A stretch of 64,000 nucleotides of DNA from Simplicispira psychrophila DSM 11588. Lineage in GTDB: Bacteria; Pseudomonadota; Gammaproteobacteria; Burkholderiales; Burkholderiaceae_C. The first letter of the stretch is position 1. The number at the start of each line of letters is the position of its first letter. The translations under genes and the position numbers were made by a program. Of this stretch, positions 1 to 64,000 are shown in pieces. The notes beneath the pieces were generated by a model. The model had not been told where the DNA came from. It did no database searches and saw nothing but the letters and a program-made list of their open reading frames with translations. Where the stretch lies: assembly GCF_000688255.1 (NCBI RefSeq), contig NZ_JHYS01000004.1:62001-126000 (forward strand), in the 5' to 3' direction.

Positions 1-1477
1 CATGCCGCCTTGTTGGGTGGGTGGGCGCTCACAGAGCTGGGTGCCGTACCGGTGCAGGAGGCCCAGACCCGCAAGACGGGCGTGGTGATCAGCATCTCAC
101 TGGAGCCCGACAGTCTGGACCCGACCACCTCGCCGACCGCGTCGATTGGGGAGGTGGTGCACTACAACGTTTTCGAGAACCTGCTCAGAATCGCTGAAGA
201 CGGCCTGCTGTCCGGGCAGCTGGCGCACGCCTGAAGCCAGGACGCCACCGGCCGGCGCTACACCTTTCAGCTGCGCAAGGACGTGGTGTTTCACGATGGC
301 GCCGTTTTCGACGCGCACGCCGTGCGCTTCAGCCTGGAGCGCGGACGCGCCGCGCAATCGACCAACAAGGCCAAAAAGGCGCTGTTCGACAACATCGCCA
401 GCGTGGAGACACCCGACCCTTACACCGTGGTGCTGATGCTGCACCACGCCAATGCCAGCACCCTGTTCCGACTCGGTGAGAGTACGGCGGTGATTCTGCA
501 CCCGGCCAGCGCCGCCCAGGCCGCCATCGCGCCGGTCGGTACCGGGCCGTACCAGTTTGTGGAGTGGAAAAAAGGCTGGGGCGTCACGCTGCTGAAGTCA
601 CCCCGCTATCGCCACGCCGCGCAGGTGCCGCTGGAGCAGGCGACGTTCCGCTTCATTGCCGATCCGGCTGTGCAAGCTGCAGCCGTGCAGTCGGGCGAGG
701 TGGATGTGTTCTTCAATATTGCCACCGACAACGCGCTGCGCTTTCGCTCCGATCCGCGCTACCAGGTGCTGGTGGGTGCGTCCAGCGGCAAGGGCATGTT
801 GGCCATCAACCATCGACGCCCCCCGTTAAACGATGTGCGCGTGCGCCGTGCCATCACCCATGCCATCGATCGCGAGGCTTTCATCAAGAGCGTGCTGTAT
901 GGACAGGGGCGCGCTATTGGCAGCCATTTTTCACCCACCGATGCCGGCTATGTACACCTGACAGGTGTTTATCCTTTCGATCCGTTGCGTGCCCAGGGGC
1001 TGCTCAAGGCCGCCGGCGTGCCATTGCCGTTGAAGCTGTCGCTGACCCTGCCGCCGACGCCCTATGCGCGCGCTGGTGGGCCGGTGTTGGCGCAAGCGCT
1101 GGCCCAGGTCGGCATCCAGCTGCACATCGAGCCGGTGGACTGGGCGCAGTGGCTGGCGGGCACCTTCAAGGGTAATTTTGACCTGACGCTGATCAACCAC
1201 GTCGAGCCGCTGGACTACGCCATCTACACCGACCCGGACTACTACTTCGGCTATGACAGCGCCGATTTTCGGGGTCTGGTGGCAGGCCATGACGCCGCGC
1301 CAACAGCGCGCGCGGGTGCTGCTGTTTAACGAAATACAACGCCATCTGGCAGCCGATGCCGCCAACGCATGGATCTTCACGCCGCAGCTGAGCACCGTGG
1401 CGCGCAAGGGCCTCAAGGGCCTGTGGATGAACTACCCGATCTTTGCGCACGACATCGCTGCCATGTCCTGGGAATAG
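1..1477 (+). pseudogene. Family-5 ABC transporter substrate-binding protein (peptide/opine type), broken and cut by the window edge
   Basis: Periplasmic binding proteins of solute-binding family 5 deliver peptides or opines to an ABC importer. The reading frame is open from base 1, so the true start and signal peptide lie upstream. The family's N-terminal SLEPDSLDPT stretch and the YTFQLRKDVVFHDG block are visible. Two lesions break it. An in-frame TGA at 232-234 falls where relatives usually have Trp after the LA..A motif, consistent with TGG to TGA. Near 1285 the frame shifts, and the conserved C-terminus (LSTVARKGLKGLWMNYPIF...AMSWE) continues in another frame to 1477. No permease or ATPase gene of this transporter follows. 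The pseudogene call is firm unless the two lesions are sequencing errors. Confidence 0.8.
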
Positions 1478-1532
1478 ACAACCGGCTGCCCGTGGCCGCC
1501 GTCCGGCCGATTTGCGCTAAGGTGGCGCTCTC

Positions 1533-4052
1533 ATGAACCTGTCCTTTCTTCGCCTTGGTTGGCGCACGCTGTGGCGCGATCTGCGCGCGGGCGAGTTGCG
1601 CCTGTTGCTGGTTGCCGTCACGTTGGCGGTGGCGGCCCTCACTTCAGTGGGCTTTTTTGCCGACCGGCTGCAAAGCGGTTTGCAGCGCGATGCACTGCAA
1701 CTGCTCGGCGGTGATGTGGTGATCTCCAGCGATGTGCCCACGCCCGCTGTTTTTGTTCAGCGCGCGCAGGCATTGGGCTTGCAGACCGCCACCAGCATGG
1801 GCTTTCCGACCATGGCGCGGGCCAGCGAGGTGCAAGGCGGCGCAGCCAAGCTGGTGGCGCTTAAAAGTGTGCAGCCGGGCTACCCGCTGCGCGGCAGCAT
1901 GCAAGTGGCCGACGCGCCCGGTGTGCCGTCCCACGTGACGCGCGACATTCCAGCGCAGGGTGAAGTCTGGGTGGACGCGCCGCTGTTGGAAGCGCTGGGC
2001 TTGCGGATGGAAGACTTCCTGTTGCTGGGGGATACCCAGTTGCGCATTGCGCGGCTGATTGCCCTGGAACCGGACCGGGGCGGTGGTTTTACCAACTTTG
2101 CGCCGCGCGCCATGGTCAACGCTGCTGACGTGCCGGCCACCGGCCTGGTGCAACCCGCCAGCCGCGTGACTTATCGTTTTGCCGTAGTCGGGGCGGCGCC
2201 GGCGGTGCAGCAGTTTGGCCGCTGGGCGGCGCTGGAGGTCAAAAAGCCCGATGTGCATGGCGTGCGCGTCGAGTCGCTCGACAGCGGCCGTCCCGAGATG
2301 AAGCAGACGCTGGAGCGCGCACAAAAATTTCTCAACCTCGTGGCCCTGCTGGCGGCGCTGCTGTCGGCGGTGGCGGTGGCGCTGGCGGCGCGCGGTTTTG
2401 CCGCCAGCCACCTGGACGCCTCGGCCCTGCTGCGCGTGCTCGGGCAAAGCCAGCGCACCATTGCCTGGAGCTACACCTTTGAATTTGTGCTGGTTGGCCT
2501 GTGCGCCAGCGTGCTGGGCGTGGCGCTGGGTTTTGCCGTGCATTACGTGTTTGTGCTGCTGCTGGCCGGGCTGGTGTCATCGGCCTTGCCGACGGCCAGC
2601 CTGTGGCCGGCGGCGCTGGGGCTGGGTGTGGGCTTGACCTTGCTGTTGGCCTTTGGCCTGCCGCCGGTGCTGCAACTGGCGCAGGTGCCACCGCTGCGCG
2701 TGATGCGCCGCGATGTCGGCGCGCTGCGGCCGGCCTCGCTGGCGGTGCTGGTGCTGGGCGTGGTCGGGTTTGCCGCGCTGCTGCTGGTGGTCAGCAGCGA
2801 CTGGATGCTGGGCCTCATCGCCGTCGGTGGCTTTGCCGGCGCGGTGGCGCTGTTTGCCGCACTGGCTTGGGTCGCCGTGCAAGGCTTGCGCCGCAGTGTG
2901 CAGGAGGCCAGCGCGCCGCGTTGGCTGGTGTTGGCGACGCGGCAGATTGCCGCCCGTCCGGCCTATGCCGTGGTGCAGGTCAGCAGCTTGGCGGTCGGCC
3001 TGTTGGCGCTGGTGCTGCTGGTGTTGATCCGCACCGACTTGCTGGCCAGCTGGCGCCAGGCGACACCGGCCAATGCGCCCAACCGCTTTGTCATCAATGT
3101 GCAGCCCGATCAGGCTGAGGCGTTTCAACAGGCTTTGCGCACGGCCGGCGTGACGCAATACGACTGGTACCCGATGATTCGCGGCCGTCTGGTGGCGGTG
3201 AATGGCCAGCCCATTGACCCCGCCCGCTACACCGACGACCGCGCTCAGCGCTTGGTGGCACGCGAATTCAACCTCTCTACCGCCGCGCAGGCCCCGGCGC
3301 ACAACCAGATCGTCGCTGGGCGCTGGACGCCGGACGAAAAGGGCGCCATCAGCCTGGAAGACGGCATTGCCACCACCCTGGGGCTGAAGCTGGGTGATGC
3401 GCTGCGTTTTGACATCGGTGGCGTCAGCAAGGACGCACGCATCACCAGCCTGCGCAAGGTGGATTGGGGCTCGATGCGGGCCAACTTCTTTGCCATGTAC
3501 CCGGTCGAGCATCTGCAGGGCGTGGCCATCACCTACTTGGCCGCCTACCGTGCGCCCACCACGGCAGGTTTTGACAACACCTTGGTGCAGCAGTTTCCGA
3601 ACATCACCAGCGTGGACCTGGGCGCCACGCTGGCGCAGGTGCAGGGCGTGCTCGATCAGGTGATCCGGGCGGTGGAGTTTTTGTTTACCTTCACACTGGC
3701 GGCCGGTCTGGTGGTGCTGTTTGCTGCCGTCACCGCCACACGCGAAGAGCGCGCGCGGGAGTACGCCATCATGCGTGCGCTCGGTGCCCGCGCCAGCCTG
3801 CTGCGCCAGGTGCAGCGCGCCGAGCTGGTCGGCGTCGGTTTGCTGGCGGGCTTTCTGGCCAGCGTGGTGGCCGTCGCCGTGGGCTGGGCCTTGGCGCATT
3901 ACGTGTTTGACTTCACTTGGACGGCCCCGCTGTGGGTGCCCCTGGGGGGCAGTGTGGCGGGTGCTGTGCTGGCGCTGGCTGCCGGCTGGTGGGGCCTGCG
4001 CGAAGTGCTGCAACGCCCGGTGATGGACACGCTGCGCCGCGCAGCGGAATAA
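1533..4052 (+). CDS. FtsX-like ABC transporter permease (839 aa)
   Basis: This is an inner-membrane permease of the FtsX/MacB/LolC type, probably working with a separate ATPase in export or lipoprotein/cell-envelope processes. I see an N-terminal membrane segment at about residues 23-45, a long periplasmic domain, a central block of hydrophobic helices at about 265-510, a second periplasmic domain, and three C-terminal helices at about 710-830. This is the double-FtsX layout. The motif TREERAREYAIMRALGA just after the first C-terminal helix is typical of FtsX domains. No ATP-binding partner gene lies next to it, so its ATPase must be encoded elsewhere. The ATG at 1533 is the only good start. 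The substrate is unknown. Confidence 0.85.
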   Translation: MNLSFLRLGWRTLWRDLRAGELRLLLVAVTLAVAALTSVGFFADRLQSGLQRDALQLLGGDVVISSDVPTPAVFVQRAQALGLQTATSMGFPTMARASEVQGGAAKLVALKSVQPGYPLRGSMQVADAPGVPSHVTRDIPAQGEVWVDAPLLEALGLRMEDFLLLGDTQLRIARLIALEPDRGGGFTNFAPRAMVNAADVPATGLVQPASRVTYRFAVVGAAPAVQQFGRWAALEVKKPDVHGVRVESLDSGRPEMKQTLERAQKFLNLVALLAALLSAVAVALAARGFAASHLDASALLRVLGQSQRTIAWSYTFEFVLVGLCASVLGVALGFAVHYVFVLLLAGLVSSALPTASLWPAALGLGVGLTLLLAFGLPPVLQLAQVPPLRVMRRDVGALRPASLAVLVLGVVGFAALLLVVSSDWMLGLIAVGGFAGAVALFAALAWVAVQGLRRSVQEASAPRWLVLATRQIAARPAYAVVQVSSLAVGLLALVLLVLIRTDLLASWRQATPANAPNRFVINVQPDQAEAFQQALRTAGVTQYDWYPMIRGRLVAVNGQPIDPARYTDDRAQRLVAREFNLSTAAQAPAHNQIVAGRWTPDEKGAISLEDGIATTLGLKLGDALRFDIGGVSKDARITSLRKVDWGSMRANFFAMYPVEHLQGVAITYLAAYRAPTTAGFDNTLVQQFPNITSVDLGATLAQVQGVLDQVIRAVEFLFTFTLAAGLVVLFAAVTATREERAREYAIMRALGARASLLRQVQRAELVGVGLLAGFLASVVAVAVGWALAHYVFDFTWTAPLWVPLGGSVAGAVLALAAGWWGLREVLQRPVMDTLRRAAE

Positions 4053-4069
4053 AATAAAGTCTGTTCAAA

Positions 4070-4125
4070 CTATTATTTTGAGAGCTTTAAGCGCTTGTTG
4101 CATAAGCGTTTGAAGCACTTTTGAC
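4070..4125 (+). repeat. Dispersed intergenic repeat, copy 1
   Basis: This copy has the order of blocks shared by the window's dispersed repeat: a TATT..TTTTGA run, an AGCTTTAAGCGCTT block, the spacer TGTTGCAT, AAGCGTTTGAAGC, and a final TTTTGAC. It fills the gap between the permease and globin genes and runs almost into the globin start codon, so it may form part of the 5' leader of that mRNA. Confidence 0.7.
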
Positions 4126-4126
4126 C

Positions 4127-4570
4127 ATGAATTGCCCGATCAAACACAACGTACCGCCGGTAGCCCCGGCCGCCACCACTGCCGCGGCCCAAGACAGCGC
4201 CTTTGCCCTGATCGGCGGTGAGCCGGCCTTGCAGGCGCTGGTGGCGCGCTTTTATGACCTGATGGAGCTGGAGTCGCGCTACACCGAACTGCGCGCCAGC
4301 CACGGCAACACGCTAGACGACGCGCGCCAAAATTTGTTCTGGTTTTTGTGCGGCTGGATGGGCGGTCCCGACTACTACCAGGAGCGCTTTGGCCACCCGC
4401 GCCTGCGCGGTCGCCATTTGCCGTTTTCCATCGGCATCCGGGAGCGCGACCAGTGGGTGGCCTGCATGGATCAGGCGATGCTCGAGACCCACGTGCCCGA
4501 GCCACTGCGCACGCGTCTGTCGGAAAGCTTCATGACCACCGCCGACTTCATGCGCAACCGCAATAACTGA
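4127..4570 (+). CDS. Group II truncated haemoglobin
   Basis: This is a small cytoplasmic haem protein of the 2-over-2 globin fold, involved in oxygen or nitric oxide chemistry in many bacteria. The 147-residue product shows the family signature: ALIGGEPALQALVARFYDLM in helices A-B, FLCGWMGGP with the conserved Trp, then HPRLRGRHLPFSIG. The last His of that block is the expected proximal haem ligand. I start it at ATG 4127; an in-frame TTG lies two codons earlier. The N-terminal 25 residues before the globin core look disordered. It is the last gene on this strand before a convergent regulator gene. Confidence 0.9.
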   Translation: MNCPIKHNVPPVAPAATTAAAQDSAFALIGGEPALQALVARFYDLMELESRYTELRASHGNTLDDARQNLFWFLCGWMGGPDYYQERFGHPRLRGRHLPFSIGIRERDQWVACMDQAMLETHVPEPLRTRLSESFMTTADFMRNRNN

Positions 4571-4573
4571 GTT

Positions 4574-4625
4574 GGATTCAATGCAGCTATTCATAGCTTA
4601 AATCGCTGGGTAACTGGCTGCTGCA
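4574..4625 (+). repeat. Dispersed intergenic repeat, degenerate copy 2
   Basis: It is recognisable only by AGCTATTCATAGCTTAAATCGCT and nearby spacing, and it is more diverged than the other copies. It lies at the convergent ends of the globin and WYL genes and overlaps the last codons of the WYL gene. Confidence 0.35.
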
Positions 4626-5614
4626 GGTGTTTTTGGTGTTTGTTGCACCGCCTTGCGGCGCACGTTCCACACGTCCTCGCCAAAGCCGCGCAGCCACCAG
4701 GTCAGCATGGCCGAATCGACCACAGTGGCTTTGATGGTGTAGTGCTCGGCGTGCTCCTGCACGCGCTGGTCCTCGGACAGGCGCGCTTCGGTCAGGTGCA
4801 GGCCGGCTTGTTTGTCAATGCAAAAGCGTAGGCGAATGCGCTCGCCGTCGCCGTAGCCAAAGCGGCCATCGGCCTCGTAGCGCGCCAGATCGAAGTCGTC
4901 TGGGTAGCTGAAGCTGCGCAACTGCGCCTGCGCGGCGGCCATGCGGTGCAGTGCCAGATTGCGCTCGTTGTGGTAACCCTCGAAGCGGCACACCAGATAC
5001 AGGCTGGTGCCTTGCTGCACCAGGCCCAGCGGCATCACGCAGGCATCGCGCTCTTGTTGCGTGGCGTTGCGGTACTGCACTTGCAGCCAGCGGTTGTCCT
5101 GCAACGCAGTGGTGACTTCTTCAAACACTTCGGCATCAATTTTGGGTGGCAGCAGCGGCTGACTGGTCGGTACCACGCGCACTTTGCGCAGCCACTGGCG
5201 GGCGCTGCGCGCTTGCGCGTCGCCAGAGTGGGCGCTGGCGTCCAGGTTGCGTCCAGCTTGCTCGAAGTACGGTTCCATCGAGCGCAACAGCCGGGGTGGC
5301 AACAGGGCCTGCAGATGCCCATGCGCCAGCTGCAGTAGCAGTGCCTCCTGTGCGGTCAGGCTGGGCAGCGACAGGGCCGGTGCCTGCTCCCTCCAGCAGT
5401 AGCCGAAGGGTTTGCTGCGCTCGTCGCGCTCCAGTCCAAACGCCGTGCTCAGGGTGTCGAGGTGGCGCTGGATGGTGCGGATATTGCGGTCGTAGCCGTG
5501 CGCGGCCAGTTGTTTTTGTAGGTCAGCGGCGGTAATGCGGCGCTGGCGTGGGATGCGCTTGAGGATTTCCATCAGCAGCAGGGCGGTGTCGAGACTGTCG
5601 TTGCGCAGGGCCAT
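4598..5614 (-). CDS. WYL-domain helix-turn-helix transcriptional regulator (338 aa)
   Basis: Proteins of this class bind DNA through an N-terminal winged helix and sense a ligand, often a nucleic acid or nucleotide, through a WYL domain. The N-terminus (LMEILKRIPRQRRITAADL...IRTIQRHLDTL) is a clear DeoR/YafY-type HTH. The WYL region spans about residues 150-260, with WLQVQYRNAT and LYLVCRFEGYHNERNLALHRM, and a WCX-like tail follows. I use the ATG at 5614 because the upstream 20 codons extend into the preceding gene and lack HTH homology. It lies 52 bp downstream of the AAA ATPase gene on the same strand, so the two probably form an operon and it may control that operon. Confidence 0.85.
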   Translation of the reverse strand: MALRNDSLDTALLLMEILKRIPRQRRITAADLQKQLAAHGYDRNIRTIQRHLDTLSTAFGLERDERSKPFGYCWREQAPALSLPSLTAQEALLLQLAHGHLQALLPPRLLRSMEPYFEQAGRNLDASAHSGDAQARSARQWLRKVRVVPTSQPLLPPKIDAEVFEEVTTALQDNRWLQVQYRNATQQERDACVMPLGLVQQGTSLYLVCRFEGYHNERNLALHRMAAAQAQLRSFSYPDDFDLARYEADGRFGYGDGERIRLRFCIDKQAGLHLTEARLSEDQRVQEHAEHYTIKATVVDSAMLTWWLRGFGEDVWNVRRKAVQQTPKTPAAASYPAI

Positions 5615-5666
5615 GGTCGGAGTTTGCAGGTGCTTGCAAGGGTGGGATGGGAGGGGGACGGAGAAC

Positions 5667-7664
5667 TCAGACAAAGCCGATGCGCCGTCCGGTGTCTTCT
5701 TTCAGCGCGCATTCGGCTTGCAGCAATTTCAAGAGGGCTTGGGTATCGGCCAGCGGGGCAAAGCGGTGCTGGCGCATCGCGGCGACAAAGTCGCCGGGGG
5801 TGAGTTGCGGCAGTTGGCTCAGCGTGGCGAGGGCGCTGTCGGGCAGTGCCCAGCTTTGCGCAGTGCAGTGGCTTTGCAGCAGCGTTAAGGCCTGCTCGGG
5901 GCGCAGCGGGTCAAAGCGCAGCTTCAGGTCAAAACGGCGCAGGGCGGCGGGGTCAAAGCCGTCCATCAGGTTAGTCGAGGCAATGAAGAGGCCCTCAAAC
6001 TGCTCCATCTGCGTCAGCATTTCGTTCACCTGCGTCACTTCCCAGCTGGCCTTGGCACCGCGCCGGTCGCGTAGAAAGCTGTCGACTTCGTCGATCAGCA
6101 GCACCGCGTTGTCGCGCTGGGCACTGTCAAAGGCCTCGGCAATGTTTTTTTCTGCCTGCCCCACCCACTTGGACAGCAGGTCCGAGGCGCGCTTGACCAA
6201 CAGCGGGCGCTCCAACTGCTCGGCCAGCCACTGCGCAAAAGCAGTTTTTCCGGTGCCGGGGGCGCCGTACAGACACAGGCGGGCACTGCCGGCGCGCGCC
6301 AGCCCTTGCAGCAGCCGCTGTGGGTCTTGGTCGGTGTTGATCAGCGCCGGGTCGTAGTGCTCCGAGGGGCGGTGGTTGTGCAACTGGCGCAGCGTGCCGT
6401 GGCCTTGGGCCGACAAGGTCTGGTCGATCAGGCGCAGCAGCGCTGGTTCGTGCTGCGCCGGTGTCAGGGTGCTGGCGACGGTGTGCACTACGCGGGCGGC
6501 GCGCTCGACCACGGCCGGGGCCAGCACTTCGATGCCAGCCAGGCGCTCCAGTGCCGGGGCGCCCAACAGCGCGCCGGCGGCGTCGGCCAGCAGAGCGCGG
6601 CGCTGCGCGCGTGGCGGCGATGCCAGCTCAAACACCATGTCAAAGCGGCGTGTGAAGGCTGCGTCCGGCGAGCCGCTGTTGGACAGCCACACGGTGGGCA
6701 CCGGGCTGCTTTCCAGCCGCTGGTTCATCCAGCCTTTGCGTTGGATAGCCGTGCTGGGGCCAGAGAACAGGCCGCCGCCGTTGTTGAAGACGTCTTCGGC
6801 CTCGTCAAACACCAGCAGTGCACGCTGGCCTTTCAGAAAAATCTGTGCCACCTGCCAGGCGCGCAGCCGACGCTCGCCGTCGATGGGGTCGCCATCGGTG
6901 TCCTCGCAGGCCACCTCGTACACCGGACAGGGCATTTGCACGCCCAGCAGGCGCGTCAGCTGCGTCTTGCCGATGCCGGGCGGGCCGTAAATAAAGGCGT
7001 TGACGCCGCTGCGCTGCACGTCCAGTGCGTGTTGCAAATAAGGCTCCAAGACCTGCAAATCGGCAGTGATGTGGGCGTAGTCCGTGCTTTGCAGCAGCCC
7101 AGCTGGGGCCAGGTGGATCAGGCCGCGCAGCACCTCGATCGGTGCCATCGGGTGGTGCACCATGCGGGCGGCAAACTCCGTCGTCAACAAATCGAACTTG
7201 CTGTTCATGAAATGGTTGTTGTGGTCCATGCGCAGCAGACCGCTGCGGTGCAATGGGCTTTGGTGCGCCACCGTGCTGCGCAGCTGCAGCACGGGTACGC
7301 CCAGCAGATGCTCCAGTATCGACAGGGCGCGGTTGTCGCTCAGGTCGCCCACGGCGCAGAAGCACTCCTCCAACTGGCTGTCGTTGGCCAGCAGCACGCA
7401 AAACGCCAGCACCTGCGCGGCGGTGTGGTCCAGCCCCAACTCTTTGGTCAGGGCGCTGATGTTGCTGGCCAAAGGCTCGGGCAGGGTGTGGCTGGCAGCG
7501 TCGGCCTCGGCGCTGTGCAGCAGGCGGCGAATCAAGGACGGAGTCAGGTCGGGAGCGAGGGGTTCGTTGTCTGCCTCGGCGTCCGGGTCCTCGTCTGGGG
7601 CGGCCTGCACTGGCACGCCCAAGTGCTGCACCAGTGCGGTGTGGTCGCTGATCTTTCTCATCAT
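5667..7664 (-). CDS. Double-AAA ATPase of unassigned function (665 aa)
   Basis: The protein has an N-terminal region of about 210 residues without a motif I recognise, then two AAA modules. Module 1 has Walker A GPPGIGKT at about 227-234, Walker B LLVFDEAED at about 283-291, and an arginine-rich FTRRFD at about 337. Module 2 has Walker A GAPGTGKT at about 467-474, the SKWVGQAEKNI stretch typical of VPS4/p97-like domains, and Walker B VLLIDEVDSF at about 521. Both modules look competent for ATP hydrolysis. The start is taken at the first of two ATGs (7664, 7661); the frame is open further upstream to 7802 but with atypical residues. It is followed directly by the WYL regulator gene. The role could be protein remodelling, stress or defence; none is proven by the sequence. 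Confidence 0.8.
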   Translation of the reverse strand: MMRKISDHTALVQHLGVPVQAAPDEDPDAEADNEPLAPDLTPSLIRRLLHSAEADAASHTLPEPLASNISALTKELGLDHTAAQVLAFCVLLANDSQLEECFCAVGDLSDNRALSILEHLLGVPVLQLRSTVAHQSPLHRSGLLRMDHNNHFMNSKFDLLTTEFAARMVHHPMAPIEVLRGLIHLAPAGLLQSTDYAHITADLQVLEPYLQHALDVQRSGVNAFIYGPPGIGKTQLTRLLGVQMPCPVYEVACEDTDGDPIDGERRLRAWQVAQIFLKGQRALLVFDEAEDVFNNGGGLFSGPSTAIQRKGWMNQRLESSPVPTVWLSNSGSPDAAFTRRFDMVFELASPPRAQRRALLADAAGALLGAPALERLAGIEVLAPAVVERAARVVHTVASTLTPAQHEPALLRLIDQTLSAQGHGTLRQLHNHRPSEHYDPALINTDQDPQRLLQGLARAGSARLCLYGAPGTGKTAFAQWLAEQLERPLLVKRASDLLSKWVGQAEKNIAEAFDSAQRDNAVLLIDEVDSFLRDRRGAKASWEVTQVNEMLTQMEQFEGLFIASTNLMDGFDPAALRRFDLKLRFDPLRPEQALTLLQSHCTAQSWALPDSALATLSQLPQLTPGDFVAAMRQHRFAPLADTQALLKLLQAECALKEDTGRRIGFV

Positions 7665-7894
7665 CTGGGCCCCACCCCGGCTGAGCAAACGCAAGATCCA
7701 CAAACATGCGATGGGGGCGCCAATTTCTGGAGTGAATTCAGTGGACAGCGTGTTGGTCACGGTGCCAGAACGGCGACCGCGGCGGTGATGGGCAAGTGCC
7801 ATGGGAGAGACTCCTGTCGTTGCAATGCCGCCATGGTGCGCTCAGGGTGCGACAGCCGGTGTCGCTGGCAGCGAGGCCTAATAATATTTATTAA

Positions 7895-7950
7895 TGCTAT
7901 TAAAAACAGAGCTATAAGCGCATGTATATATTGCGTTTAAGGCCTGAAAG
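7895..7950 (+). repeat. Dispersed intergenic repeat, copy 3
   Basis: Blocks GCTATTAAAAACAGAGCTATAAGCGC, then a TTGCGTTTAAGGCC half, match the window's repeat. It lies in the 357-bp divergent gap 7665-8021 between the AAA ATPase and lemA. That gap must also carry promoters for both transcription units. I see no other gene in it. Confidence 0.65.
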
Positions 7951-8021
7951 GCTCTTAACAGAGACCTGTTTGCCGGCCTTTCCCCTAAGATACGCAGCCA
8001 TCACACCAAAGGAAACACGAC

Positions 8022-8615
8022 ATGTCGATAACCGCTTGGATGCTGGTGGGCCTGTGGGCCGGGGTGCTGCTGTGGGCGGTGGCGGTTTACAACCGGCTGG
8101 TGCAGTTGCGCAACCGCATTACCAACGCTTTCGGCCAGATCGATGTGCAGCTCAAGCGCCGCCACGATCTGGTGCCGAACTTGGTGGAAGTGGCACGTGG
8201 TTATCTGCAGCATGAGGCATCGACGCTTCAGGCAGTGATTGCCGCACGCGGTCAGGCGCAGGGCGCTGCCCAAGCGGCGCGTGCTGCGCCGACCAGCCCG
8301 GCGGCGGTGGGTGCGCTGGCGGTAGCCGAGCAGACTCTGGGCGCCAGTCTGGGGCGGCTGATGGTGGTGGCCGAGGCGTATCCCGACCTCAAGGCCGACG
8401 CCACCCTGCAGTCGCTGTCGGAAGCGTTGACCAGCACTGAAAACCGCCTCGGTTTTGCACGCCAGGCGTTCAACGACCAGGCGCTGGAATTCAACAATGC
8501 GGCGCTGCAGTTTCCGGCGCTGCTCGTGGCGCGCCTGCTGGGCTTTGCGCCAGCGCCGATGCTGCAAGCGACACAAAACGAGCAAGAGCGCACTGCGCCC
8601 CAAGTGCAGTTTTAA
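8022..8615 (+). CDS. lemA: LemA family membrane protein
   Basis: LemA proteins are inner-membrane proteins with one N-terminal membrane helix and an alpha-helical cytoplasmic or periplasmic domain, often encoded beside a membrane protease. The helix is at residues 4-24. The signature YNRLVQLRNRITNAFGQIDVQLKRRHDLVPNLVEVARGYLQHE follows, with the core continuing to about residue 175 (ENRLGFARQAFNDQALEFN). The length of 197 aa is normal for the family. The stop codon is 9 bp before the M48 protease gene, so the two are cotranscribed. A function in envelope stress or protease control is inferred from this pairing only. Confidence 0.9.
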   Translation: MSITAWMLVGLWAGVLLWAVAVYNRLVQLRNRITNAFGQIDVQLKRRHDLVPNLVEVARGYLQHEASTLQAVIAARGQAQGAAQAARAAPTSPAAVGALAVAEQTLGASLGRLMVVAEAYPDLKADATLQSLSEALTSTENRLGFARQAFNDQALEFNNAALQFPALLVARLLGFAPAPMLQATQNEQERTAPQVQF

Positions 8616-8624
8616 CCGCGCCCG

Positions 8625-9725
8625 ATGAAGTTCTGGGACCACCAGATCAGCGCGCGCCGCCAGACACGCCGCCTGCTGCGGGTGTTTGCGCTGGCGGTGC
8701 TGCTGTTGGTGGCTGGTGTCCACAGCGCGCTGGTGTTGGCGTGGTGGCTGATGGCCGCGGTGTTGCCGGTGCACCTGGGTTTTCCGGCTGGATTTTTGGT
8801 GACCAATATCGGTGTGTCGCTGCTGCTGGTGCTGGGCGGTTGGTGGGTGGAGACCGCCAACTTGCGCGCCGGTGGCTTCCTGCTGGCGCAGCGCATGGGC
8901 GCGCGCGCAGCACGGCCCGCGCTGTCGCACGCCGAGCAGCGCCTGTGCAACATTGTCGATGAACTGTGCATTGCCGCCCACATGCGGCGCCCACAGGTGA
9001 TGGTGCTGCCGCGCACTGACGCCATCAACGCCTTTGCCGCCGGCTGGGACGAGGCCGATGCGGTGGTGGCCGTCACCGAGGGTGCACTGCAATGGCTGAC
9101 CCGCGACGAGTTGCAAGGCATGGTGGCACATGAACTGAGCCACCTGCATGAGGGTGATACGCGCCTGAACATGCGCCTGGGCGGCATGGTGTTCGGGCTG
9201 GAGCTGGTGTACCACTTTGGCGAAGCAGTGCGTGAGCGCGGTGGCTTGGCCTGGTGGTTTGGCTCGGCCATCATGCTGGCCGGCTTGGCCGGCTGGCTGA
9301 CCGGGCGGCTGCTCAAGGCGGCGGTGTCACGCCAGCGAGAATTTCTGGCCGACGCGCGCGCCGTGCAATGGACGCGCAGCCGCGACGGCTTGGGCGGCGT
9401 GCTGCGCAAAGTGATGGCACAACGGCGCAGTACCGCGCAAGCCCCCGAGCGCAGCCACTACGGCAACTTGTCGCACCCGGCGTTGCAGCATCTGCTGCTG
9501 GTCGATGCGACCCAGCACAGCGCGTTGGAGCGCCGTCTGGACAGCCACCCGCCGCTGGAAGTGCGCGTGCAGCGCATCTATGGCCGGATGATGTCGCCGC
9601 TGCCTTTGGTGCCGGTGCCGGATACGCCGGAGCCGGCCTATGAGCGCGCCGCCACAGTTGGGATCGCCGTGCCGGGAGCGGCGTCGCTGGCGTCGCAGGC
9701 CGACCCGTTTGCGCGCTTTCTTTGA
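8625..9725 (+). CDS. M48 family membrane zinc metallopeptidase (HtpX-like)
   Basis: This is an integral-membrane peptidase that degrades or processes membrane proteins. Hydrophobic helices are at about residues 20-45 and 50-78. The zinc motif HELSH is at about 167-171, and the third ligand is in REFLADARAVQ at about 239, with two further hydrophobic segments between them. The length of 366 aa is somewhat longer than HtpX (about 290) because of the C-terminal extension after the PPLEVRVQRIY motif. It is preceded by lemA in a two-gene operon and ends 6 bp before the convergent sdhB stop. The exact M48 subclass is uncertain. Confidence 0.88.
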   Translation: MKFWDHQISARRQTRRLLRVFALAVLLLVAGVHSALVLAWWLMAAVLPVHLGFPAGFLVTNIGVSLLLVLGGWWVETANLRAGGFLLAQRMGARAARPALSHAEQRLCNIVDELCIAAHMRRPQVMVLPRTDAINAFAAGWDEADAVVAVTEGALQWLTRDELQGMVAHELSHLHEGDTRLNMRLGGMVFGLELVYHFGEAVRERGGLAWWFGSAIMLAGLAGWLTGRLLKAAVSRQREFLADARAVQWTRSRDGLGGVLRKVMAQRRSTAQAPERSHYGNLSHPALQHLLLVDATQHSALERRLDSHPPLEVRVQRIYGRMMSPLPLVPVPDTPEPAYERAATVGIAVPGAASLASQADPFARFL

Positions 9726-9731
9726 AGCGCC

Positions 9732-10472
9732 TTATTTGCCCGCCGGCGAGACGGAATGCGTCGGCAGTGCGCCGCTGTCGCCGGGGTCTTTGAGCATCTT
9801 CAGCCGGATCATTTCAATGGCGTGTGACGGCTCCAGCCCTTTGGGACACACCTCCGAGCAATTCATGATGGTGCGGCAGCGAAACAGCCGGTAGGCGCCG
9901 CTCAGGTCGTCCAGCCGTGCCTCGGTGGCGGTGTCGCGGCTGTCGAAGATGAAGCGATAGGCCTGGATCAGGCCGGCCGGCCCGACGAACTTGTTCGGGT
10001 TCCACCAGAACGACGGGCACTGGCTGCTGCAGCAGGCGCACAAGATGCACTCATAAGCGCCATTGAGTTTTTCGCGCTCTGCTGGCGACTGCAGGCGCTC
10101 TTTCTCGGGCGGCGGCTGGTCGTTGATCAGATAGGGCTTGATCGAGTGGTACTGCTGGAAGAAGTTGGTCATGTCAACGATCAGGTCGCGCACGATCGGA
10201 AAACTGGGCAGCGGCCGCAATACCACCGATTCTTTGAGGTCGCGCACGCGCGTAATGCAGGCCAGGCCATTGCGCCCGTTGATGTTCATGGCATCTGAGC
10301 CGCACACGCCTTCGCGGCAGGATTTGCGCATTGACAGGGTGGGGTCTTGCGCCTTGAGGCGCAGCAGCACGTCCAGCAGCATCCGGTCGCTGGGGAGGAG
10401 GTCGATCTCGTAGTCCTGCAGGTACGGTTTGTCGTCTGTATCGGGGTTGTAGCGCGAGATGGAAAATTTCAT
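9732..10472 (-). CDS. sdhB: Succinate dehydrogenase iron-sulfur subunit
   Basis: SdhB carries three Fe-S clusters that pass electrons from the FAD subunit to quinone in complex II. All ligand groups are present: the [2Fe-2S] set in SCREGVCGSD and GLACIT, the CILCACCSSQCPSFWW cluster, and CRTIMNCSEVCPKGL. The product has 246 residues, slightly longer than usual because of a short C-terminal tail rich in Ser, Pro and Gly. It is the last gene of the sdh cluster on this strand. Unusually, sdhA is missing immediately upstream; only 48 bp separate this start from the sdhD stop. No sdhE or gltA follows. Confidence 0.95.
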   Translation of the reverse strand: MKFSISRYNPDTDDKPYLQDYEIDLLPSDRMLLDVLLRLKAQDPTLSMRKSCREGVCGSDAMNINGRNGLACITRVRDLKESVVLRPLPSFPIVRDLIVDMTNFFQQYHSIKPYLINDQPPPEKERLQSPAEREKLNGAYECILCACCSSQCPSFWWNPNKFVGPAGLIQAYRFIFDSRDTATEARLDDLSGAYRLFRCRTIMNCSEVCPKGLEPSHAIEMIRLKMLKDPGDSGALPTHSVSPAGK

Positions 10473-10520
10473 GGCGGTCTCCGATCACCTGATGACAGAT
10501 GTTGGTGTGCTTGAAGGTGT

Positions 10521-10886
10521 TCAGGCGTGCTGGATTGCCAGCAACCAGGCGACGCTGACAGCGCAGGCGCACAGCCCCAGCGCCACCAGCCACAGCAAGG
10601 TCTTTTGTAGACCGGCGGGGCGTGCGTAATCCAGCAGCACATCGCGCAGTCCGACCCACATGTGCGACAGCAGCGCAGCAAAAAATACCGCTAGCGCCAA
10701 CGTGATGGCAGGGCGTGCCACCCAGCTTTTCCACTCGGCGTACGAGTGCAGCGGGTGCACAACAAAGAAGCCGAGCAGAAACACCACGAACAGCAGCAGG
10801 TACAGCGCACTGGCGCGTTGCACCAGCCAGGCAGGCAGGCCGGTGGGGCCAGAGCGGGCCGAGCGCGTCATGGGCCGGGGTGTCAT
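10521..10886 (-). CDS. sdhD: Succinate dehydrogenase membrane anchor subunit
   Basis: This is a small inner-membrane subunit that, with SdhC, binds haem b and ubiquinone. The 121-residue product has three hydrophobic helices (about 26-46, 57-78 and 95-118) and the motif FAALLSHMWVGLRDVLLDY. Its His is the expected haem ligand, and the Asp-Tyr pair lies near the quinone site. The ATG at 10886 overlaps the sdhC stop by four bases (ATGA), showing translational coupling. The next gene downstream is sdhB rather than the usual sdhA. Confidence 0.93.
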   Translation of the reverse strand: MTPRPMTRSARSGPTGLPAWLVQRASALYLLLFVVFLLGFFVVHPLHSYAEWKSWVARPAITLALAVFFAALLSHMWVGLRDVLLDYARPAGLQKTLLWLVALGLCACAVSVAWLLAIQHA

Positions 10887-11278
10887 GGCAAAGCTCCCAG
10901 CGCCAGCAAGGCCACCAGCGCGCCGGCCATGTTGACGGTCCAAGCGCTGCGCCGGGCGGTGTGCAGGGTCGAGCCGATGTTGATGTCAGTCAGCATGTGG
11001 CGCACCCCGGCCAACAGGTGGTGTGCCAAAGCCCATACCAGCACGATCACCATGCCCTGAAAAATTCGGTGGTGCAGCAGTGCCATGACCTGTGCAAACC
11101 CTGCTTCGCTATCGAGCGAGCGCCACAGCAGGGTGAGGCACAGCGGCACCCCGACGGCCAGCAAAACCCCGCTCAGGCGGTGCAGGATGGAAGTGATGGC
11201 GCCGACCGGCATTCGGATCTGCAGCAGATTCAGGAACATCGGGCGTGGCAGGATGCGCGTGGGCGGTTTTTGCATCAT
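10883..11278 (-). CDS. sdhC: Succinate dehydrogenase cytochrome b556 subunit
   Basis: SdhC is the larger membrane anchor of complex II. The sequence contains FLNLLQIRMPVGAITSILHRLSG, the family N-terminus that helps form the quinone pocket, three membrane helices, and the HHLLAGVRHMLTD haem-binding motif. I place the start at ATG 11278 because a GCGAGG ribosome-binding site precedes it; an ATG four codons earlier (11290) lacks one. An unannotated 50-residue ORF ends 33-46 bp upstream on the same strand and may be the first gene of the operon. Confidence 0.92.
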   Translation of the reverse strand: MMQKPPTRILPRPMFLNLLQIRMPVGAITSILHRLSGVLLAVGVPLCLTLLWRSLDSEAGFAQVMALLHHRIFQGMVIVLVWALAHHLLAGVRHMLTDINIGSTLHTARRSAWTVNMAGALVALLALGALP

Positions 11279-11323
11279 CAACCTCGCCATGTCAAAGGAT
11301 GAAAAGATCGAACAAGTGCGGGC

Positions 11324-11476
11324 TCAGTGATAACCCACGCCCATCACATAGGCGAACAGCTGCGACTGCTCGTACTGTCCCGCGGCCACCAGAGCGCGCA
11401 GAGCATTGCGTGCGTTGACCGTGACCAGCCGCGAGCGCGTGACGGGACTGAGATGGGTGACCCGTGTGGTGTTCAT
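11324..11476 (-). CDS. Small ORF upstream of sdhC (50 aa, unknown)
   Basis: A 50-residue frame with an ATG start and TGA stop lies directly ahead of sdhC. It begins MNTTRVTHLSPVTRSRLVTV, continues with an alpha-helical Ala/Arg-rich middle (NARNALRALVAAGQYEQSQL) and ends FAYVMGVGYH. Composition and third-position G+C look like those of neighbouring genes. I do not recognise a family. It may be a small subunit-like or regulatory protein cotranscribed with sdh, or a leader peptide. It is too short for routine gene callers. Codon-level conservation in relatives would decide. Confidence 0.5.
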   Translation of the reverse strand: MNTTRVTHLSPVTRSRLVTVNARNALRALVAAGQYEQSQLFAYVMGVGYH

Positions 11477-11628
11477 GGATGCTCTCCCAGCCATCCAGTG
11501 TCCGGACTATGCCGCCCCAAATTTGTAGGTCAATCACCCATAGTGCCGGGTCAAAAGGCAAAAACGGTGTGGATTCTTGCCAGAATGCAGGTATCAGTTT
11601 GTCCTGCCATTTTTTTGAAAGTCAGCTT

Positions 11629-11961
11629 ATGCCGGCCCCTGTATCAAAAAACCTGGAAAACGCACTACAGCCACAAGAGGTGCTGCCGCTCAGCAACGCC
11701 GAATTGGTGCAGCTGCAGATTCGCGTGATCGCCCTGGAAAATCTGGTGGTAGCCCTGCTGGCCAATGCACCGGAGCGGCAACTGGAGCTGGTACGCGACA
11801 TTGCAGCATCGATTTTTCCGCGGCCTGGCGTCGAGCACCGATTGACAGCCCAGGCTGCCGCTCAGATGGAGCACCTGGCACAGCGGTCACGGCGTTTGCA
11901 AGGCTGTCTGGCGCCGTCTCCAGACAAGGTGTCCGAGGATGATTTGCATCAAAATCAATAG
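11629..11961 (+). CDS. Hypothetical helical protein (110 aa)
   Basis: No family is recognised. The product is predominantly helical, with a heptad-like stretch SNAELVQLQIRVIALENLVVALLANAPERQLELVRDIA at about residues 22-60 that could form a coiled coil, then a polar tail. The ATG at 11629 fits the start of the conserved-looking part; upstream codons have unlike composition. It is transcribed divergently from the sdh cluster, with 152 bp between the starts of this gene and the small sdh leader ORF, so a shared regulatory region lies at 11477-11628. Confidence 0.6.
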   Translation: MPAPVSKNLENALQPQEVLPLSNAELVQLQIRVIALENLVVALLANAPERQLELVRDIAASIFPRPGVEHRLTAQAAAQMEHLAQRSRRLQGCLAPSPDKVSEDDLHQNQ

Positions 11962-12002
11962 CTTAAAGCGCTTGATGGGCGAGTCCTACAGGCTGATTTG
12001 AC
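11947..12002 (+). repeat. Dispersed intergenic repeat, copy 4
   Basis: It shows CAAAATCAATAGCTTAAAGC, then GCTTGATGG, and ends ACAGGCTGATTTGAC. It begins within the last codons of the hypothetical gene and fills the convergent gap before the Smr gene. Confidence 0.65.
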
Positions 12003-12010
12003 TGCTGCCA

Positions 12011-12937
12011 TCAATAGCGACCTTGCGCCATCGGCTGCAACAGCACCAGCAAAGCGCCCGCGCCGCCGTCCATTGGGCGCGCTTGGACAAAGGCCAGTAC
12101 CTCGTTTTTTTGTACCAGCCAGCGTTGCACCCGGCCTTTGAGCACCGGCGCCTTGCCAGGCGATCCCAGTCCCTTGCCATGCACCACACGCACGCAGCGT
12201 ACGCCGAGTTTGTTGGCTTGGCGGATGAACTGGCCCAGTGCCTCGCGCGCTTCATCGACGCGCAGGCCGTGCAGGTCGAGCTGGCGCTGGATGCTCCAGT
12301 GCCCGGCGCGCAGGCGGTGGGTGATCTCCGCGCCGATGCCCGGTCGGCGAAAACTCAGCTGGTCGTCGGTGTCGAGCAGGGTGCTGACATCAAAGTCGTC
12401 GCTGATGGATTCGCGTAGCACCCGTTCTTCGTCTAACCAGTGTTGCACCGGCAGTGGCAGCGTCCGTTCGGGTGCCGTGTCGATCAGATTGCGGCTGCGC
12501 AGCGGTGTGATGGCGCCGATGCTGCGGGTGAACAATTGCCGTTCAGCCTGTAGCCGTGCAGCGGCTTCGCGCTGCGCTTTGGCTTGTGCGTCGGCGCGTT
12601 CCTGTTCTTCGCGCAAGCGCTGCGCCACGCCGGCCAGATCTTGCAAATCGTGCACGCGCAGGCTGATACGGCGCGGTGCGGCGGCGCTGCGCCGGGGTTT
12701 GGCTGGGGTGGGGGGGAGGCTGGGTGCGACGGTGCGCGGCCCCAGGGTGCGGCGTGCTTGTTGGGCGGCGTAGCGTGCGGTGGCGACTGCGCGTCGCAGC
12801 GTTCGGGGCGTCTCAGCGGCGGCAGGGAACGGTTGCGAGGCATTGGCGTCAGGCGCTGCGGCGCTGGCGCTGGCGCGCAGCAGCGCCGTGGCCAGTGCGC
12901 CTGACAGGGCGGCGGGCAGTTGTGGCGGCGGCATCAC
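12011..12937 (-). CDS. Smr-domain protein with an extended N-terminus (308 aa)
   Basis: Smr domains (MutS2 C-terminus type) are DNA or RNA nicking or binding modules. The domain is C-terminal: [17 protein letters not shown] at about residue 217, then [28 protein letters not shown], with the LDLHG and HGKG motifs intact. A charged helix at about 95-135 ([30 protein letters not shown]) precedes it. The first 90 residues are Ala/Pro/Arg-rich and look disordered, and they are unlike the usual Smr proteins of about 200-230 aa. The ATG at 12937 overlaps the radC stop by four bases, supporting this start. A function in DNA repair or ribosome rescue is inferred only. Confidence 0.85.
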
Positions 12938-13632
12938 ACCAACCCCTGTTCAGCCATCGACAGCGCCTGCCCTGGTGCCACGATGATGTGGTCGAGCACG
13001 CGCACGTCCACCAGCGCCAGGGTGCTTTTGAGCGTCTGTGTCAGCACCTCATCAGCGCGGCTGGGTTGCACACTGCCGCTGGGGTGGTTGTGCGCCAGGA
13101 CCACGGCGCTGGCGTGGTGGTGCAACGCGCGCAGCACCACTTCACGCGGGTACACGCTGGTTTGCGTCAGCGTGCCGCGAAACAGTTCTTCGAGTGCGAT
13201 CAGCCGGTGTTGGCTGTCCAAAAACAGCACGGCAAACACCTCGTGCCTCTTGTGCGCCAAATGCAGTTGCAGGTAGTGCTTGACGGCGTCGGGCGAGTCA
13301 AACGCCTCGCGCGTGCGCAGCTGCTGCGCCAGTGCGCGCCGCGCCAGTTCCATCACGGCGATCAGCTCGGCGCACTTGGCGGGGCCGAGGCCTTTGATGC
13401 GGGCCAGGTCGTCGCTGCTGGCCTGTAGCAGTCCGGCAATGCCGCCAAAGCCACCTGAACCGTCGTTGGCCGGCGGATCGAGCAACTCTTGCGCCAATTG
13501 CAGCACGCCTTTGCCCACAATGCCAGTGCGCAGCAAGATGGCCAGCAGCTCGGCATCGGCCAGCGCCGCCGGGCCGCGTGCCAGCAGCTTTTCGCGCGGC
13601 TGCGCGTCGGTGGGAAGGTCTTTCAGGGACAT
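12934..13632 (-). CDS. radC: RadC family JAMM-domain protein
   Basis: RadC proteins carry a JAMM/MPN metal-binding fold. Their enzymatic role is unsettled, although they were named for a supposed DNA repair phenotype. The 232-residue product has the N-terminal helix-hairpin-helix region ([25 protein letters not shown] and [21 protein letters not shown]) and the JAMM motif [14 protein letters not shown], with both His, the Ser and the Asp in the canonical spacing. I choose ATG 13632 (MSLKDLP), which matches the family's usual start. It is translationally coupled to the downstream Smr gene through an ATGA overlap. Confidence 0.93.
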
Positions 13633-13689
13633 GGTGGGGCAGGGGGCAAAAGTCCAACCGTAAAATGGCGCGAGTTTATAGAGGCATCC

Positions 13690-14133
13690 ATGACAACTGT
13701 TCAACCGGGTTCATTTTTGACCCTGCATTACCGTCTGGCCGGCCCCGCTGGCGACGTGATCAACACTTTTAACGACAAACCGGCCACGCTGACGCTGGGC
13801 AATGGCGAGCTGTCGCCAGCGCTAGAGCAGCGTTTGCTGGGCCTGGAGGACGGCGCACACGCCACCTTCGATCTGGCCGCTGGCGAGGCCTTTGGCCCAC
13901 GCAACGCCGAGATGCAGCAGTGGGTGGCACGCCAGATGCTCAATGAATTGGGCGATCCCGACGAGCCATACCAGCTGGGTGATGTCGCTACCTTTCCCAC
14001 GCCCGACGGCCAGGGCAGCTACGCCGGCTCGGTGATCGAGGTGCGCGAGGACGGCGCGGTGCGCTTTGACTTCAACCACCCGCTGGCGGGCCAGCCGGTG
14101 ACGTTTGAGGTGCATGTGATCGGCGCGCTGTGA
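13690..14133 (+). CDS. fkpB: FKBP-type peptidyl-prolyl isomerase, SlpA class
   Basis: Cytoplasmic FKBP-type prolyl isomerases of the SlpA/FkpB class also act as folding chaperones through an insert-in-flap domain. The 147 residues include [53 protein letters not shown] and the closing [20 protein letters not shown], which is diagnostic of SlpA. The start at 13690 excludes an upstream open stretch antisense to radC. The stop overlaps the ispH GTG start (GTGA), a gene pairing seen in many proteobacteria. Confidence 0.92.
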
Positions 14134-15125
14134 AGCACCCGCAAGAAGTTTTGTTGGCCGCACCACGCGGTTTTTGCGCCGGCGTTGATCGGGCGATCGA
14201 GATTGTCGAGCGCGCGCTGGAAAAATTTGGCGCCCCGATCTACGTGCGCCACGAAATCGTCCACAACACCTATGTGGTCAACGACCTGAAGGCCAAGGGC
14301 GCGATTTTTATCGAAGAACTCAGCGACGTGCCGCCCGGCGCTACCTTGGTGTTCAGCGCCCACGGCGTCAGCAAAGCGGTGCAACTGGAGGCCCAGGCGC
14401 GCGGTTTTAGCATCTTTGATGCCACCTGCCCGCTGGTCACCAAGGTGCATGTCGAAGTCGCCAAGTTGGCCCAAGAGGGTTACGAATTCATCATGATCGG
14501 CCACAAGGGCCACCCGGAAGTCGAAGGCACCATGGGCCAGCTGGACCACGGTATTCACTTGGTGGAAGACGTGGCCGGCGTGGCGTTGGTCAAGCCGCTG
14601 CAGACCGAGCGGCTGGCGGTGGTCACGCAAACTACGCTCAGCGTGGACGATGCCGCCGAGATCATGGCGGCCGTGCGCGCGCGCTTTCCGAGCGTGCGCG
14701 AGCCCAAACAGCAAGACATTTGTTACGCCACGCAAAACCGCCAAGATGCCGTCAAGCTGATGAGCCCGCAGGTCGATTTGGTCGTCGTCGTCGGCAGCCC
14801 CACCAGCTCCAACAGCAACCGCCTGCGCGAGTTGGCGGACAAGCTGGGCACCACTGCCTACATGGTCGATAGCGCCGATGAACTGCGCCCTGAGTGGTTT
14901 ACCGGTATCGCCCGCGTCGGCCTGACGGCGGGCGCCTCCGCCCCAGAAATCTTGGTGCGCCAAGTGATTGAGCGCATCAAGGCGCTGGGCGCGGTGTCGG
15001 TGCGCACTATGGACGGCATCGAAGAAACCATCAAGTTTCCGCTGCCCAAGGGACTCAAGATCGATGCTGCCACCGGCCTGGAGCTGTCGCAGCGCAGCCC
15101 AGAGACCGGCAGCGCAAGCCACTAA
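14130..15125 (+). CDS. ispH: 4-hydroxy-3-methylbut-2-enyl diphosphate reductase
   Basis: IspH is the last enzyme of the methylerythritol phosphate pathway, a [4Fe-4S] protein that makes IPP and DMAPP. The conserved Cys residues lie in [13 protein letters not shown] (about residue 17), [11 protein letters not shown] (about 101) and the later [10 protein letters not shown] region (about 199). The catalytic histidines (RHEIVHN, SAHGVS, GHKGHPE) and the TSSNSNRL substrate loop are all present. The GTG start at 14130 overlaps the fkpB stop. The length of 331 aa is slightly longer than E. coli IspH owing to the C-terminal tail. Confidence 0.96.
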
Positions 15126-15126
15126 A

Positions 15127-15184
15127 CGCTATTTTTACAATAGCTGGTAGCGCTTGCTGCATAAGGGCTAGAGGCTATTTGACC
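15127..15184 (+). repeat. Dispersed intergenic repeat, copy 5
   Basis: This is one of the clearest copies. Blocks are CGCTATTTTTACAATAGCTG, GTAGCGCTTGCTGCATAAGG, and GCTAGAGGCTATTTGACC. It fills the gap between ispH and the convergent CBS-domain gene and covers that gene's stop codon. Confidence 0.75.
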
Positions 15185-15915
15185 TCAAATCGTGGCGCAT
15201 TTCTGCGCCGCTCGGCGTAGCCTACAACCGGCCGACCGCCGCTCCAAATGTCCAGCGGCGGGTCGGCGGCCACGGCCTGCAAGATGTCGTTGCGCGAGAT
15301 AAAGCCCGACAGCGCGCCAAACTCGTCCGTCACCGGCAGGCCCGGCAAGTCGGCATCCAGCAGCACCCGTGCCACGCGGCGCAACTCGGTGTCCGCAGAC
15401 ACGGTCGGCACGGGGCTGACCATCACTTCAGACACGGGGCGTCCGGCCAGTTCGATCGCTGCCTGCACTGCGCCGGGTTCGGGCAGCAAATCCAGTGGCG
15501 CCATGTCGGCGCGCAGCAGCATTCCCACCACCAAGCCCATCGCGTTGACCACCGGCGCCTGCGCAACGTGGTACTGCGCCAGCGTGTGCCATGCGTCGTT
15601 GACGCGCACCTCGGGCGGCACGGTCAGCACGCCGGTACTCATCACATCGCGCACGCGGGTCAGTTTCTGGCGCTCTTGCGGCCCTTGCGCGGTTTGAACG
15701 TAGGCCGAGACGGCGTCTTGTACGCGCGGACTGATCGGCTCGGGGGGGCGGTTGGCTGGCGGCAGCTGCACCTGCACCGGTTCGTCCTGCGGCGAACCCA
15801 CGCTGCGCGTGTGCAGCGCCTGGGTGCGCGCCACCCGACGCACCGGTGCCACTTGCATCAGGGCGTCAGGGCCGCCGCGAAACATCTGCCCCGAGGGGCC
15901 AAAAACAAAAAACAT
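15175..15915 (-). CDS. Tandem CBS-domain protein (246 aa)
   Basis: CBS pairs bind adenosyl ligands and regulate partner proteins. The two CBS motifs cover about residues 90-220: VRDVMSTGVLTVPPEVRVNDAWHTLAQYHVAQAPVVNAMG, then VSEVMVSPVPTVSADTELRRVARVLLDADLPGLPVTDEFGALSGFISRNDIL. The N-terminal 80 residues are Pro/Arg-rich and carry no other domain I can see, and there is no membrane helix. It is a monocistronic gene convergent with ispH. The partner is unknown. Confidence 0.85.
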   Translation of the reverse strand: MFFVFGPSGQMFRGGPDALMQVAPVRRVARTQALHTRSVGSPQDEPVQVQLPPANRPPEPISPRVQDAVSAYVQTAQGPQERQKLTRVRDVMSTGVLTVPPEVRVNDAWHTLAQYHVAQAPVVNAMGLVVGMLLRADMAPLDLLPEPGAVQAAIELAGRPVSEVMVSPVPTVSADTELRRVARVLLDADLPGLPVTDEFGALSGFISRNDILQAVAADPPLDIWSGGRPVVGYAERRRNAPRFEVK

Positions 15916-15993
15916 GGTGAACCTCCCACATCAGGGCCAAGGTCAGCGCCTGTGCTTGCATGGTAGCGCCGCTAGTGTCTGCTGCGCCTCTAA

Positions 15994-17319
<1,326 letters not shown>

Positions 17320-17371
17320 GTCGTCTGGGATAAGGCAAAAAGCCTGCTAGAATCGCAGGCTTCGACACCTA

Positions 17372-17462
<91 letters not shown>

Positions 17463-17471
17463 TATGCACAA

Positions 17472-17508
17472 GGCTTTGCTGCTATTTATTTAGCAGCAAA
17501 GCCTTTTT
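17472..17508 (+). terminator. Intrinsic terminator after tRNA-Ser
   Basis: A perfect 13-bp stem, GGCTTTGCTGCTA pairing with TAGCAGCAAAGCC around a TTTATT loop, is followed by TTTTT. It ends transcription of tRNA-Ser 10 bp after its CCA end. Confidence 0.92.
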
Positions 17509-17829
17509 GCTTTTTGGAGCCGAGTAGCCACCATGGGCCTCCTGGGTGCTCATGGCGCGTTTTTCTCTGCACGTAAGACGCTTGCCCTGCCTTAAGTCGC
17601 ATATCAGCAGCTGCTGTGGCTGGCCTGAGCCGTTTTATCTCGCTGAACCGCAGGGCTCTCAGGGTTCTCCCCCCGCGTTACTGAGGGTTCCACCCAAGGG
17701 CAGTGCGAGGATGGCTGTTTATATTGGCCAGTCCTTCTTTGGTAACCGTGGCGCCCCCATGATTTCTGTTCGTCGTGCCTGTTTGGCTGTCTGTCATGGC
17801 ATCCGCTGCGCGGCGTCTGAGGGGCGCGC
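17509..17829 (+). other. Intergenic region without a recognisable gene
   Basis: These 321 bp lie between the tRNA-Ser terminator and the diguanylate cyclase gene. A 95-codon open frame on the plus strand (17546-17833) has no domain, no ribosome-binding site and composition unlike its neighbours, so I do not call it. Promoters of the cyclase gene probably lie here, but none is clear by eye. Confidence 0.6.
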
Positions 17830-19917
17830 GTGATGCAGCTGGTCTCCGCGCCTGTCACTGGGAAGGGGGCCACGTTCAGTGTTGGCGGGTGGGGGACGCG
17901 GGCGTGGTGGCTGGCGCTCTTGGCAGCGCTGGTGGTGATTTTTGTTGGTGCCATGTCGGGCTGGCTGGTGGCACGTGCCTCGGGGCAGGAGGCGTTGCAG
18001 CGACTGCAAGGCCAGCAGGCCGATGAGGTCGAAGTGGTGGCGCGCTTGTTGGCCAGCAAAATTGAGCAGAGCCAGAAGCTGCTGCGCCAAGTGGCCACAG
18101 GCATTACCCCGCAGATGCTGCATTCGCCCTCGTCGCTGCAATGGTTGCTGCAGCAGGGCTTGCCCGCCGTGCAGTTTTTTGACTCCCTGCAGGTGGCGCG
18201 CCAAGACGGGGAATTGCGCGTCAATTTGCAATATGGGCGCTTTGACAACGCGGCCAACCTCGAACCCACCGAGCGCGACAGCTTGCGCCGTACGCTGCAG
18301 GAGGGCAAACCAATGGTGTCCGAGCTGATTGCCGGGCGCACCAGTGAGGCGCGGGTCATGTTCACCCAGCCGCTGCACCGCCCCGATGGTTCGGTGATGG
18401 GCGTGGTGGCTGGGGGCCTGAAACTGCAGTCGCAGGGGCTGTTGCCGGGCTCCTTGCTGCTGCCGGCGCGCTCGGACTCGCGGCTGCTGGTGTTTACGCG
18501 CGATGGCACCATTCTTTTGCACTCCGACCCGGCCCGTGTCATGGGCAACGTGCGCGATGAGCCGGGTCTGGCACAGGTCTATGCGCAGTGGCGCGCGCAG
18601 GAGCGCCCGGTGGAGGGGCGTGGCACAACGCAGGTGTTGTCCGGATACATCGTCAGCATGGCTGGCATGCCCTTGCCGCAGTGGTTGGTAGCGCGTGTGA
18701 GTGATGCGCAGGCGGTGCTGGCGCCGTTGCCCGGTGCCCAGCGCCACGCGTGGTGGGTGGTGGCGGGTACCACGGCGCTCAGTGCCGTGGGCGTGGCCGC
18801 TCTGCTGTTGCTTTGGCTGGTGCGCCCGCTGGCCCAGCTGCGCACGCGTGCCGTGCAGATGCTGGATAGGCACACGCCGCCCACTATGCCCTGGCCCCGG
18901 GCGGGCGGCGAGGTAGGCGCACTGGTGCAGGTGTTTCAGGCGTTGCAGGCGCAGTACGCACAACAGGCGGTGGCGCAAAAAACCATCGTGGACGAGTTTC
19001 AGGCGGTGATGGTGCACGCTTCGATCAGCATCGTCATCTTGCAGCAGGGGATGCTGCAAAAGGTCGGCAGCCAGGCCTGCCGGATGCTGGGCTACACCGA
19101 GGAGGAGCTGCGCGGCCGCCCGGTGCGCGAGCTGTATTGGTCGGATGCCGACTATGCGCAGACCAGCGCCCGTGTAAAGGCTGGTTTTGCTGAGCACGGT
19201 GCCCTGATGGGCGATGTGTGCCTGCGCCGCAAGGATGGCAGCTCTGTCTGGGTTCGCGTGCAGGGATGCAGCGTGAACCCGGCCGATGCACACGGTGCCA
19301 CGGTCTGGACACTGGAAGACCTGACCACCGTCCATGCCGCACGCGAGCAGAACATCTGGCTGGCCGCGCACGACCCGCTGACCCAGCTGACCAACCGCCA
19401 GGGCTGCGAGCGGCGCCTGCATCTGTTGCTGGCCGAGCGCCTGGCGCGCCGGTGCAGTGAGACGCCGCTTGCGGGCGTGCAGCAAGGTGCGCAGGAGCGC
19501 GCAGCGGATGGCGTGTTCCTGTACCTCGATCTGGACCATTTCACGGTCGTCAACGACTTGGCCGGTCATGACGCCGGCGATGATGTGCTGTGCCATGTGG
19601 CGCAACTGCTGCAGACGCAGGTGGGCCAAAGCGGTTGGGTGGCGCGCCTGAGCGGCGACGAATTTGGCGTGGTGTTGCCAGACTGCGCTGCTGCGCACGG
19701 CGCTGAGGTGGCGGCACAACTGTGCGCCGTGGTGCGTGCCTGGGAGCCGATGTACCAGGGTCGCAGCTTTGTGCTCGGGGCCAGCATCGGCATGGTGGTG
19801 CTGGACGCCTGCACGCAAGACGCCGCCAGCGTATTGCAGGCGGCTGATATGGCGTGCTACAGCGCCAAACGCACTGGCCGCAATCGCATGGTGCTGCACG
19901 TGCCACAACGGGTGTAA
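17830..19917 (+). CDS. Membrane diguanylate cyclase with Cache-like sensor, PAS and GGDEF domains (695 aa)
   Basis: The protein makes the second messenger c-di-GMP under control of a periplasmic sensor. Membrane helices are at about residues 26-48 and 311-335, with a Cache-like periplasmic domain of about 260 residues between them. A short HAMP-like linker (RPLAQLRTRAVQML) follows, then a PAS domain at about 385-500 (NQEE-type LGYTEEELRGRPVRELYW, RRKDGSSVWV), and a GGDEF domain at about 515-690. The active site is SGDEF rather than GGDEF, a substitution usually compatible with activity. I see no RxxD inhibitory site five residues before it, so product feedback is probably absent. The ATG at 17830 is followed by a second in-frame ATG. 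Confidence 0.88.
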   Translation: MMQLVSAPVTGKGATFSVGGWGTRAWWLALLAALVVIFVGAMSGWLVARASGQEALQRLQGQQADEVEVVARLLASKIEQSQKLLRQVATGITPQMLHSPSSLQWLLQQGLPAVQFFDSLQVARQDGELRVNLQYGRFDNAANLEPTERDSLRRTLQEGKPMVSELIAGRTSEARVMFTQPLHRPDGSVMGVVAGGLKLQSQGLLPGSLLLPARSDSRLLVFTRDGTILLHSDPARVMGNVRDEPGLAQVYAQWRAQERPVEGRGTTQVLSGYIVSMAGMPLPQWLVARVSDAQAVLAPLPGAQRHAWWVVAGTTALSAVGVAALLLLWLVRPLAQLRTRAVQMLDRHTPPTMPWPRAGGEVGALVQVFQALQAQYAQQAVAQKTIVDEFQAVMVHASISIVILQQGMLQKVGSQACRMLGYTEEELRGRPVRELYWSDADYAQTSARVKAGFAEHGALMGDVCLRRKDGSSVWVRVQGCSVNPADAHGATVWTLEDLTTVHAAREQNIWLAAHDPLTQLTNRQGCERRLHLLLAERLARRCSETPLAGVQQGAQERAADGVFLYLDLDHFTVVNDLAGHDAGDDVLCHVAQLLQTQVGQSGWVARLSGDEFGVVLPDCAAAHGAEVAAQLCAVVRAWEPMYQGRSFVLGASIGMVVLDACTQDAASVLQAADMACYSAKRTGRNRMVLHVPQRV

Positions 19918-19954
19918 AGGGCTTGGCTCTTTTGATATGGGCCGTCCGTGGTCT

Positions 19955-20018
19955 TTTGCAGCTATTGAAATGGTAGCTAATGGCGCACGTCTACTCTGCT
20001 TTAGCGGCCTGTTTTATT
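19955..20018 (+). repeat. Dispersed intergenic repeat, diverged copy 6
   Basis: TTTTGCAGCTATTGAAATGG and TAGCTAATGGCGCACGTCTAC keep the 5' half of the element; the 3' half (TTTAGCGGCCTGTTTTATTC) is diverged. It lies between the cyclase gene and the nucleoside transporter operon. Confidence 0.5.
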
Positions 20019-20054
20019 CATAAGGTAAAAGCAAACTGAGAGACAATCGGCGGC

Positions 20055-21659
20055 ATGAATTTTTCCGCACCTCCTTCTGCCCCGAGCGCGCCGGCGCGGC
20101 TGCAACTGACCGGCATCACCAAGCGCTATCCAGCAGTGGTGGCCAATAGCGGAGTATCGCTCACGGTGCAGCCGGGTGAAATCCACGCGGTGCTGGGCGA
20201 AAACGGTGCTGGCAAATCGACGCTGATGAAAATCATCTATGGCGCCGTGCAGCCCGATGAGGGCAGCGTGTACTTCAATGGCCAAGCCGTGCAGGTGCGC
20301 AATCCGCAAGAAGCGCGCGCCTTGGGCATTGCCATGGTGTTCCAGCATTTCAGCCTGTTCGATACCCTGTCGGTGGCCGAGAACGTCTGGCTAGGGCTGG
20401 ACAAAAGTCAGCGTTTGGCAGAAGTCACCGAGCGCATCACCGCCAAGGCGACTGAATATGGCCTCGATATCGATCCGCTGCGCCCGGTGCACACCCTGAG
20501 CGTCGGCGAGATGCAGCGGGTGGAAATCATCCGCGCCCTGCTCACCGAGCCCAAGGTGCTGATCCTGGACGAGCCGACCTCGGTGCTGACACCGCAGGCG
20601 GTCGAAAAACTGTTTGTGGTGCTGCGCAAGATCGCTTCTGAGGGCTGCAGCATTCTGTATATCAGCCACAAGTTGCATGAAATCCGCTCTTTGTGTACGG
20701 CGTGCACCGTGCTGCGCGGCGGCCAGGTGACGGGGGTCTGCAACCCGTCAGAAGAATCCAACGCCTCGCTGTCGCGCCTGATGATTGGCGCCGAGCCTCC
20801 GGCGTTGATGCACCGCCCGATACATGCCGGCGCAGTAGTGCTGCAATTACAGGATTTGAATTTGGCGCGCACCGATCCGTTTGGTGTCGATTTGATCGAT
20901 ATGCAATTGCAGGTGCGCGCCGGCGAGGTGGTGGGCATTGCCGGTGTCTCGGGCAATGGGCAAAAGGAATTGCTGTATGCGTTGTCGGGTGAAGACCAGC
21001 GCGCCGCGCCGGCGATGGTGCAGCTGATCGGGCAGAACGCCGGACGCCTGGGGCCCCGTGCGCGCCGGGCGTTGGGGCTGCATTTTGTGCCGGAAGAGCG
21101 CCTGGGCCGGGGGGCGGTGCCAAGCATGGGGCTGGCGCACAACCTGCTGCTGACGCGCAGCGACGCGGTGGGGAGCGGCGGCTGGATTCGCATGGGCCAG
21201 TTGCAGGCGCAGGCGCGCGCCATCATCGAGCGCTTTCAGGTTAAGGCCGGTGGCGTGCAGGCGCCGGCGCAGTCGCTGTCGGGCGGCAATTTGCAAAAAT
21301 TCATTGTCGGGCGCGAGATTGATGCCCACCCCAGTTTGCTGATTGTTTCGCAGCCGACCTGGGGTGTGGACGTGGGCGCAGCGCAGCAAATTCGCGCCGC
21401 CATCCTGGCCCTGCGCGATGCCGGTTGTGCGGTGCTGGTGCTGAGTGAAGAACTGGATGAACTGTTTGATCTGAGCGACCGGCTGCACGTCATGGCCAAG
21501 GGGCATTTATCGCCGTCCATTGATCGCGCCGACGCCACCGTCGAGCGCATTGGCGAGTGGATGAGCGGCCTGTGGCACGCCGACGTGCAGGCGCATCTGG
21601 CACGCAACCGCGAGCAACTGCGCGCACTCGACGAGGAGATGCACCATGCTCAAGCTTGA
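20055..21659 (+). CDS. Nucleoside-type ABC transporter, double ATP-binding protein
   Basis: This is the fused two-domain ATPase of the BMP/nucleoside importer family (like YufO/NupO and sugar MglA). Domain 1 has Walker A GENGAGKST, signature LSVGEMQRVEI and Walker B VLILDEPTSVL. Domain 2 has a degenerate Walker A (GVSGNGQKELL), signature LSGGNLQKFIVGREI and a Walker B variant LLIVSQPTWGVDVGA. One catalytic and one degenerate site is usual for this family. It overlaps the next permease gene by 14 bp, so the ATPase, permease, permease and lipoprotein genes form one operon to 24851. Confidence 0.93.
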   Translation: MNFSAPPSAPSAPARLQLTGITKRYPAVVANSGVSLTVQPGEIHAVLGENGAGKSTLMKIIYGAVQPDEGSVYFNGQAVQVRNPQEARALGIAMVFQHFSLFDTLSVAENVWLGLDKSQRLAEVTERITAKATEYGLDIDPLRPVHTLSVGEMQRVEIIRALLTEPKVLILDEPTSVLTPQAVEKLFVVLRKIASEGCSILYISHKLHEIRSLCTACTVLRGGQVTGVCNPSEESNASLSRLMIGAEPPALMHRPIHAGAVVLQLQDLNLARTDPFGVDLIDMQLQVRAGEVVGIAGVSGNGQKELLYALSGEDQRAAPAMVQLIGQNAGRLGPRARRALGLHFVPEERLGRGAVPSMGLAHNLLLTRSDAVGSGGWIRMGQLQAQARAIIERFQVKAGGVQAPAQSLSGGNLQKFIVGREIDAHPSLLIVSQPTWGVDVGAAQQIRAAILALRDAGCAVLVLSEELDELFDLSDRLHVMAKGHLSPSIDRADATVERIGEWMSGLWHADVQAHLARNREQLRALDEEMHHAQA

Positions 21660-22728
21660 ACCGCGCCCGCAGGCCTCGCGCGCCTGGAGTTATGGTTCGC
21701 CGGTGCTGGCGCTGGCGATCACGGTGCTGATCGGCATGGCCTTGTTTGCTGCCTTGGGCAAGGACCCGGTGCGCGGCTTGCAGGTGTTTTTCTGGGAACC
21801 GATCCGCTCGTCTTACGCACTGGGCGAGTTGTTGCTCAAGGCGACACCGCTGCTGCTGATTGCGCTGGGGCTGGCGGTGTGCTTTCGCTCCAACATCTGG
21901 AACATTGGCGCCGAAGGGCAGTTCGTCATGGGCGCGATTGCCGCCGGTGGCGTGGCGCTGCTGGCCGACAAAACGACGGGAGGCTGGATCATGCCGGCGG
22001 TGCTGCTGGCCGGCGTGCTGGGTGGCATGGCCTGGGCGGGGTTGGTGGCGTTGCTGCGCGACCGCTTCAATGCCAGCGAAATTCTGGTCAGCCTGATGCT
22101 GGTCTATGTGGCCACGCTAGTGCTCAGTTACCTGGTGTTCGGCCCTTGGAAAGACCCGCTGGGCTACAACTTTCCGCAAACCAAAACCTTTGAGAAAGTG
22201 GCGCAGGTGCCGCGCCTCCTGGCCGGCTCGCGCCTGAATCTGGGCCTGCCGCTGGCGCTGGCGGCTGCGGCAGCATTGTGGGTGTTTCTGTTTCGTACCC
22301 GCGCCGGCTTTGCCTTGCTGGTCGGCGGCCTGGCGCCGGCCGCGGCGCGTTATGCGGGGTTTTCTTCGCGGCGCACGCTGTGGACGGCGCTGCTGATTTC
22401 GGGCGGTGCCGCCGGTCTGGCGGGTGCGCTGGAGGTGGCTGGACCGGTCGGCCAGCTGACGCCGTATGTGCCGGTGGGCTACGGTTTTGCCGCCATCATC
22501 GTCGCCTTTGTCGGGCGCCTGCACCCGGTGGGCATGGTGTTTTCTGCCGTGCTGATGAGCATGTTGTATATCGGTGGTGAGCTGGCGCAGTCGCGTCTGG
22601 GCTTGCCCAAATCGCTGACCGGTGTGTTCCAGGGGCTGCTGCTGTTCACGCTGCTGGCCTGCGACACCTTGATCGCCTACCGCCTGCGCTGGGTACACCG
22701 CGCGCCCGCACTGAAGAAGGGGCACTGA
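21646..22728 (+). CDS. Nucleoside-type ABC transporter permease 1
   Basis: This is an inner-membrane channel subunit of the importer (branched-chain/BMP permease family, YufP-like). The 360 residues hold about nine hydrophobic helices. The family motif NIWNIGAEGQFVMGAI is at about residues 82-97, and the EAA-like cytoplasmic loop around GLAPAAARYAGFSSRRT is visible. It starts inside the end of the ATPase gene and ends one base before the start of permease 2, which indicates tight translational coupling. Confidence 0.92.
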   Translation: MLKLEPRPQASRAWSYGSPVLALAITVLIGMALFAALGKDPVRGLQVFFWEPIRSSYALGELLLKATPLLLIALGLAVCFRSNIWNIGAEGQFVMGAIAAGGVALLADKTTGGWIMPAVLLAGVLGGMAWAGLVALLRDRFNASEILVSLMLVYVATLVLSYLVFGPWKDPLGYNFPQTKTFEKVAQVPRLLAGSRLNLGLPLALAAAAALWVFLFRTRAGFALLVGGLAPAAARYAGFSSRRTLWTALLISGGAAGLAGALEVAGPVGQLTPYVPVGYGFAAIIVAFVGRLHPVGMVFSAVLMSMLYIGGELAQSRLGLPKSLTGVFQGLLLFTLLACDTLIAYRLRWVHRAPALKKGH

Positions 22729-22729
22729 A

Positions 22730-23650
22730 ATGGAGTCTTACGCGCTGCTCATTGCCGCCACCCTGAGCGCTGGCACCGTGCTGGCCCTGGCGGCCCTGGG
22801 GTTATTGATCAACGAGAAAGCCGGGGTCGTCAACCTGGGCGCCGAGGGCCTGATGCTGTGCGCCGCCATTGCCGGTTTTGCCACGGTGGTCCACACCGGC
22901 AGCACCTGGCTGGGCTTTGCCGCCGGCATGGCGGCAGGGGCGCTGCTGGCGGCGATTTTTGGCGTGTTGGTGATTTGGCTGGGTACGAATCAATACGCCA
23001 CCGGTCTGGCACTGAGCTTGTTTGGCGTCGGTTTCTCGGCTTTTGTTGGCATTAACTATGTGCAGGCCAAATTGCCCGAGCTGCCCAAATATGCGATTCC
23101 CGTGCTGGGCGATGTGCAGCTGCTCGGGCCGGCGCTGTTTCGCCAGCACCCGCTGGTGTATGGCGCCATGCTGCTGGCGGCGGGACTGGTGTGGTTTTTG
23201 TATCGCACGCGCGCCGGTCTGGTGCTGCGTTCGGTAGGCGAGTCGCCCGAGTCGGCGCACGCGCTGGGTTACCCGGTGCGGCGCATTCGCCTGGCTGCGG
23301 TGATGGTTGGCGGCGCGTTGTGCGGCCTGGCGGGTGCCTATATTTCCACCGTCTATACGCCGTTGTGGGTCGAGGGCATGGTGGCTGGGCGCGGCTGGAT
23401 TGCGCTGGCGTTGACGACGTTTGCTACTTGGCGTCCGGCGCGCGTGCTGCTGGGCGCGTATCTGTTTGGTGGTGTCACCATGCTGCAGTTTCACCTGCAG
23501 GCCTCCGGCGTGCAGGTGGCCAGCCAACTGCTCAGTATGTTGCCGTATGTCGCCACCATCGTGGTGCTGGCGCTGATCTCACGCAATCCCACCTGGATCC
23601 GCGTGAATATGCCGGCCTCGTTGGGCAAGGCGTTTTATCCCGGCTCTTGA
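22730..23650 (+). CDS. Nucleoside-type ABC transporter permease 2
   Basis: This is the second channel subunit (YufQ-like), 306 aa with about eight hydrophobic segments. It shows LINEKAGVVNLGAEGLMLCAAIAGF, the counterpart of the NIGAEGQ motif in permease 1, and the coupling loop VGESPESAHALGYPVRRIRLAAVM. The ATG at 22730 follows the previous stop by one base. A 46-bp gap separates it from the substrate-binding lipoprotein gene, whose start has an AAGGAAA ribosome-binding site. Confidence 0.92.
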   Translation: MESYALLIAATLSAGTVLALAALGLLINEKAGVVNLGAEGLMLCAAIAGFATVVHTGSTWLGFAAGMAAGALLAAIFGVLVIWLGTNQYATGLALSLFGVGFSAFVGINYVQAKLPELPKYAIPVLGDVQLLGPALFRQHPLVYGAMLLAAGLVWFLYRTRAGLVLRSVGESPESAHALGYPVRRIRLAAVMVGGALCGLAGAYISTVYTPLWVEGMVAGRGWIALALTTFATWRPARVLLGAYLFGGVTMLQFHLQASGVQVASQLLSMLPYVATIVVLALISRNPTWIRVNMPASLGKAFYPGS

Positions 23651-23696
23651 AGACATTTTTTAGATATCTTTTTTCACATCTATAAGGAAACCACCT

Positions 23697-24851
23697 ATGA
23701 CCGATCTCAATAAGCGTTCTTTGCTCAAGATGGCTGCGCTGAGTGCCGTTGCCGTTGCTGCGCTGGCCGGCTGCGGCAAAAAAGACGAGCCGCCGCCTGC
23801 GGCTGCCCCGGCAGCACAGGCACCACTCGCCAAGCCCGAGCCCTTGAAGATCGCCTTTGCCTATGTCGGCCCGGTGGGCGATGGCGGCTGGTCGTATGCC
23901 CACGACAACGCGCGCAAGGCTCTGGAAAAAGAATTTGGCGACAAGATTGTCACCACGTTTGTCGAAAGCGTGCCCGAGTCGGCTGACGCCGAGCGCGTGC
24001 TGCGCGACTTTGTCGGCCAGGGCAATCAGCTGATTTTTGGCACCACCTTTGGCTACATGGAGTCGATGGTGAAAGTGGCCGCCGACCACCCGAACGTGAA
24101 GTTTGAACATGCCACCGGCTACAAGACCGCCGCGAACCTGCGCACTTACGACAGCCGCACCTATGAAGGCGCCTACCTGGCTGGTGTGATTGCTGGCGGC
24201 ATGACCAAAACCAACACGCTGGGCGTGGTCGGCTCGGTACCGATTCCGGAGGTGCTGCGCAACATCAACAGCTTCACGCTGGGCGCGCTGTCGGTGAATC
24301 CAAAGATCAAGACCAAGGTGGTGTGGGTCAACGAATGGTTCAGCCCACCCAAAGAAACCGAAGCCGCCACCAGCCTGATCAACGGCGGCGCCGACATTCT
24401 GTTCCAAAACACCGACTCGCCCGCCGTGCTCAAGACCGCGCAAGAAAAGGGCGCGCGCGCCTTTGGCTGGGACTCGGACATGACCGCTTACGGCCCCAAG
24501 GCGCACCTGGGCTCGGCGATCATCAACTGGACGCCGTACTACACCAAGGCCGTCAACGACGTGCTGAAGGGCAGCTGGAGCACCGGCCAAGCGTGGTGGG
24601 GCGTCAAGGAAGGCGCCATTGACATCGTGTCCATCGCTGACGACGTGCCCGCCGACGTCAAAGCCAAGGTGGAAGAAGTCAAGAACGGCCTGAAAAACGG
24701 CAGCTTTGCTATTTGGAAAGGCCCGTTGCTGGACAACCAGGGCAAGGAAGTGCTGGGCCAGGGGGTGGTGGCAGACGATAAATTTCTGGTCGGCGTGAAC
24801 TTCTACGTTCAAGGTGTGGAAGGCCAGGTGCCGGGCGGCGACAAGAAATAA
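23697..24851 (+). CDS. BMP family lipoprotein, nucleoside-binding component 1
   Basis: This is the solute receptor of the importer encoded just upstream, in the basic membrane protein (Med/PnrA) family that binds purine nucleosides. The N-terminus has a lysine/arginine-rich start, a hydrophobic core and the lipobox LAGC with Cys at about residue 22, so it is anchored as a lipoprotein. Family blocks include IAFAYVGPVGDGGWSYAHDNAR, LIFGTTFGYMES and AYLAGVIAGGMTKTNTLGVVGS. The length is 384 aa. An intrinsic terminator follows at 24882. A second, shorter paralogue is encoded at 26520. Confidence 0.93.
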   Translation: MTDLNKRSLLKMAALSAVAVAALAGCGKKDEPPPAAAPAAQAPLAKPEPLKIAFAYVGPVGDGGWSYAHDNARKALEKEFGDKIVTTFVESVPESADAERVLRDFVGQGNQLIFGTTFGYMESMVKVAADHPNVKFEHATGYKTAANLRTYDSRTYEGAYLAGVIAGGMTKTNTLGVVGSVPIPEVLRNINSFTLGALSVNPKIKTKVVWVNEWFSPPKETEAATSLINGGADILFQNTDSPAVLKTAQEKGARAFGWDSDMTAYGPKAHLGSAIINWTPYYTKAVNDVLKGSWSTGQAWWGVKEGAIDIVSIADDVPADVKAKVEEVKNGLKNGSFAIWKGPLLDNQGKEVLGQGVVADDKFLVGVNFYVQGVEGQVPGGDKK

Positions 24852-24881
24852 AGCCATCCATCGACACCGATGGACGGGATG

Positions 24882-26284
<1,403 letters not shown>

Positions 26285-26323
26285 GGTGCGTCTCCGGTAA
26301 AGCGGCGCAGAAAACCAAAGATC

Positions 26324-26380
26324 ATAGCCAAAAGTGCCTCCAGCCCTTGCTGAGTAAGCGCGATAAGCTATGATTTTTGA
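26324..26380 (-). repeat. Dispersed intergenic repeat, copy 7 (reverse)
   Basis: Read on the minus strand it gives TCAAAAATCATAGCTTATCG, CGCTTACTCAGCAAGGGCTG and GAGGCACTTTTGGCTATG, the same block order as the plus-strand copies. It lies upstream of the leader of the second BMP gene. Confidence 0.7.
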
Positions 26381-26393
26381 TTTTTATACGCCG

Positions 26394-26510
26394 ATGCCCA
26401 GCACCACAGTGTGGGTCTGCTGCGGCTGTGCACGCGGCGTTTATGCCGATAATCACCACCCCCGGCGCTGTGCCCCAGCGCCGGGGGTTTCTTTTTTCAG
26501 GGCCATGTAG
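26394..26510 (+). other. Candidate leader ORF (38 codons) upstream of the second BMP gene
   Basis: An ATG at 26394 opens 38 codons, ending at TAG 26508-26510, 9 bp before the BMP start. The peptide begins MPSTTVWVCCGCARGVYADN and contains four closely spaced Cys and a Trp. The second half of the ORF lies across the strong terminator stem at 26459-26487. This geometry would suit ribosome-mediated attenuation, but no ribosome-binding site is obvious and the ORF could be chance. Confidence 0.3.
26459..26496 (+). terminator. Strong intrinsic terminator/attenuator in the leader of the second BMP gene
   Basis: A perfect 12-bp G+C stem, CCCCCGGCGCTG with CAGCGCCGGGGG around loop TGCCC, is followed by TTTCTTTTTT. 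It ends 24 bp before the ATG at 26520. No gene on this strand ends just upstream, because the preceding HIT remnant is antisense, so it acts on transcripts entering the BMP gene and is a candidate regulatory attenuator. Confidence 0.8.
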
Positions 26511-26519
26511 AGGACCACC

Positions 26520-27623
26520 ATGTACAAAAACCTCGCTGCCACGCTCGTGGCCGCCTGTTTTTTCGCGCCTGCCTTGGCGCAGATCGCACCCGCCACCCCG
26601 GCGAAAATCCCCGCCCCGTTGAAGATCGGTTTTGTCTATGTCACGCCGGTGCTGGCCGCCGGCTGGACGCGCCAGCACGAGGACGGGCGCAAGGCGGTCG
26701 AAGCTGCGCTGGGCGCCAGAGTGCAGACCACGGCCGTCGATAACGTGGCCGAAGGGGCTGATGCCGAGCGTGTCATCCGCGACTTGGCGCGCACCGGGCA
26801 CCAGCTGATTTTCACCACCAGTTTTGGCTATATGGAGCCGACGCTGAAGGTGGCGCAGGACTTTCCGGGCGTGAAATTCGAGTCCATCACCGGCTACAAG
26901 ACCGCCCCCAACGTCGCTACGGCGAATGCACGCTACTACGAGGGCCGCTACTTGGCCGGCATTGCTGCGGGCCGCATGACCCAGACCGGCGTGGCGGGTT
27001 ATGTAGCGGGTTTTCCGATTCCGGAAGTGCTGCAAGGCATCAATGCCTTCACGCTGGGCATGCGCTCGGTCAATGCCAAGGCCGTGGTCAAAGTAGTGTG
27101 GCTGAATGCCTGGTTTGACGCACCGCGCGAGCGCGATGCGGCCATGACGCTGTTCGACCAGGGCGCGGATGTGCTGTCGTTCCACACCGCCACCAATGCC
27201 GTGATGGTGGCAGCGCAGGAGCGCGGCAAGCTGGCCGTGGCCTACCACTCCGATATGCGCAACGTCGCACCCGACGCGCAGATCGTTGCCGTGACGCACC
27301 AGTGGGGCAGTTACTACACGCGGCGTGTCCGCGCCGTGCTCGACGGCAGCTGGCAGAGCGGCGATGTCTGGGGCGGCGTGCGCGAGGGCATGATCCGCGT
27401 CGGCGACTTTGGCTCTAAGGTGCCCACTGGGGTGCAGCAAGAGGTGTTGCTGCGTCAACGGGACCTCAGCGAGGGTCGGCTGCATCCTTTTCGTGCGGGG
27501 GCGGTGGCGGTGTGCGACAACGCGGGGCACGTCGTGATTGCACCAGGTCAGATGCTGACAGACGCGCAAATCCTGCAAATGAACTGGTTGGTGGAGGGTG
27601 TGCAAGGGCGTGTAAGCCAATGA
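26520..27623 (+). CDS. BMP family substrate-binding protein 2 (367 aa)
   Basis: This is a second basic-membrane-protein type receptor. It has a Sec signal peptide (MYKNLAATLVAACFFAPALA) rather than a lipobox. The blocks IGFVYVTPVLAAGWTRQHEDGRKAVEAAL, LIFTTSFGYMEPTLKVAQDFPGVKFESITGYKTAPN and RYYEGRYLAGIAAGRM align with receptor 1 throughout. No ATPase or permease gene accompanies it, so it probably uses the transporter encoded at 20-23.6 kb with a different specificity. The leader contains a strong terminator and a possible leader peptide, suggesting regulation by attenuation. Confidence 0.9.
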   Translation: MYKNLAATLVAACFFAPALAQIAPATPAKIPAPLKIGFVYVTPVLAAGWTRQHEDGRKAVEAALGARVQTTAVDNVAEGADAERVIRDLARTGHQLIFTTSFGYMEPTLKVAQDFPGVKFESITGYKTAPNVATANARYYEGRYLAGIAAGRMTQTGVAGYVAGFPIPEVLQGINAFTLGMRSVNAKAVVKVVWLNAWFDAPRERDAAMTLFDQGADVLSFHTATNAVMVAAQERGKLAVAYHSDMRNVAPDAQIVAVTHQWGSYYTRRVRAVLDGSWQSGDVWGGVREGMIRVGDFGSKVPTGVQQEVLLRQRDLSEGRLHPFRAGAVAVCDNAGHVVIAPGQMLTDAQILQMNWLVEGVQGRVSQ

Positions 27624-27681
27624 CCTGTTCTTGACCTTATGGGCAGCATTCCCACTGGTCAGCAGCGCGTTCGGGGATTAG

Positions 27682-28989
<1,308 letters not shown>

Positions 28990-28991
28990 CG

Positions 28992-30050
28992 ATGGCCGCA
29001 CAAGCACCTGAGATGGACCGCGCCGCGCCTGTCGCAACCGTGTCGATGACCATGATCCAGGCGCTGCGCTCGGCGCTGGACGTGGCGATGGGGCGCGATG
29101 ACAACGTCATCGTCTACGGCCAGGATGTGGGCTACTTTGGCGGCGTCTTCCGCGTCACCGAAGGCTTGCAAGCCAAATACGGCCGTTCGCGCTGCTTTGA
29201 TGCGCCGATTTCGGAGGGCGGCATTGTGGGTACGGCGGTGGGCATGGGCGCCTATGGCCTGCGGCCGGTGGTGGAGATCCAGTTTGCCGATTATTTTTAT
29301 CCGGCCATGGATCAGATTGTTTCCGAGGCGGCGCGGCTGCGCTACCGCTCGGCGGGCGACTTCACGGCGCCGCTCACCATCCGTATGCCGTGTGGCGGCG
29401 GCATTTACGGCGGCCAGACGCACAGCCAGAGTCCTGAGGCCCTCTTTGCCCATGTCTGCGGCGTACGCACGGTGATGCCCAGCAACCCGTACGACGCCAA
29501 AGGGCTGCTGCTGGCGTCGATAGAAAACGACGATCCGGTCATTTTTCTGGAACCCAAGCGCCTCTACAACGGCCCGTTTGACGGTCACCATGACCGGCCT
29601 ATCGTGCCGTGGTCGCAACACGCGCTCAGCCAGGTTCCCAGCGGCCACTACACGGTGCCGCTGGACAGCGCCAGCGTGTTTCGCGCTGGTACGGCAGTGA
29701 CGGTGCTGACCTACGGCACCATGGTCTGGGTGGCTGACGGCGCAGTGCGCGACACCGGCATTGACGCCGAGATCATCGACCTGCGCAGCATCTGGCCGCT
29801 CGACCTGGAGACTATCGTTACCTCGGTGAAGAAGACCGGACGCTGTGTGGTGCTGCACGAGGCCACCCGCACCGGTGGCTTTGGCGCCGAGCTGGTGGCG
29901 CTGGTGCAGGAGCACTGCTTCTACCACCTGGAAGCGCCCATCGAGCGTGTCACCGGCTGGGATACGCCTTATCCGCACGCCCAGGAGTGGGCTTATTTCC
30001 CTGGGCCGGCGCGCGTGGGCGCTGCCCTGCAACGTGTCCTGGAGGCTTGA
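28992..30050 (+). CDS. bkdA2: Branched-chain 2-oxoacid dehydrogenase E1 beta subunit
   Basis: This is the partner of E1 alpha. Family blocks include MTMIQALRSALDVAMGRDDNVIVYGQDVGYFGGVFRVTEGL, GGIVGTAVGMGAYGLRPVVEIQFADYFYPAMDQIVSEAARLRYRS and the transketolase C-terminal domain with DLRSIWPLDLETIVTSVKKTGRCVVLHEA. The length is 352 aa with a short N-terminal extension before MTMIQ. The E2 gene starts 5 bp after its stop. Confidence 0.94.
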   Translation: MAAQAPEMDRAAPVATVSMTMIQALRSALDVAMGRDDNVIVYGQDVGYFGGVFRVTEGLQAKYGRSRCFDAPISEGGIVGTAVGMGAYGLRPVVEIQFADYFYPAMDQIVSEAARLRYRSAGDFTAPLTIRMPCGGGIYGGQTHSQSPEALFAHVCGVRTVMPSNPYDAKGLLLASIENDDPVIFLEPKRLYNGPFDGHHDRPIVPWSQHALSQVPSGHYTVPLDSASVFRAGTAVTVLTYGTMVWVADGAVRDTGIDAEIIDLRSIWPLDLETIVTSVKKTGRCVVLHEATRTGGFGAELVALVQEHCFYHLEAPIERVTGWDTPYPHAQEWAYFPGPARVGAALQRVLEA

Positions 30051-30055
30051 CGACC

Positions 30056-31360
30056 ATGGGTCTATATGCAATTCGGGTGCCCGACATTGGCGAGGGCGTG
30101 GCAGAAGTCGAGCTGGTGGCTTGGCATGTGCAGCCGGGCGACACGGTGCGCGCCGACCAGCCGCTGGCCGATGTGATGACCGACAAGGCGACAGTAGAAA
30201 TCCCCTCGCCGGTGGATGGAAGCGTGCTGGTGTGCGGTGGTGCCATCGGCCAGACGCTGGCCGTGGGCGCCGAGCTGCTGCGGCTGGAAGTGGCGGGCGC
30301 TGGCAATCTGCCGGCCCAGGGCGTCAGGGCGGCGCCAGCGCCTGCCGCGCCGCCAGCGACCGCACCTTTATCCGCCGCTGCACCCTTGGGGCCTGCGCCC
30401 GTAGCTGTCTCCACCGCGCCAGCCGCCCCAGCCCTAGCACCGGAAAGCCCCGCGCCGCGCCTGTCTGGTGCGCCAGCGCAGGCCGCCCCGGCCGTGCGCC
30501 AGCGCGCACGCAGCCTGGGGCTGGCGCTGGAGGACGTCGCCGCCAGTGGCCCGGACGGACGCGTTCTGCACGCTGATCTGGATGCCTACATGGCGGCGCA
30601 GAGGGCTGTGCCCCAGCAGGCCTCAGCGCCGCCGCCCGCCACCCAGCGGCTAGCCGAGCGCCACGGCGAGCACACGGTGCCGGTGATTGGCCTGCGCCGC
30701 AAGATCGCGCAAAAAATGCAGGAGTCCAAGCGCCGCATTCCGCATTTCAGTTACGTCGAAGAGGTGGATGTCACCGAGTTGGAGGCGCTGCGCGCGCAGC
30801 TCAATGCACACTACGCCGGCACGCGTGGCAAGCTGACGCTGCTGCCGTTTCTGGTGCGCGCCTTGGTGCTGGCGCTGCCGCAGTGTCCGCAGTTGAATGC
30901 CCGCTTTGACGACGAGGCCGGCATCGTCACGCAATACGCTGGCGTGCACTTGGGCGTGGCGACGCAAACCGCTTCCGGCCTGATGGTGCCGGTACTGCGC
31001 CACGCCGAGGCGCTGGACTTGTGGGCCTGCGCCGCCGGCATTGCACGCGTGGCCGAGAGCGCGCGCAGCGGCAAGGCGACACGCGGCGAGCTGTCGGGCT
31101 CGACCATCACCCTGACCAGCCTGGGGCCGCTGGGCGGCATTGCCAGCACGCCCGTCATCAACGCGCCCGAGGTGGCGATCATCGGCGTGAATCGCATCGT
31201 CGAGCGCCCGATGCTGCGCGGCGGCAGCGTGGTGGCGCGCCTGTTGATGAACCTGTCCTCGTCCTTTGACCATCGCGTGGTGGACGGTCTGCACGCCGCG
31301 CAATGCATCCAAGCGGTGCGTGGGTTGCTGGAAAACCCTGCCTTGCTGCTGGTGGACTGA
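30056..31360 (+). CDS. bkdB: Branched-chain 2-oxoacid dehydrogenase E2 (dihydrolipoamide acyltransferase)
   Basis: This is the core acyltransferase of the complex. Domains are a lipoyl domain at residues 1-80, with the lipoylated Lys in VMTDKATVE, then an Ala/Pro-rich swinging linker, a peripheral subunit-binding domain at about 145-180 (VRQRARSLGLALEDVAASGPDGRVLHADL), and a catalytic domain at about 205-434 with the active-site SFDHRVVDG near the end. I start at ATG 30056; the frame is open upstream but only inside E1 beta. There is no E3 (lpd) gene downstream, so the complex must borrow a lipoamide dehydrogenase encoded elsewhere. Confidence 0.94.
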   Translation: MGLYAIRVPDIGEGVAEVELVAWHVQPGDTVRADQPLADVMTDKATVEIPSPVDGSVLVCGGAIGQTLAVGAELLRLEVAGAGNLPAQGVRAAPAPAAPPATAPLSAAAPLGPAPVAVSTAPAAPALAPESPAPRLSGAPAQAAPAVRQRARSLGLALEDVAASGPDGRVLHADLDAYMAAQRAVPQQASAPPPATQRLAERHGEHTVPVIGLRRKIAQKMQESKRRIPHFSYVEEVDVTELEALRAQLNAHYAGTRGKLTLLPFLVRALVLALPQCPQLNARFDDEAGIVTQYAGVHLGVATQTASGLMVPVLRHAEALDLWACAAGIARVAESARSGKATRGELSGSTITLTSLGPLGGIASTPVINAPEVAIIGVNRIVERPMLRGGSVVARLLMNLSSSFDHRVVDGLHAAQCIQAVRGLLENPALLLVD

Positions 31361-31470
31361 TCTGGCTTGTGGGGCGCTGCAGGTAAGCTGGCGCCCCGGT
31401 GCACAGGGGCTGTCCGGCCCTGCGGCGCTTTGTTGACAACCGGCGTCGGCAGAAAGACCTCATTTTTAAA

Positions 31471-31523
31471 GCAAAATACGGCTCTAACGCTTGGTGGTCA
31501 AGCGCTGATAGCTATCAAAACAG
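31471..31523 (-). repeat. Dispersed intergenic repeat, copy 8 (reverse)
   Basis: On the minus strand it reads TTTTGATAGCTATCAGCGCT, TGACCACCAAGCGTTAGAGC, then CGTATTTTGC. It is a well-preserved copy in the 184-bp gap between bkdB and dcd; its right end lies 22 bp before the dcd start. Confidence 0.75.
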
Positions 31524-31544
31524 TAGTTTGGGCGAGGAATCAAG

Positions 31545-32117
31545 ATGAGTATCAAGAGCGACAAGTGGATCCGCCGCATGGCCGAGCAGACCGGCATGAT
31601 CGAGCCGTTCGAGCCGGGTCAGGTGCGCGAGGTCGAGGGTAAAAAAATCATCAGCTACGGCACCAGCAGCTATGGCTATGACATTCGCTGTGCACCGGAA
31701 TTCAAGGTGTTCACCAATATCCACAGCACCGTGGTCGATCCAAAGAACTTTGACGAAAAGAGCTTTGTCGATTTTTACGGTGACAGCTGCATCATTCCGC
31801 CAAACAGCTTTGCGCTGGCGCGCACCCTGGAATATTTCCGCATTCCACGCAATGTGCTGACCATCTGCCTAGGCAAGAGCACCTACGCGCGCTGCGGCAT
31901 CATCGTCAACGTCACGCCCTTCGAGCCCGAATGGGAAGGTTACGTCACCCTTGAATTCAGCAATACCACGCCGCTGCCGGCCAAAATTTATGCTGGCGAG
32001 GGCTGCGCCCAGGTGCTGTTCTTTGAGAGCGACAAGGACGATGTCTGCGAAGTGTCTTACAAAGACCGTGGCGGCAAATACCAGGGCCAGCATGGCGTGA
32101 CGCTGCCCCGGGCATAA
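31545..32117 (+). CDS. dcd: dCTP deaminase
   Basis: Dcd converts dCTP to dUTP, the main route to dTMP in many Gram-negative bacteria. The 190-residue protein is of standard size, with [28 protein letters not shown] at the start, [20 protein letters not shown], and the catalytic block [44 protein letters not shown]. The gene stands alone, convergent with the HD-GYP gene 19 bp away. Confidence 0.96.
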
Positions 32118-32136
32118 ATAGCGGGCGAGCGGTTTT

Positions 32137-33495
32137 CTACGTCTCCAGCCGCTCCATCGCCAGCCGCAGCGCGGCAAAGCAGTCCGGGTCAAGGGCAGTG
32201 CCCACGGTCTTGGCCATCATCTCCAGCGTTTGTGGAATCGGTATGGCGCCGCGATAAGGGCGCTCGGCGGTGATGGCGTCAAAGATGTCGGCGGTGGTGA
32301 TGATGCGGGTCTCCAGCCCAATGTCGTCGGCCATCAAACCACGCGGATAGCCCTTGCCATCGAGGCGCTCGTGGTGCGCGCCGGCCACTTTGGCCAGTTC
32401 GCGGAAGGCGCTGATTTTGGACCGAATATCTTCGGTCAGTTGTGCGTGTTGGCGCACGGCGGCCCATTCGGCTGCGTCCAGCGCGCCGGCCTTGTCCAGC
32501 ACGCTGTTGCTCACCCCCAGTTTGCCCACGTCGTGCAGCAGTGCGCCGCGCTTGAGCCAGCGCCGGCGCGGCGCATCGATGCCCATGGCTTCGGCAATCA
32601 AGTCGGTATACAACGCCACGCGCGCGCTGTGGCCGCTGGTATAGGGGCTTTTGGAGCCCACCACCTGGCCAAAAGCGGTGGCGATGTCGTCCAGATAGTC
32701 GTCGTCCAGCGGCACCTCGCAGCCGATGGGCTCCAGGGCCAGCAGGGCGGTGGTGATGCGCTCGGAGGACAGCATGGCCCAAAAATCGCTCTGCGGTGCC
32801 AGTGTGTCCAGCGCATCCACCAGCGCCGGGTCAAACCACTGGCCGCTGCGCTTGCGCGCTTCGGCCAACGCGGCGCCCTGGCCATCGGCGCGGTGAAAAA
32901 CGTCGATCACCTGCGCTAGCAGGGCAATGCGCGAATACAACGGAATGCGCTCGCCTCCCAGGTTGTCAGGCATGCCTTGACCGTTCCAGTGCTCGTCGAG
33001 GTGGTAGATGCCGGCGGCCACGCCTTCAGAAAAACGCAGTAGCCGGGCAATTTCGGCGCCGCGCTGGCAGCGGGTCTGGATCAACTCTTGCGCCAACTCT
33101 TGGCCGTCGCGCAGCACGTGCAACACACTGCGAAAGCGCTCGGCGAGGCCGGCTTTCAGACCAGTATGCTGCAGCACAAAACGCACTACCTGCGGCAGGC
33201 TGTCGCCGACCCGTTTGAAATCGCGTTTGAAGCCCAGGTCATCGGTCAGGTAGAGCTGGCAAATACGCGCTGCGTTGCTGCTGCAGCCCAAATCTTTCAG
33301 CAGCAGTGTGTAGTACAGCTCCCAGCGTTGCTGGTCATCCAGGCCGATGGCCTGGCCCAGGTGCATCCCTATCCAGCAACAGCGCACGCAATGGCCTTGG
33401 GGTTGGCCTTCTGTCAGGTCCAAGGCGTGGCTCAACGCGCTGATGAGCTCGGCCAGTTGCAGTCCGGCGGGTAGGAAAGAAGGGTTTTGTGACAT
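32137..33495 (-). CDS. Tandem HD-GYP protein, c-di-GMP phosphodiesterase candidate (452 aa)
   Basis: HD-GYP domains hydrolyse c-di-GMP. The C-terminal domain (about residues 270-450) looks complete: HSARVALYTDLIAEAMG, LLHDVGKLGV with the HD pair, AGAHHERLDGKGYPRGL with the GYP motif, and ITTADIFDAITAERPYRGAI. The N-terminal 220 residues follow the same order in degenerate form: HCVRCCWIGMHLGQAIGL, LLLKDLG in place of HD, and YHLDEHWNGQGMPDNLGGERIPLYSRI. The protein is therefore two HD-GYP units, the first probably only structural or sensory. I start at ATG 33495; another ATG lies six codons upstream. Confidence 0.85.
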   Translation of the reverse strand: MSQNPSFLPAGLQLAELISALSHALDLTEGQPQGHCVRCCWIGMHLGQAIGLDDQQRWELYYTLLLKDLGCSSNAARICQLYLTDDLGFKRDFKRVGDSLPQVVRFVLQHTGLKAGLAERFRSVLHVLRDGQELAQELIQTRCQRGAEIARLLRFSEGVAAGIYHLDEHWNGQGMPDNLGGERIPLYSRIALLAQVIDVFHRADGQGAALAEARKRSGQWFDPALVDALDTLAPQSDFWAMLSSERITTALLALEPIGCEVPLDDDYLDDIATAFGQVVGSKSPYTSGHSARVALYTDLIAEAMGIDAPRRRWLKRGALLHDVGKLGVSNSVLDKAGALDAAEWAAVRQHAQLTEDIRSKISAFRELAKVAGAHHERLDGKGYPRGLMADDIGLETRIITTADIFDAITAERPYRGAIPIPQTLEMMAKTVGTALDPDCFAALRLAMERLET

Positions 33496-33605
33496 GTTTA
33501 CATTTTGATGCAAATGGCGTGGGCTTCGCTGGGCGCAGGTTATTCAGCGGCGCGCGTAAACTGCTTTTCCTTGCGGTCAAGCCCGACTGCGCCAGGAGAT
33601 ACAGC

Positions 33606-34475
33606 ATGAAATGGGAAGGCAATCGCGAATCCGACAACGTTGAAGACCGCCGCAGCAGTGGCGGTGGTGGCAGTCCGCTTTTTGGCGGGCGCAGCATTGG
33701 CGTGGGCACCATCGTCATTGCCCTGTTGGGCGGCTGGATTTTTGGCATCAATCCGCTGACCATTCTGGGCCTGCTCAGCGGCGGCCAGCCGGCGCAGGTG
33801 CAGCAGGCGCCAGCGCACAAACCACCGGCCGACGACAAGATGGCAAGCTTTGTCTCCACCGTGCTGGCCGATACCGAGGACGTGTGGACGGACGTCTTTA
33901 GCAAAGGCGGCGCGCGCTACCAGGACCCCAAGCTGGTGCTGTTTCGCGGTGCCACGCCGACGGCGTGTGGCACCGGGCAGGCGGCCATGGGGCCGTTTTA
34001 TTGCCCAGCCGACCAGAAGGTGTATATCGACTTGGGCTTTTACGAAACATTGAAAAATCAACTCGGCGCACCGGGCGAGTTTGCGCAGGCGTATGTAATT
34101 GCGCATGAGGTGGGCCACCATGTGCAAAACCTGCTGGGCATCAGCGAGAAGGTGGATCAGCAGCGCGGGCGCGTCAGCCAGGCGCAATACAACCAGTTGT
34201 CGGTCAAGCTGGAGTTGCAGGCCGACTGCTTTGCCGGCGTTTGGGCCAATCACGCCCAATCAGCCCGGCAGATTTTGGAAAACGGCGACATCGAAGCCGC
34301 CATGAATGCCGCCGCGAAGATTGGTGACGATGCCTTGCAAAAACAAAGCCAGGGCCGCGTTGTGCCTGAGAGTTTCACCCACGGTACCAGCGCACAGCGT
34401 GTGCGCTGGTTCAACAATGGCTTGCAAAATGGCAGCGTCAAAGAGTGCGACACTTTTTCTGCGCGCACGCTATAA
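33606..34475 (+). CDS. Neutral zinc metallopeptidase, YpfJ family
   Basis: This is a membrane-anchored putative metallopeptidase. The N-terminus MKWEGNRESDNVEDRRSSGGGGS is family-typical, followed by one membrane helix (about residues 37-63) and a large extracytoplasmic domain with FYCPADQKVYIDLGFYETL, the zinc motif HEVGHH at about 168, and LELQADCFAGVWANHA carrying the third ligand. The length is 289 aa. The ATG at 33606 follows AGGAGATACAGC. The physiological substrate is unknown. Confidence 0.92.
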   Translation: MKWEGNRESDNVEDRRSSGGGGSPLFGGRSIGVGTIVIALLGGWIFGINPLTILGLLSGGQPAQVQQAPAHKPPADDKMASFVSTVLADTEDVWTDVFSKGGARYQDPKLVLFRGATPTACGTGQAAMGPFYCPADQKVYIDLGFYETLKNQLGAPGEFAQAYVIAHEVGHHVQNLLGISEKVDQQRGRVSQAQYNQLSVKLELQADCFAGVWANHAQSARQILENGDIEAAMNAAAKIGDDALQKQSQGRVVPESFTHGTSAQRVRWFNNGLQNGSVKECDTFSARTL

Positions 34476-34504
34476 GCGGCGGTTGCAGGGCTTATTTTTA
34501 AGGA

Positions 34505-34556
34505 AAACAACCCTGCAGCCTTGATCTGATAAGCGCTTTCAGCTATCAAAATAAAA
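34505..34556 (-). repeat. Dispersed intergenic repeat, copy 9 (reverse)
   Basis: On the minus strand it reads TTATTTTGATAGCTGAAAGC, GCTTATCAGATCAAGGCTGC, AGGGTTGTTTTCC. It is a well-preserved copy in the 182-bp gap between the peptidase gene and rhlE, about 100 bp upstream of rhlE. Confidence 0.75.
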
Positions 34557-34657
34557 GTAATTCAGCCAGCGCCCACGACGCTGGCAAGGCGCACTGCGCC
34601 GCCTTTCGTGTCAAGTTACACGCAAGTTTCGACGCAGGTGCGACAATAGCGGGCTAA

Positions 34658-36205
34658 ATGACAAGTTCTTTTTCCAATTTATCGCTGGCCGAGCCGCTGG
34701 CACGCGCCGTAGCCGAAATGGGCTACGAGTCCATGACCCCCATCCAAGAGCAGGCCATTCCGGTGGTGCTGACGGGCCAAGACGTGATGGGCGCTGCCCA
34801 GACCGGCACCGGCAAGACGGCGGCATTTTCACTGCCACTGCTGCAGCGCCTGCTCAAGCACGAAAGCAGCTCTACTTCACCCGCGCGTCACCCGGTGCGC
34901 GCCTTGGTGCTCCTGCCCACGCGTGAGTTGGCTGACCAAGTGGCGCAGCAGATTGCGCTGTACGCCAAATACACCAAATTGCGCAGCACGGTGGTGTTTG
35001 GCGGCATCGACATGAAGCCCCAAACCATCGAGCTGAAAAAAGGCGTTGAGGTGCTGGTGGCGACGCCGGGACGTCTGCTGGACCACATCGAGGCCAAAAA
35101 TGCGATCCTGAATCAGGTCGAATACGTGGTGCTCGACGAGGCCGACCGGATGCTGGACATCGGCTTTTTGCCCGACCTGCAGCGCATCCTGTCGTACCTG
35201 CCCAAGCAGCGCACCACACTGCTGTTCAGCGCCACCTTCTCGCCTGAGATCAAGCGCCTGGCCGGCAGTTACCTGCAAAATCCGGTCACCATCGAAGTGG
35301 CCCGGCCGAACGAAACTGCTTCCACTGTGGAGCAGCGCTTCTACAGCGCCGGCGACGACGACAAGCGTCGCGCTATCCACCAGGTGCTGAAAACGCGCGG
35401 CATCAAACAAGCGTTTATTTTTGTTAACAGTAAGCTCGGTTGCGGCCGCTTGGCGCGCAGTCTGGAGCGCGAAGGCCTGAAAACCACTGCGTTGCACGGC
35501 GACAAGAGCCAGGACGAGCGCCTGAAAGCCTTGGAGTCCTTCAAGCAGGGTGAAGTCGATCTGCTGGTCTGCACCGACGTGGCCGCGCGCGGCCTGGACA
35601 TCAAGGATGTGCCAGCGGTGTTCAACTTCGACGTGCCGTTCAACGCCGAAGACTACGTGCACCGCATTGGCCGCACCGGCCGGGCGGGGGCTTCGGGCCT
35701 GGCAGTGACGCTGGTCTCTGGCAGCGATGCGCGTCTGGTGGCCGACATTGAAAAGCTTCTGAAGAAAAAGATTGACATCGAAGCGCTCGAATACGACGAC
35801 GAGCGCCCGCAAGGCCGTAGCCACGACAGCGCTCGTTCAGAGCGACCTGAGCGCACCGAGCGCCCGGAGCGTACCGAACGCTTTGAGCGCCCCCAGCGCC
35901 CGGAGCGCGCGCCCTATGCCGAGCGTGCTCCCCGTGTCTCGCGTGGAGGCTTCCGTCCAACACCCGTTTCACGCGATCCGTTTTTTGAGCGGCCCTACGA
36001 AGCACCCACCGCCGCCGCCGTTGCAGCCGACTGGGAGGCTGCGGCCCGCGCTCCGGCTGGGCGGGGCGGTGTCTCGCCCAACATCAAGCACAAGCGCAAG
36101 ACGGCCGCGCTGTTTCAGCCACCAGCACCTTTGCCAGCGGTGTCTGCCCCGGCAGTCGTATCGGCGCCCGAAGCGGAAGCCGAAGCATCTGCATCACAGG
36201 TCTAA
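34658..36205 (+). CDS. rhlE: DEAD-box RNA helicase, RhlE type
   Basis: This is an ATP-dependent RNA helicase for ribosome assembly and RNA turnover. The motifs in order are the Q motif (YESMTPIQEQAIP), Walker A AQTGTGKT, PTRELADQ, TPGRLLD, VLDEADRMLD, FSATF, and the C-terminal set ending HRIGRTGRAG at about residue 335. The tail from about 385 is a low-complexity run of E-R-P and E-R-T units (RPERTERPERTERFERPQRP) and then a basic and Ala/Pro-rich end, common in RhlE proteins for RNA binding. The length is 515 aa. A strong terminator follows at 36242. Confidence 0.94.
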   Translation: MTSSFSNLSLAEPLARAVAEMGYESMTPIQEQAIPVVLTGQDVMGAAQTGTGKTAAFSLPLLQRLLKHESSSTSPARHPVRALVLLPTRELADQVAQQIALYAKYTKLRSTVVFGGIDMKPQTIELKKGVEVLVATPGRLLDHIEAKNAILNQVEYVVLDEADRMLDIGFLPDLQRILSYLPKQRTTLLFSATFSPEIKRLAGSYLQNPVTIEVARPNETASTVEQRFYSAGDDDKRRAIHQVLKTRGIKQAFIFVNSKLGCGRLARSLEREGLKTTALHGDKSQDERLKALESFKQGEVDLLVCTDVAARGLDIKDVPAVFNFDVPFNAEDYVHRIGRTGRAGASGLAVTLVSGSDARLVADIEKLLKKKIDIEALEYDDERPQGRSHDSARSERPERTERPERTERFERPQRPERAPYAERAPRVSRGGFRPTPVSRDPFFERPYEAPTAAAVAADWEAAARAPAGRGGVSPNIKHKRKTAALFQPPAPLPAVSAPAVVSAPEAEAEASASQV

Positions 36206-36220
36206 ATTAAGGGTTAAATA

Positions 36221-36288
36221 GGCCTCAAAGCCTTGTTGGATATGCGGCTTAAGCTATTTAAAAAATAGCTTAAGCCGCATTTTTTTTG
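36221..36288 (+). terminator. Intrinsic terminator of rhlE formed within a copy of the dispersed repeat
   Basis: A near-perfect 18-bp inverted repeat (arms at 36242-36259 and 36263-36280) pairs ATGCGGCTTAAGCTATTT with its complement and is followed by eight T (36281-36288). The left arm together with upstream GGCCTCAAAGCCTTGTTGGA (36221-36240) is a reverse-oriented copy of the dispersed repeat, so the terminator seems to have grown from repeat sequence. Confidence 0.9.
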
Positions 36289-36299
36289 GTATATCTGGC

Positions 36300-36788
36300 T
36301 CAGCCGGTACGCATCGTATAGCCACAGGTCAGCGCCACCCAAGGTGTCGGCAGCAGCTCGCCTGCTTTGAAAATTCCCCGGCCAAATTTTGGGTACAGCA
36401 TCGTCAGCGCAAACAACGGCGCATACGGTGGACTGCCGTGGCGGGTGAAGCCGAGGTAGGTGCTGGCGTCGTCCGTGTGTGCGGCAAACGTGGCGTGGAC
36501 GGCGTAGTAAAAATCATCGCTGTCGGTCACCACGCCCGCCTCACTGCTTTCATCGGCGCGCAAAAAAGCTACTTTTTTCTGCTGCGCGCCGTCGGCGCTG
36601 GCGTAAAAACCCAGCAGCGCCGGGTCTTGCAGCGGGCGTTCCGAGATGATGATGCGCACCCGGGGCGCGACCCTGCGCGCTAAATACAGCGGGAAAATGG
36701 ACAGATCAAAGCTGTGGCAGTGCAGCTCTTCTTCGGTGAAGCTGCGGGTACGACCGTTCAAGGGGATGGACTTGATGTCCACCAGCAA
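36300..36788 (-). CDS. Hypothetical protein, possibly truncated at its start (162 aa)
   Basis: No family is recognised. The product has balanced composition, with SFTEEELHCHSFDLSIFPLYLARR near the start and a C-terminal LLPTPWVALTCGYTMR; I see no signal peptide or membrane helix. The only upstream start is TTG at 36788, exactly abutting the first base of the phosphoesterase remnant on the other strand, and neither has a ribosome-binding site. The gene may have lost its true N-terminus in the same rearrangement that beheaded that remnant, or it may start inside at a GTG two codons later. Confidence 0.55.
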   Translation of the reverse strand: MLVDIKSIPLNGRTRSFTEEELHCHSFDLSIFPLYLARRVAPRVRIIISERPLQDPALLGFYASADGAQQKKVAFLRADESSEAGVVTDSDDFYYAVHATFAAHTDDASTYLGFTRHGSPPYAPLFALTMLYPKFGRGIFKAGELLPTPWVALTCGYTMRTG

Positions 36789-37283
36789 ATGTCCAATCCC
36801 ATCAAGGTGCTGACCTCAGGCGTGGAGCGCCCAGGCACGGTGCCGTTTTTTTCCAGCGGCAAATGGCGTTTTGCCGAGCGTGTGAGTTGGTGGGACACCT
36901 ATGACCATCCGAGGCCAGTGGTGGTGGGGCATTACTGGCGCCGATTGCATCCGGTGGACCGCGCAGTGCTAGGCAAGGGCGACCCCGATTTATTTGCCGC
37001 CATCCATCCGCACCGTTGGCATGGCCAGCGTGGCAATGTGATGTGTGTGAATTTTTTTGTCGGTGGCCGCTGGGAAGAGCGCAAGGCGGGCCGCCAAGTC
37101 GGCCAGCACTTCAAACTGGCGGCGTTGCGCTGGCCCGAAAGAACGCTGCATTTGGATGACGGCCGCCAGATCAACACCACCGGTTTTGGTGTGTTAACAC
37201 AGGAGCCTGCCCATGGATGCGGAACAACTGATGTTTTTGCTCTGGCACATGGACCCGATGGGGACATGCTGCAATGTCAATGA
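36789..37283 (+). pseudogene. Metallophosphoesterase, N-terminally truncated remnant
   Basis: The sequence NPIKVLTSGVERPG, FFSSGKWRFAERVSWWDTYD, VVVGHYWRR and NVMCVNFFVGGRWEERK matches what I recall of the C-terminal half of a Ser/Thr-phosphatase-like metallophosphoesterase family. Its N-terminal metal-binding half (GDxHG, GDxxDRG and GNHE motifs) is absent; upstream sequence belongs to an antisense gene. At the 3' end the frame overruns past the likely original stop (a +1 reading gives TAA near 37194) into the next gene, suggesting a further small indel. I consider it a remnant without activity. Confidence 0.6.
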
Positions 37284-37473
37284 AGACATGGAAAACATGG
37301 AAGGCGAGTATTGGAGCCAAGCCCGCGATATTGGCGAGCGCTTGGCTGCAGGTGAAGACCCGCGCAGCGCGGTGCTGGCGGTGTTTGACGAGTGGTTTTG
37401 GGAAGGCTGCTTGCTGGAAGGCGCGCGGGCTGAAGCGCTGGAGAAAATTCTGAACGAATTGAAAATTTTTTGA
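37213..37473 (+). CDS. Conserved-looking small acidic protein (86 aa)
   Basis: The product begins MDAEQLMFLLWHMDPMGTCC, is acidic, and contains the stretches ARDIGERLAAGEDPRSAVLAVFDEWFWEGCLLEGARAEALEKIL. I do not know its function. The ATG at 37213 follows CAGGAGCCTGCCC, a usable ribosome-binding site. It overlaps the frame-shifted tail of the phosphoesterase remnant, so it was probably the next gene of an operon with the intact phosphoesterase. Its stop is 7 bp before the convergent apaH stop. Confidence 0.65.
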   Translation: MDAEQLMFLLWHMDPMGTCCNVNEDMENMEGEYWSQARDIGERLAAGEDPRSAVLAVFDEWFWEGCLLEGARAEALEKILNELKIF

Positions 37474-37479
37474 GCGGTG

Positions 37480-38322
37480 TCAACCCGGTTTTTGCGCTTG
37501 CTCGCAGTGCACTTGCAGTAGCTCGCGCTCGGCCAGCGTGGCGCCAAAGCGCACCGCGCTGAGGCAACCACCCCAGACGCAACCGGTGTCCAGTCCCAGC
37601 AGATCAGGCCGTTCCAGCCAGCCCAGCGTGGACCAATGCCCAAAGGCCACCAGCGTGCCTTCGGTGCGCCGCCCCGGCACATCGAACCAGGGCAACATAC
37701 CACTCGGCGCGGCATCGGCGCTGTCGGCACTGGAAAAATCCATCACGCCTTCGGGCGAACAAAAGCGCAGCCGCGTCAGCGCATTGACGATGACGCGCAG
37801 ACGATCAGCACCGGTGAGCGTGTCGCTCCAGTGGTCAGGCGTGTTGCCATACATCTGCTGCAAAAATGGCAGCAGGCCGGGGCCGCGCAGCACGGTATGC
37901 ACTTCCTCGGCCAGCGCCAGGGTGTCCTGCAGGCTCCAGCTGGGCAGTACGCCGGCGTGCACCATCAATAAGGAGTCTTGCCCCAACGTGTGCTGGCGCA
38001 CCAGCGGTTGCTGGCACAACCAGTCGAGCAGGGCTTCGCGGTCGGGCGCTTCCAGTACGTCGGCCAGCGTGTCGCGCCGTGACGGCGAGCGCACGCCGTA
38101 AGCGGTGGCCAGCAGGTGCAAATCATGGTTGCCCAGCAGGCAGCGCAGGGCGCCATCGCCGGCTACGCAGCGGCGCAGTACGGCGGCGGAGTCGGGGCCA
38201 CGGTTGACCAAATCGCCCAGCAAATACACGGTGTCGCGGCTGGCGCAGAAGCCAATCAGGTCGAGTAAACGCTCTAGTGCGTTGTCGCAGCCTTGTAGGT
38301 CGCCAATACAGTAAAGTGCCAT
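37480..38322 (-). CDS. apaH: Symmetrical bis(5'-nucleosyl)-tetraphosphatase
   Basis: ApaH cleaves Ap4A to two ADP and can also decap NpN-RNA. The calcineurin-like metal motifs are intact: IGDLQGCDNALERLL at residues 5-19, LLGDLVNRGPDS at about 36, and CLLGNHDLHLLA at about 67. The ApaH C-terminus, with PWFDVPGRRTEGTLVAFGHWSTLGW and LDTGCVWGGCLSAVR, follows. The length is 280 aa. It is divergent from the CNNM gene with only 25 bp between start codons, so their promoters must overlap each other's coding regions. Confidence 0.95.
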   Translation of the reverse strand: MALYCIGDLQGCDNALERLLDLIGFCASRDTVYLLGDLVNRGPDSAAVLRRCVAGDGALRCLLGNHDLHLLATAYGVRSPSRRDTLADVLEAPDREALLDWLCQQPLVRQHTLGQDSLLMVHAGVLPSWSLQDTLALAEEVHTVLRGPGLLPFLQQMYGNTPDHWSDTLTGADRLRVIVNALTRLRFCSPEGVMDFSSADSADAAPSGMLPWFDVPGRRTEGTLVAFGHWSTLGWLERPDLLGLDTGCVWGGCLSAVRFGATLAERELLQVHCEQAQKPG

Positions 38323-38347
38323 GCTGTTCTTTCTTTCTTTTTAATCT

Positions 38348-39658
38348 ATGGATTTTCTGTTGATCGCGCTCTTGACCCTGCTGAATGGGGTGTTCGCGAT
38401 GTCGGAGCTGGCCTTGGCATCAAGTCGTAAATCGCGCTTGGCGGCCATGAGCGAGGGCGGTGACAAGGGCGCTGAGGCGGCTTTGCTGCTGCTGGAAAAT
38501 CCCACCCAGTTTCTCTCGTCCGTCCAAGTCGGCATTACCTCGATTGGCATGCTCAATGGTATTTTGGGCGAGGCTGCCTTCAGTGAGGCCCTGGCGACTT
38601 GGCTGATGACGTTCAAGATCCCCGAAGGGGTTGCCAGCGTTTCGGCCACGGCGATTGTGATCACCTTGATTACTTTCGTCACCATTGTGTTTGGCGAACT
38701 GGTGCCCAAGCGCATTGGCCAGCTCTACCCCGAGTCCACGGCCCGGTGGGTGGCGCGTCCCATGGCCTGGGTGGCCCGGGGCGCCAAACCGTTTGTTGCA
38801 CTGCTGGCTTTTTCAACCCAGGCGGTGCTCAAGTTGTTGCGCGTTGACAATTCAGCCGCACGTGCGGTGACGGAAGAAGAAATTGTGGCCAGCCTAGCCG
38901 AGGGGCGGGATGCGGGGGTGATTGAGCACCATGAGCACCAAATGGTGCAAAACGTGTTTCGATTGGACGATCGACCGCTCACCTCCATCATGGTGCCGCG
39001 CAGCGATGTGCAGTGGCTCGATGCCGGCTACAGCGTGGTGCAGTGTCTGCAACTGGCCAGTACCAGTGGCGAGACAGGGTCGCATTCGTGGTATCCGGTG
39101 TGCCGTGGCTCGCTCGATGAAGTGGTCGGCATTATCAGCGTGTCGCATTTGCTGGAATTAGGTCCGCAGACTGAGGGAACAATAGAGCGGCATGTATTGC
39201 CGGCCTCTTTCTTGCCTGAAACTCTTAGCGGTATGGAGTTGCTGGAGCAATTTCGCGCGCGTTCGGGTCGTATCGTTTTTGTAGTCGATGAATATGGTGT
39301 GGTGCAAGGCATCATGACGCCGCGCGATTTGCTCGAAGCCATTACCGGTGAATTGCAGTCTGGTGCCGACACCGATGCCTGGGCCGTGCAACGCGAAGAC
39401 GGGTCTTGGTTGCTGGATGGCTTGATGCCGGTTTCTGAATTAAAGGCGCGCCTGGACATTCGTGATTTACCTGAAGAAGAGCGTGGCCTCTATAACACCT
39501 TGGCCGGATTACTCATGGCCGAATCGGGCCGTTTGCCTGCGGTGGCAGAGCGCATTGCCTGTGTCGGCTGGATATTTGAGGTGCTTGACCTGGATGGCAA
39601 GCGCATTGACAAAGTGCTGGCGCAGAAGGATCCGGCTTTGACGGCGCAGTCAGAATGA
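38348..39658 (+). CDS. CNNM/CorC-type membrane protein (hemolysin family, DUF21-CBS-CorC_HlyC)
   Basis: This is a membrane protein of the CNNM/CorC class, associated with Mg2+ transport or resistance. The N-terminal DUF21 region has about four hydrophobic segments (residues 1-170; NGVFAMSELALASSRKSRL and FGELVPKRIGQLYPE are diagnostic). A CBS pair lies at about 205-335 (VPRSDVQWLDA, IVFVVDEYGVVQGIMTPRDLLEAITGEL). The CorC_HlyC domain is at about 350-430 (DGLMPVSELKARLDI). The length is 436 aa. The ORF is complete; the start has no clear Shine-Dalgarno sequence because the divergent apaH start is only 25 bp away. Confidence 0.92.
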   Translation: MDFLLIALLTLLNGVFAMSELALASSRKSRLAAMSEGGDKGAEAALLLLENPTQFLSSVQVGITSIGMLNGILGEAAFSEALATWLMTFKIPEGVASVSATAIVITLITFVTIVFGELVPKRIGQLYPESTARWVARPMAWVARGAKPFVALLAFSTQAVLKLLRVDNSAARAVTEEEIVASLAEGRDAGVIEHHEHQMVQNVFRLDDRPLTSIMVPRSDVQWLDAGYSVVQCLQLASTSGETGSHSWYPVCRGSLDEVVGIISVSHLLELGPQTEGTIERHVLPASFLPETLSGMELLEQFRARSGRIVFVVDEYGVVQGIMTPRDLLEAITGELQSGADTDAWAVQREDGSWLLDGLMPVSELKARLDIRDLPEEERGLYNTLAGLLMAESGRLPAVAERIACVGWIFEVLDLDGKRIDKVLAQKDPALTAQSE

Positions 39659-39677
39659 ACAAGGTTGCCGATGGCAT

Positions 39678-39737
39678 ATGAAACAAAAGGTTATTAAAAT
39701 CGGCAATTCGCCTTCAGGGTTAATGATGTCCTTATAA
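39678..39737 (+). pseudogene. Possible relic of an AbrB/MazE-type antitoxin start
   Basis: An ATG opens a 19-residue frame, MKQKVIKIGNSPSGLMMSL, ending in TAA TGA. KVIKIGNS is the hallmark N-terminal strand of AbrB/SpoVT-type antitoxins (usually followed by a G-x-x-I/L-P-K sequence, lost here). The rest of the fold and any toxin gene are missing. It may be a degraded antitoxin gene or chance; it lies 34 bp upstream of the H-NS-like gene and contains that gene's likely -10 box. Confidence 0.3.
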
Positions 39738-39738
39738 T
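39733..39738 (+). promoter_or_regulatory. Likely -10 box for the H-NS-like gene
   Basis: A perfect TATAAT lies 32 bp upstream of the ATG at 39771. The best -35 candidate, TTCGCC at 39708-39713, is poor and 19 bp away. A GAGACACC sequence precedes the start codon. Confidence 0.4.
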
Positions 39739-39770
39739 GAAGCATTCTTGAACCATTCATCTGAGACACC

Positions 39771-40070
39771 ATGTCAAACTATAAAGAACTGCTGAAACAA
39801 CGCGAAGCTCTGGAGAAGCAAATCAGCGATGCGCGTCGCAATGAAATGGCCAATGCCATTGCCCAGGTGCGTGCGTTGATTGATGAGTATGCATTGACCC
39901 CCCAAGAGGTATTTCCGGCCAGCCGTGCGCGCAGTGCGGCCAGTGGCACCAAAGTGGCAGCCAAATACATTGACCCCGTCAGTGGTCAAACCTGGACGGG
40001 TCGTGGCAAGGCGCCTAAATGGATTCAAAACCAAGATCGTGCTTTATTTGCCATCCCGACTACCGCTTGA
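39771..40070 (+). CDS. H-NS family nucleoid-associated protein (99 aa)
   Basis: This is a small DNA-binding protein of the H-NS/BpH3 type found in Burkholderiales, which bridges A+T-rich DNA and silences foreign genes. The N-terminal helical oligomerisation domain (YKELLKQREALEKQISDARRNEMANAIAQVRALIDEYAL) is followed by a linker and the C-terminal DNA-binding core YIDPVSGQTWTGRGKAPKWI, with the key GRGKAPKW loop. The gene has its own TATAAT box and terminator. Confidence 0.93.
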   Translation: MSNYKELLKQREALEKQISDARRNEMANAIAQVRALIDEYALTPQEVFPASRARSAASGTKVAAKYIDPVSGQTWTGRGKAPKWIQNQDRALFAIPTTA

Positions 40071-40090
40071 TTTTTCTCTGAAGATCATGC

Positions 40091-40119
40091 AAAAAAGTCC
40101 GCTGTTGCGGACTTTTTTT
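40091..40119 (+). terminator. Intrinsic terminator of the H-NS-like gene
   Basis: AAAAAAGTCCGC pairs with GCGGACTTTTTT around a TGTT loop and runs directly into the T tract. It lies 20 bp after the stop codon. Confidence 0.92.
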
Positions 40120-40557
40120 ATGGCGCTGCGGCCGAGCTGACAATAACCTGAAAGGCCTCGCCAAGCAGGGCCCGTGCCTTTTTCTTTTTGTCAGATACCA
40201 TAGTGTTTCAGTGGGTATTTCAGGGGGCTCCGACAAGTCATCGCAATAGATCGGCTGTGATTATCCAAAATACTACAGCCTTGCGTTTCTAGGTCGCCGC
40301 AATATGGCAGCTGTACGTGTTCTTGGCACACCCTGGCTGTTGTCGGGATAACGGGTGCTGTGGTGTTCTCTGGTGGGTCCAGTGGTGTTTTTTGTACTCA
40401 CTCGGGCAAGGCTTTCAAATAGGCTGCACTGCCGTGATTTTTGGGCTCAATAACTCTGCTGGGCTGCCATTGGGTATCTGGCAGTGTCCCTGTCCTCTGG
40501 CCTGCAGCGCGTCGGGTGCCAGAATGGTGCCCTTGTTTCCCCTCACAGGAGTCCGCC
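40120..40557 (+). other. Long intergenic region upstream of acnA
   Basis: About 440 bp without a gene I can support. The open frames on the plus strand here (40317-40721 and the upstream extension of acnA from 40441) have no domains and unusual Cys/Trp-rich composition. The region looks less G+C-rich than its flanks and probably holds the acnA promoter and leader. I see no riboswitch or repeat copy. Confidence 0.55.
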
Positions 40558-43497
40558 ATGGCCATGCTGTTATCCCCGCCCCTCCACCACGCCTTTGCGT
40601 CCACGCGCCAAAGTTTTACGACCGCGTCAGGGACGCAGGGCCAGTTTTATTCGTTGCCCGCGTTGGCCGAACAATTCCCGCAGGTGAAACGCTTGCCGGT
40701 ATCGATTCGCATCGTGCTTGAATCGGTATTGCGCAACTGCGATGGTCGCAAGGTAACCACCGATCATGTCGCGCAACTGGCCCAGTGGCAGCCCCAGGCC
40801 GAGCGCAAGGACGAAATCCCGTTTGTCGTGGCGCGCGTCGTATTGCAAGACTTCACCGGCGTGCCGTTGCTGGTGGATCTGGCGGCGATGCGCAGCACGG
40901 CGCTGCGACTAGGCCAGGATGCACAAAAAATCGAGCCCCTGGTGCCGGTGGATCTGGTAGTGGACCACTCGATCATGGTCGATTCCTACGGCCAGAAAAA
41001 CTCGCTTGACATCAACATGCAGCTTGAATTCCAGCGCAACCGTGAGCGCTACGAGTTCATGAAATGGGGCATGCAGGCGTTTGACACTTTTGGTGTGGTG
41101 CCGCCGGGTTTTGGCATCGTCCATCAGGTCAATTTGGAATATCTGGCGCGCGGTGTGCACCAAACTGCCGACGGCGTGTATTACCCCGACACCCTGGTCG
41201 GCACCGACAGCCACACCACCATGATCAACGGCATTGGCGTGGTCGGTTGGGGTGTGGGCGGTATCGAGGCTGAAGCCGCGATGCTGGGTCAGCCGGTGTA
41301 TTTGCTGACCCCCGATGTGGTCGGCGTCGAATTGAGCGGCCAGTTGCGCGAAGGTGTGACCGCTACCGACTTGGTGCTGACGGTGACCGAACTGCTGCGC
41401 CGGCACAAGGTGGTAGGCAAGTTTGTTGAGTTTTTTGGTGCCGGCACACGCACCCTGGCGCTGCCCGACCGTGCCACCATCGGCAACATGGCGCCCGAGT
41501 ACGGCGCCACCATGGGCTTCTTTCCGGTCGATGAAAAGACCATTGAATATTTCCGTGGCACTGGCCGCACCGAGGCCGAGATCGAGGCCTTCGAGGCCTA
41601 CTTCAAGGCGCAGGGCTTGTTTGGCGTGCCGCTGGCGGGCGACATCGACTACTCCCAGGTGATTGCGCTGAACCTGGATACGGTCACGGCCAGTCTGGCC
41701 GGCCCCAAGCGGCCGCAGGACCGCATTGAATTGGGCAAGGTGTGTGAACAGTTCTCCAGCCTGTTCAGCAAGCCCAATGCCGAAAACGGCTTCAACCAGC
41801 CGGCGCAACTGTTGCACACGCGCTACCCGTTCATCTGCCGCGATGAGACGGCGCTTCAGATGAACGTCACCACGCCGCCTAGCAAGCCCATGCCCGAGAA
41901 CGCGCCGCGTTTTCTGCAGGAGATGGAATCGAACAAGCCCGAGCCGGCCGTGGCCCATGGCGATATCGTGCTGGCTCCCCAGGTGCCGGGCGAGAAGGTC
42001 GATCCCACCGTGGGCAATGGCGATGTGCTGATTGCCGCCATCACCAGTTGCACCAACACTTCCAACCCCAGCGTACTGCTGGCCGCCGGGCTGCTGGCGA
42101 AAAAAGCCGTGCTGGCCGGCCTGTGCGTGGCGCCGCACATCAAGACCTCGCTGGCGCCGGGCTCGCGCATTGTCACCGAGTACCTGACTGAGACCGGCCT
42201 GATGCCGTACCTAGAAAAGCTCGGTTTTGCGCTGGCCGGCTACGGCTGCACCACCTGCATCGGCAATGCCGGCGACCTGACTGCGGAACTCAATCAGGCG
42301 ATCAGCAGCAACGATCTGGTCTGCGCGGCGGTGCTCTCGGGCAACCGCAATTTTGAGGCGCGCATCCACCCCAACATCAAGGCCAATTTCCTCGCCAGTC
42401 CGCCGCTGGTGGTGGCCTACGCCCTTGCCGGCACGGTGCTGAAAGACCTGACCAGCCAGCCGCTGGGGCAGGGCAGTGACGGCAAGGAGGTGTTTCTGGC
42501 CGATATCTGGCCGAGCAGCGAGGAAATCCACGCGCTGATGCACTTTGCCATGAACGGCAAAGCGTTCCGCGAGAACTACGCCAAGGTCAAGACCGAGCCC
42601 GGCGAGCGCTGGGCCCGCATCCGGGGGGTCGAGGGCGACACCTACACCTGGCCGACCAGCACCTACATTGCCGAGCCGCCGTATTTCGATCATTTTGCTA
42701 TGGATGCAGGAGCTGAAAGCGCTGGTGCAGCGGGCGCTACAGGCCAAAATGGTGCATTTTCTGTGCCGGGCGCGCGCATCATGGCACTGTTTGGCGACTC
42801 CATCACCACCGACCATATCTCGCCCGCAGGGGCTATCAAGGAGAGTTCGCCCGCCGGCCAGTGGCTGCTGCAGCATGGCATCCACAAGGCCGACTTCAAC
42901 AGCTACGGCGCGCGCCGCGGGCACCACGAGGTGATGATGCGCGGCACCTTTGCCAACGTGCGCATCAAGAATTTGATGCTGCCGCCGCTGGACAGCGGTT
43001 CGCGCGAAGAGGGGGGCGTGACGCTGTTCCAGAACCCTGGGCCGCTGCAGGGCGAGAAGCTCTATATCTTTGACGCTGCCATGCATTACCTGGAGCAGGG
43101 CACGCCGACGGTGGTGTTTGCCGGCGAGGAATACGGCACCGGGTCGAGTCGCGACTGGGCCGCCAAGGGCACGCAGCTGCTGGGCATCAAGGCGGTGATT
43201 GCGCGCAGTTTTGAGCGCATCCACCGTTCTAATTTGGTCGGCATGGGCGTGTTGCCGCTGCAGTTCCAGGGCCAGGATTCGTGGGAATCGCTCAGCTTGA
43301 CGGGCGAAGAAACCATTGACGTGCTGCCCGATGCCGCGCTGACGCCGCAGAGCGATGCCACGTTGGTTATTCGCCGCACCGATGGCACGCAGCGCCAGGT
43401 GACGGTGACCTTGCGCATTGACACGCCGATTGAGGTGGACTACTACCGCGCCGGCGGCATCCTGCCGTACGTACTGCGCCAGTTGCTGGCGGCATAA
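40558..43497 (+). CDS. acnA: Aconitate hydratase A
   Basis: This TCA-cycle [4Fe-4S] enzyme interconverts citrate and isocitrate. The cluster cysteines lie in [12 protein letters not shown] (about residue 500) and [12 protein letters not shown] (about 562-565). Catalytic-region motifs [24 protein letters not shown] and [15 protein letters not shown] are intact. I start at ATG 40558 after CACAGGAGTCC. The length of 979 aa exceeds the roughly 890 of E. coli AcnA. Part of the excess (about residues 712-735, just before [20 protein letters not shown]) is encoded by what looks like a copy of the dispersed intergenic repeat read in frame. It lies in the linker before the mobile domain 4, so activity is probably kept. 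Confidence 0.94.
42693..42752 (+). repeat. Dispersed repeat inside the acnA coding sequence
   Basis: The bases TTTTGCTATGGATGCAGGAG, CTGAAAGCGCTGGTGCAGCG and GGCGCTACAGGCCAAAATGG follow the same block order and spacing as intergenic copies, for example 44790 (GCTATTTAAAATGGAGCTAT) and 62871 (AGCTGTAAGCGCTTGTATAG, then AAGCGCTCAAGGCC). It is in frame and encodes an Ala/Gly-rich segment absent from the usual aconitase pattern. Confidence 0.6.
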
Positions 43498-43580
43498 ACC
43501 CGCAGGCGCAGGCTAGTGCACAGGCAACGCAGGCGGTTGCGTTGCCTTTTTTTACGTGATCGCAGGCACAATTCGTGCCT

Positions 43581-44777
43581 ATGAAAAAGCAGGTATTGAT
43601 CGCCGGTGGCGGCATTGGTGGGTTGGCGGCGGCGCTGGGCGCAGCGCGCGCCGGGTGCGATGTGCGCTTGTATGAGCGTGCCGACATCTTCAGCGAAGTC
43701 GGCGCGGGCGTGCAACTGAGTCCTAACGTGGTGCGCTGCCTGCAGGCTTGGGGCTTGCAAAAGCCGCTGCAGGCGGTGGCGGCGTTTCCCGAGCGGCTGC
43801 AGGTGCGCTGTGCCACGTCTGGCCAGGTGTTGGCCACACTGCCGCTGGGCACGGACATGGTGCAGCGTTACGGCGCCGTTTATGCCTGCGTGCACCGCGC
43901 TGACCTGCATACCCTGCTGCTGGCAGCGGTGCTGCAGGAGGACGGGGTGCAGCTCAATCGCGGCCAAACCATCAGTGGCTACACCGAGGCCGCAGACGCC
44001 GTGCTGGTGCACACCGGCCAGGGCAAGGAGGTGGAGGGCGATGCACTGATCGGTGCTGACGGCCTGCGCAGCTACACGCGGGCGCAATTGCTCGGCGACG
44101 GGCCACCGCGCACCAGTGGCCACCTAGCCTATCGCGCGTTGGTACCACAAGGCGCCTTGCCCGCCGGCCTGCGCACCACCCAGGTCACCGCTTGGCTGGG
44201 GTCGCACCTGCACGCGGTGCAATACCCGGTGCGCGGGGGCGAAATGCAAAATCTGGTGGTCATCATCGAAGGCCCGCCGCCGGACGACCTGGACAACTGG
44301 GACCATGCCGCCAACGCCGCTGATCTGGAACGTGCACTGGCGGGCGCCTGCAGCCGCTTGCAAGACATCGTGCGCAGCGTGCCCACCTCCGGTAGCGGCT
44401 GGCGCCTGTGGCCGTTGTCGGATCGTCCGCCGGTGAGTAGTGCCGCGCAGATGGCACGCGGTCTGGTGGCGCTGCTGGGCGACGCGGCCCACCCGATGCG
44501 TCCCTATTTGGCACAGGGCGCCGGCATGGCGATCGAAGACGCGGCGCAACTGCAGCGCGCGTTGTCGATGCACGACCTGGATGTGGCGCTGCGTCTGCGC
44601 CGCTATGCCCTCAACCGCTGGGAGCGCAACGCGCGCGTGCAGGCGCGCTCGCAGCGCAACGGGCGCATCTTCCACGCCACCGGCCCGCTGCGCTGGGGGC
44701 GCGATGCTTCGCTGCGTCTCTTGGGTGCGCGCGTGTTGGATATTCCGTGGCTGTACCAGGGGGACGGATCGGTGTGA
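43581..44777 (+). CDS. FAD-dependent aromatic-ring monooxygenase family protein
   Basis: This is a flavoprotein hydroxylase of the salicylate/6-hydroxynicotinate monooxygenase class. It has the N-terminal dinucleotide fold VLIAGGGIGGLAAALGAARAGCDVRLYERA, the central GADGLRSYTR (DG motif) at about residue 155, and LVALLGDAAHPMRPYLAQGAGMAIEDA (GD motif) at about 295. The length is 398 aa. I start at ATG 43581 rather than the GTG two codons earlier. The substrate is unknown; no ring-cleavage genes adjoin it. A convergent MFS transporter gene follows. Confidence 0.9.
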   Translation: MKKQVLIAGGGIGGLAAALGAARAGCDVRLYERADIFSEVGAGVQLSPNVVRCLQAWGLQKPLQAVAAFPERLQVRCATSGQVLATLPLGTDMVQRYGAVYACVHRADLHTLLLAAVLQEDGVQLNRGQTISGYTEAADAVLVHTGQGKEVEGDALIGADGLRSYTRAQLLGDGPPRTSGHLAYRALVPQGALPAGLRTTQVTAWLGSHLHAVQYPVRGGEMQNLVVIIEGPPPDDLDNWDHAANAADLERALAGACSRLQDIVRSVPTSGSGWRLWPLSDRPPVSSAAQMARGLVALLGDAAHPMRPYLAQGAGMAIEDAAQLQRALSMHDLDVALRLRRYALNRWERNARVQARSQRNGRIFHATGPLRWGRDASLRLLGARVLDIPWLYQGDGSV

Positions 44778-44789
44778 AGGTGGGGCGCT

Positions 44790-44850
44790 TTATGCTATTT
44801 AAAATGGAGCTATCAGCGCTTACTGGATAAGGATTTGATGGCTTTTTGCG
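44790..44850 (+). repeat. Dispersed intergenic repeat, copy 10
   Basis: Blocks are TTTATGCTATTTAAAATGGA, GCTATCAGCGCTTACTGGAT and AAGGATTTGATGGC. It separates the convergent monooxygenase and MFS genes and reaches to within 7 bp of the MFS stop. Confidence 0.75.
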
Positions 44851-44856
44851 CCTTAT

Positions 44857-46131
44857 TTAGCCTGGCTGCCTTGGCCCGGTCTGCAGCAGCGGTGGCGCCG
44901 GTAGCCAACGAAATGCCGTCGAGCCTGATGCCAGGGCCATGGCGATGCTGGTCATCACCGCCTGGTAGGGCTCGATGCCGTGTTGCAGTGCCCATGACGC
45001 CACCCAGCCGGTGGCGGTTTGCATCATGCCAACGCCCAAAAACATGGCCATGGTGAACACCGACAAGGCGCGCCCGGTCAGGTCGGGTGCATAGGCCGAG
45101 CGCACATCGGAATACTGCAACACCGAGTAGCCCGACAGCGTGGCGATGCACAGCACCAGTCCCAGGTTCAGTGCGGCGTGGTGCGTCAGCCCCAGCGCCA
45201 GATACAGCAGTGACGCCAGCAGCGACAGGTTGACCAGCCAAATGCGTCGGCGCCCCGGGCCGGGGTCCAAGCGACCAAACAGCGCCGGGCTGAACAGCGA
45301 AATCATCGACATGGCCACGGCGGCGTTGCCGCTTTCGACCAGCGAAAAGCCGTAGCGCTGGATCAGCAGTGGTCCGATCCACAGACCGCGCAGCGCCAGA
45401 AATGCGGCGTATGACACCATCCCGAGCAGCAAAATGCCCAGCGTGTGTGGCAGCGCAAACAGCGCGCCAAAACGGCGCACTGCCATGCCCCAGCTCTCGC
45501 GCGTTGGCGTCGGGCCAGGCAGGGCCGGCTCGTGAACGCGGCGCCAGATCAACAGCCAGGCCAGCGCCGACAGCACCGCCAGCACCACAAAACCAGCGCG
45601 CCAGCCCAAGCGCTGTACCAACCAGGCCAGCGGCGTGCCGGTAAACAACAGCCCCAGCCCGCCGCCACCCATGGCAATGCCTGAGACAAAGGCAAAGCGG
45701 GCCGCAGGGAAGTGGCGTGCAATGAACACCGTGCAGGCCAGAAACGCTGGTGCGCAGCCCATGCCGATCAGCAGCTGGCCCAGCAGTAGCCAGTGGTATT
45801 GCGGCGCCCAGGCCGACAGCGCCGCACCGGCCATGGTGAGCGGAAAGGCGCTCAGCACGGTGCGGCGCAGTCCGTACAAATCCATGCCGATACCCATGAA
45901 AAACTGCGTGACGCCAAAGGCCAGCCCAAACAGTCCGGCAAAGGCGCCCAGCGACGAGGCCGACAGGCCAAAGTCGCCTTGCAGCCCGGTGGCCATGATG
46001 GCGGTGACAGTGCGGTAGGCTTGGCTCAGCGCAAACGCCGACAGCAGCGCCAGCAGCATCCACCACAGGGTGCGCGGCGCAGCAGGGGAATGGAACGCGG
46101 GGGGATCGTTGGGAGGACTGGACTGTGACAC
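44857..46131 (-). CDS. Major facilitator superfamily transporter
   Basis: This is an inner-membrane secondary transporter with about 12 hydrophobic helices. The A-like motif FFMGIGMDLYGLRRTVLSAFPLTMAGA, between helices 2 and 3, is characteristic. The exact start is uncertain. I use GTG 46131, giving 424 aa; an AGGAG further upstream with ATT or longer starts to 46245 would add residues with no membrane helix. The substrate is unknown. The 196-bp region to the Fur box upstream of feoA is a divergent promoter region. Confidence 0.85.
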   Translation of the reverse strand: MSQSSPPNDPPAFHSPAAPRTLWWMLLALLSAFALSQAYRTVTAIMATGLQGDFGLSASSLGAFAGLFGLAFGVTQFFMGIGMDLYGLRRTVLSAFPLTMAGAALSAWAPQYHWLLLGQLLIGMGCAPAFLACTVFIARHFPAARFAFVSGIAMGGGGLGLLFTGTPLAWLVQRLGWRAGFVVLAVLSALAWLLIWRRVHEPALPGPTPTRESWGMAVRRFGALFALPHTLGILLLGMVSYAAFLALRGLWIGPLLIQRYGFSLVESGNAAVAMSMISLFSPALFGRLDPGPGRRRIWLVNLSLLASLLYLALGLTHHAALNLGLVLCIATLSGYSVLQYSDVRSAYAPDLTGRALSVFTMAMFLGVGMMQTATGWVASWALQHGIEPYQAVMTSIAMALASGSTAFRWLPAPPLLQTGPRQPG

Positions 46132-46327
46132 GGCAACAATGGTGAGCTCCTGGAGCGTCGAGCCTACACGCTGGCGCGTACGCTGAGGGCGGTGAAAGCA
46201 GTGTTTGTTTACAACCACAGCTATGGTCCATAACGGGCTGCACAAAACCGCACAGTTTGCGTCAGCACAAAAAAAACCTGCTTTGCTGACTTGATCCCTG
46301 GCATGGTTTTTCGATCACGCTCTAAAA

Positions 46328-46342
46328 TGAGAACTATTCTTA
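46328..46342 (+). promoter_or_regulatory. Fur box upstream of feoA
   Basis: TGAGAACTATTCTTA matches the 7-1-7 Fur consensus (TGATAAT-n-ATTATCA) at 10 or 11 of 14 positions, with the flanking AAA and TTAG also fitting. It lies 33 bp before the feoA ATG, where a repressor would block initiation under iron-replete conditions. Confidence 0.7.
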
Positions 46343-46374
46343 TTAGTGCCGGTGGTGATGTGGTGACCCAACAA

Positions 46375-46749
46375 ATGAAGAATGCCCCGGCGGCGGTGGC
46401 CGCCGACTGTGGCTTGGCCGACGTGCCTTTGCACACCGATGTCTGGGTGTGCGCGCTGCAGTTGGATGGGGCGCCGCAAGACCACGATGTGCTGCTGCGC
46501 CTGCTGGAGATCGGCTTTTTGCCGGGTGAGCGCCTGCGCGTGGTGGCGCGCTCGTTTCCGGGCGGCGACCCGTTGGCAGTGCGTGTGGGCCGCACCACGT
46601 TTGCGTTGCGCCGGCGCGAGGCTGGCTTGGTGCGCGTCAGCACCACGCCGCCGGTGCTGGTACGGGCACAAGAGCAGGGCCAGGGGCAGGCGGAACAGCC
46701 GCAGCCGTCAGCGCAGCTGCTGCTACCGCCCCAGGAGCTGGCTGCATGA
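46375..46749 (+). CDS. feoA: FeoA-domain protein, ferrous iron uptake
   Basis: FeoA is a small SH3-like cytoplasmic protein needed for FeoB function. The core RLLEIGFLPGERLRVVARSFPGGDPLAVRVGRTTFALRRREAGLVRV lies at about residues 42-86 and matches the family. An N-terminal extension and a Gln/Pro-rich C-terminal tail make it longer (124 aa) than E. coli FeoA (75). I start at ATG 46375; a GTG at 46363 is possible. The Fur box precedes it and the stop overlaps the feoB start (ATGA). Confidence 0.87.
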   Translation: MKNAPAAVAADCGLADVPLHTDVWVCALQLDGAPQDHDVLLRLLEIGFLPGERLRVVARSFPGGDPLAVRVGRTTFALRRREAGLVRVSTTPPVLVRAQEQGQGQAEQPQPSAQLLLPPQELAA

Positions 46750-48629
46750 GCGCCGCCGCCCCATCTGCTGGCACTTCCGTCAGCCTGGCCCTGCTGGGCC
46801 ACCCCAACAGCGGCAAAACCGCGCTGTTCAACCTGCTGACGGGCAGCCGCCAAAAGGTGGCCAACTATGCCGGGGTGACCGTTGAGCGCAAGGAAGGGCT
46901 GCTGATGACGGCTTCGGGCCAGCGCGTGCGCGTGCTGGACTTGCCCGGCGCCTACAGCCTCAACGCCCTGAGTGCGGACGAAGCAGTGACGCGCGACGTC
47001 ATTACCGGCCAGCGCGCCGGCGAGGCCTCGCCCGAGCTGCTGGTGTGCGTGGTCGATGCCACCAATCTGCGCATGGGCCTGCGCATGGTGCTGGAAACCA
47101 AGACCATGGCTCTGCCGATGGTGCTGGTACTGAACATGAGCGACGCCGCCCGCCGCGCCGGCATTGCCATCGACCGCGCGGTGCTGGAGCGCGAGCTGGG
47201 CATGGCGGTAGTCGAAACCGTGGGTATCCAGAAAGGCGGCGCGCACGAACTGCTGGAGTTCTTGGATGGCTGGCGCAAGCCTGGCACCGCCACTGTCCAG
47301 GCCTGGCAGCCCCAGGGTATCGCGCAGGTGCTGCACACGCAGCAAGAAGCACGGCGCATTTTGCAATTGGCCGTGCGCGAGCCCGAAGGGTTGACGCGGT
47401 TGGACGACCGCATCGACCGCGTGGTGTTGCACCCGCTGTGGGGCATGGTGCTGCTGGCCGCCACCATGTTTTTCATGTTCCAAGCGGTGTTCAGTTGGGC
47501 CGAAATGCCGATGGAAGCCATCAAGTCAGCCTTTGCCGCGCTGGCAGAAGCTGCCAACGCGCACCTGCCCGAAGGTGTTTTGCGCAGCCTGCTGGTGGAC
47601 GGCATCTTGGCCGGCGCGGGTGGTGTGCTGGTGTTTTTACCGCAAATTCTGATTCTGTTCTTGTTCATTCTGGCGCTGGAAGACTCGGGCTATCTGCCAC
47701 GCGCGGCGTTTTTGCTGGACCGCGTCATGGGCACCGTGGGGCTGTCGGGGCGCTCGTTCATTCCGCTGTTGTCGAGCTTTGCCTGTGCCATTCCCGGCAT
47801 CATGGCGACGCGCACCATCACCCATTGGCGCGAGCGGCTGGTGACCATCATGATTGCGCCGCTGATGACCTGCTCGGCACGCCTGCCGGTGTATGCCTTG
47901 CTGATAGCGGCCTTCATTCCCGCGCAAACCGTGTGGGGCGTTTTCAGTCTGCAGGGGCTGGTGATGTTTGCGCTGTACATGGGCGGTATCGTCAGCGCCA
48001 TGGCCGTGGCAGCAGTCATGAAAATCTGGCGCGGCAAGGTGCAGCCGACGCCGCTGATCATGGAATTGCCGCCGTATCGGCTGCCCAGTCTGCGCAGCCT
48101 GGCCAGTGGCTTGTATGAGCGCGCCGCCATCTTCTTGAAGCGCGTCGGCGGCATCATTCTGGCGCTGACAGTATTGCTGTGGTTTTTATCCACTTATCCT
48201 GGTGCCCCCGTCGGCAGCACTGGCCCGGCGATCCAATACAGCTATGCCGGCCAGCTCGGCGCGCTGCTGGAAATCATTTTTGCGCCGATTGGCTTTACCT
48301 GGCAGATTGCGGTGGCGCTGGTGCCTGGTATGGCGGCACGCGAGGTGGTGGTGAGCGCGCTGGGCACGGTGTATGCGCTCTCGGCCACCGGTGACGACGT
48401 GGCCAGCAGCTTGGGTCCGCTGATTGCGCAGCAGTGGTCGCTAGCGACGGCTTTGTCACTGCTGGTGTGGTTTGTTTTTGCGCCGCAGTGCTTTTCAACG
48501 CTGGCTACCGTGCGGCGCGAAACCAATTCTTGGCGCTTGGCGGCGCTGATGGCGGCGTATCTGTTTGCACTGGCCTATGGCGCCAGTTTTATCACTTACC
48601 GGCTGGCGCTGGCCTGGGGAGGAAATTAA
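46746..48629 (+). CDS. feoB: Ferrous iron transport protein B
   Basis: FeoB is the inner-membrane Fe(II) transporter with a cytoplasmic G domain. G1 is GHPNSGKTALFNLLTG at about residues 19-34, switch-region NYAGVTVERKEG, G3 DLPGAYSL, and G4 NMSDAA (the usual NxxD). The membrane part has the two Gate repeats with long hydrophobic helices from about 235 on. The length of 627 aa is shorter than E. coli FeoB (773), as is common in betaproteobacteria. It is translationally coupled to feoA and followed 2 bp later by a small Cys-rich membrane protein gene. Confidence 0.95.
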   Translation: MSAAAPSAGTSVSLALLGHPNSGKTALFNLLTGSRQKVANYAGVTVERKEGLLMTASGQRVRVLDLPGAYSLNALSADEAVTRDVITGQRAGEASPELLVCVVDATNLRMGLRMVLETKTMALPMVLVLNMSDAARRAGIAIDRAVLERELGMAVVETVGIQKGGAHELLEFLDGWRKPGTATVQAWQPQGIAQVLHTQQEARRILQLAVREPEGLTRLDDRIDRVVLHPLWGMVLLAATMFFMFQAVFSWAEMPMEAIKSAFAALAEAANAHLPEGVLRSLLVDGILAGAGGVLVFLPQILILFLFILALEDSGYLPRAAFLLDRVMGTVGLSGRSFIPLLSSFACAIPGIMATRTITHWRERLVTIMIAPLMTCSARLPVYALLIAAFIPAQTVWGVFSLQGLVMFALYMGGIVSAMAVAAVMKIWRGKVQPTPLIMELPPYRLPSLRSLASGLYERAAIFLKRVGGIILALTVLLWFLSTYPGAPVGSTGPAIQYSYAGQLGALLEIIFAPIGFTWQIAVALVPGMAAREVVVSALGTVYALSATGDDVASSLGPLIAQQWSLATALSLLVWFVFAPQCFSTLATVRRETNSWRLAALMAAYLFALAYGASFITYRLALAWGGN

Positions 48630-48631
48630 CG

Positions 48632-48871
48632 ATGTGGCAAGACGTTGCAGTAGGCGCCGTGGTGGTGCTGGCCGGTGTGTATGCGCTGTGGTACTGGATG
48701 CCTGCTGCCCTGCGCAAACGCCTGGGCGCCGTGCGCCCGGCGCTGGGCAAGTCGCCTTCGTGCGGGTCGTGCAGCAGTTGCGGCGGTTGTGGCCCAACCA
48801 AGAAGGGGCCCGCAGCAGATGGACTGAAGGCGCCGGCACCAGACGCCATCCAGGTGCACAAGTCGGCCTAG
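48632..48871 (+). CDS. FeoB-associated Cys-rich small membrane protein (79 aa)
   Basis: One N-terminal membrane helix (VAVGAVVVLAGVYALWYWMPAAL) is followed by a Cys-rich cluster SCGSCSSCGGCG with four cysteines, then a Pro/Ala-rich tail. Position and architecture fit the small Cys-rich membrane proteins that replace FeoC at the end of feo operons; I do not know a proven mechanism. It begins 2 bp after the feoB stop with a GGGGAGGAAATT ribosome-binding site inside feoB, so it is cotranscribed under Fur control. Confidence 0.8.
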   Translation: MWQDVAVGAVVVLAGVYALWYWMPAALRKRLGAVRPALGKSPSCGSCSSCGGCGPTKKGPAADGLKAPAPDAIQVHKSA

Positions 48872-48881
48872 CCGCCGGCTT

Positions 48882-49721
48882 TTATACCAACGTGTCCACG
48901 ATGACTCCTTCGGTCGGCGCTGGCGCCACCTCGGGGGGCTGGAAGCAGTCGCGGAAGGTGAAGACGATGGAGCTGAAGAACATCGCCGCCATCACCATGG
49001 CCAGGCCCATCATCAGGCCGCCAATGGCACTGGGGGCGGACTCGGCACTGAACACGCCCAGCACGGCCAACAGGGCCGACACCAAGCTGATGATTACGCC
49101 ACCGAGCGCAAACACGCCAAACCACGCCAAGCCGTACACCGCGAAGGCGCCAAAGTTGCGCACGCAGGCGACAAAGCTGAAGAACAGGCTCTTGACCGGT
49201 GGTACGCCGTGCCAGTGGACCAGACCTGGCGCGTGCCAGAACAGCAGTGACAGCGGCAGGTACAACACCATCGCGACCCACATGGCCAGTTGGAACGAGC
49301 CGTTTTCGGCCACTTCGCGTGTCATCGGCGCGCCACCCAGATAGACCTCGGCAAATTGACCGCCGTCAAACAGCGCTGAAATGCCCATCACGGCCATAAA
49401 GCCGACGGCATACAGGGCGCCCAGCACCAGCATGTGCTGCAGATGCTGGCGCCCGGTGCGAAACGCCGTCAGCAGCACGGCTGGCGTTGGAAAACGTCCC
49501 TGGATGGCTTCGCCCGAGGCCACCATCATGGCCAGCGTGGCCGATGGCAACAACACCAGTGCCAGCGCCGGGCCAATGAACGGCACCAGGGAGACCAGCG
49601 ACATGGCCGCCATGGTCATGAAGAACAACGCCGCCATGGCCATGGGCTGGCGCCAGAACACGGCAATCCCCCCTTTGACCCAGAGGACGCCGGTGCGGGC
49701 AGGAACGATATTGAGTTTCAT
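48882..49721 (-). CDS. BPSS1780-type hypothetical membrane protein (279 aa)
   Basis: This is an integral membrane protein with about six hydrophobic helices and no catalytic motif. The start MKLNIVPARTGVLWVKGGIAVFWRQPMAMAALFF and the SATLAMMVASGEAIQGRFPTPAVLLTAFR stretch fit a family widespread in Burkholderiales (BPSS1780 type). Its function is unknown. It is convergent with the feo operon, 10 bp from the stop of the Cys-rich gene, and follows thrB on its own strand. Confidence 0.8.
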   Translation of the reverse strand: MKLNIVPARTGVLWVKGGIAVFWRQPMAMAALFFMTMAAMSLVSLVPFIGPALALVLLPSATLAMMVASGEAIQGRFPTPAVLLTAFRTGRQHLQHMLVLGALYAVGFMAVMGISALFDGGQFAEVYLGGAPMTREVAENGSFQLAMWVAMVLYLPLSLLFWHAPGLVHWHGVPPVKSLFFSFVACVRNFGAFAVYGLAWFGVFALGGVIISLVSALLAVLGVFSAESAPSAIGGLMMGLAMVMAAMFFSSIVFTFRDCFQPPEVAPAPTEGVIVDTLV

Positions 49722-49747
49722 GGATGGCTGTGATGGTAGCGCGTGGC

Positions 49748-50701
49748 TTACGACACCTGCACCGGGTGTGCAATGCGTTGGCGCAGCACGCGCTCAAAAT
49801 GGCCTGGATCGTGCGGCGTCAGTACCTGCGCTTCGCGCGGCAGGTGGTAGTCCCACAGGCGTGAAATCCAGAAACGCAGCGCCCCGGCGCGCGCCATGGC
49901 AGGCAGCAGGCTGCGCTCGGCGGCGGTGAGTGTGCGCACACCTTGGTAGGCGCCCAGCATGGCATCGAAACGTGCGGCGTCGTGCGCGCCGCTGTCCCAG
50001 TCGATGCACCAGTCGTTCAGGCACACCGCCAAGTCGAACAAAAAGGTATCGACCCCGGCAAAGTAAAAGTCGAAAAACCCCGTGAGCTGCTCGCCATCAA
50101 ACATCACGTTGTCGCGAAACAGATCAGCGTGCACCGGCCCGCGCGGCAGAGCGGTGTAAGCGGATGAGGCGGCAATGTGGTTTTGATAGGCCAATTCAGA
50201 CTGCAACAGCGCCGCTTGCGCCTCGTCCAAGTGGGCCAGCACCACCGGCGCGGTCTCGTTCCACCACGGCAGGCCACGCAGATTGGGTTGTTGGCGTTCA
50301 AAGCCGTGCCCCGCCAAGTGCATTCGCGCCAGCATCTCGCCCACGGCGGCGCAGTGGACGGCCTGCGGGGCCAACTGGCTGCGCCCGTGCAGTTTGTTGA
50401 CTACGGCAGCAGGCTTGCCGCAGACGCGGTGCAAAATTTCACCGTGTGGGTCGGCCTGTGGATCGGGCACCGGAATACCGGCGTGCGCCAGGTGGCGCAT
50501 CAGGTGCAGATAAAACGGCAGCTGCTCGGCCGTGAGGCGCTCGAACAGCGTCAGGACGAACTCGCCCGAATCGCTGGTGACAAAATAGTTGGTGTTTTCA
50601 ATGCCGCCTTCGATGCCGCGCAATTGCTGCAGCTCGCCCAGCTGCAAACGGCGCAGCAATTCGCGCGCCTCTTTCAAAGAGACCTTGGTAAAAACAGCCA
50701 T
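49748..50701 (-). CDS. thrB: Homoserine kinase (APH-fold type)
   Basis: This enzyme phosphorylates homoserine in threonine synthesis. It belongs to the aminoglycoside-phosphotransferase-like class used by many proteobacteria rather than the GHMP class. Motifs are RGIEGGIENTNYFVTSDSGEFVLTLFE at about residue 29, the catalytic loop GPVHADLFRDNVMFDGE at about 187, and GFFDFYFAGVDTFLFDLAVCLNDW following it. The length of 317 aa is standard. The secreted-protein gene upstream on the same strand is 92 bp away. Confidence 0.93.
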   Translation of the reverse strand: MAVFTKVSLKEARELLRRLQLGELQQLRGIEGGIENTNYFVTSDSGEFVLTLFERLTAEQLPFYLHLMRHLAHAGIPVPDPQADPHGEILHRVCGKPAAVVNKLHGRSQLAPQAVHCAAVGEMLARMHLAGHGFERQQPNLRGLPWWNETAPVVLAHLDEAQAALLQSELAYQNHIAASSAYTALPRGPVHADLFRDNVMFDGEQLTGFFDFYFAGVDTFLFDLAVCLNDWCIDWDSGAHDAARFDAMLGAYQGVRTLTAAERSLLPAMARAGALRFWISRLWDYHLPREAQVLTPHDPGHFERVLRQRIAHPVQVS

Positions 50702-50793
50702 TGCTCAGAACACGAAAAATAGGGAGTCAAAAAAATGGCGCCGCATCCCTGCGGGTGCGGCGCGGTGGCAAGGGCTGCGGGCCCCGGGTGGTA

Positions 50794-51147
50794 TCAGAAC
50801 TTTTTCAGGTTCCAGACACGCGAGCCGGTTTCGGTTTCAGCGCCGTTGCGTGGGCGGTTGCGCACGCCGTCGGAGGGCTGCACCTCATACTCAGGCAGGT
50901 TGCCGACCTTGGGCTGCACGGTAATGTTTTGTGTTTGCCCGCCCACACGCAGCTCGTCAATGCGGCTGCCCTCGTCTTCCACGCGGATGCGCTCGACGCG
51001 CTGGTTCAGGCGGTCGGATTTTTGCTCCGAATTTGATAGCTTTTCGCGCTCTTCTGGCGTGGGCTGGGAAGGATTTTGACTGGCATTTTGGGCCAGGGCG
51101 GAGCCGGTGGCCAAAGCCAGCAGCAAAAGGAGTGGAACAGCGCGCAT
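50794..51147 (-). CDS. Small periplasmic protein (DUF2782-like, 117 aa)
   Basis: The product has a signal peptide (MRAVPLLLLLALATGSALAQ) and a polar mature part with RVERIRVEDEGSRIDELRVGGQTQNITVQPKVGNLPEYEV, resembling the DUF2782 proteins often encoded near polA in betaproteobacteria. Its function is unknown. I start at ATG 51147; the upstream open frame lacks a signal peptide. It lies in a minus-strand group with thrB downstream and another small exported protein upstream. Confidence 0.7.
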   Translation of the reverse strand: MRAVPLLLLLALATGSALAQNASQNPSQPTPEEREKLSNSEQKSDRLNQRVERIRVEDEGSRIDELRVGGQTQNITVQPKVGNLPEYEVQPSDGVRNRPRNGAETETGSRVWNLKKF

Positions 51148-51182
51148 GGCGCGATTGTAGGGCGGGTGGCTGTAGCAGTGGA

Positions 51183-51602
51183 TCAGGGCTGCGGCGGGCA
51201 GACGCCAGCGTTGCACACCACGCTGCGCTGGTTGATGAGGGTTCTGACGTTTTGGCCCATCACTCCCATCTGCTCGCAAATGCCACCGCGCGCGTCAAAT
51301 GCAAACCCTTGCGTGCCACTGGCGTCCAGCGCCTCCACACGCGTTAGCCCCAGCGTGGCAAAGCGCGCGGGGTTGCGCCATTGCTCGGCGCAAATGCCGT
51401 GGACGATGAAGTTGGAATACACCAACTCGTTGACTACCGGCTTGTTGATCTGCACGCGCAGTACGCCGTTGTCCAGTTGTGCCGACTTGAGCCCATGGTT
51501 GCTCAGCGGCTTGTGCATCGGCTCAGGCACATTTTTGAACTCGACGCCAGCAATAGCCAGCGTGGAGGCAGCACTGATCAATAACGCAAGCCATTTTTTC
51601 AT
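51183..51602 (-). CDS. Hypothetical exported protein (139 aa)
   Basis: MKKWLALLISAASTLAIAG is a clear Sec signal peptide. The mature part contains two possible disulfides near the end (GGICEQMG and VVCNAGVCPPQP) plus HGICAEQW in the middle. I recognise no family. The ATG at 51602 is preferred to a TTG/ATG further upstream because it begins the signal peptide. It is divergent from polA, with 85 bp between starts. Confidence 0.65.
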   Translation of the reverse strand: MKKWLALLISAASTLAIAGVEFKNVPEPMHKPLSNHGLKSAQLDNGVLRVQINKPVVNELVYSNFIVHGICAEQWRNPARFATLGLTRVEALDASGTQGFAFDARGGICEQMGVMGQNVRTLINQRSVVCNAGVCPPQP

Positions 51603-51687
51603 AAGAGTTACTGGGTAAATTTTGAGCATTCAAAGGGGCCATTTTGCCGGTATTTTGGCACCCCAGGCCCCCATGCACAATTGCGCC

Positions 51688-54522
51688 ATGACCGAACAAA
51701 AAACTCTGGTGCTGGTCGATGGTTCCAGCTACCTTTACCGCGCCTTTCACGCCATGCCCGACCTGCGTGCCGTGCCCGGCGACCCGACGAGTGTGGCCAC
51801 CGGCGCCATTCGCGGCATGATCAACATGATGGGCGCGCTGCGCAAAGAGGTGCGTGCTGACTACGCGGTGTGCGTTTTTGACGCCCCCGGTCGCACTTTT
51901 CGTGACGACATTTACCCCGACTACAAAGCCCAGCGCGCGCCGATGTCCGACGACCTGCGCGCGCAGATTGCGCCCATCCACGACGTGGTGCGGATGCTCG
52001 GCTGGACGGTGCTGGCGATTCCCGGTGTGGAAGCCGATGACGTGATTGGCACGCTGGCCGTTACTGCTGCGCGCCAGGGCGTCAACGTGGTGATTTCCAG
52101 CGGTGACAAAGATTTGAGTCAACTGGTGGACGCGCACATCACCGTCATCGACACCATGAACGGCAAAAAGCGCGACGTCGCCGGCGTGACGGCGGAGTTT
52201 GGCGTGCCGCCAGCGTTGATGGTGGATTTTCAGGCGCTGGTCGGCGACACCGTGGACAACGTGCCCGGCGTGCCCAAGGTCGGCCCTAAGACCGCCGCCA
52301 AGTGGCTGACGGAATACGGCTCGCTCGACGCGCTGGTGGCGCACGCGGCGGACATCAAAGGCGTGGTCGGCGAGAACCTGCGCGGTGCGCTGGCGTGGCT
52401 GCCAACGGCGCGCCAGCTGGTCACCATCAAGACCGACTGCGATTTGACGGAGCATGTGCCCGGCTTGCCAGCTATGGAAACCATAGCTATCAGCGCAGAT
52501 CAGACCGACGCTTTGCGCGATTTTTATGATCAATACGGCTTCAAAGGCCTGGCACGCGCGCTCGGCGCGGTCAGCGCCAGTGCCGCCCCGGCCGCGCCAC
52601 CCGTCGGCAAGAAAAAGGACGACGGCGGCACCGCCGACCTGTTTGCCGAACCTGTCGATGCCCTCGACCCCGCAACCGCCGATCCAGTCACCGCCATCGC
52701 CGAAGCCGCGCAGCAGCGTGCCGTGGCCTATGAAACCATCCTGACCTGGGAAGCGTTCGAGCGCTGGCTGGCCCGTGCCCAAGCGGCCGCACTGGTCGCC
52801 ATTGACACCGAAACCACCTCGCTCGATGCCCTGAGCGCCGAGATCGTCGGCTTTTCGCTGAGCGTGCAGCCGGGCGAAGCCGCCTACCTCCCGCTGGCCC
52901 ACGCCGGCCCGGATGCGCCCGAGCAGCTGCCGCTGGCCGACGTGCTGGCACGCCTGAAACCCTGGCTGGAAGACGCGAGCAAGCCCAAGCTCGGCCAGCA
53001 CATCAAGTACGACCGCCATGTGCTGGCCAACCACGGCATCCAGGTGCGCGGCTACGCGCACGACACCATGTTGCAAAGCTACGTGCTCGAAGTGCACAAG
53101 CCGCACGGCCTGGCTAGCCTGGCGCTGCGCCACACCGGGCGCAGCGGCCTGAGCTACGAAGACCTGTGCGGCAAGGGCGCGCACCAGATCCCGTTTGCCC
53201 AGGTGGCGGTGGACAAGGCCGCCGCCTATGCCTGCGAGGACGCCGACCAGACCCTGGACGTGCACCGCGTGCTGTGGCCGCAGCTGCAAGCCGATGACAA
53301 GCTGCGCGGCATTTATGCGCTGGAAATGGCCAGCAGCGAGGCGCTGTTTCGCATCGAACGCAACGGCGTGCTGATCGACGCGCCCACATTGGCCACGCAG
53401 AGCCACGAACTGGGTCAGCGCATCCTGCAGCTCGAAACTGACGCCTACGAGATCGCCGGCCAGCCCTTCAATCTGGCCAGCCCCAAGCAGTTGGGCGAAA
53501 TTTTCTTTGACAAACTTGCTATGCCAGTGGTCAAGAAAACTGCCACCGGCGCGCGCAGCACCGACGAAGAAGTGCTGGAAAAGCTGGCGCTGGACTACCC
53601 ACTGCCCAAGAAACTGCTGGAGCACCGTAGCCTGTCCAAGCTCAAAGGCACCTACACCGACAAGCTGGCGCAGCTGGCGAATCCGCGCACTGGTCGGGTG
53701 CACACCCACTACGCCCAAGCCGTCGCAGTCACCGGGCGGCTGTCGAGCAACGAACCCAATCTGCAAAACATCCCGATCCGCACGCTCGAAGGTCGGCGCA
53801 TCCGCGCGGCCTTCGTCGCGCCGCCGGGCCGCGTCATTGCCAGCGCCGACTACAGCCAGATCGAGCTGCGCATCATGGCGCACCTGAGCGGCGATGAGGC
53901 GCTGTTGCACGCCTTCCGCGAAGGTCTGGACGTGCACCGTGCTACCGCCGCCGAAGTGTTTGGCGTGGCTGTGGAGCAGGTGAGCAGCGAGCAGCGCCGT
54001 TATGCCAAGGTGATTAACTTTGGCCTGATTTACGGCATGAGCAGCTTTGGCCTGGCCAAAAGCCTGGGTATCGAAACCAAGGCCGCTGCCGCCTACATCG
54101 ACCGCTACTTTCAGCGCTACCCCGGCGTCAAGCAGTACATGGACGAGACGCGCGCGCTGGCCAAAGCGCAGGGCTACGTCGAAACCGTGCTGGGCCGGCG
54201 CCTGTACCTGCCTGAAATCAACTCGCCCAACGGCCCGCGCCGCGCCGGCGCCGAACGCGCCGCCATCAACGCGCCGATGCAAGGCACCGCTGCCGACCTC
54301 ATCAAACTGGCCATGGTGCAGGTGCAGGCCACGTTGGACACAGAAAAACCCGAGGTGCTGATGGTGCTGCAGGTGCACGATGAACTGGTGTTCGAGCTGC
54401 CCGAAGGCGACGTGGACTGGCTCAAGGCAGAAATCCCGCGCCTGATGGCCGGCGTGGCCGAGCTCAAGGTGCCGCTTTTAGCGGAAGTAGGCGTTGGCAA
54501 GAACTGGGATGAGGCGCATTGA
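51688..54522 (+). CDS. polA: DNA polymerase I
   Basis: This polymerase handles Okazaki fragment processing and gap filling. Domains are the 5'-3' exonuclease (residues 1-290; LVDGSSYLYRAFHA, GVEADDVIGTLA, SGDKDLSQLV), the proofreading exonuclease (about 350-540; AIDTETTSLDA, KYDRHVLANHGI and YACEDADQTLD keep the acidic residues, so it looks active), and the polymerase with motif A SADYSQIELRIMAH, motif B RRYAKVINFGLIYGMSSFGL and motif C VLQVHDELVFE. The length is 944 aa. I start at ATG 51688. The sequence encoding about residues 261-278, in the linker after the 5' nuclease, resembles the dispersed repeat. Confidence 0.96.
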   Translation: MTEQKTLVLVDGSSYLYRAFHAMPDLRAVPGDPTSVATGAIRGMINMMGALRKEVRADYAVCVFDAPGRTFRDDIYPDYKAQRAPMSDDLRAQIAPIHDVVRMLGWTVLAIPGVEADDVIGTLAVTAARQGVNVVISSGDKDLSQLVDAHITVIDTMNGKKRDVAGVTAEFGVPPALMVDFQALVGDTVDNVPGVPKVGPKTAAKWLTEYGSLDALVAHAADIKGVVGENLRGALAWLPTARQLVTIKTDCDLTEHVPGLPAMETIAISADQTDALRDFYDQYGFKGLARALGAVSASAAPAAPPVGKKKDDGGTADLFAEPVDALDPATADPVTAIAEAAQQRAVAYETILTWEAFERWLARAQAAALVAIDTETTSLDALSAEIVGFSLSVQPGEAAYLPLAHAGPDAPEQLPLADVLARLKPWLEDASKPKLGQHIKYDRHVLANHGIQVRGYAHDTMLQSYVLEVHKPHGLASLALRHTGRSGLSYEDLCGKGAHQIPFAQVAVDKAAAYACEDADQTLDVHRVLWPQLQADDKLRGIYALEMASSEALFRIERNGVLIDAPTLATQSHELGQRILQLETDAYEIAGQPFNLASPKQLGEIFFDKLAMPVVKKTATGARSTDEEVLEKLALDYPLPKKLLEHRSLSKLKGTYTDKLAQLANPRTGRVHTHYAQAVAVTGRLSSNEPNLQNIPIRTLEGRRIRAAFVAPPGRVIASADYSQIELRIMAHLSGDEALLHAFREGLDVHRATAAEVFGVAVEQVSSEQRRYAKVINFGLIYGMSSFGLAKSLGIETKAAAAYIDRYFQRYPGVKQYMDETRALAKAQGYVETVLGRRLYLPEINSPNGPRRAGAERAAINAPMQGTAADLIKLAMVQVQATLDTEKPEVLMVLQVHDELVFELPEGDVDWLKAEIPRLMAGVAELKVPLLAEVGVGKNWDEAH
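52470..52520 (+). repeat. Dispersed-repeat-like segment inside polA
   Basis: An 8-bp palindrome, AGCTATGG and CCATAGCT around AAA, leads into ATAGCTATCAGCGCAGA and a later GACGCTTTGCGC. The copy at 57781 reads ATAGCTGTCAGCGCAGA then AAGCGCT, an almost identical 17-bp core. It is in frame in the variable linker after the 5' nuclease domain. Confidence 0.45.
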
Positions 54523-54534
54523 GCTATTGAATTA

Positions 54535-54614
54535 ATAGCTGCTAGCGCACGTATTCACGTCGATTCAGCGTTTTTTATGGGTGAAGTCGTCTGAATACGT
54601 GCGCTACGTGCTAT
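54535..54614 (+). repeat. Long inverted repeat between polA and azlC
   Basis: AGCGCACGTATTCA at 54544-54557 pairs perfectly with TGAATACGTGCGCT at 54592-54605. The stem extends by one further base pair and then, after a small gap, by ATAGC with GCTAT. Both arms resemble 5' halves of the dispersed repeat in opposite orientation, with TTGAATTAATAGCTGCTAGC left and GCTATCAAAATAA right. The loop holds TTTTTT, so it may be a transcript end or stem for polA, or a pair of inverted insertions. Confidence 0.75.
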
Positions 54615-54627
54615 CAAAATAATTTCT

Positions 54628-55347
54628 GTGCTGTCTTCTTCACCACCTTGGTGGACGCCTGCCGTGCGCATGGGCCTGTCCATTTCCGTCGCTACCGGCT
54701 TGTACGGCCTGTCGTTTGGCGCGCTGGCCGTGGCTGCGGGTCTGAGCGTGGCGCAGACGGCGGTGCTGAGTTTGCTGATGTTCACCGGTGGCTCGCAGTT
54801 CGCCTTCATCGGCGTCATCGCTGGCGGGGGCGCGGCCTCGGCGGCGGTGGGTGCAGCGACCTTGTTGGGCGTGCGCAACGCCGTCTATGGGATGCAGATG
54901 AACCGCCTGTTGTTGCCCACCGGCTGGCGCCAATGGCTGGCGGCGCACGTCACCATCGACGAATCCGCCGCCACCGCCGTCGGCCAAAGCTCGCCCGATG
55001 AACAGCGGCGCGGCTTCTGGACGGCGGGCGTTGGCGTGTTTGTGCTGTGGAATTTGTTCACTCTGCTGGGCGCATGGCTGGGCGACGCGCTCGGCGATCC
55101 ACGCCGTTGGGGCTTGGATGGCGCGGCGGTGGCGGCGTTTCTCGGTTTGCTGTGGCCGCGTCTGCGCCAGCGTGAATCGGTGGCGCTGGCGGTGCTGTGT
55201 GGTGTCGTTGTCGCTATGGCCGTGCCGCAAGTGCCGCCCGGTTTGCCGATTTTGCTGGCGGCGGTGGTCGGTGCCGCGTGGGGCTGGTGGGGCTGGTGGG
55301 GGCGTGACCCGGCTGCGGATGCCCCCACGCTAGAGAGCACGCGATGA
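54628..55347 (+). CDS. azlC: AzlC family branched-chain amino acid exporter, large subunit
   Basis: AzlC and AzlD together export branched-chain amino acids and their analogues such as azaleucine. The 239-residue protein has about six hydrophobic helices and the family pattern MGLSISVATGLYGLSFGALAVAAGLS, LLMFTGGSQFAFIG and LLGVRNAVYGMQMN. I take GTG 54628 as start, because the first in-frame ATG is 14 codons later, at 54670. AzlD follows with an ATGA overlap. Confidence 0.9.
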   Translation: MLSSSPPWWTPAVRMGLSISVATGLYGLSFGALAVAAGLSVAQTAVLSLLMFTGGSQFAFIGVIAGGGAASAAVGAATLLGVRNAVYGMQMNRLLLPTGWRQWLAAHVTIDESAATAVGQSSPDEQRRGFWTAGVGVFVLWNLFTLLGAWLGDALGDPRRWGLDGAAVAAFLGLLWPRLRQRESVALAVLCGVVVAMAVPQVPPGLPILLAAVVGAAWGWWGWWGRDPAADAPTLESTR

Positions 55348-55649
55348 CGCTTTGGAGCGCGATTGTGCTGGCCAGCCTGGCCGCGTATCTGACCAAATGG
55401 GCCGGCTACGCCGTCCCCGCCCGCTGGCTACAACACCCGCGTATGGCCCGCGTGGCAGGGGCCATCACCGTGGCGCTGCTGGCCGCGCTGACGGTGATGA
55501 ACACCTTTGCTGCCGGCACCAGCCTGGTGATTGACGCGCGGCTGGCTGCCTTGGTGGTTGCGGCGCTGGCCCTGTGGGCGCGGCTGCCGTTTTTGCTGGT
55601 GGTGGTGTTGGGGGCGGGGGCTGCGGCGGCGGTGCGGTGGTGGGGGTGA
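55344..55649 (+). CDS. azlD: AzlD family branched-chain amino acid exporter, small subunit
   Basis: This is the small membrane partner of AzlC: 101 residues, three to four hydrophobic helices, with the typical YLTKWAGYAVPARWLQHPRMARVAGAITVALLAALTVMNTF stretch. Its ATG overlaps the azlC stop. It is the last typical high-G+C gene before the lower-G+C accessory segment that starts about 20 bp after its stop. Confidence 0.9.
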   Translation: MTLWSAIVLASLAAYLTKWAGYAVPARWLQHPRMARVAGAITVALLAALTVMNTFAAGTSLVIDARLAALVVAALALWARLPFLLVVVLGAGAAAAVRWWG

Positions 55650-55669
55650 ATGGTGAGTTTCAGGCAGGT

Positions 55670-55722
55670 GTCGGCGACAAGCAGTCGGATACCAGCAACG
55701 GCTTCACGGTAGGCGACAAGCA
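55670..55722 (+). repeat. Short direct repeat at the left edge of the accessory segment
   Basis: GTCGGCGACAAGCA at 55670-55683 and GTAGGCGACAAGCA at 55709-55722 differ by one base. They lie between azlD and the accessory gene, just before its AAGGAGG ribosome-binding site. They could be an operator, a scar of insertion, or chance. Confidence 0.4.
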
Positions 55723-55744
55723 CAGAAGAAGAAGGAGGCGTTTG

Positions 55745-57457
55745 ATGGCACGAAGATTCAACATTGCTGCCCTGAAAGCAATCTCCCAAGAGCCCGTCAC
55801 CGGCGGGGCTGAGTGGTTGATCGCGGCAGAAGACTCTGTAGCTTTCCTGAAGGAGAGCGCGCAGAGCGAGGAAATTGTGATTTATGCAAGCGGACCAGCG
55901 ACGTATGTTCATGCCGTGCTTGCGCCGCGAAAGCAAGTCACCCCTGCGGACTACGAAGACCTCATGCATTCCGTCGTGCAGATAGATGACAGCTGGGTCA
56001 TCCAAAAGAGCTACGGCGGCGGAGAAGGCCATCGTGTCTACCTCGAAGCACCGCTGAGCTTTGGGAAATCACTGTCGGGGGGTGAAAAGCTGGTCTTCCG
56101 CCGCTCATTCGATGGAGTGCAAAGGGGTGAAATCTCAATCGAACTGAGCCAGAAGATTGTGCATGCGCTCAGCCTGCATTTCGTGCCGGAACGCAATGCG
56201 TACTGCCGCTTGGATGAGTGCGGCGACATTGAAGACGTTATTCGTGTGATCCGCAACAAACTCGGCCCGGGACGGGAGAGTCTCATCGTCGTCACGATCC
56301 TCGCAAAGGATCTCTCCACCTACATGACTCTCGCGGACATGTCTCTGGTCTATTTTTTCGACTTCACTCGTTTGAAATTCGGAGAGTTCGATGGCTGGGG
56401 CGACCATCCGCGCATTGATCGCAAGGCCCCAGACCTCTTCTATCAAGGTGGCAGCATCGGGAATGCCAGCTACGTCTACGGCCGGATGATCGTCCGCTCT
56501 ACCATTCCGCTGCAGCAACTTATCGACGAGTGGAAAGAGGAATCGAACCCGACAAGGAGAAAGGAATATGCGGCGTTCAAGATATTCGACCGAAAGAACA
56601 GCGTTGAAGTTGAAACGATGTGCGCGCCGGAGTTCCTCTCGAACTATTTCCAGGAATCGAATCTTCCCTGGGAAATTTCGCCGGCATTCTTCCGACCTGA
56701 TGTTATGCACCGCTTTAAGGCTGATCCCGAGAAGTACAGCCTCAATGACCGATCCATCAGTTGCCGCAACGCGTGGTACCTCAAAAGCTACGACATCAAC
56801 GAAGCTGGACAGATGCATGCCTATATTGGTGACCTAGCCCACCTCCCAATCGAAGAGCAACGTTACTGGCAATCGTTCAACGAGTGGCCGAAGGGAACAA
56901 TCTCCACGCGGGCATATGAAAACGACATCCTCGGCGAGTTCAGTTCTGAATATGACCCGCTTCATCTCTTGAAGTACAAAATCGAGAAACTCAACGCCTC
57001 GCCACCTGACTGGTGGCAGCCAAGAGGCGAGGCGCATATGGATGCGGCTCGCTACCCAGCCACGGATTCGACCCTTGAATGGGCCAACGAAATCATGGCC
57101 TTCGATCAGTTACTTGTTGAGGGATTTCTGCTCAAACCTCTGCGAAAGTTGCTCGAGGCCAGGGGAAGGAAAGCAGAGGCAAATTGGGCCTCTCTGCGCT
57201 TGATCGCAGAAATCCTTGTTGCCTCAGGAAAGACAGTCGATGACGCCAAGGCAAATCTCATGCCGCTTAGTAGGCTTCATGCTCTGCGTAGCATCCTGAA
57301 GGCGCATAGCTCCATCGAGGAGAAGGACAAGGAAGAGCGGCAGGCGCGTGCGACGCATGGAACCCTAAGGGCCCACTTCAAGGATCTCGCCGGTCAATGC
57401 GACAAGAGCTTCGATACGATTCTGCTCGCCCTCGGAGCGGGCGATCTGAATCCATGA
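55745..57457 (+). CDS. Unrecognised 570-residue accessory protein
   Basis: I do not recognise a domain. The protein is soluble, with no signal peptide or membrane helix. It opens MARRFNIAALKAISQEPVTG, has a central region with aromatic and acidic blocks (PWEISPAFFRPDVMHRFKAD, SISCRNAWYLKSYDINEAGQ, HLPIEEQRYWQSFNEWPKG), and ends in a charged helical tail (about residues 500-560). I have an impression that the FFRP/ISCRNAW/EEQRYWQSFNEWP pattern occurs in other bacterial hypothetical proteins. The ATG at 55745 has a strong AAGGAGG site. Codon use is visibly less G+C-rich than neighbours, pointing to horizontal acquisition. It is followed by a coupled, apparently truncated ORF. Confidence 0.8.
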   Translation: MARRFNIAALKAISQEPVTGGAEWLIAAEDSVAFLKESAQSEEIVIYASGPATYVHAVLAPRKQVTPADYEDLMHSVVQIDDSWVIQKSYGGGEGHRVYLEAPLSFGKSLSGGEKLVFRRSFDGVQRGEISIELSQKIVHALSLHFVPERNAYCRLDECGDIEDVIRVIRNKLGPGRESLIVVTILAKDLSTYMTLADMSLVYFFDFTRLKFGEFDGWGDHPRIDRKAPDLFYQGGSIGNASYVYGRMIVRSTIPLQQLIDEWKEESNPTRRKEYAAFKIFDRKNSVEVETMCAPEFLSNYFQESNLPWEISPAFFRPDVMHRFKADPEKYSLNDRSISCRNAWYLKSYDINEAGQMHAYIGDLAHLPIEEQRYWQSFNEWPKGTISTRAYENDILGEFSSEYDPLHLLKYKIEKLNASPPDWWQPRGEAHMDAARYPATDSTLEWANEIMAFDQLLVEGFLLKPLRKLLEARGRKAEANWASLRLIAEILVASGKTVDDAKANLMPLSRLHALRSILKAHSSIEEKDKEERQARATHGTLRAHFKDLAGQCDKSFDTILLALGAGDLNP

Positions 57458-57585
57458 GCGCGAAGCGCTACCTGCTCAGAAAGGACTTCGGAGAACAACT
57501 GCTTCGGGGTGTCGATATCGATTCGGTGAACGACAGCCGAGGGCCGATGCCAATCACACTTCCTACAGTCTGCGCAATGATTTGA
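57454..57585 (+). pseudogene. Truncated ORF translationally coupled to the accessory gene
   Basis: An ATGA overlap with the 570-residue gene starts a 43-codon frame (MSAKRYLLRKDFGEQLLRGV, DIDSVNDSRGPMPITLPTVC, AMI). The first 30 residues look like genuine coding sequence. In a neighbouring frame from about 57541 the bases read ADANHTSYSLRNDLNSGDRC, also coding-like, so a frameshift near 57541 probably broke a longer second gene. The rest of that gene is missing or unrecognisable. I infer a former two-gene operon. Confidence 0.5.
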
Positions 57586-57939
57586 ACAGCGGCGACAGGT
57601 GCAGCCAAAAGGTTGTCATTGGATTTTTTTGCCTAATGGCCGCACTGCGCCAGCCACCACTGCTTTGCCCTCTGAGTTCCCACACATGACTGGACACACC
57701 TTTGTCCGCAACAAAGGCGTTTTGTCAAGGAGCTTGCCGCACAGCGTACGCCGGCCGGGCGGCACTCCATTTCTTATTTGATAGCTGTCAGCGCAGACTG
57801 CATAAGCGCTAGAGGAATTTTTGACTACATAGCGCCTAACCGCGCCTCGCAGACGTCGCCACAATGCATAGGACATCGCCCAAGGCGCAAAGCGCGCGCC
57901 CCGCCTTGCGCTGTAATCCACCCCGCAGGAGACCACCCC
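57586..57939 (+). other. Right edge of the accessory segment and leader of the ABC exporter
   Basis: No complete gene. The left part may hold frameshifted remains of the coupled ORF. A 7-bp hairpin (CCTTTGT/ACAAAGG, 57699-57717) followed by CGTTTTGT is a weak terminator candidate. A 60-codon open frame (57599-57781) has no domain. The dispersed repeat at 57774-57826 follows, then about 110 bp of high-G+C leader up to the exporter ATG. Confidence 0.5.
57774..57826 (+). repeat. Dispersed intergenic repeat, copy 11
   Basis: Blocks are TTATTTGATAGCTGTCAGCG, CAGACTGCATAAGCGCTAGA and GGAATTTTTGAC. It is a well-preserved copy that marks the return to typical chromosomal sequence after the accessory segment. 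Confidence 0.75.
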
Positions 57940-59718
57940 ATGCACATCCTCTGGATCTATCTGCGCCCGCACGGCAAGCTGGCTTTGCTGGCCCTGCTGC
58001 TGGCGGCCATCAGCCAGGTGCTGGCGCTGGTCGACCCGATCATCTTTGGCAAGATCATTGACGGCTATGCCGTGCACCGGGGCGGCAAAAGCGACGAAGA
58101 ACTGGTCTCGGGCGTGCTGCGCCTGCTGGGTCTGGCGGTGGGGGTGGCGGTGCTGTCGCGCCTGGCCAAGGCGCTGCAGGAATACGTCACGCGGCTGGTG
58201 GTGCAAAAGCTCGGGACGCAGATCTTTAACGATGGGCTGCGGCAGGTGCTGCGCCTGAAGTTTCAGGAGTTCGCCGAAATGCGCAGCGGCGAAACGCTCT
58301 CGCTGCTGCAAAAGGTGCGGCAAGACAGCGAGCGGTTTATCAACGCTTTCATCAACACCGTGTTTGCCGCCTTTGTCGGCGTGAGTTTTCTGATCTGGTA
58401 TGCGGTGACGCGGCACTGGGCGCTGGTGCCGGTGTTTTTGATTGGCGTGTTGGTGCTGGGCGGCCTGACCGGCTTGCTCAGCCGCGAGATCAAGACGCAG
58501 CAGCGCTCCATCGTGCGCGAGACCAATCGCAACTCGGGCTTCATCACCGAGTCACTGCGCAACATTGAGCTGATCAAAAGCCTGGGGCTGACTTTTCCGG
58601 AGATTCGCCGGCTGCAGGCGCAAACACACAAAATCTTTGCGCTGGAGATGCAAAAGGTCAAACGCATCCGGCTGCTGTCGTTCCTGCAAGGCACCACGCT
58701 GAGTTTGCTCAAGCTGGCCGTCTTGTTCGCGCTGCTGTGGCTGATTTTCAAGGACGTGCTGAGCACCGGCGAGCTGATCGCCATGCAGTTCATTTCGGTC
58801 GCTATTTTTGCGCCGCTGCAGGAGCTGGGTAACATCATCCTCGCCTGGCGCGAGGCCGAGGCGTCGCTGCTGAACTTTGAAGCGCTGATGAAAAAACCCG
58901 TCGAGCGCCGACCCAAGGACTCGGTGCAGGTCGGGCCGGTGCGCGAAGTGCGCTTCAGCAATGTCGTCTTCCAGCACCAGGGTGCTCCGGACAATGCGCT
59001 CGATGGCGTCAGCTTCAGCGCGGCGCTGGGCGATACGGTGGCGTTTGTCGGGCCGTCCGGCTCGGGCAAGTCCACGCTGGTGAAGTTACTGGTGGGCCTG
59101 TACACGCCGGTCAGCGGCGAAATTTTCTACAACGGCGTGGCTACCACCCAGCTGCGCTACAACGAGGTGCGCCGCCAAATCGGTTTTGTCACGCAAGAGA
59201 CGCACCTGTTTGCCGGCAGCCTGCGCGAGAACCTGCGGGTGGTCAAAGCCGACGCCAGCGATGCTGAAATCATTGCAGCCATGCAGCAGGCGGCCTGCGC
59301 CCACTTGCTGGGCAAGGCCCCGGAGGGGCTGGACACGTCCATTGGCGAAATGGGTGTGCGCCTGTCCGGCGGTGAAAAGCAGCGCCTGTCGATTGCCCGC
59401 GCGCTGCTGCGCCAGCCGCCGTTGCTGATCTTTGACGAGGCCACCTCGGCGCTGGATTCGCTGACCGAAGAGCAGATCACCGACACCGTACGGCGCCTGT
59501 CCACCGAGAGCAGGCGCATCACCATCCTGATTGCGCACCGGCTCTCGACTATCTTGCATGCCCAGACTATTTTTGTGCTGGAAAAGGGCCGCATCGTCGA
59601 GTCAGGCAACCATGCCGAGTTGCTGGCGCAGCGCGGCCTGTACTACGCCATGTGGCGCCAGCAGAGGGGTGAGCGCCGGGCGCCCTGGGTTCCTGAGCGG
59701 GCTGGGCCGCAGGGGTAA
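57940..59718 (+). CDS. ABC exporter, fused membrane and ATP-binding domains
   Basis: This is a type IV (MsbA-like) half transporter that works as a homodimer. Residues 1-330 hold six hydrophobic segments of the exporter domain. The nucleotide-binding domain at about 345-585 has Walker A GPSGSGKSTLVKL, the Q-loop in FVTQETHLF, signature RLSGGEKQRLSIARALL, Walker B LLIFDEATSALD and the switch His in LIAHRLSTI. The length is 592 aa. I start at ATG 57940 behind GCAGGAG; the frame is open upstream but has no membrane segment there. The substrate is unknown. Confidence 0.92.
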   Translation: MHILWIYLRPHGKLALLALLLAAISQVLALVDPIIFGKIIDGYAVHRGGKSDEELVSGVLRLLGLAVGVAVLSRLAKALQEYVTRLVVQKLGTQIFNDGLRQVLRLKFQEFAEMRSGETLSLLQKVRQDSERFINAFINTVFAAFVGVSFLIWYAVTRHWALVPVFLIGVLVLGGLTGLLSREIKTQQRSIVRETNRNSGFITESLRNIELIKSLGLTFPEIRRLQAQTHKIFALEMQKVKRIRLLSFLQGTTLSLLKLAVLFALLWLIFKDVLSTGELIAMQFISVAIFAPLQELGNIILAWREAEASLLNFEALMKKPVERRPKDSVQVGPVREVRFSNVVFQHQGAPDNALDGVSFSAALGDTVAFVGPSGSGKSTLVKLLVGLYTPVSGEIFYNGVATTQLRYNEVRRQIGFVTQETHLFAGSLRENLRVVKADASDAEIIAAMQQAACAHLLGKAPEGLDTSIGEMGVRLSGGEKQRLSIARALLRQPPLLIFDEATSALDSLTEEQITDTVRRLSTESRRITILIAHRLSTILHAQTIFVLEKGRIVESGNHAELLAQRGLYYAMWRQQRGERRAPWVPERAGPQG

Positions 59719-59817
59719 AACGATGAGCCTGCCCTGTCGCTCGGTGACGCGTTGAGGCGCTGCCGTCAAAATAGGAAGCGCTTGCACCCCAGAATAGACA
59801 AAAAGTTACCATTCGCT

Positions 59818-60633
59818 ATGACCTCCCTCACCATGGCCCGCTCCAACCCCTCCTTTCCCATTGATTTCACCCCGCTGCAAGGCACCTCGAACGATTGCGC
59901 AAACTGCGGCCAGGGCGCGCGACTGGACTTTGGCTTTGAATACGCCTACCAGCCCATCGTGGATGTAGCGCGCCGCACCATCTACGCGCACGAAGCCCTG
60001 GTGCGCGGACCGCAGGGCGAGAGCGCGGCCAGCGTGCTGGCCCAGGTCAATGAGCACAACCGCTACCGGTTCGATCAGGCCTGCCGGGTCAAGGCCATCA
60101 AGGGCGCCAGCGCCCTGGGTATGACCGAGCATTTGTCGATCAATTTCTTGCCCAACGCCATCTACAAGCCCGAACTGTGCATCCGCACCACGCTGGAGGC
60201 CGCGCGCGTCCACGGCTTTCCGCTGGAGCGCATCATTTTTGAAGTGACTGAAGGCGAGCGGGTCGAAGACGGTCCCTGGTTCGCCGAAATTTTGCGTGAG
60301 TACCAGCGCTGCGGCTTCAAGACCGCCATCGATGACTTTGGCGCCGGTTACGCCGGACTGTCGCTGCTGGCGGATTTTCAGCCCGACCTGATCAAGTTGG
60401 ACATGGGCCTGATCCGCAACCTGGACGCTGACCGCGCCCGCCGCACCATCGTGCGCCACTTGGCGCGCATGTGCGAGGAAATGAACATTCAGGTAATTGC
60501 CGAAGGCGTGGAAACCGTGCCCGAGCACGACGCCCTGCGTGAGGCTGGCATCCATCTGATGCAGGGCTATTTATTCGCCCGGCCCAGCTTCCAGGCCGTG
60601 GTGCCCGTGGCGTCGGTGGTGTTTGCCGGGTAG
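59818..60633 (+). CDS. EAL-domain c-di-GMP phosphodiesterase (271 aa)
   Basis: This is a stand-alone EAL protein that hydrolyses c-di-GMP. All catalytic signatures are visible: the ExLxR motif as HEALVRG, INFLPN, IIFEVTEGE, IDDFGAGYAGLSLL, LIKLDMGLI, VIAEGVET and MQGYLFARP. The short N-terminal part contains NDCANCG, a CxxC pair that might bind metal or sense redox, ahead of FEYAYQPIVD. I start at ATG 59818; ATG 59833 is also possible. It complements the diguanylate cyclase and HD-GYP genes elsewhere in the window. Confidence 0.9.
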   Translation: MTSLTMARSNPSFPIDFTPLQGTSNDCANCGQGARLDFGFEYAYQPIVDVARRTIYAHEALVRGPQGESAASVLAQVNEHNRYRFDQACRVKAIKGASALGMTEHLSINFLPNAIYKPELCIRTTLEAARVHGFPLERIIFEVTEGERVEDGPWFAEILREYQRCGFKTAIDDFGAGYAGLSLLADFQPDLIKLDMGLIRNLDADRARRTIVRHLARMCEEMNIQVIAEGVETVPEHDALREAGIHLMQGYLFARPSFQAVVPVASVVFAG

Positions 60634-60799
60634 GACAAAGACCGCTCCCCGCTCCTTCCATGCGGGTGCTGTCAAACAGGCAGCCGGACAGGGGGTGTAG
60701 CCACCCCGCCAAGCGCAGGCCCAGGTGCTTGGCTACACTCTTTTGGCCAGCGGCCGCGCTGTGACCGCACATCTCTGCTTTTCCCTGGGAGTCCCCTGC

Positions 60800-61678
60800 A
60801 TGTCCGATCCATCCTCCTACACCCCACCCGCCATCTGGCAATGGAATCTCGGCAATGGCGGCAAGTTTGCCCATATCAACCGGCCGGTTTCTGGCGCTAC
60901 GCACGAGAAAGAGCTGCCCCATGGCCGCCATCCGTTGCAGTTGTATTCGCTGGCCACGCCCAACGGTGTCAAGGTGCCAGTGCTGTTGGAAGAGCTGCTG
61001 GCGCTAGGCCACAGCGGTGCCGAGTACGACGCCTGGTTGATTCCGATCAACGAGGGCGCGCAGTTTGGCAGCGGTTTTGTTGCCGTCAATCCGAACTCCA
61101 AAATCCCGGCGCTGCTGGACTGCAGCGATGCGACCCAGCCGGTGCGGGTGTTTGAGTCCGGCGCCATCTTGTTGTATCTGGCAGAAAAATTTGGTGCCTT
61201 TGTGCCGACCAGTGGTGCGGCGCGCGCCGAGTGCCTGTCGTGGCTGTTTTGGCAGATGGGCAGTGCGCCGTTTCTGGGCGGTGGTTTTGGGCATTTTTAT
61301 GCCTATGCACCAGAGAAATTCCAATACCCCATCGATCGCTACGCCATGGAGGTCAAGCGCCAGCTGGATGTGCTGGACCAGCAGTTGGCGGTGCGTGAAT
61401 ACATTGCCGGTAGCGAATACACGGTGGCCGACATGGCCATTTGGCCTTGGTATGGCGCGCTGGCCAAGGGGCAGCTATATGACGCCGGCGAGTTTTTGCA
61501 GGTGCATGAATACACCCATGTGCTGCGCTGGGCCGACCAGATTGCGCAGCGCCCAGCCGTGCAGCGCGGCCGCAAGGTCAACCGTACCTGGGGCGATCCA
61601 GCCAGCCAGCTGCATGAGCGCCACGACGCCAGCGACTTCGATACACAAACGCAGGACAAGCTGGCGGCATCGTCCTGA
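60800..61678 (+). CDS. yghU: YghU-type glutathione transferase/disulfide-bond oxidoreductase
   Basis: This is a glutathione-dependent disulfide-bond reductase of the Nu-class glutathione transferases. The family pattern is strong: PPAIWQWNLGNGGKFAHINRPVSGATHEKELPHGRHPLQLYSLATPNGVKVPVLLEELL, then FVAVNPNSKIPALLD and VFESGAILLYLAEKFG in the thioredoxin domain, and a C-terminal helical domain. The length of 292 aa compares with 288 in E. coli. I start at ATG 60800; upstream codons do not match the family. Another transferase gene follows 35 bp later. Confidence 0.93.
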   Translation: MSDPSSYTPPAIWQWNLGNGGKFAHINRPVSGATHEKELPHGRHPLQLYSLATPNGVKVPVLLEELLALGHSGAEYDAWLIPINEGAQFGSGFVAVNPNSKIPALLDCSDATQPVRVFESGAILLYLAEKFGAFVPTSGAARAECLSWLFWQMGSAPFLGGGFGHFYAYAPEKFQYPIDRYAMEVKRQLDVLDQQLAVREYIAGSEYTVADMAIWPWYGALAKGQLYDAGEFLQVHEYTHVLRWADQIAQRPAVQRGRKVNRTWGDPASQLHERHDASDFDTQTQDKLAASS

Positions 61679-61713
61679 CGGCCCGTCCATTCACTGCTGT
61701 AAAGGGTTTCACC

Positions 61714-62346
61714 ATGCTCACTTTGTACGACTGCGCTACGGCGCCCAGCCCGCGCCGCGCACGCATTTTTCTGGCCGAGAAAGGCGTGGCGCACGACACC
61801 GTGCCGGTGGACTTGCGCAGCGGCGAGCAGCTGAGCGAGGCGTACCGCCAGATCAACCCGCAATGCACCGTGCCGGCCTTGCGCACCGACGACGGCTTGC
61901 TGCTGACCGACAACGCCGGCATTGCTGCGTACCTGGAAGCACGCTTTCCCGCGCCGCCGCTGCTGGGCGTCACACCCGAAGAAAAGGCCGAGGTGACCAG
62001 TTGGAACTGGCGTATGGAATTTGAGGGCTTGCTGGCTGTTGCCGAGGCGCTGCGCAACAGCGCACCGGCCATGGCGCAGCGCGCGCTGCCGGGGACGGTG
62101 AACTACGCGCAGATTCCGGCGCTGGCCGAGCGCGGCCTAGTGCGGGTCGAACAATTTTTTGACATGCTCAACCAGCGTTTGGTCGGACGCGAGTTTGTGG
62201 CTACCGAACGCTTCAGCATGGCCGACATCACCGCCGTGGTGGCGCTGGACTTTGCGCGCATCGTCAAGCGCAAGCCGCTGGAGTCGCACACCGAGCTGTG
62301 GCGCTGGCGCGCCGCGATGGCGGGTCGGCCGTCGATGGCGCTGTAG
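61714..62346 (+). CDS. Glutathione S-transferase family protein (210 aa)
   Basis: This is a cytosolic glutathione transferase. The N-terminal thioredoxin-like domain (residues 1-80; LTLYDCATAPSPRRARIFLAEKGV, INPQCTVPALRTDDG, LTDNAGIAAYLEARFP) precedes an all-helical domain. The usual catalytic Ser/Cys position lies around TAPSPRR. It follows the YghU-type gene and is followed 13 bp later by a flavodoxin-like gene, so the three may be cotranscribed as a detoxification or redox cluster. The substrate is unknown. Confidence 0.9.
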   Translation: MLTLYDCATAPSPRRARIFLAEKGVAHDTVPVDLRSGEQLSEAYRQINPQCTVPALRTDDGLLLTDNAGIAAYLEARFPAPPLLGVTPEEKAEVTSWNWRMEFEGLLAVAEALRNSAPAMAQRALPGTVNYAQIPALAERGLVRVEQFFDMLNQRLVGREFVATERFSMADITAVVALDFARIVKRKPLESHTELWRWRAAMAGRPSMAL

Positions 62347-62359
62347 TGGAAAAGCGGCC

Positions 62360-62860
62360 ATGGACGCACCGAAGACACTGCTGATCGTCTATCACTCGTT
62401 GACTGGCGGTACGCGGCAGATGGCCGAGGCGGCGCGTGCTGGTGCGGCCACTGAAGACGGCGTAGCAGTGCGCCTGCTGCACGCCTTTGCTGCCGGGCCG
62501 CAGGACGTGCTGGCCGCCGATGGCTATCTGTTTGCCACGCCTGAAAATCTGGCGGCGATCAGCGGGCCGTTGAAAGATTTTTTTGATCGCACCTATTACG
62601 CTGCGCTCGACCAGCTCAATGGCCGGCCCTACGCCAGCCTGATTTGCGCCGGCAGCGACGGCAGCAATGCCGCGCGGCAGATCGCGCGCATTGCCACCGG
62701 CTGGCGGCTGAAAGCTGTGGCCGAGCCGCTCATCGTCTGCACCCACGCGCAAACGCCCGAGGCCATCCTGGCAGCCAAACAGATCAGCGCAGAAGCGCTG
62801 GAGCGCTGCCGCACGGTGGGCGAAGCCTTGGCGGCGGGGCTGGCACTGGGCGTGTTCTGA
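62360..62860 (+). CDS. Flavodoxin-like/NAD(P)H-dependent oxidoreductase family protein (166 aa)
   Basis: The N-terminus LLIVYHSLTGGTRQMAEAARAGA is a flavodoxin phosphate-binding loop (hSxTGxT pattern). DGYLFATPENLAAISGPLKDFFDRTYY follows, with the second FMN-contact loop of NADPH-dependent FMN reductases. I start at ATG 62360, 13 bp after the transferase stop. It probably binds FMN and reduces a small molecule or quinone; the partner is not evident. Confidence 0.82.
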   Translation: MDAPKTLLIVYHSLTGGTRQMAEAARAGAATEDGVAVRLLHAFAAGPQDVLAADGYLFATPENLAAISGPLKDFFDRTYYAALDQLNGRPYASLICAGSDGSNAARQIARIATGWRLKAVAEPLIVCTHAQTPEAILAAKQISAEALERCRTVGEALAAGLALGVF

Positions 62861-62863
62861 TCC

Positions 62864-62916
62864 TTTTTTTATAGCTGTAAGCGCTTGTATAGAAAGCGCT
62901 CAAGGCCGATTTGACT
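62864..62916 (+). repeat. Dispersed intergenic repeat, copy 12
   Basis: Blocks are TTTTTTTATAGCTGTAAGCG, CTTGTATAGAAAGCGCTCAA and GGCCGATTTGACTGG. It is a well-preserved copy directly after the flavodoxin-like gene. Its two AGCGCT arms could form a hairpin. Confidence 0.75.
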
Positions 62917-63075
62917 GGTGTTTTCGTCCTGTGCGCTGTGGTTGCTGTCAACGCCAGCCGGCTCGTCCCAGGGCGCATGGGCAGGGCCGAGCCGGTGCCC
63001 AGCGCGAATGTGCGCCAGCCCCTAGACTTGGGCGTCCATTTTCAGCGCCCACGCGCCACTTCAGGAGAAATCACC

Positions 63076-63972
63076 ATGCCGTTTGAAGATCTCCGCTCTG
63101 ATGTCCAGTCCCTGCTGCCGGGCCGTAGCACCGAAGCCGGCGCGACCCGGCGCACCGCTTTGCAGGCCGCGCTGGGCCTGGGCTACGCCGCCGCTGCCGC
63201 GCCGCTGATGGCACAAACAGCCATTACCACGTCGGCCGATAGCCTGGATGCAGGCACCGTGCACTACGAAGTCACCGGCTTCCAAGTGCCTGCCTACCGT
63301 GCGGCGCCAGCGGGCAAGACCGGTTTGCCGGTGGTGCTGGTGATCCAGGAAATTTTTGGTGTCCACGCCTATATCACCGACGTCTGCCGCCGCTTGGCGC
63401 ACGCCGGTTATCTGGCAATAGCGCCCGAGTTGTATGCGCGCCAGGGCGACCCAGCGCAATACACCGACATCGCCAAACTGATGGCCGAGGTGGTGGCGAA
63501 GGTGCCCGACGCCCAGGTCCTGACCGATCTGGACGGCGCCGTGCAGTGGGCTGCGGCGCACGGCGGCGACGCAGCGCGTATCGGCATCACCGGTTTTTGT
63601 TGGGGCGGGCGTATCACCTGGCTGTATGCGGCGCACGGCCCGGTCAAAGCCGGCGTGGCGTGGTACGGGCGGCTGGTGGGCAGCGCCAGTGCGCTCACGC
63701 CGCAGCAGCCGATCGACTTGGCGCCGCGTCTCAATGCGCCGGTGCTGGGGCTGTATGGCGGGCAGGACGGCGGCATTCCCCTTGACACGGTTGATAAGAT
63801 GAAAGTTGCCTTGGCGCAGGGTCCGGCCGCCGCCAAGGCGTCTGAGTTTGTGATTTATCCCGATGCATCCCATGCTTTCCATGCCGACTACCGCCCCAGC
63901 TACCGCCAGGGCCCGGCCGAGGACGGCTGGAAGCGGGCGTTGGCCTGGTTCAAGGCACACGGCGTGGCTTGA
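63076..63972 (+). CDS. Exported dienelactone hydrolase family protein (298 aa)
   Basis: This is an alpha/beta hydrolase of the dienelactone hydrolase family. The N-terminal ATRRTALQAALGLGYAAAAAPLMAQ has a twin-arginine and an Ala-rich hydrophobic core, so it is probably exported by the Tat route. The catalytic triad is visible: Cys in GITGFCWGGR (about residue 176), Asp in GLYGGQDGGI (about 232), and His in YPDASHAFHADYRPSY (about 263-266). The ATG at 63076 follows CAGGAGAAATC. Chloroaromatic degradation genes are not nearby, so the real substrate is open. Confidence 0.9.
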   Translation: MPFEDLRSDVQSLLPGRSTEAGATRRTALQAALGLGYAAAAAPLMAQTAITTSADSLDAGTVHYEVTGFQVPAYRAAPAGKTGLPVVLVIQEIFGVHAYITDVCRRLAHAGYLAIAPELYARQGDPAQYTDIAKLMAEVVAKVPDAQVLTDLDGAVQWAAAHGGDAARIGITGFCWGGRITWLYAAHGPVKAGVAWYGRLVGSASALTPQQPIDLAPRLNAPVLGLYGGQDGGIPLDTVDKMKVALAQGPAAAKASEFVIYPDASHAFHADYRPSYRQGPAEDGWKRALAWFKAHGVA

Positions 63973-64000
63973 GGCGGTGCCATAGAACGCTCCTTACGCG

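Follow-up and report, generated by a model that had tools for sequence, protein, structure and literature searches.

The analysed window, a 64 kb stretch of the Simplicispira psychrophila DSM 11588 genome, contains acnA and twelve matches (E<0.01) to R1, a covariance model of a dispersed palindromic repeat; the tenth of these lies in frame within acnA, in the linker preceding the last domain of the encoded aconitase. The features are:

40558..43497, plus strand: acnA, the host gene, an open reading frame for a 979 aa aconitate hydratase A (NCBIfam PRK12881, 1380 bits)
42691..42763, plus strand: in-frame palindromic repeat copy within acnA, about residues 712-735 (712-732 as counted in the 979 aa protein from the ATG at 40558), with a net gain of about 13 aa
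44788..44860, plus strand: intergenic copy (27.8 bits) about 10 bp past the stop of the ORF at 43575-44777 and ahead of an opposite-strand ORF; named in the original prediction
62853..62925, plus strand: copy (58.4 bits) that starts over the TGA at 62858-62860, by eye the stop of the preceding gene; also named in the original prediction
4063..4135, plus strand: repeat copy, an R1 match that folds well (z -3.0)
31461..31533, minus strand: repeat copy (57.5 bits)
15122..15193, plus strand: repeat copy (55.3 bits)
34492..34564, minus strand: repeat copy (42.5 bits)
57763..57835, plus strand: repeat copy (41.4 bits)
26317..26389, minus strand: repeat copy (39.5 bits)
11940..12012, plus strand: repeat copy (35.2 bits)
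36203..36275, minus strand: weak repeat copy (29.7 bits) overlapping a terminator-like hairpin at 36242-36280
7890..7962, plus strand: weak repeat copy (28.0 bits)

The ATG at 40558 was picked by eye as the acnA start; the mechanical open reading frame begins at 40441. The nearest AcnA among the 80 best named records is that of Giesbergeria (85%). An AlphaFold model of the protein was poor (mean pLDDT 52.3, pTM 0.47) and no conclusion was drawn from it.

Across the 3.6 Mb genome we gathered 183 distinct copies of the repeat, which is about 65 bp long, has a consensus of about TTTTACTATTAAAATAATAGCTATTAGCGCTTACTGCATAAGCGCTAGAGGCCGATTTGACTTAAAAT, and is organized around a near-perfect palindromic core, AGCT-N3-AGCGCTT-N6-AAGCGCT. 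The exact pattern AGCT-N{2,5}-AGCGCT-N{3,14}-AGCGCT occurs 35 times, always over 28 bp (two of the matches are one palindrome counted on both strands), and 0 times in a backwards control. In a sample of 200 genomes of the order, two of the five family members included, this genome and G192, stand out with 35 matches each; the rest have 0-3, against 0-7 per strand in the backwards control. Of 30 exact-core loci, one close to a contig end and one that is the same palindrome on the opposite strand were removed, leaving 28 intergenic copies for the alignment (A1) and for R1, from which the acnA copy was absent. R1 returns at least 150 matches in the genome with E up to 0.03. A second model, built from 32 acnA linkers of other genomes, places the S. 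psychrophila acnA site first (67.2 bits), as expected given that those linkers are orthologues, followed by other in-gene copies of the same genome. At gathering threshold, Rfam detected one tRNA in the whole window and no repeat family match.

The sequence blocks at 42693-42752 that first drew attention to acnA are present as described and share the register of the intergenic copies, and R1 matches acnA 42691-42763 with 29.2 bits (E=0.003), by itself a modest value. The decisive control compares each linker, scored with a weight matrix built from those 28 intergenic copies, with 200 synonymous-codon shuffles. The S. psychrophila linker scores 31.9 while its shuffles average -30.1 +/- 10.1, and none of the 200 reaches the native value, so the shuffled control named in the original prediction falls well short of the real sequence. 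Among close orthologues, 63 of 71 linkers of at least 40 aa are matched by at most 1/200 shuffles (the other 8 by more), compared with a single linker that is repeat-like beyond synonymous expectation among the 33 of 35 aa or less; three linkers of 38 aa fall in neither class. These shuffles place the likeness in the DNA, beyond that of an Ala/Gly-rich peptide. In the 61 orthologues whose long linkers both beat their shuffles and score above -25, third-position G+C is 35% within the element, against 86% elsewhere in the gene.

AcnA orthologues came from the best 30 of 100 family genomes searched (own genome included) and the best 80 named records; they were chosen by likeness to the S. psychrophila AcnA and are therefore close ones. 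A usable frame was found in 107 of the 110 loci (L125, L126 and L151 were left out), representing 101 different proteins. The linker is at least 40 aa long in 71 of the 107. A search of 60 genomes of the same order gave 28 loci outside the family, with a linker motif readable in 25; every one of these linkers measures 25-31 aa, and none scores above -25. The commonest long linker (41 aa) exceeds the commonest outgroup linker (28 aa) by 13 residues, and alignment to IRP1 (2b3x) and cytosolic aconitase (3sn2) leaves a 13-residue gap at the element. Shuffles, alignment and outgroup linkers thus all bear out the proposal of a repeat-derived, in-frame segment in the linker ahead of the last domain, longer than in repeat-free orthologues. 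The net gain of 39 bp is smaller than the roughly 60-70 bp match, so part of the former linker must have been replaced or trimmed away; no clean empty site was found among the orthologue linkers compared.

The insertion is not specific to the lineage, as had been considered at the outset, because the same site is filled in records from Acidovorax, Giesbergeria, Ottowia, Comamonas, Curvibacter, Rhodoferax and Polaromonas. The suggestion that the element moved into acnA is consequently not supported in the sense of a recent or lineage-only entry, and movement itself was not seen. By sequence comparison, the acnA segment is instead an old repeat-derived in-frame insertion common to many genera. 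Its distribution within the family is scattered: on a FastTree tree of AcnA minus the linker (61 rows with the element, 33 without, 13 unlabelled) it requires 16 changes, of which at least 12 are forced by well-supported branches. By eye, some short linkers resemble deletions of a former insert, so presence and absence do not form a simple record of insertion. Element distance climbs with gene distance to a plateau near 0.4 (Mantel r 0.37, 0/2000), a relation that fits inheritance within genera. Three acnA linkers (L117, L111, L112) have a different first insert half (FIAKNGANKS), as if shifted by small indels, and a repeat-like second half.

The original prediction had expected these residues to accompany the repeat, and for the most part they do: of the 30 genomes that yielded an AcnA locus and in which copies were counted, 7 of the 9 with at least 4 strict copies have the element, as do 3 of the 21 below that number (Fisher p=0.002). 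The element is thus retained in a few genomes where strict copies are nearly absent (G027, G042, G047). The many-copy exceptions are G003, which has a short linker, and G015, whose 40 aa linker beats its shuffles but falls under the cut of -25. Over the same 30 genomes, linker score tracks genomic copy number (Spearman 0.51, p=0.004).

The parallel that had been drawn with the palindromic elements of Rickettsia extends beyond acnA to nine further named genes. Eight of them (NCBIfam names cysN, pbpC, rpoN, ygiQ, leuS, comEC, mnmE, glmU) carry in-frame copies read in the same frame, that of cysN close to the protein N-terminus; pbpC is a fragment slightly below the NCBIfam curated cut-off. The ninth, murG, carries its copy in another frame (C1:117213-117276, minus strand; L191), and the gene terminates with it, 16 residues separating match and stop. 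Counting the S. psychrophila genome, the repeat is found beyond synonymous expectation at the same leuS site in 8 of 21 genomes and the same rpoN site in 10 of 21, while other orthologues of these two genes have G+C-rich or shorter versions (by eye). Segment-free orthologues exist for acnA, leuS and rpoN, and many in-gene copies are decayed.

Of 166 copies scoring at least 30 in the fetched loci of this genome, 35 fall in predicted genes, a proportion biased by how the sample was drawn (10/93 for loci found with the intergenic model, 25/73 for those found with the acnA model); gene prediction was by a simple codon-score method with eight training genes, which missed cysN and placed mnmE below its score cut. 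The 35 in-gene copies use frames (+,0) 16, (-,2) 10, (+,2) 6, (-,0) 2 and (-,1) 1 times, and the 131 non-genic copies are open in these frames at 44%, 29%, 7%, 39% and 4%, respectively. The commonest in-gene frame is thus the one most often open outside genes, an agreement to be read with the fact that part of the sample was led by a model built from (+,0) copies; by contrast, (-,0), open in 39% of the non-genic set, accounts for only 2 of the 35 in-gene copies. An AAAA run occurs in 13/35 genic and 26/131 other copies, again in a sample led partly by the in-gene model; we regard replacement of the T-run by an A-run, as a loss of termination in genic copies, as a tendency only and make no claim of it.

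A rival reading makes the repeat a DNA site with a function of its own, either as a protein-binding site or as a self-recognition tag in DNA uptake, that selection keeps wherever it stands, genes included, at positions that are old and immobile. In its favour, the core is the same across genera, genic and intergenic positions are shared, A+T-rich codons persist over genus-level divergence, and linker score correlates with copy number. The codons themselves speak against it: identical codons make up 0.69 of the element where 0.64 would be expected, a small excess that other windows of acnA surpass; constraint at the DNA level, sought through codon identity, gave no clear excess. The 183 copies in 3.6 Mb are also a low density for an uptake word, the element is longer than known words of that kind, and many in-gene copies are decayed. 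We consider such a site improbable.

Outside genes, copies prefer gene 3' ends. Where both neighbours were called (n=121; ten further non-genic copies lie at stretch edges), intergenic copies separate 82 co-oriented, 29 convergent and 10 divergent gene pairs, whereas 50 copy-free gaps comprise 30, 6 and 14, respectively (convergent versus divergent, Fisher p=0.002), and copies lie a median of 12 bp from a gene 3' end and 63.5 bp from a 5' end. For the copy at 44788, two Giesbergeria loci (L076, L077) and Acidovorax L079 carry a counterpart in the same position, as judged from the alignment, that of L079 having a different and still matched palindrome; at least some intergenic copies are therefore old. 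Two other Acidovorax loci (L105 near 2303, L047 near 1293) have copies upstream of acnA whose palindromes depart from the consensus with both arms matched.

This preference for gene ends is what would be seen if the intergenic copies were simply bidirectional terminators with a common consensus, those inside genes being left over from former gene ends or from fusions, and the palindromes that, by eye, differ yet stay matched at some shared intergenic places agree with a role of that sort. Those places are an exception: covariation is slight across 158 copies and single-copy folds are mixed (n=5; z -3.2, -3.0, -1.9, -0.2, and +0.6 for the acnA copy), so RNA structure conserved by compensatory change is unsupported as a general rule. 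Termination does not need a shared 65 bp consensus, just one of the nine non-genic copies within the two scanned stretches (35.5 of the 64 kb) overlaps a terminator-like site, and the genic copies lie within single conserved genes, for which reasons we give this explanation little credence. The terminator-like site at 36242-36280 is strong, with an 18-pair hairpin and a T-run, and overlaps a weak repeat copy.

Another rival, of the REP/RAYT type, has the repeat mobilized by a Y1 transposase whose gene is present in most of these genomes:

L396 oriented 1754-2491: Y1-transposase gene (PF01797), with the domain at C1:184849-185175 in the S. psychrophila genome

Matches to this Y1_Tnp domain, which we take to be of the RAYT type, occur in 14 of 15 genomes. 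In S. psychrophila, repeat copies lie close to the Y1 gene on both sides; a copy above 10 bits is near the gene in 4 of the 10 copy-bearing genomes read, and in G000, G004 and G015 a copy sits between the Y1 gene stop and a conserved 3' motif. In the other 6 of the 10, no copy above 10 bits is near the gene, and four genomes with 0 strict copies possess it as well. Moreover, the gene has conserved ends of another kind, ATRTGTCCC downstream in 12/14 and a GGGGTCAGA-like sequence upstream in about 10/14 (by eye). That this transposase mobilizes the repeat is accordingly quite doubtful. Truncated Y1-transposase matches at contig ends of the S. psychrophila genome (C5:1-186, C16:2-181, C22:37263-37424) may reflect a multi-copy IS at which the assembly is interrupted. 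Finally, a chance likeness of an Ala/Gly-rich linker, for which one might cite the weak stand-alone score of acnA with the intergenic model (E=0.003 in 64 kb), is virtually inconceivable given 0/200 synonymous shuffles and the same outcome in 62 other long orthologue linkers.

The reading we prefer, and believe to be probably correct, is that the acnA stretch represents a copy, in frame, of a palindromic repeat that occurs across many Comamonadaceae genera. The repeat would be small and non-autonomous, tolerated directly past stop codons and landing in genes now and then. Since it is open in some frames, a copy inside a gene can be translated, and would be read as a stretch rich in Ala, Ser, Gly, Asn and Gln; copies would survive where the protein accepts an extra loop, which in acnA would be the linker ahead of the last domain. 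There, an ancestral insertion within the family was presumably followed by inheritance, composition change or partial deletion, and the resulting loop may be translated and neutral. Spread as small non-autonomous elements is how we suppose the copies arose, but because genic and intergenic copies are common to several genera, present mobility is doubtful. Neither terminal inverted repeats nor target duplications were seen in the copy alignment. A more far-reaching version is that core proteins of this whole free-living family (aconitase, sigma-54, leucyl-tRNA synthetase, MnmE, GlmU, MurG and others) gained repeat-fed loops, in-gene copies staying close to the genomic consensus while the repeat family lives on in that genome, through recurrent insertion or conversion at identical sites; we consider this unlikely on balance, if conceivable.

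Judged on sequence features, the repeat has the traits of RPE-like coding repeats, as a multi-copy palindrome that lies in frame in several unrelated conserved genes with segment-free orthologues. Like RPE of Rickettsia and the coding palindromes of Wolbachia, it is small, occurs both between genes and in frame within conserved ones, and can be read as peptide. It is set apart from them by size, host, in-gene share and placement: RPE are given as 105-146 bp (PMC2229807) against about 65 bp here, nearly half of RPE are said to lie in genes (PMC10969869) against 10/93 for our intergenic-model loci, and the present host is betaproteobacterial, with copies mostly at gene 3' ends. What is new, then, is the element and its host group, the kind (protein-coding palindromic repeats) being already known from Rickettsia RPE. 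Short dispersed palindromes such as REP/RAYT, ERIC and Correia/NEMIS, some of them described with open frames fused to genes (PMC2229807), differ, as far as descriptions can be compared, in that no terminal inverted repeats or target duplications were seen here.

Parts of the repeat have very likely been reported before. Table 7 of a 2017 study (PMC5217627) includes GCTTAT(N)5AAGCG in Acidovorax ebreus (114 copies, of which 44 are convergent and 4 divergent, with 5 in genes) and ATAGCT(N)22CAAAAG in Polaromonas naphthalenivorans (125 copies, 18 in genes), each presented as a potential novel motif. The A. ebreus motif resembles our repeat in its gene-orientation bias, and both have some copies in genes. 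The former motif is present in 42 of our 183 copies; the latter is in none of them and in one copy of a Polaromonas-clade record (L140). The two motifs are very likely the same repeat as ours, and the section of that study devoted to them is without the full element, an in-frame or protein analysis, or a family-wide distribution. Among the matches listed in our literature search, in-gene copies of the repeat were not described, the nearest being this motif table. A MITE in Polaromonas sp. JS666, cited in PMC10969869, is likewise a small repeat of the same bacterial family and may or may not be the same one.

The best-known cases of palindromic repeats inserted in frame come from the reduced genomes of Rickettsia and Wolbachia. 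The present case concerns core genes of a betaproteobacterial family that has cultured members, and in its sequenced relatives the site is found complete, decayed or missing. These states open to test the neutrality of repeat-derived peptides, their course of change over time, and whether intergenic repeats may act as a source of new protein loops.
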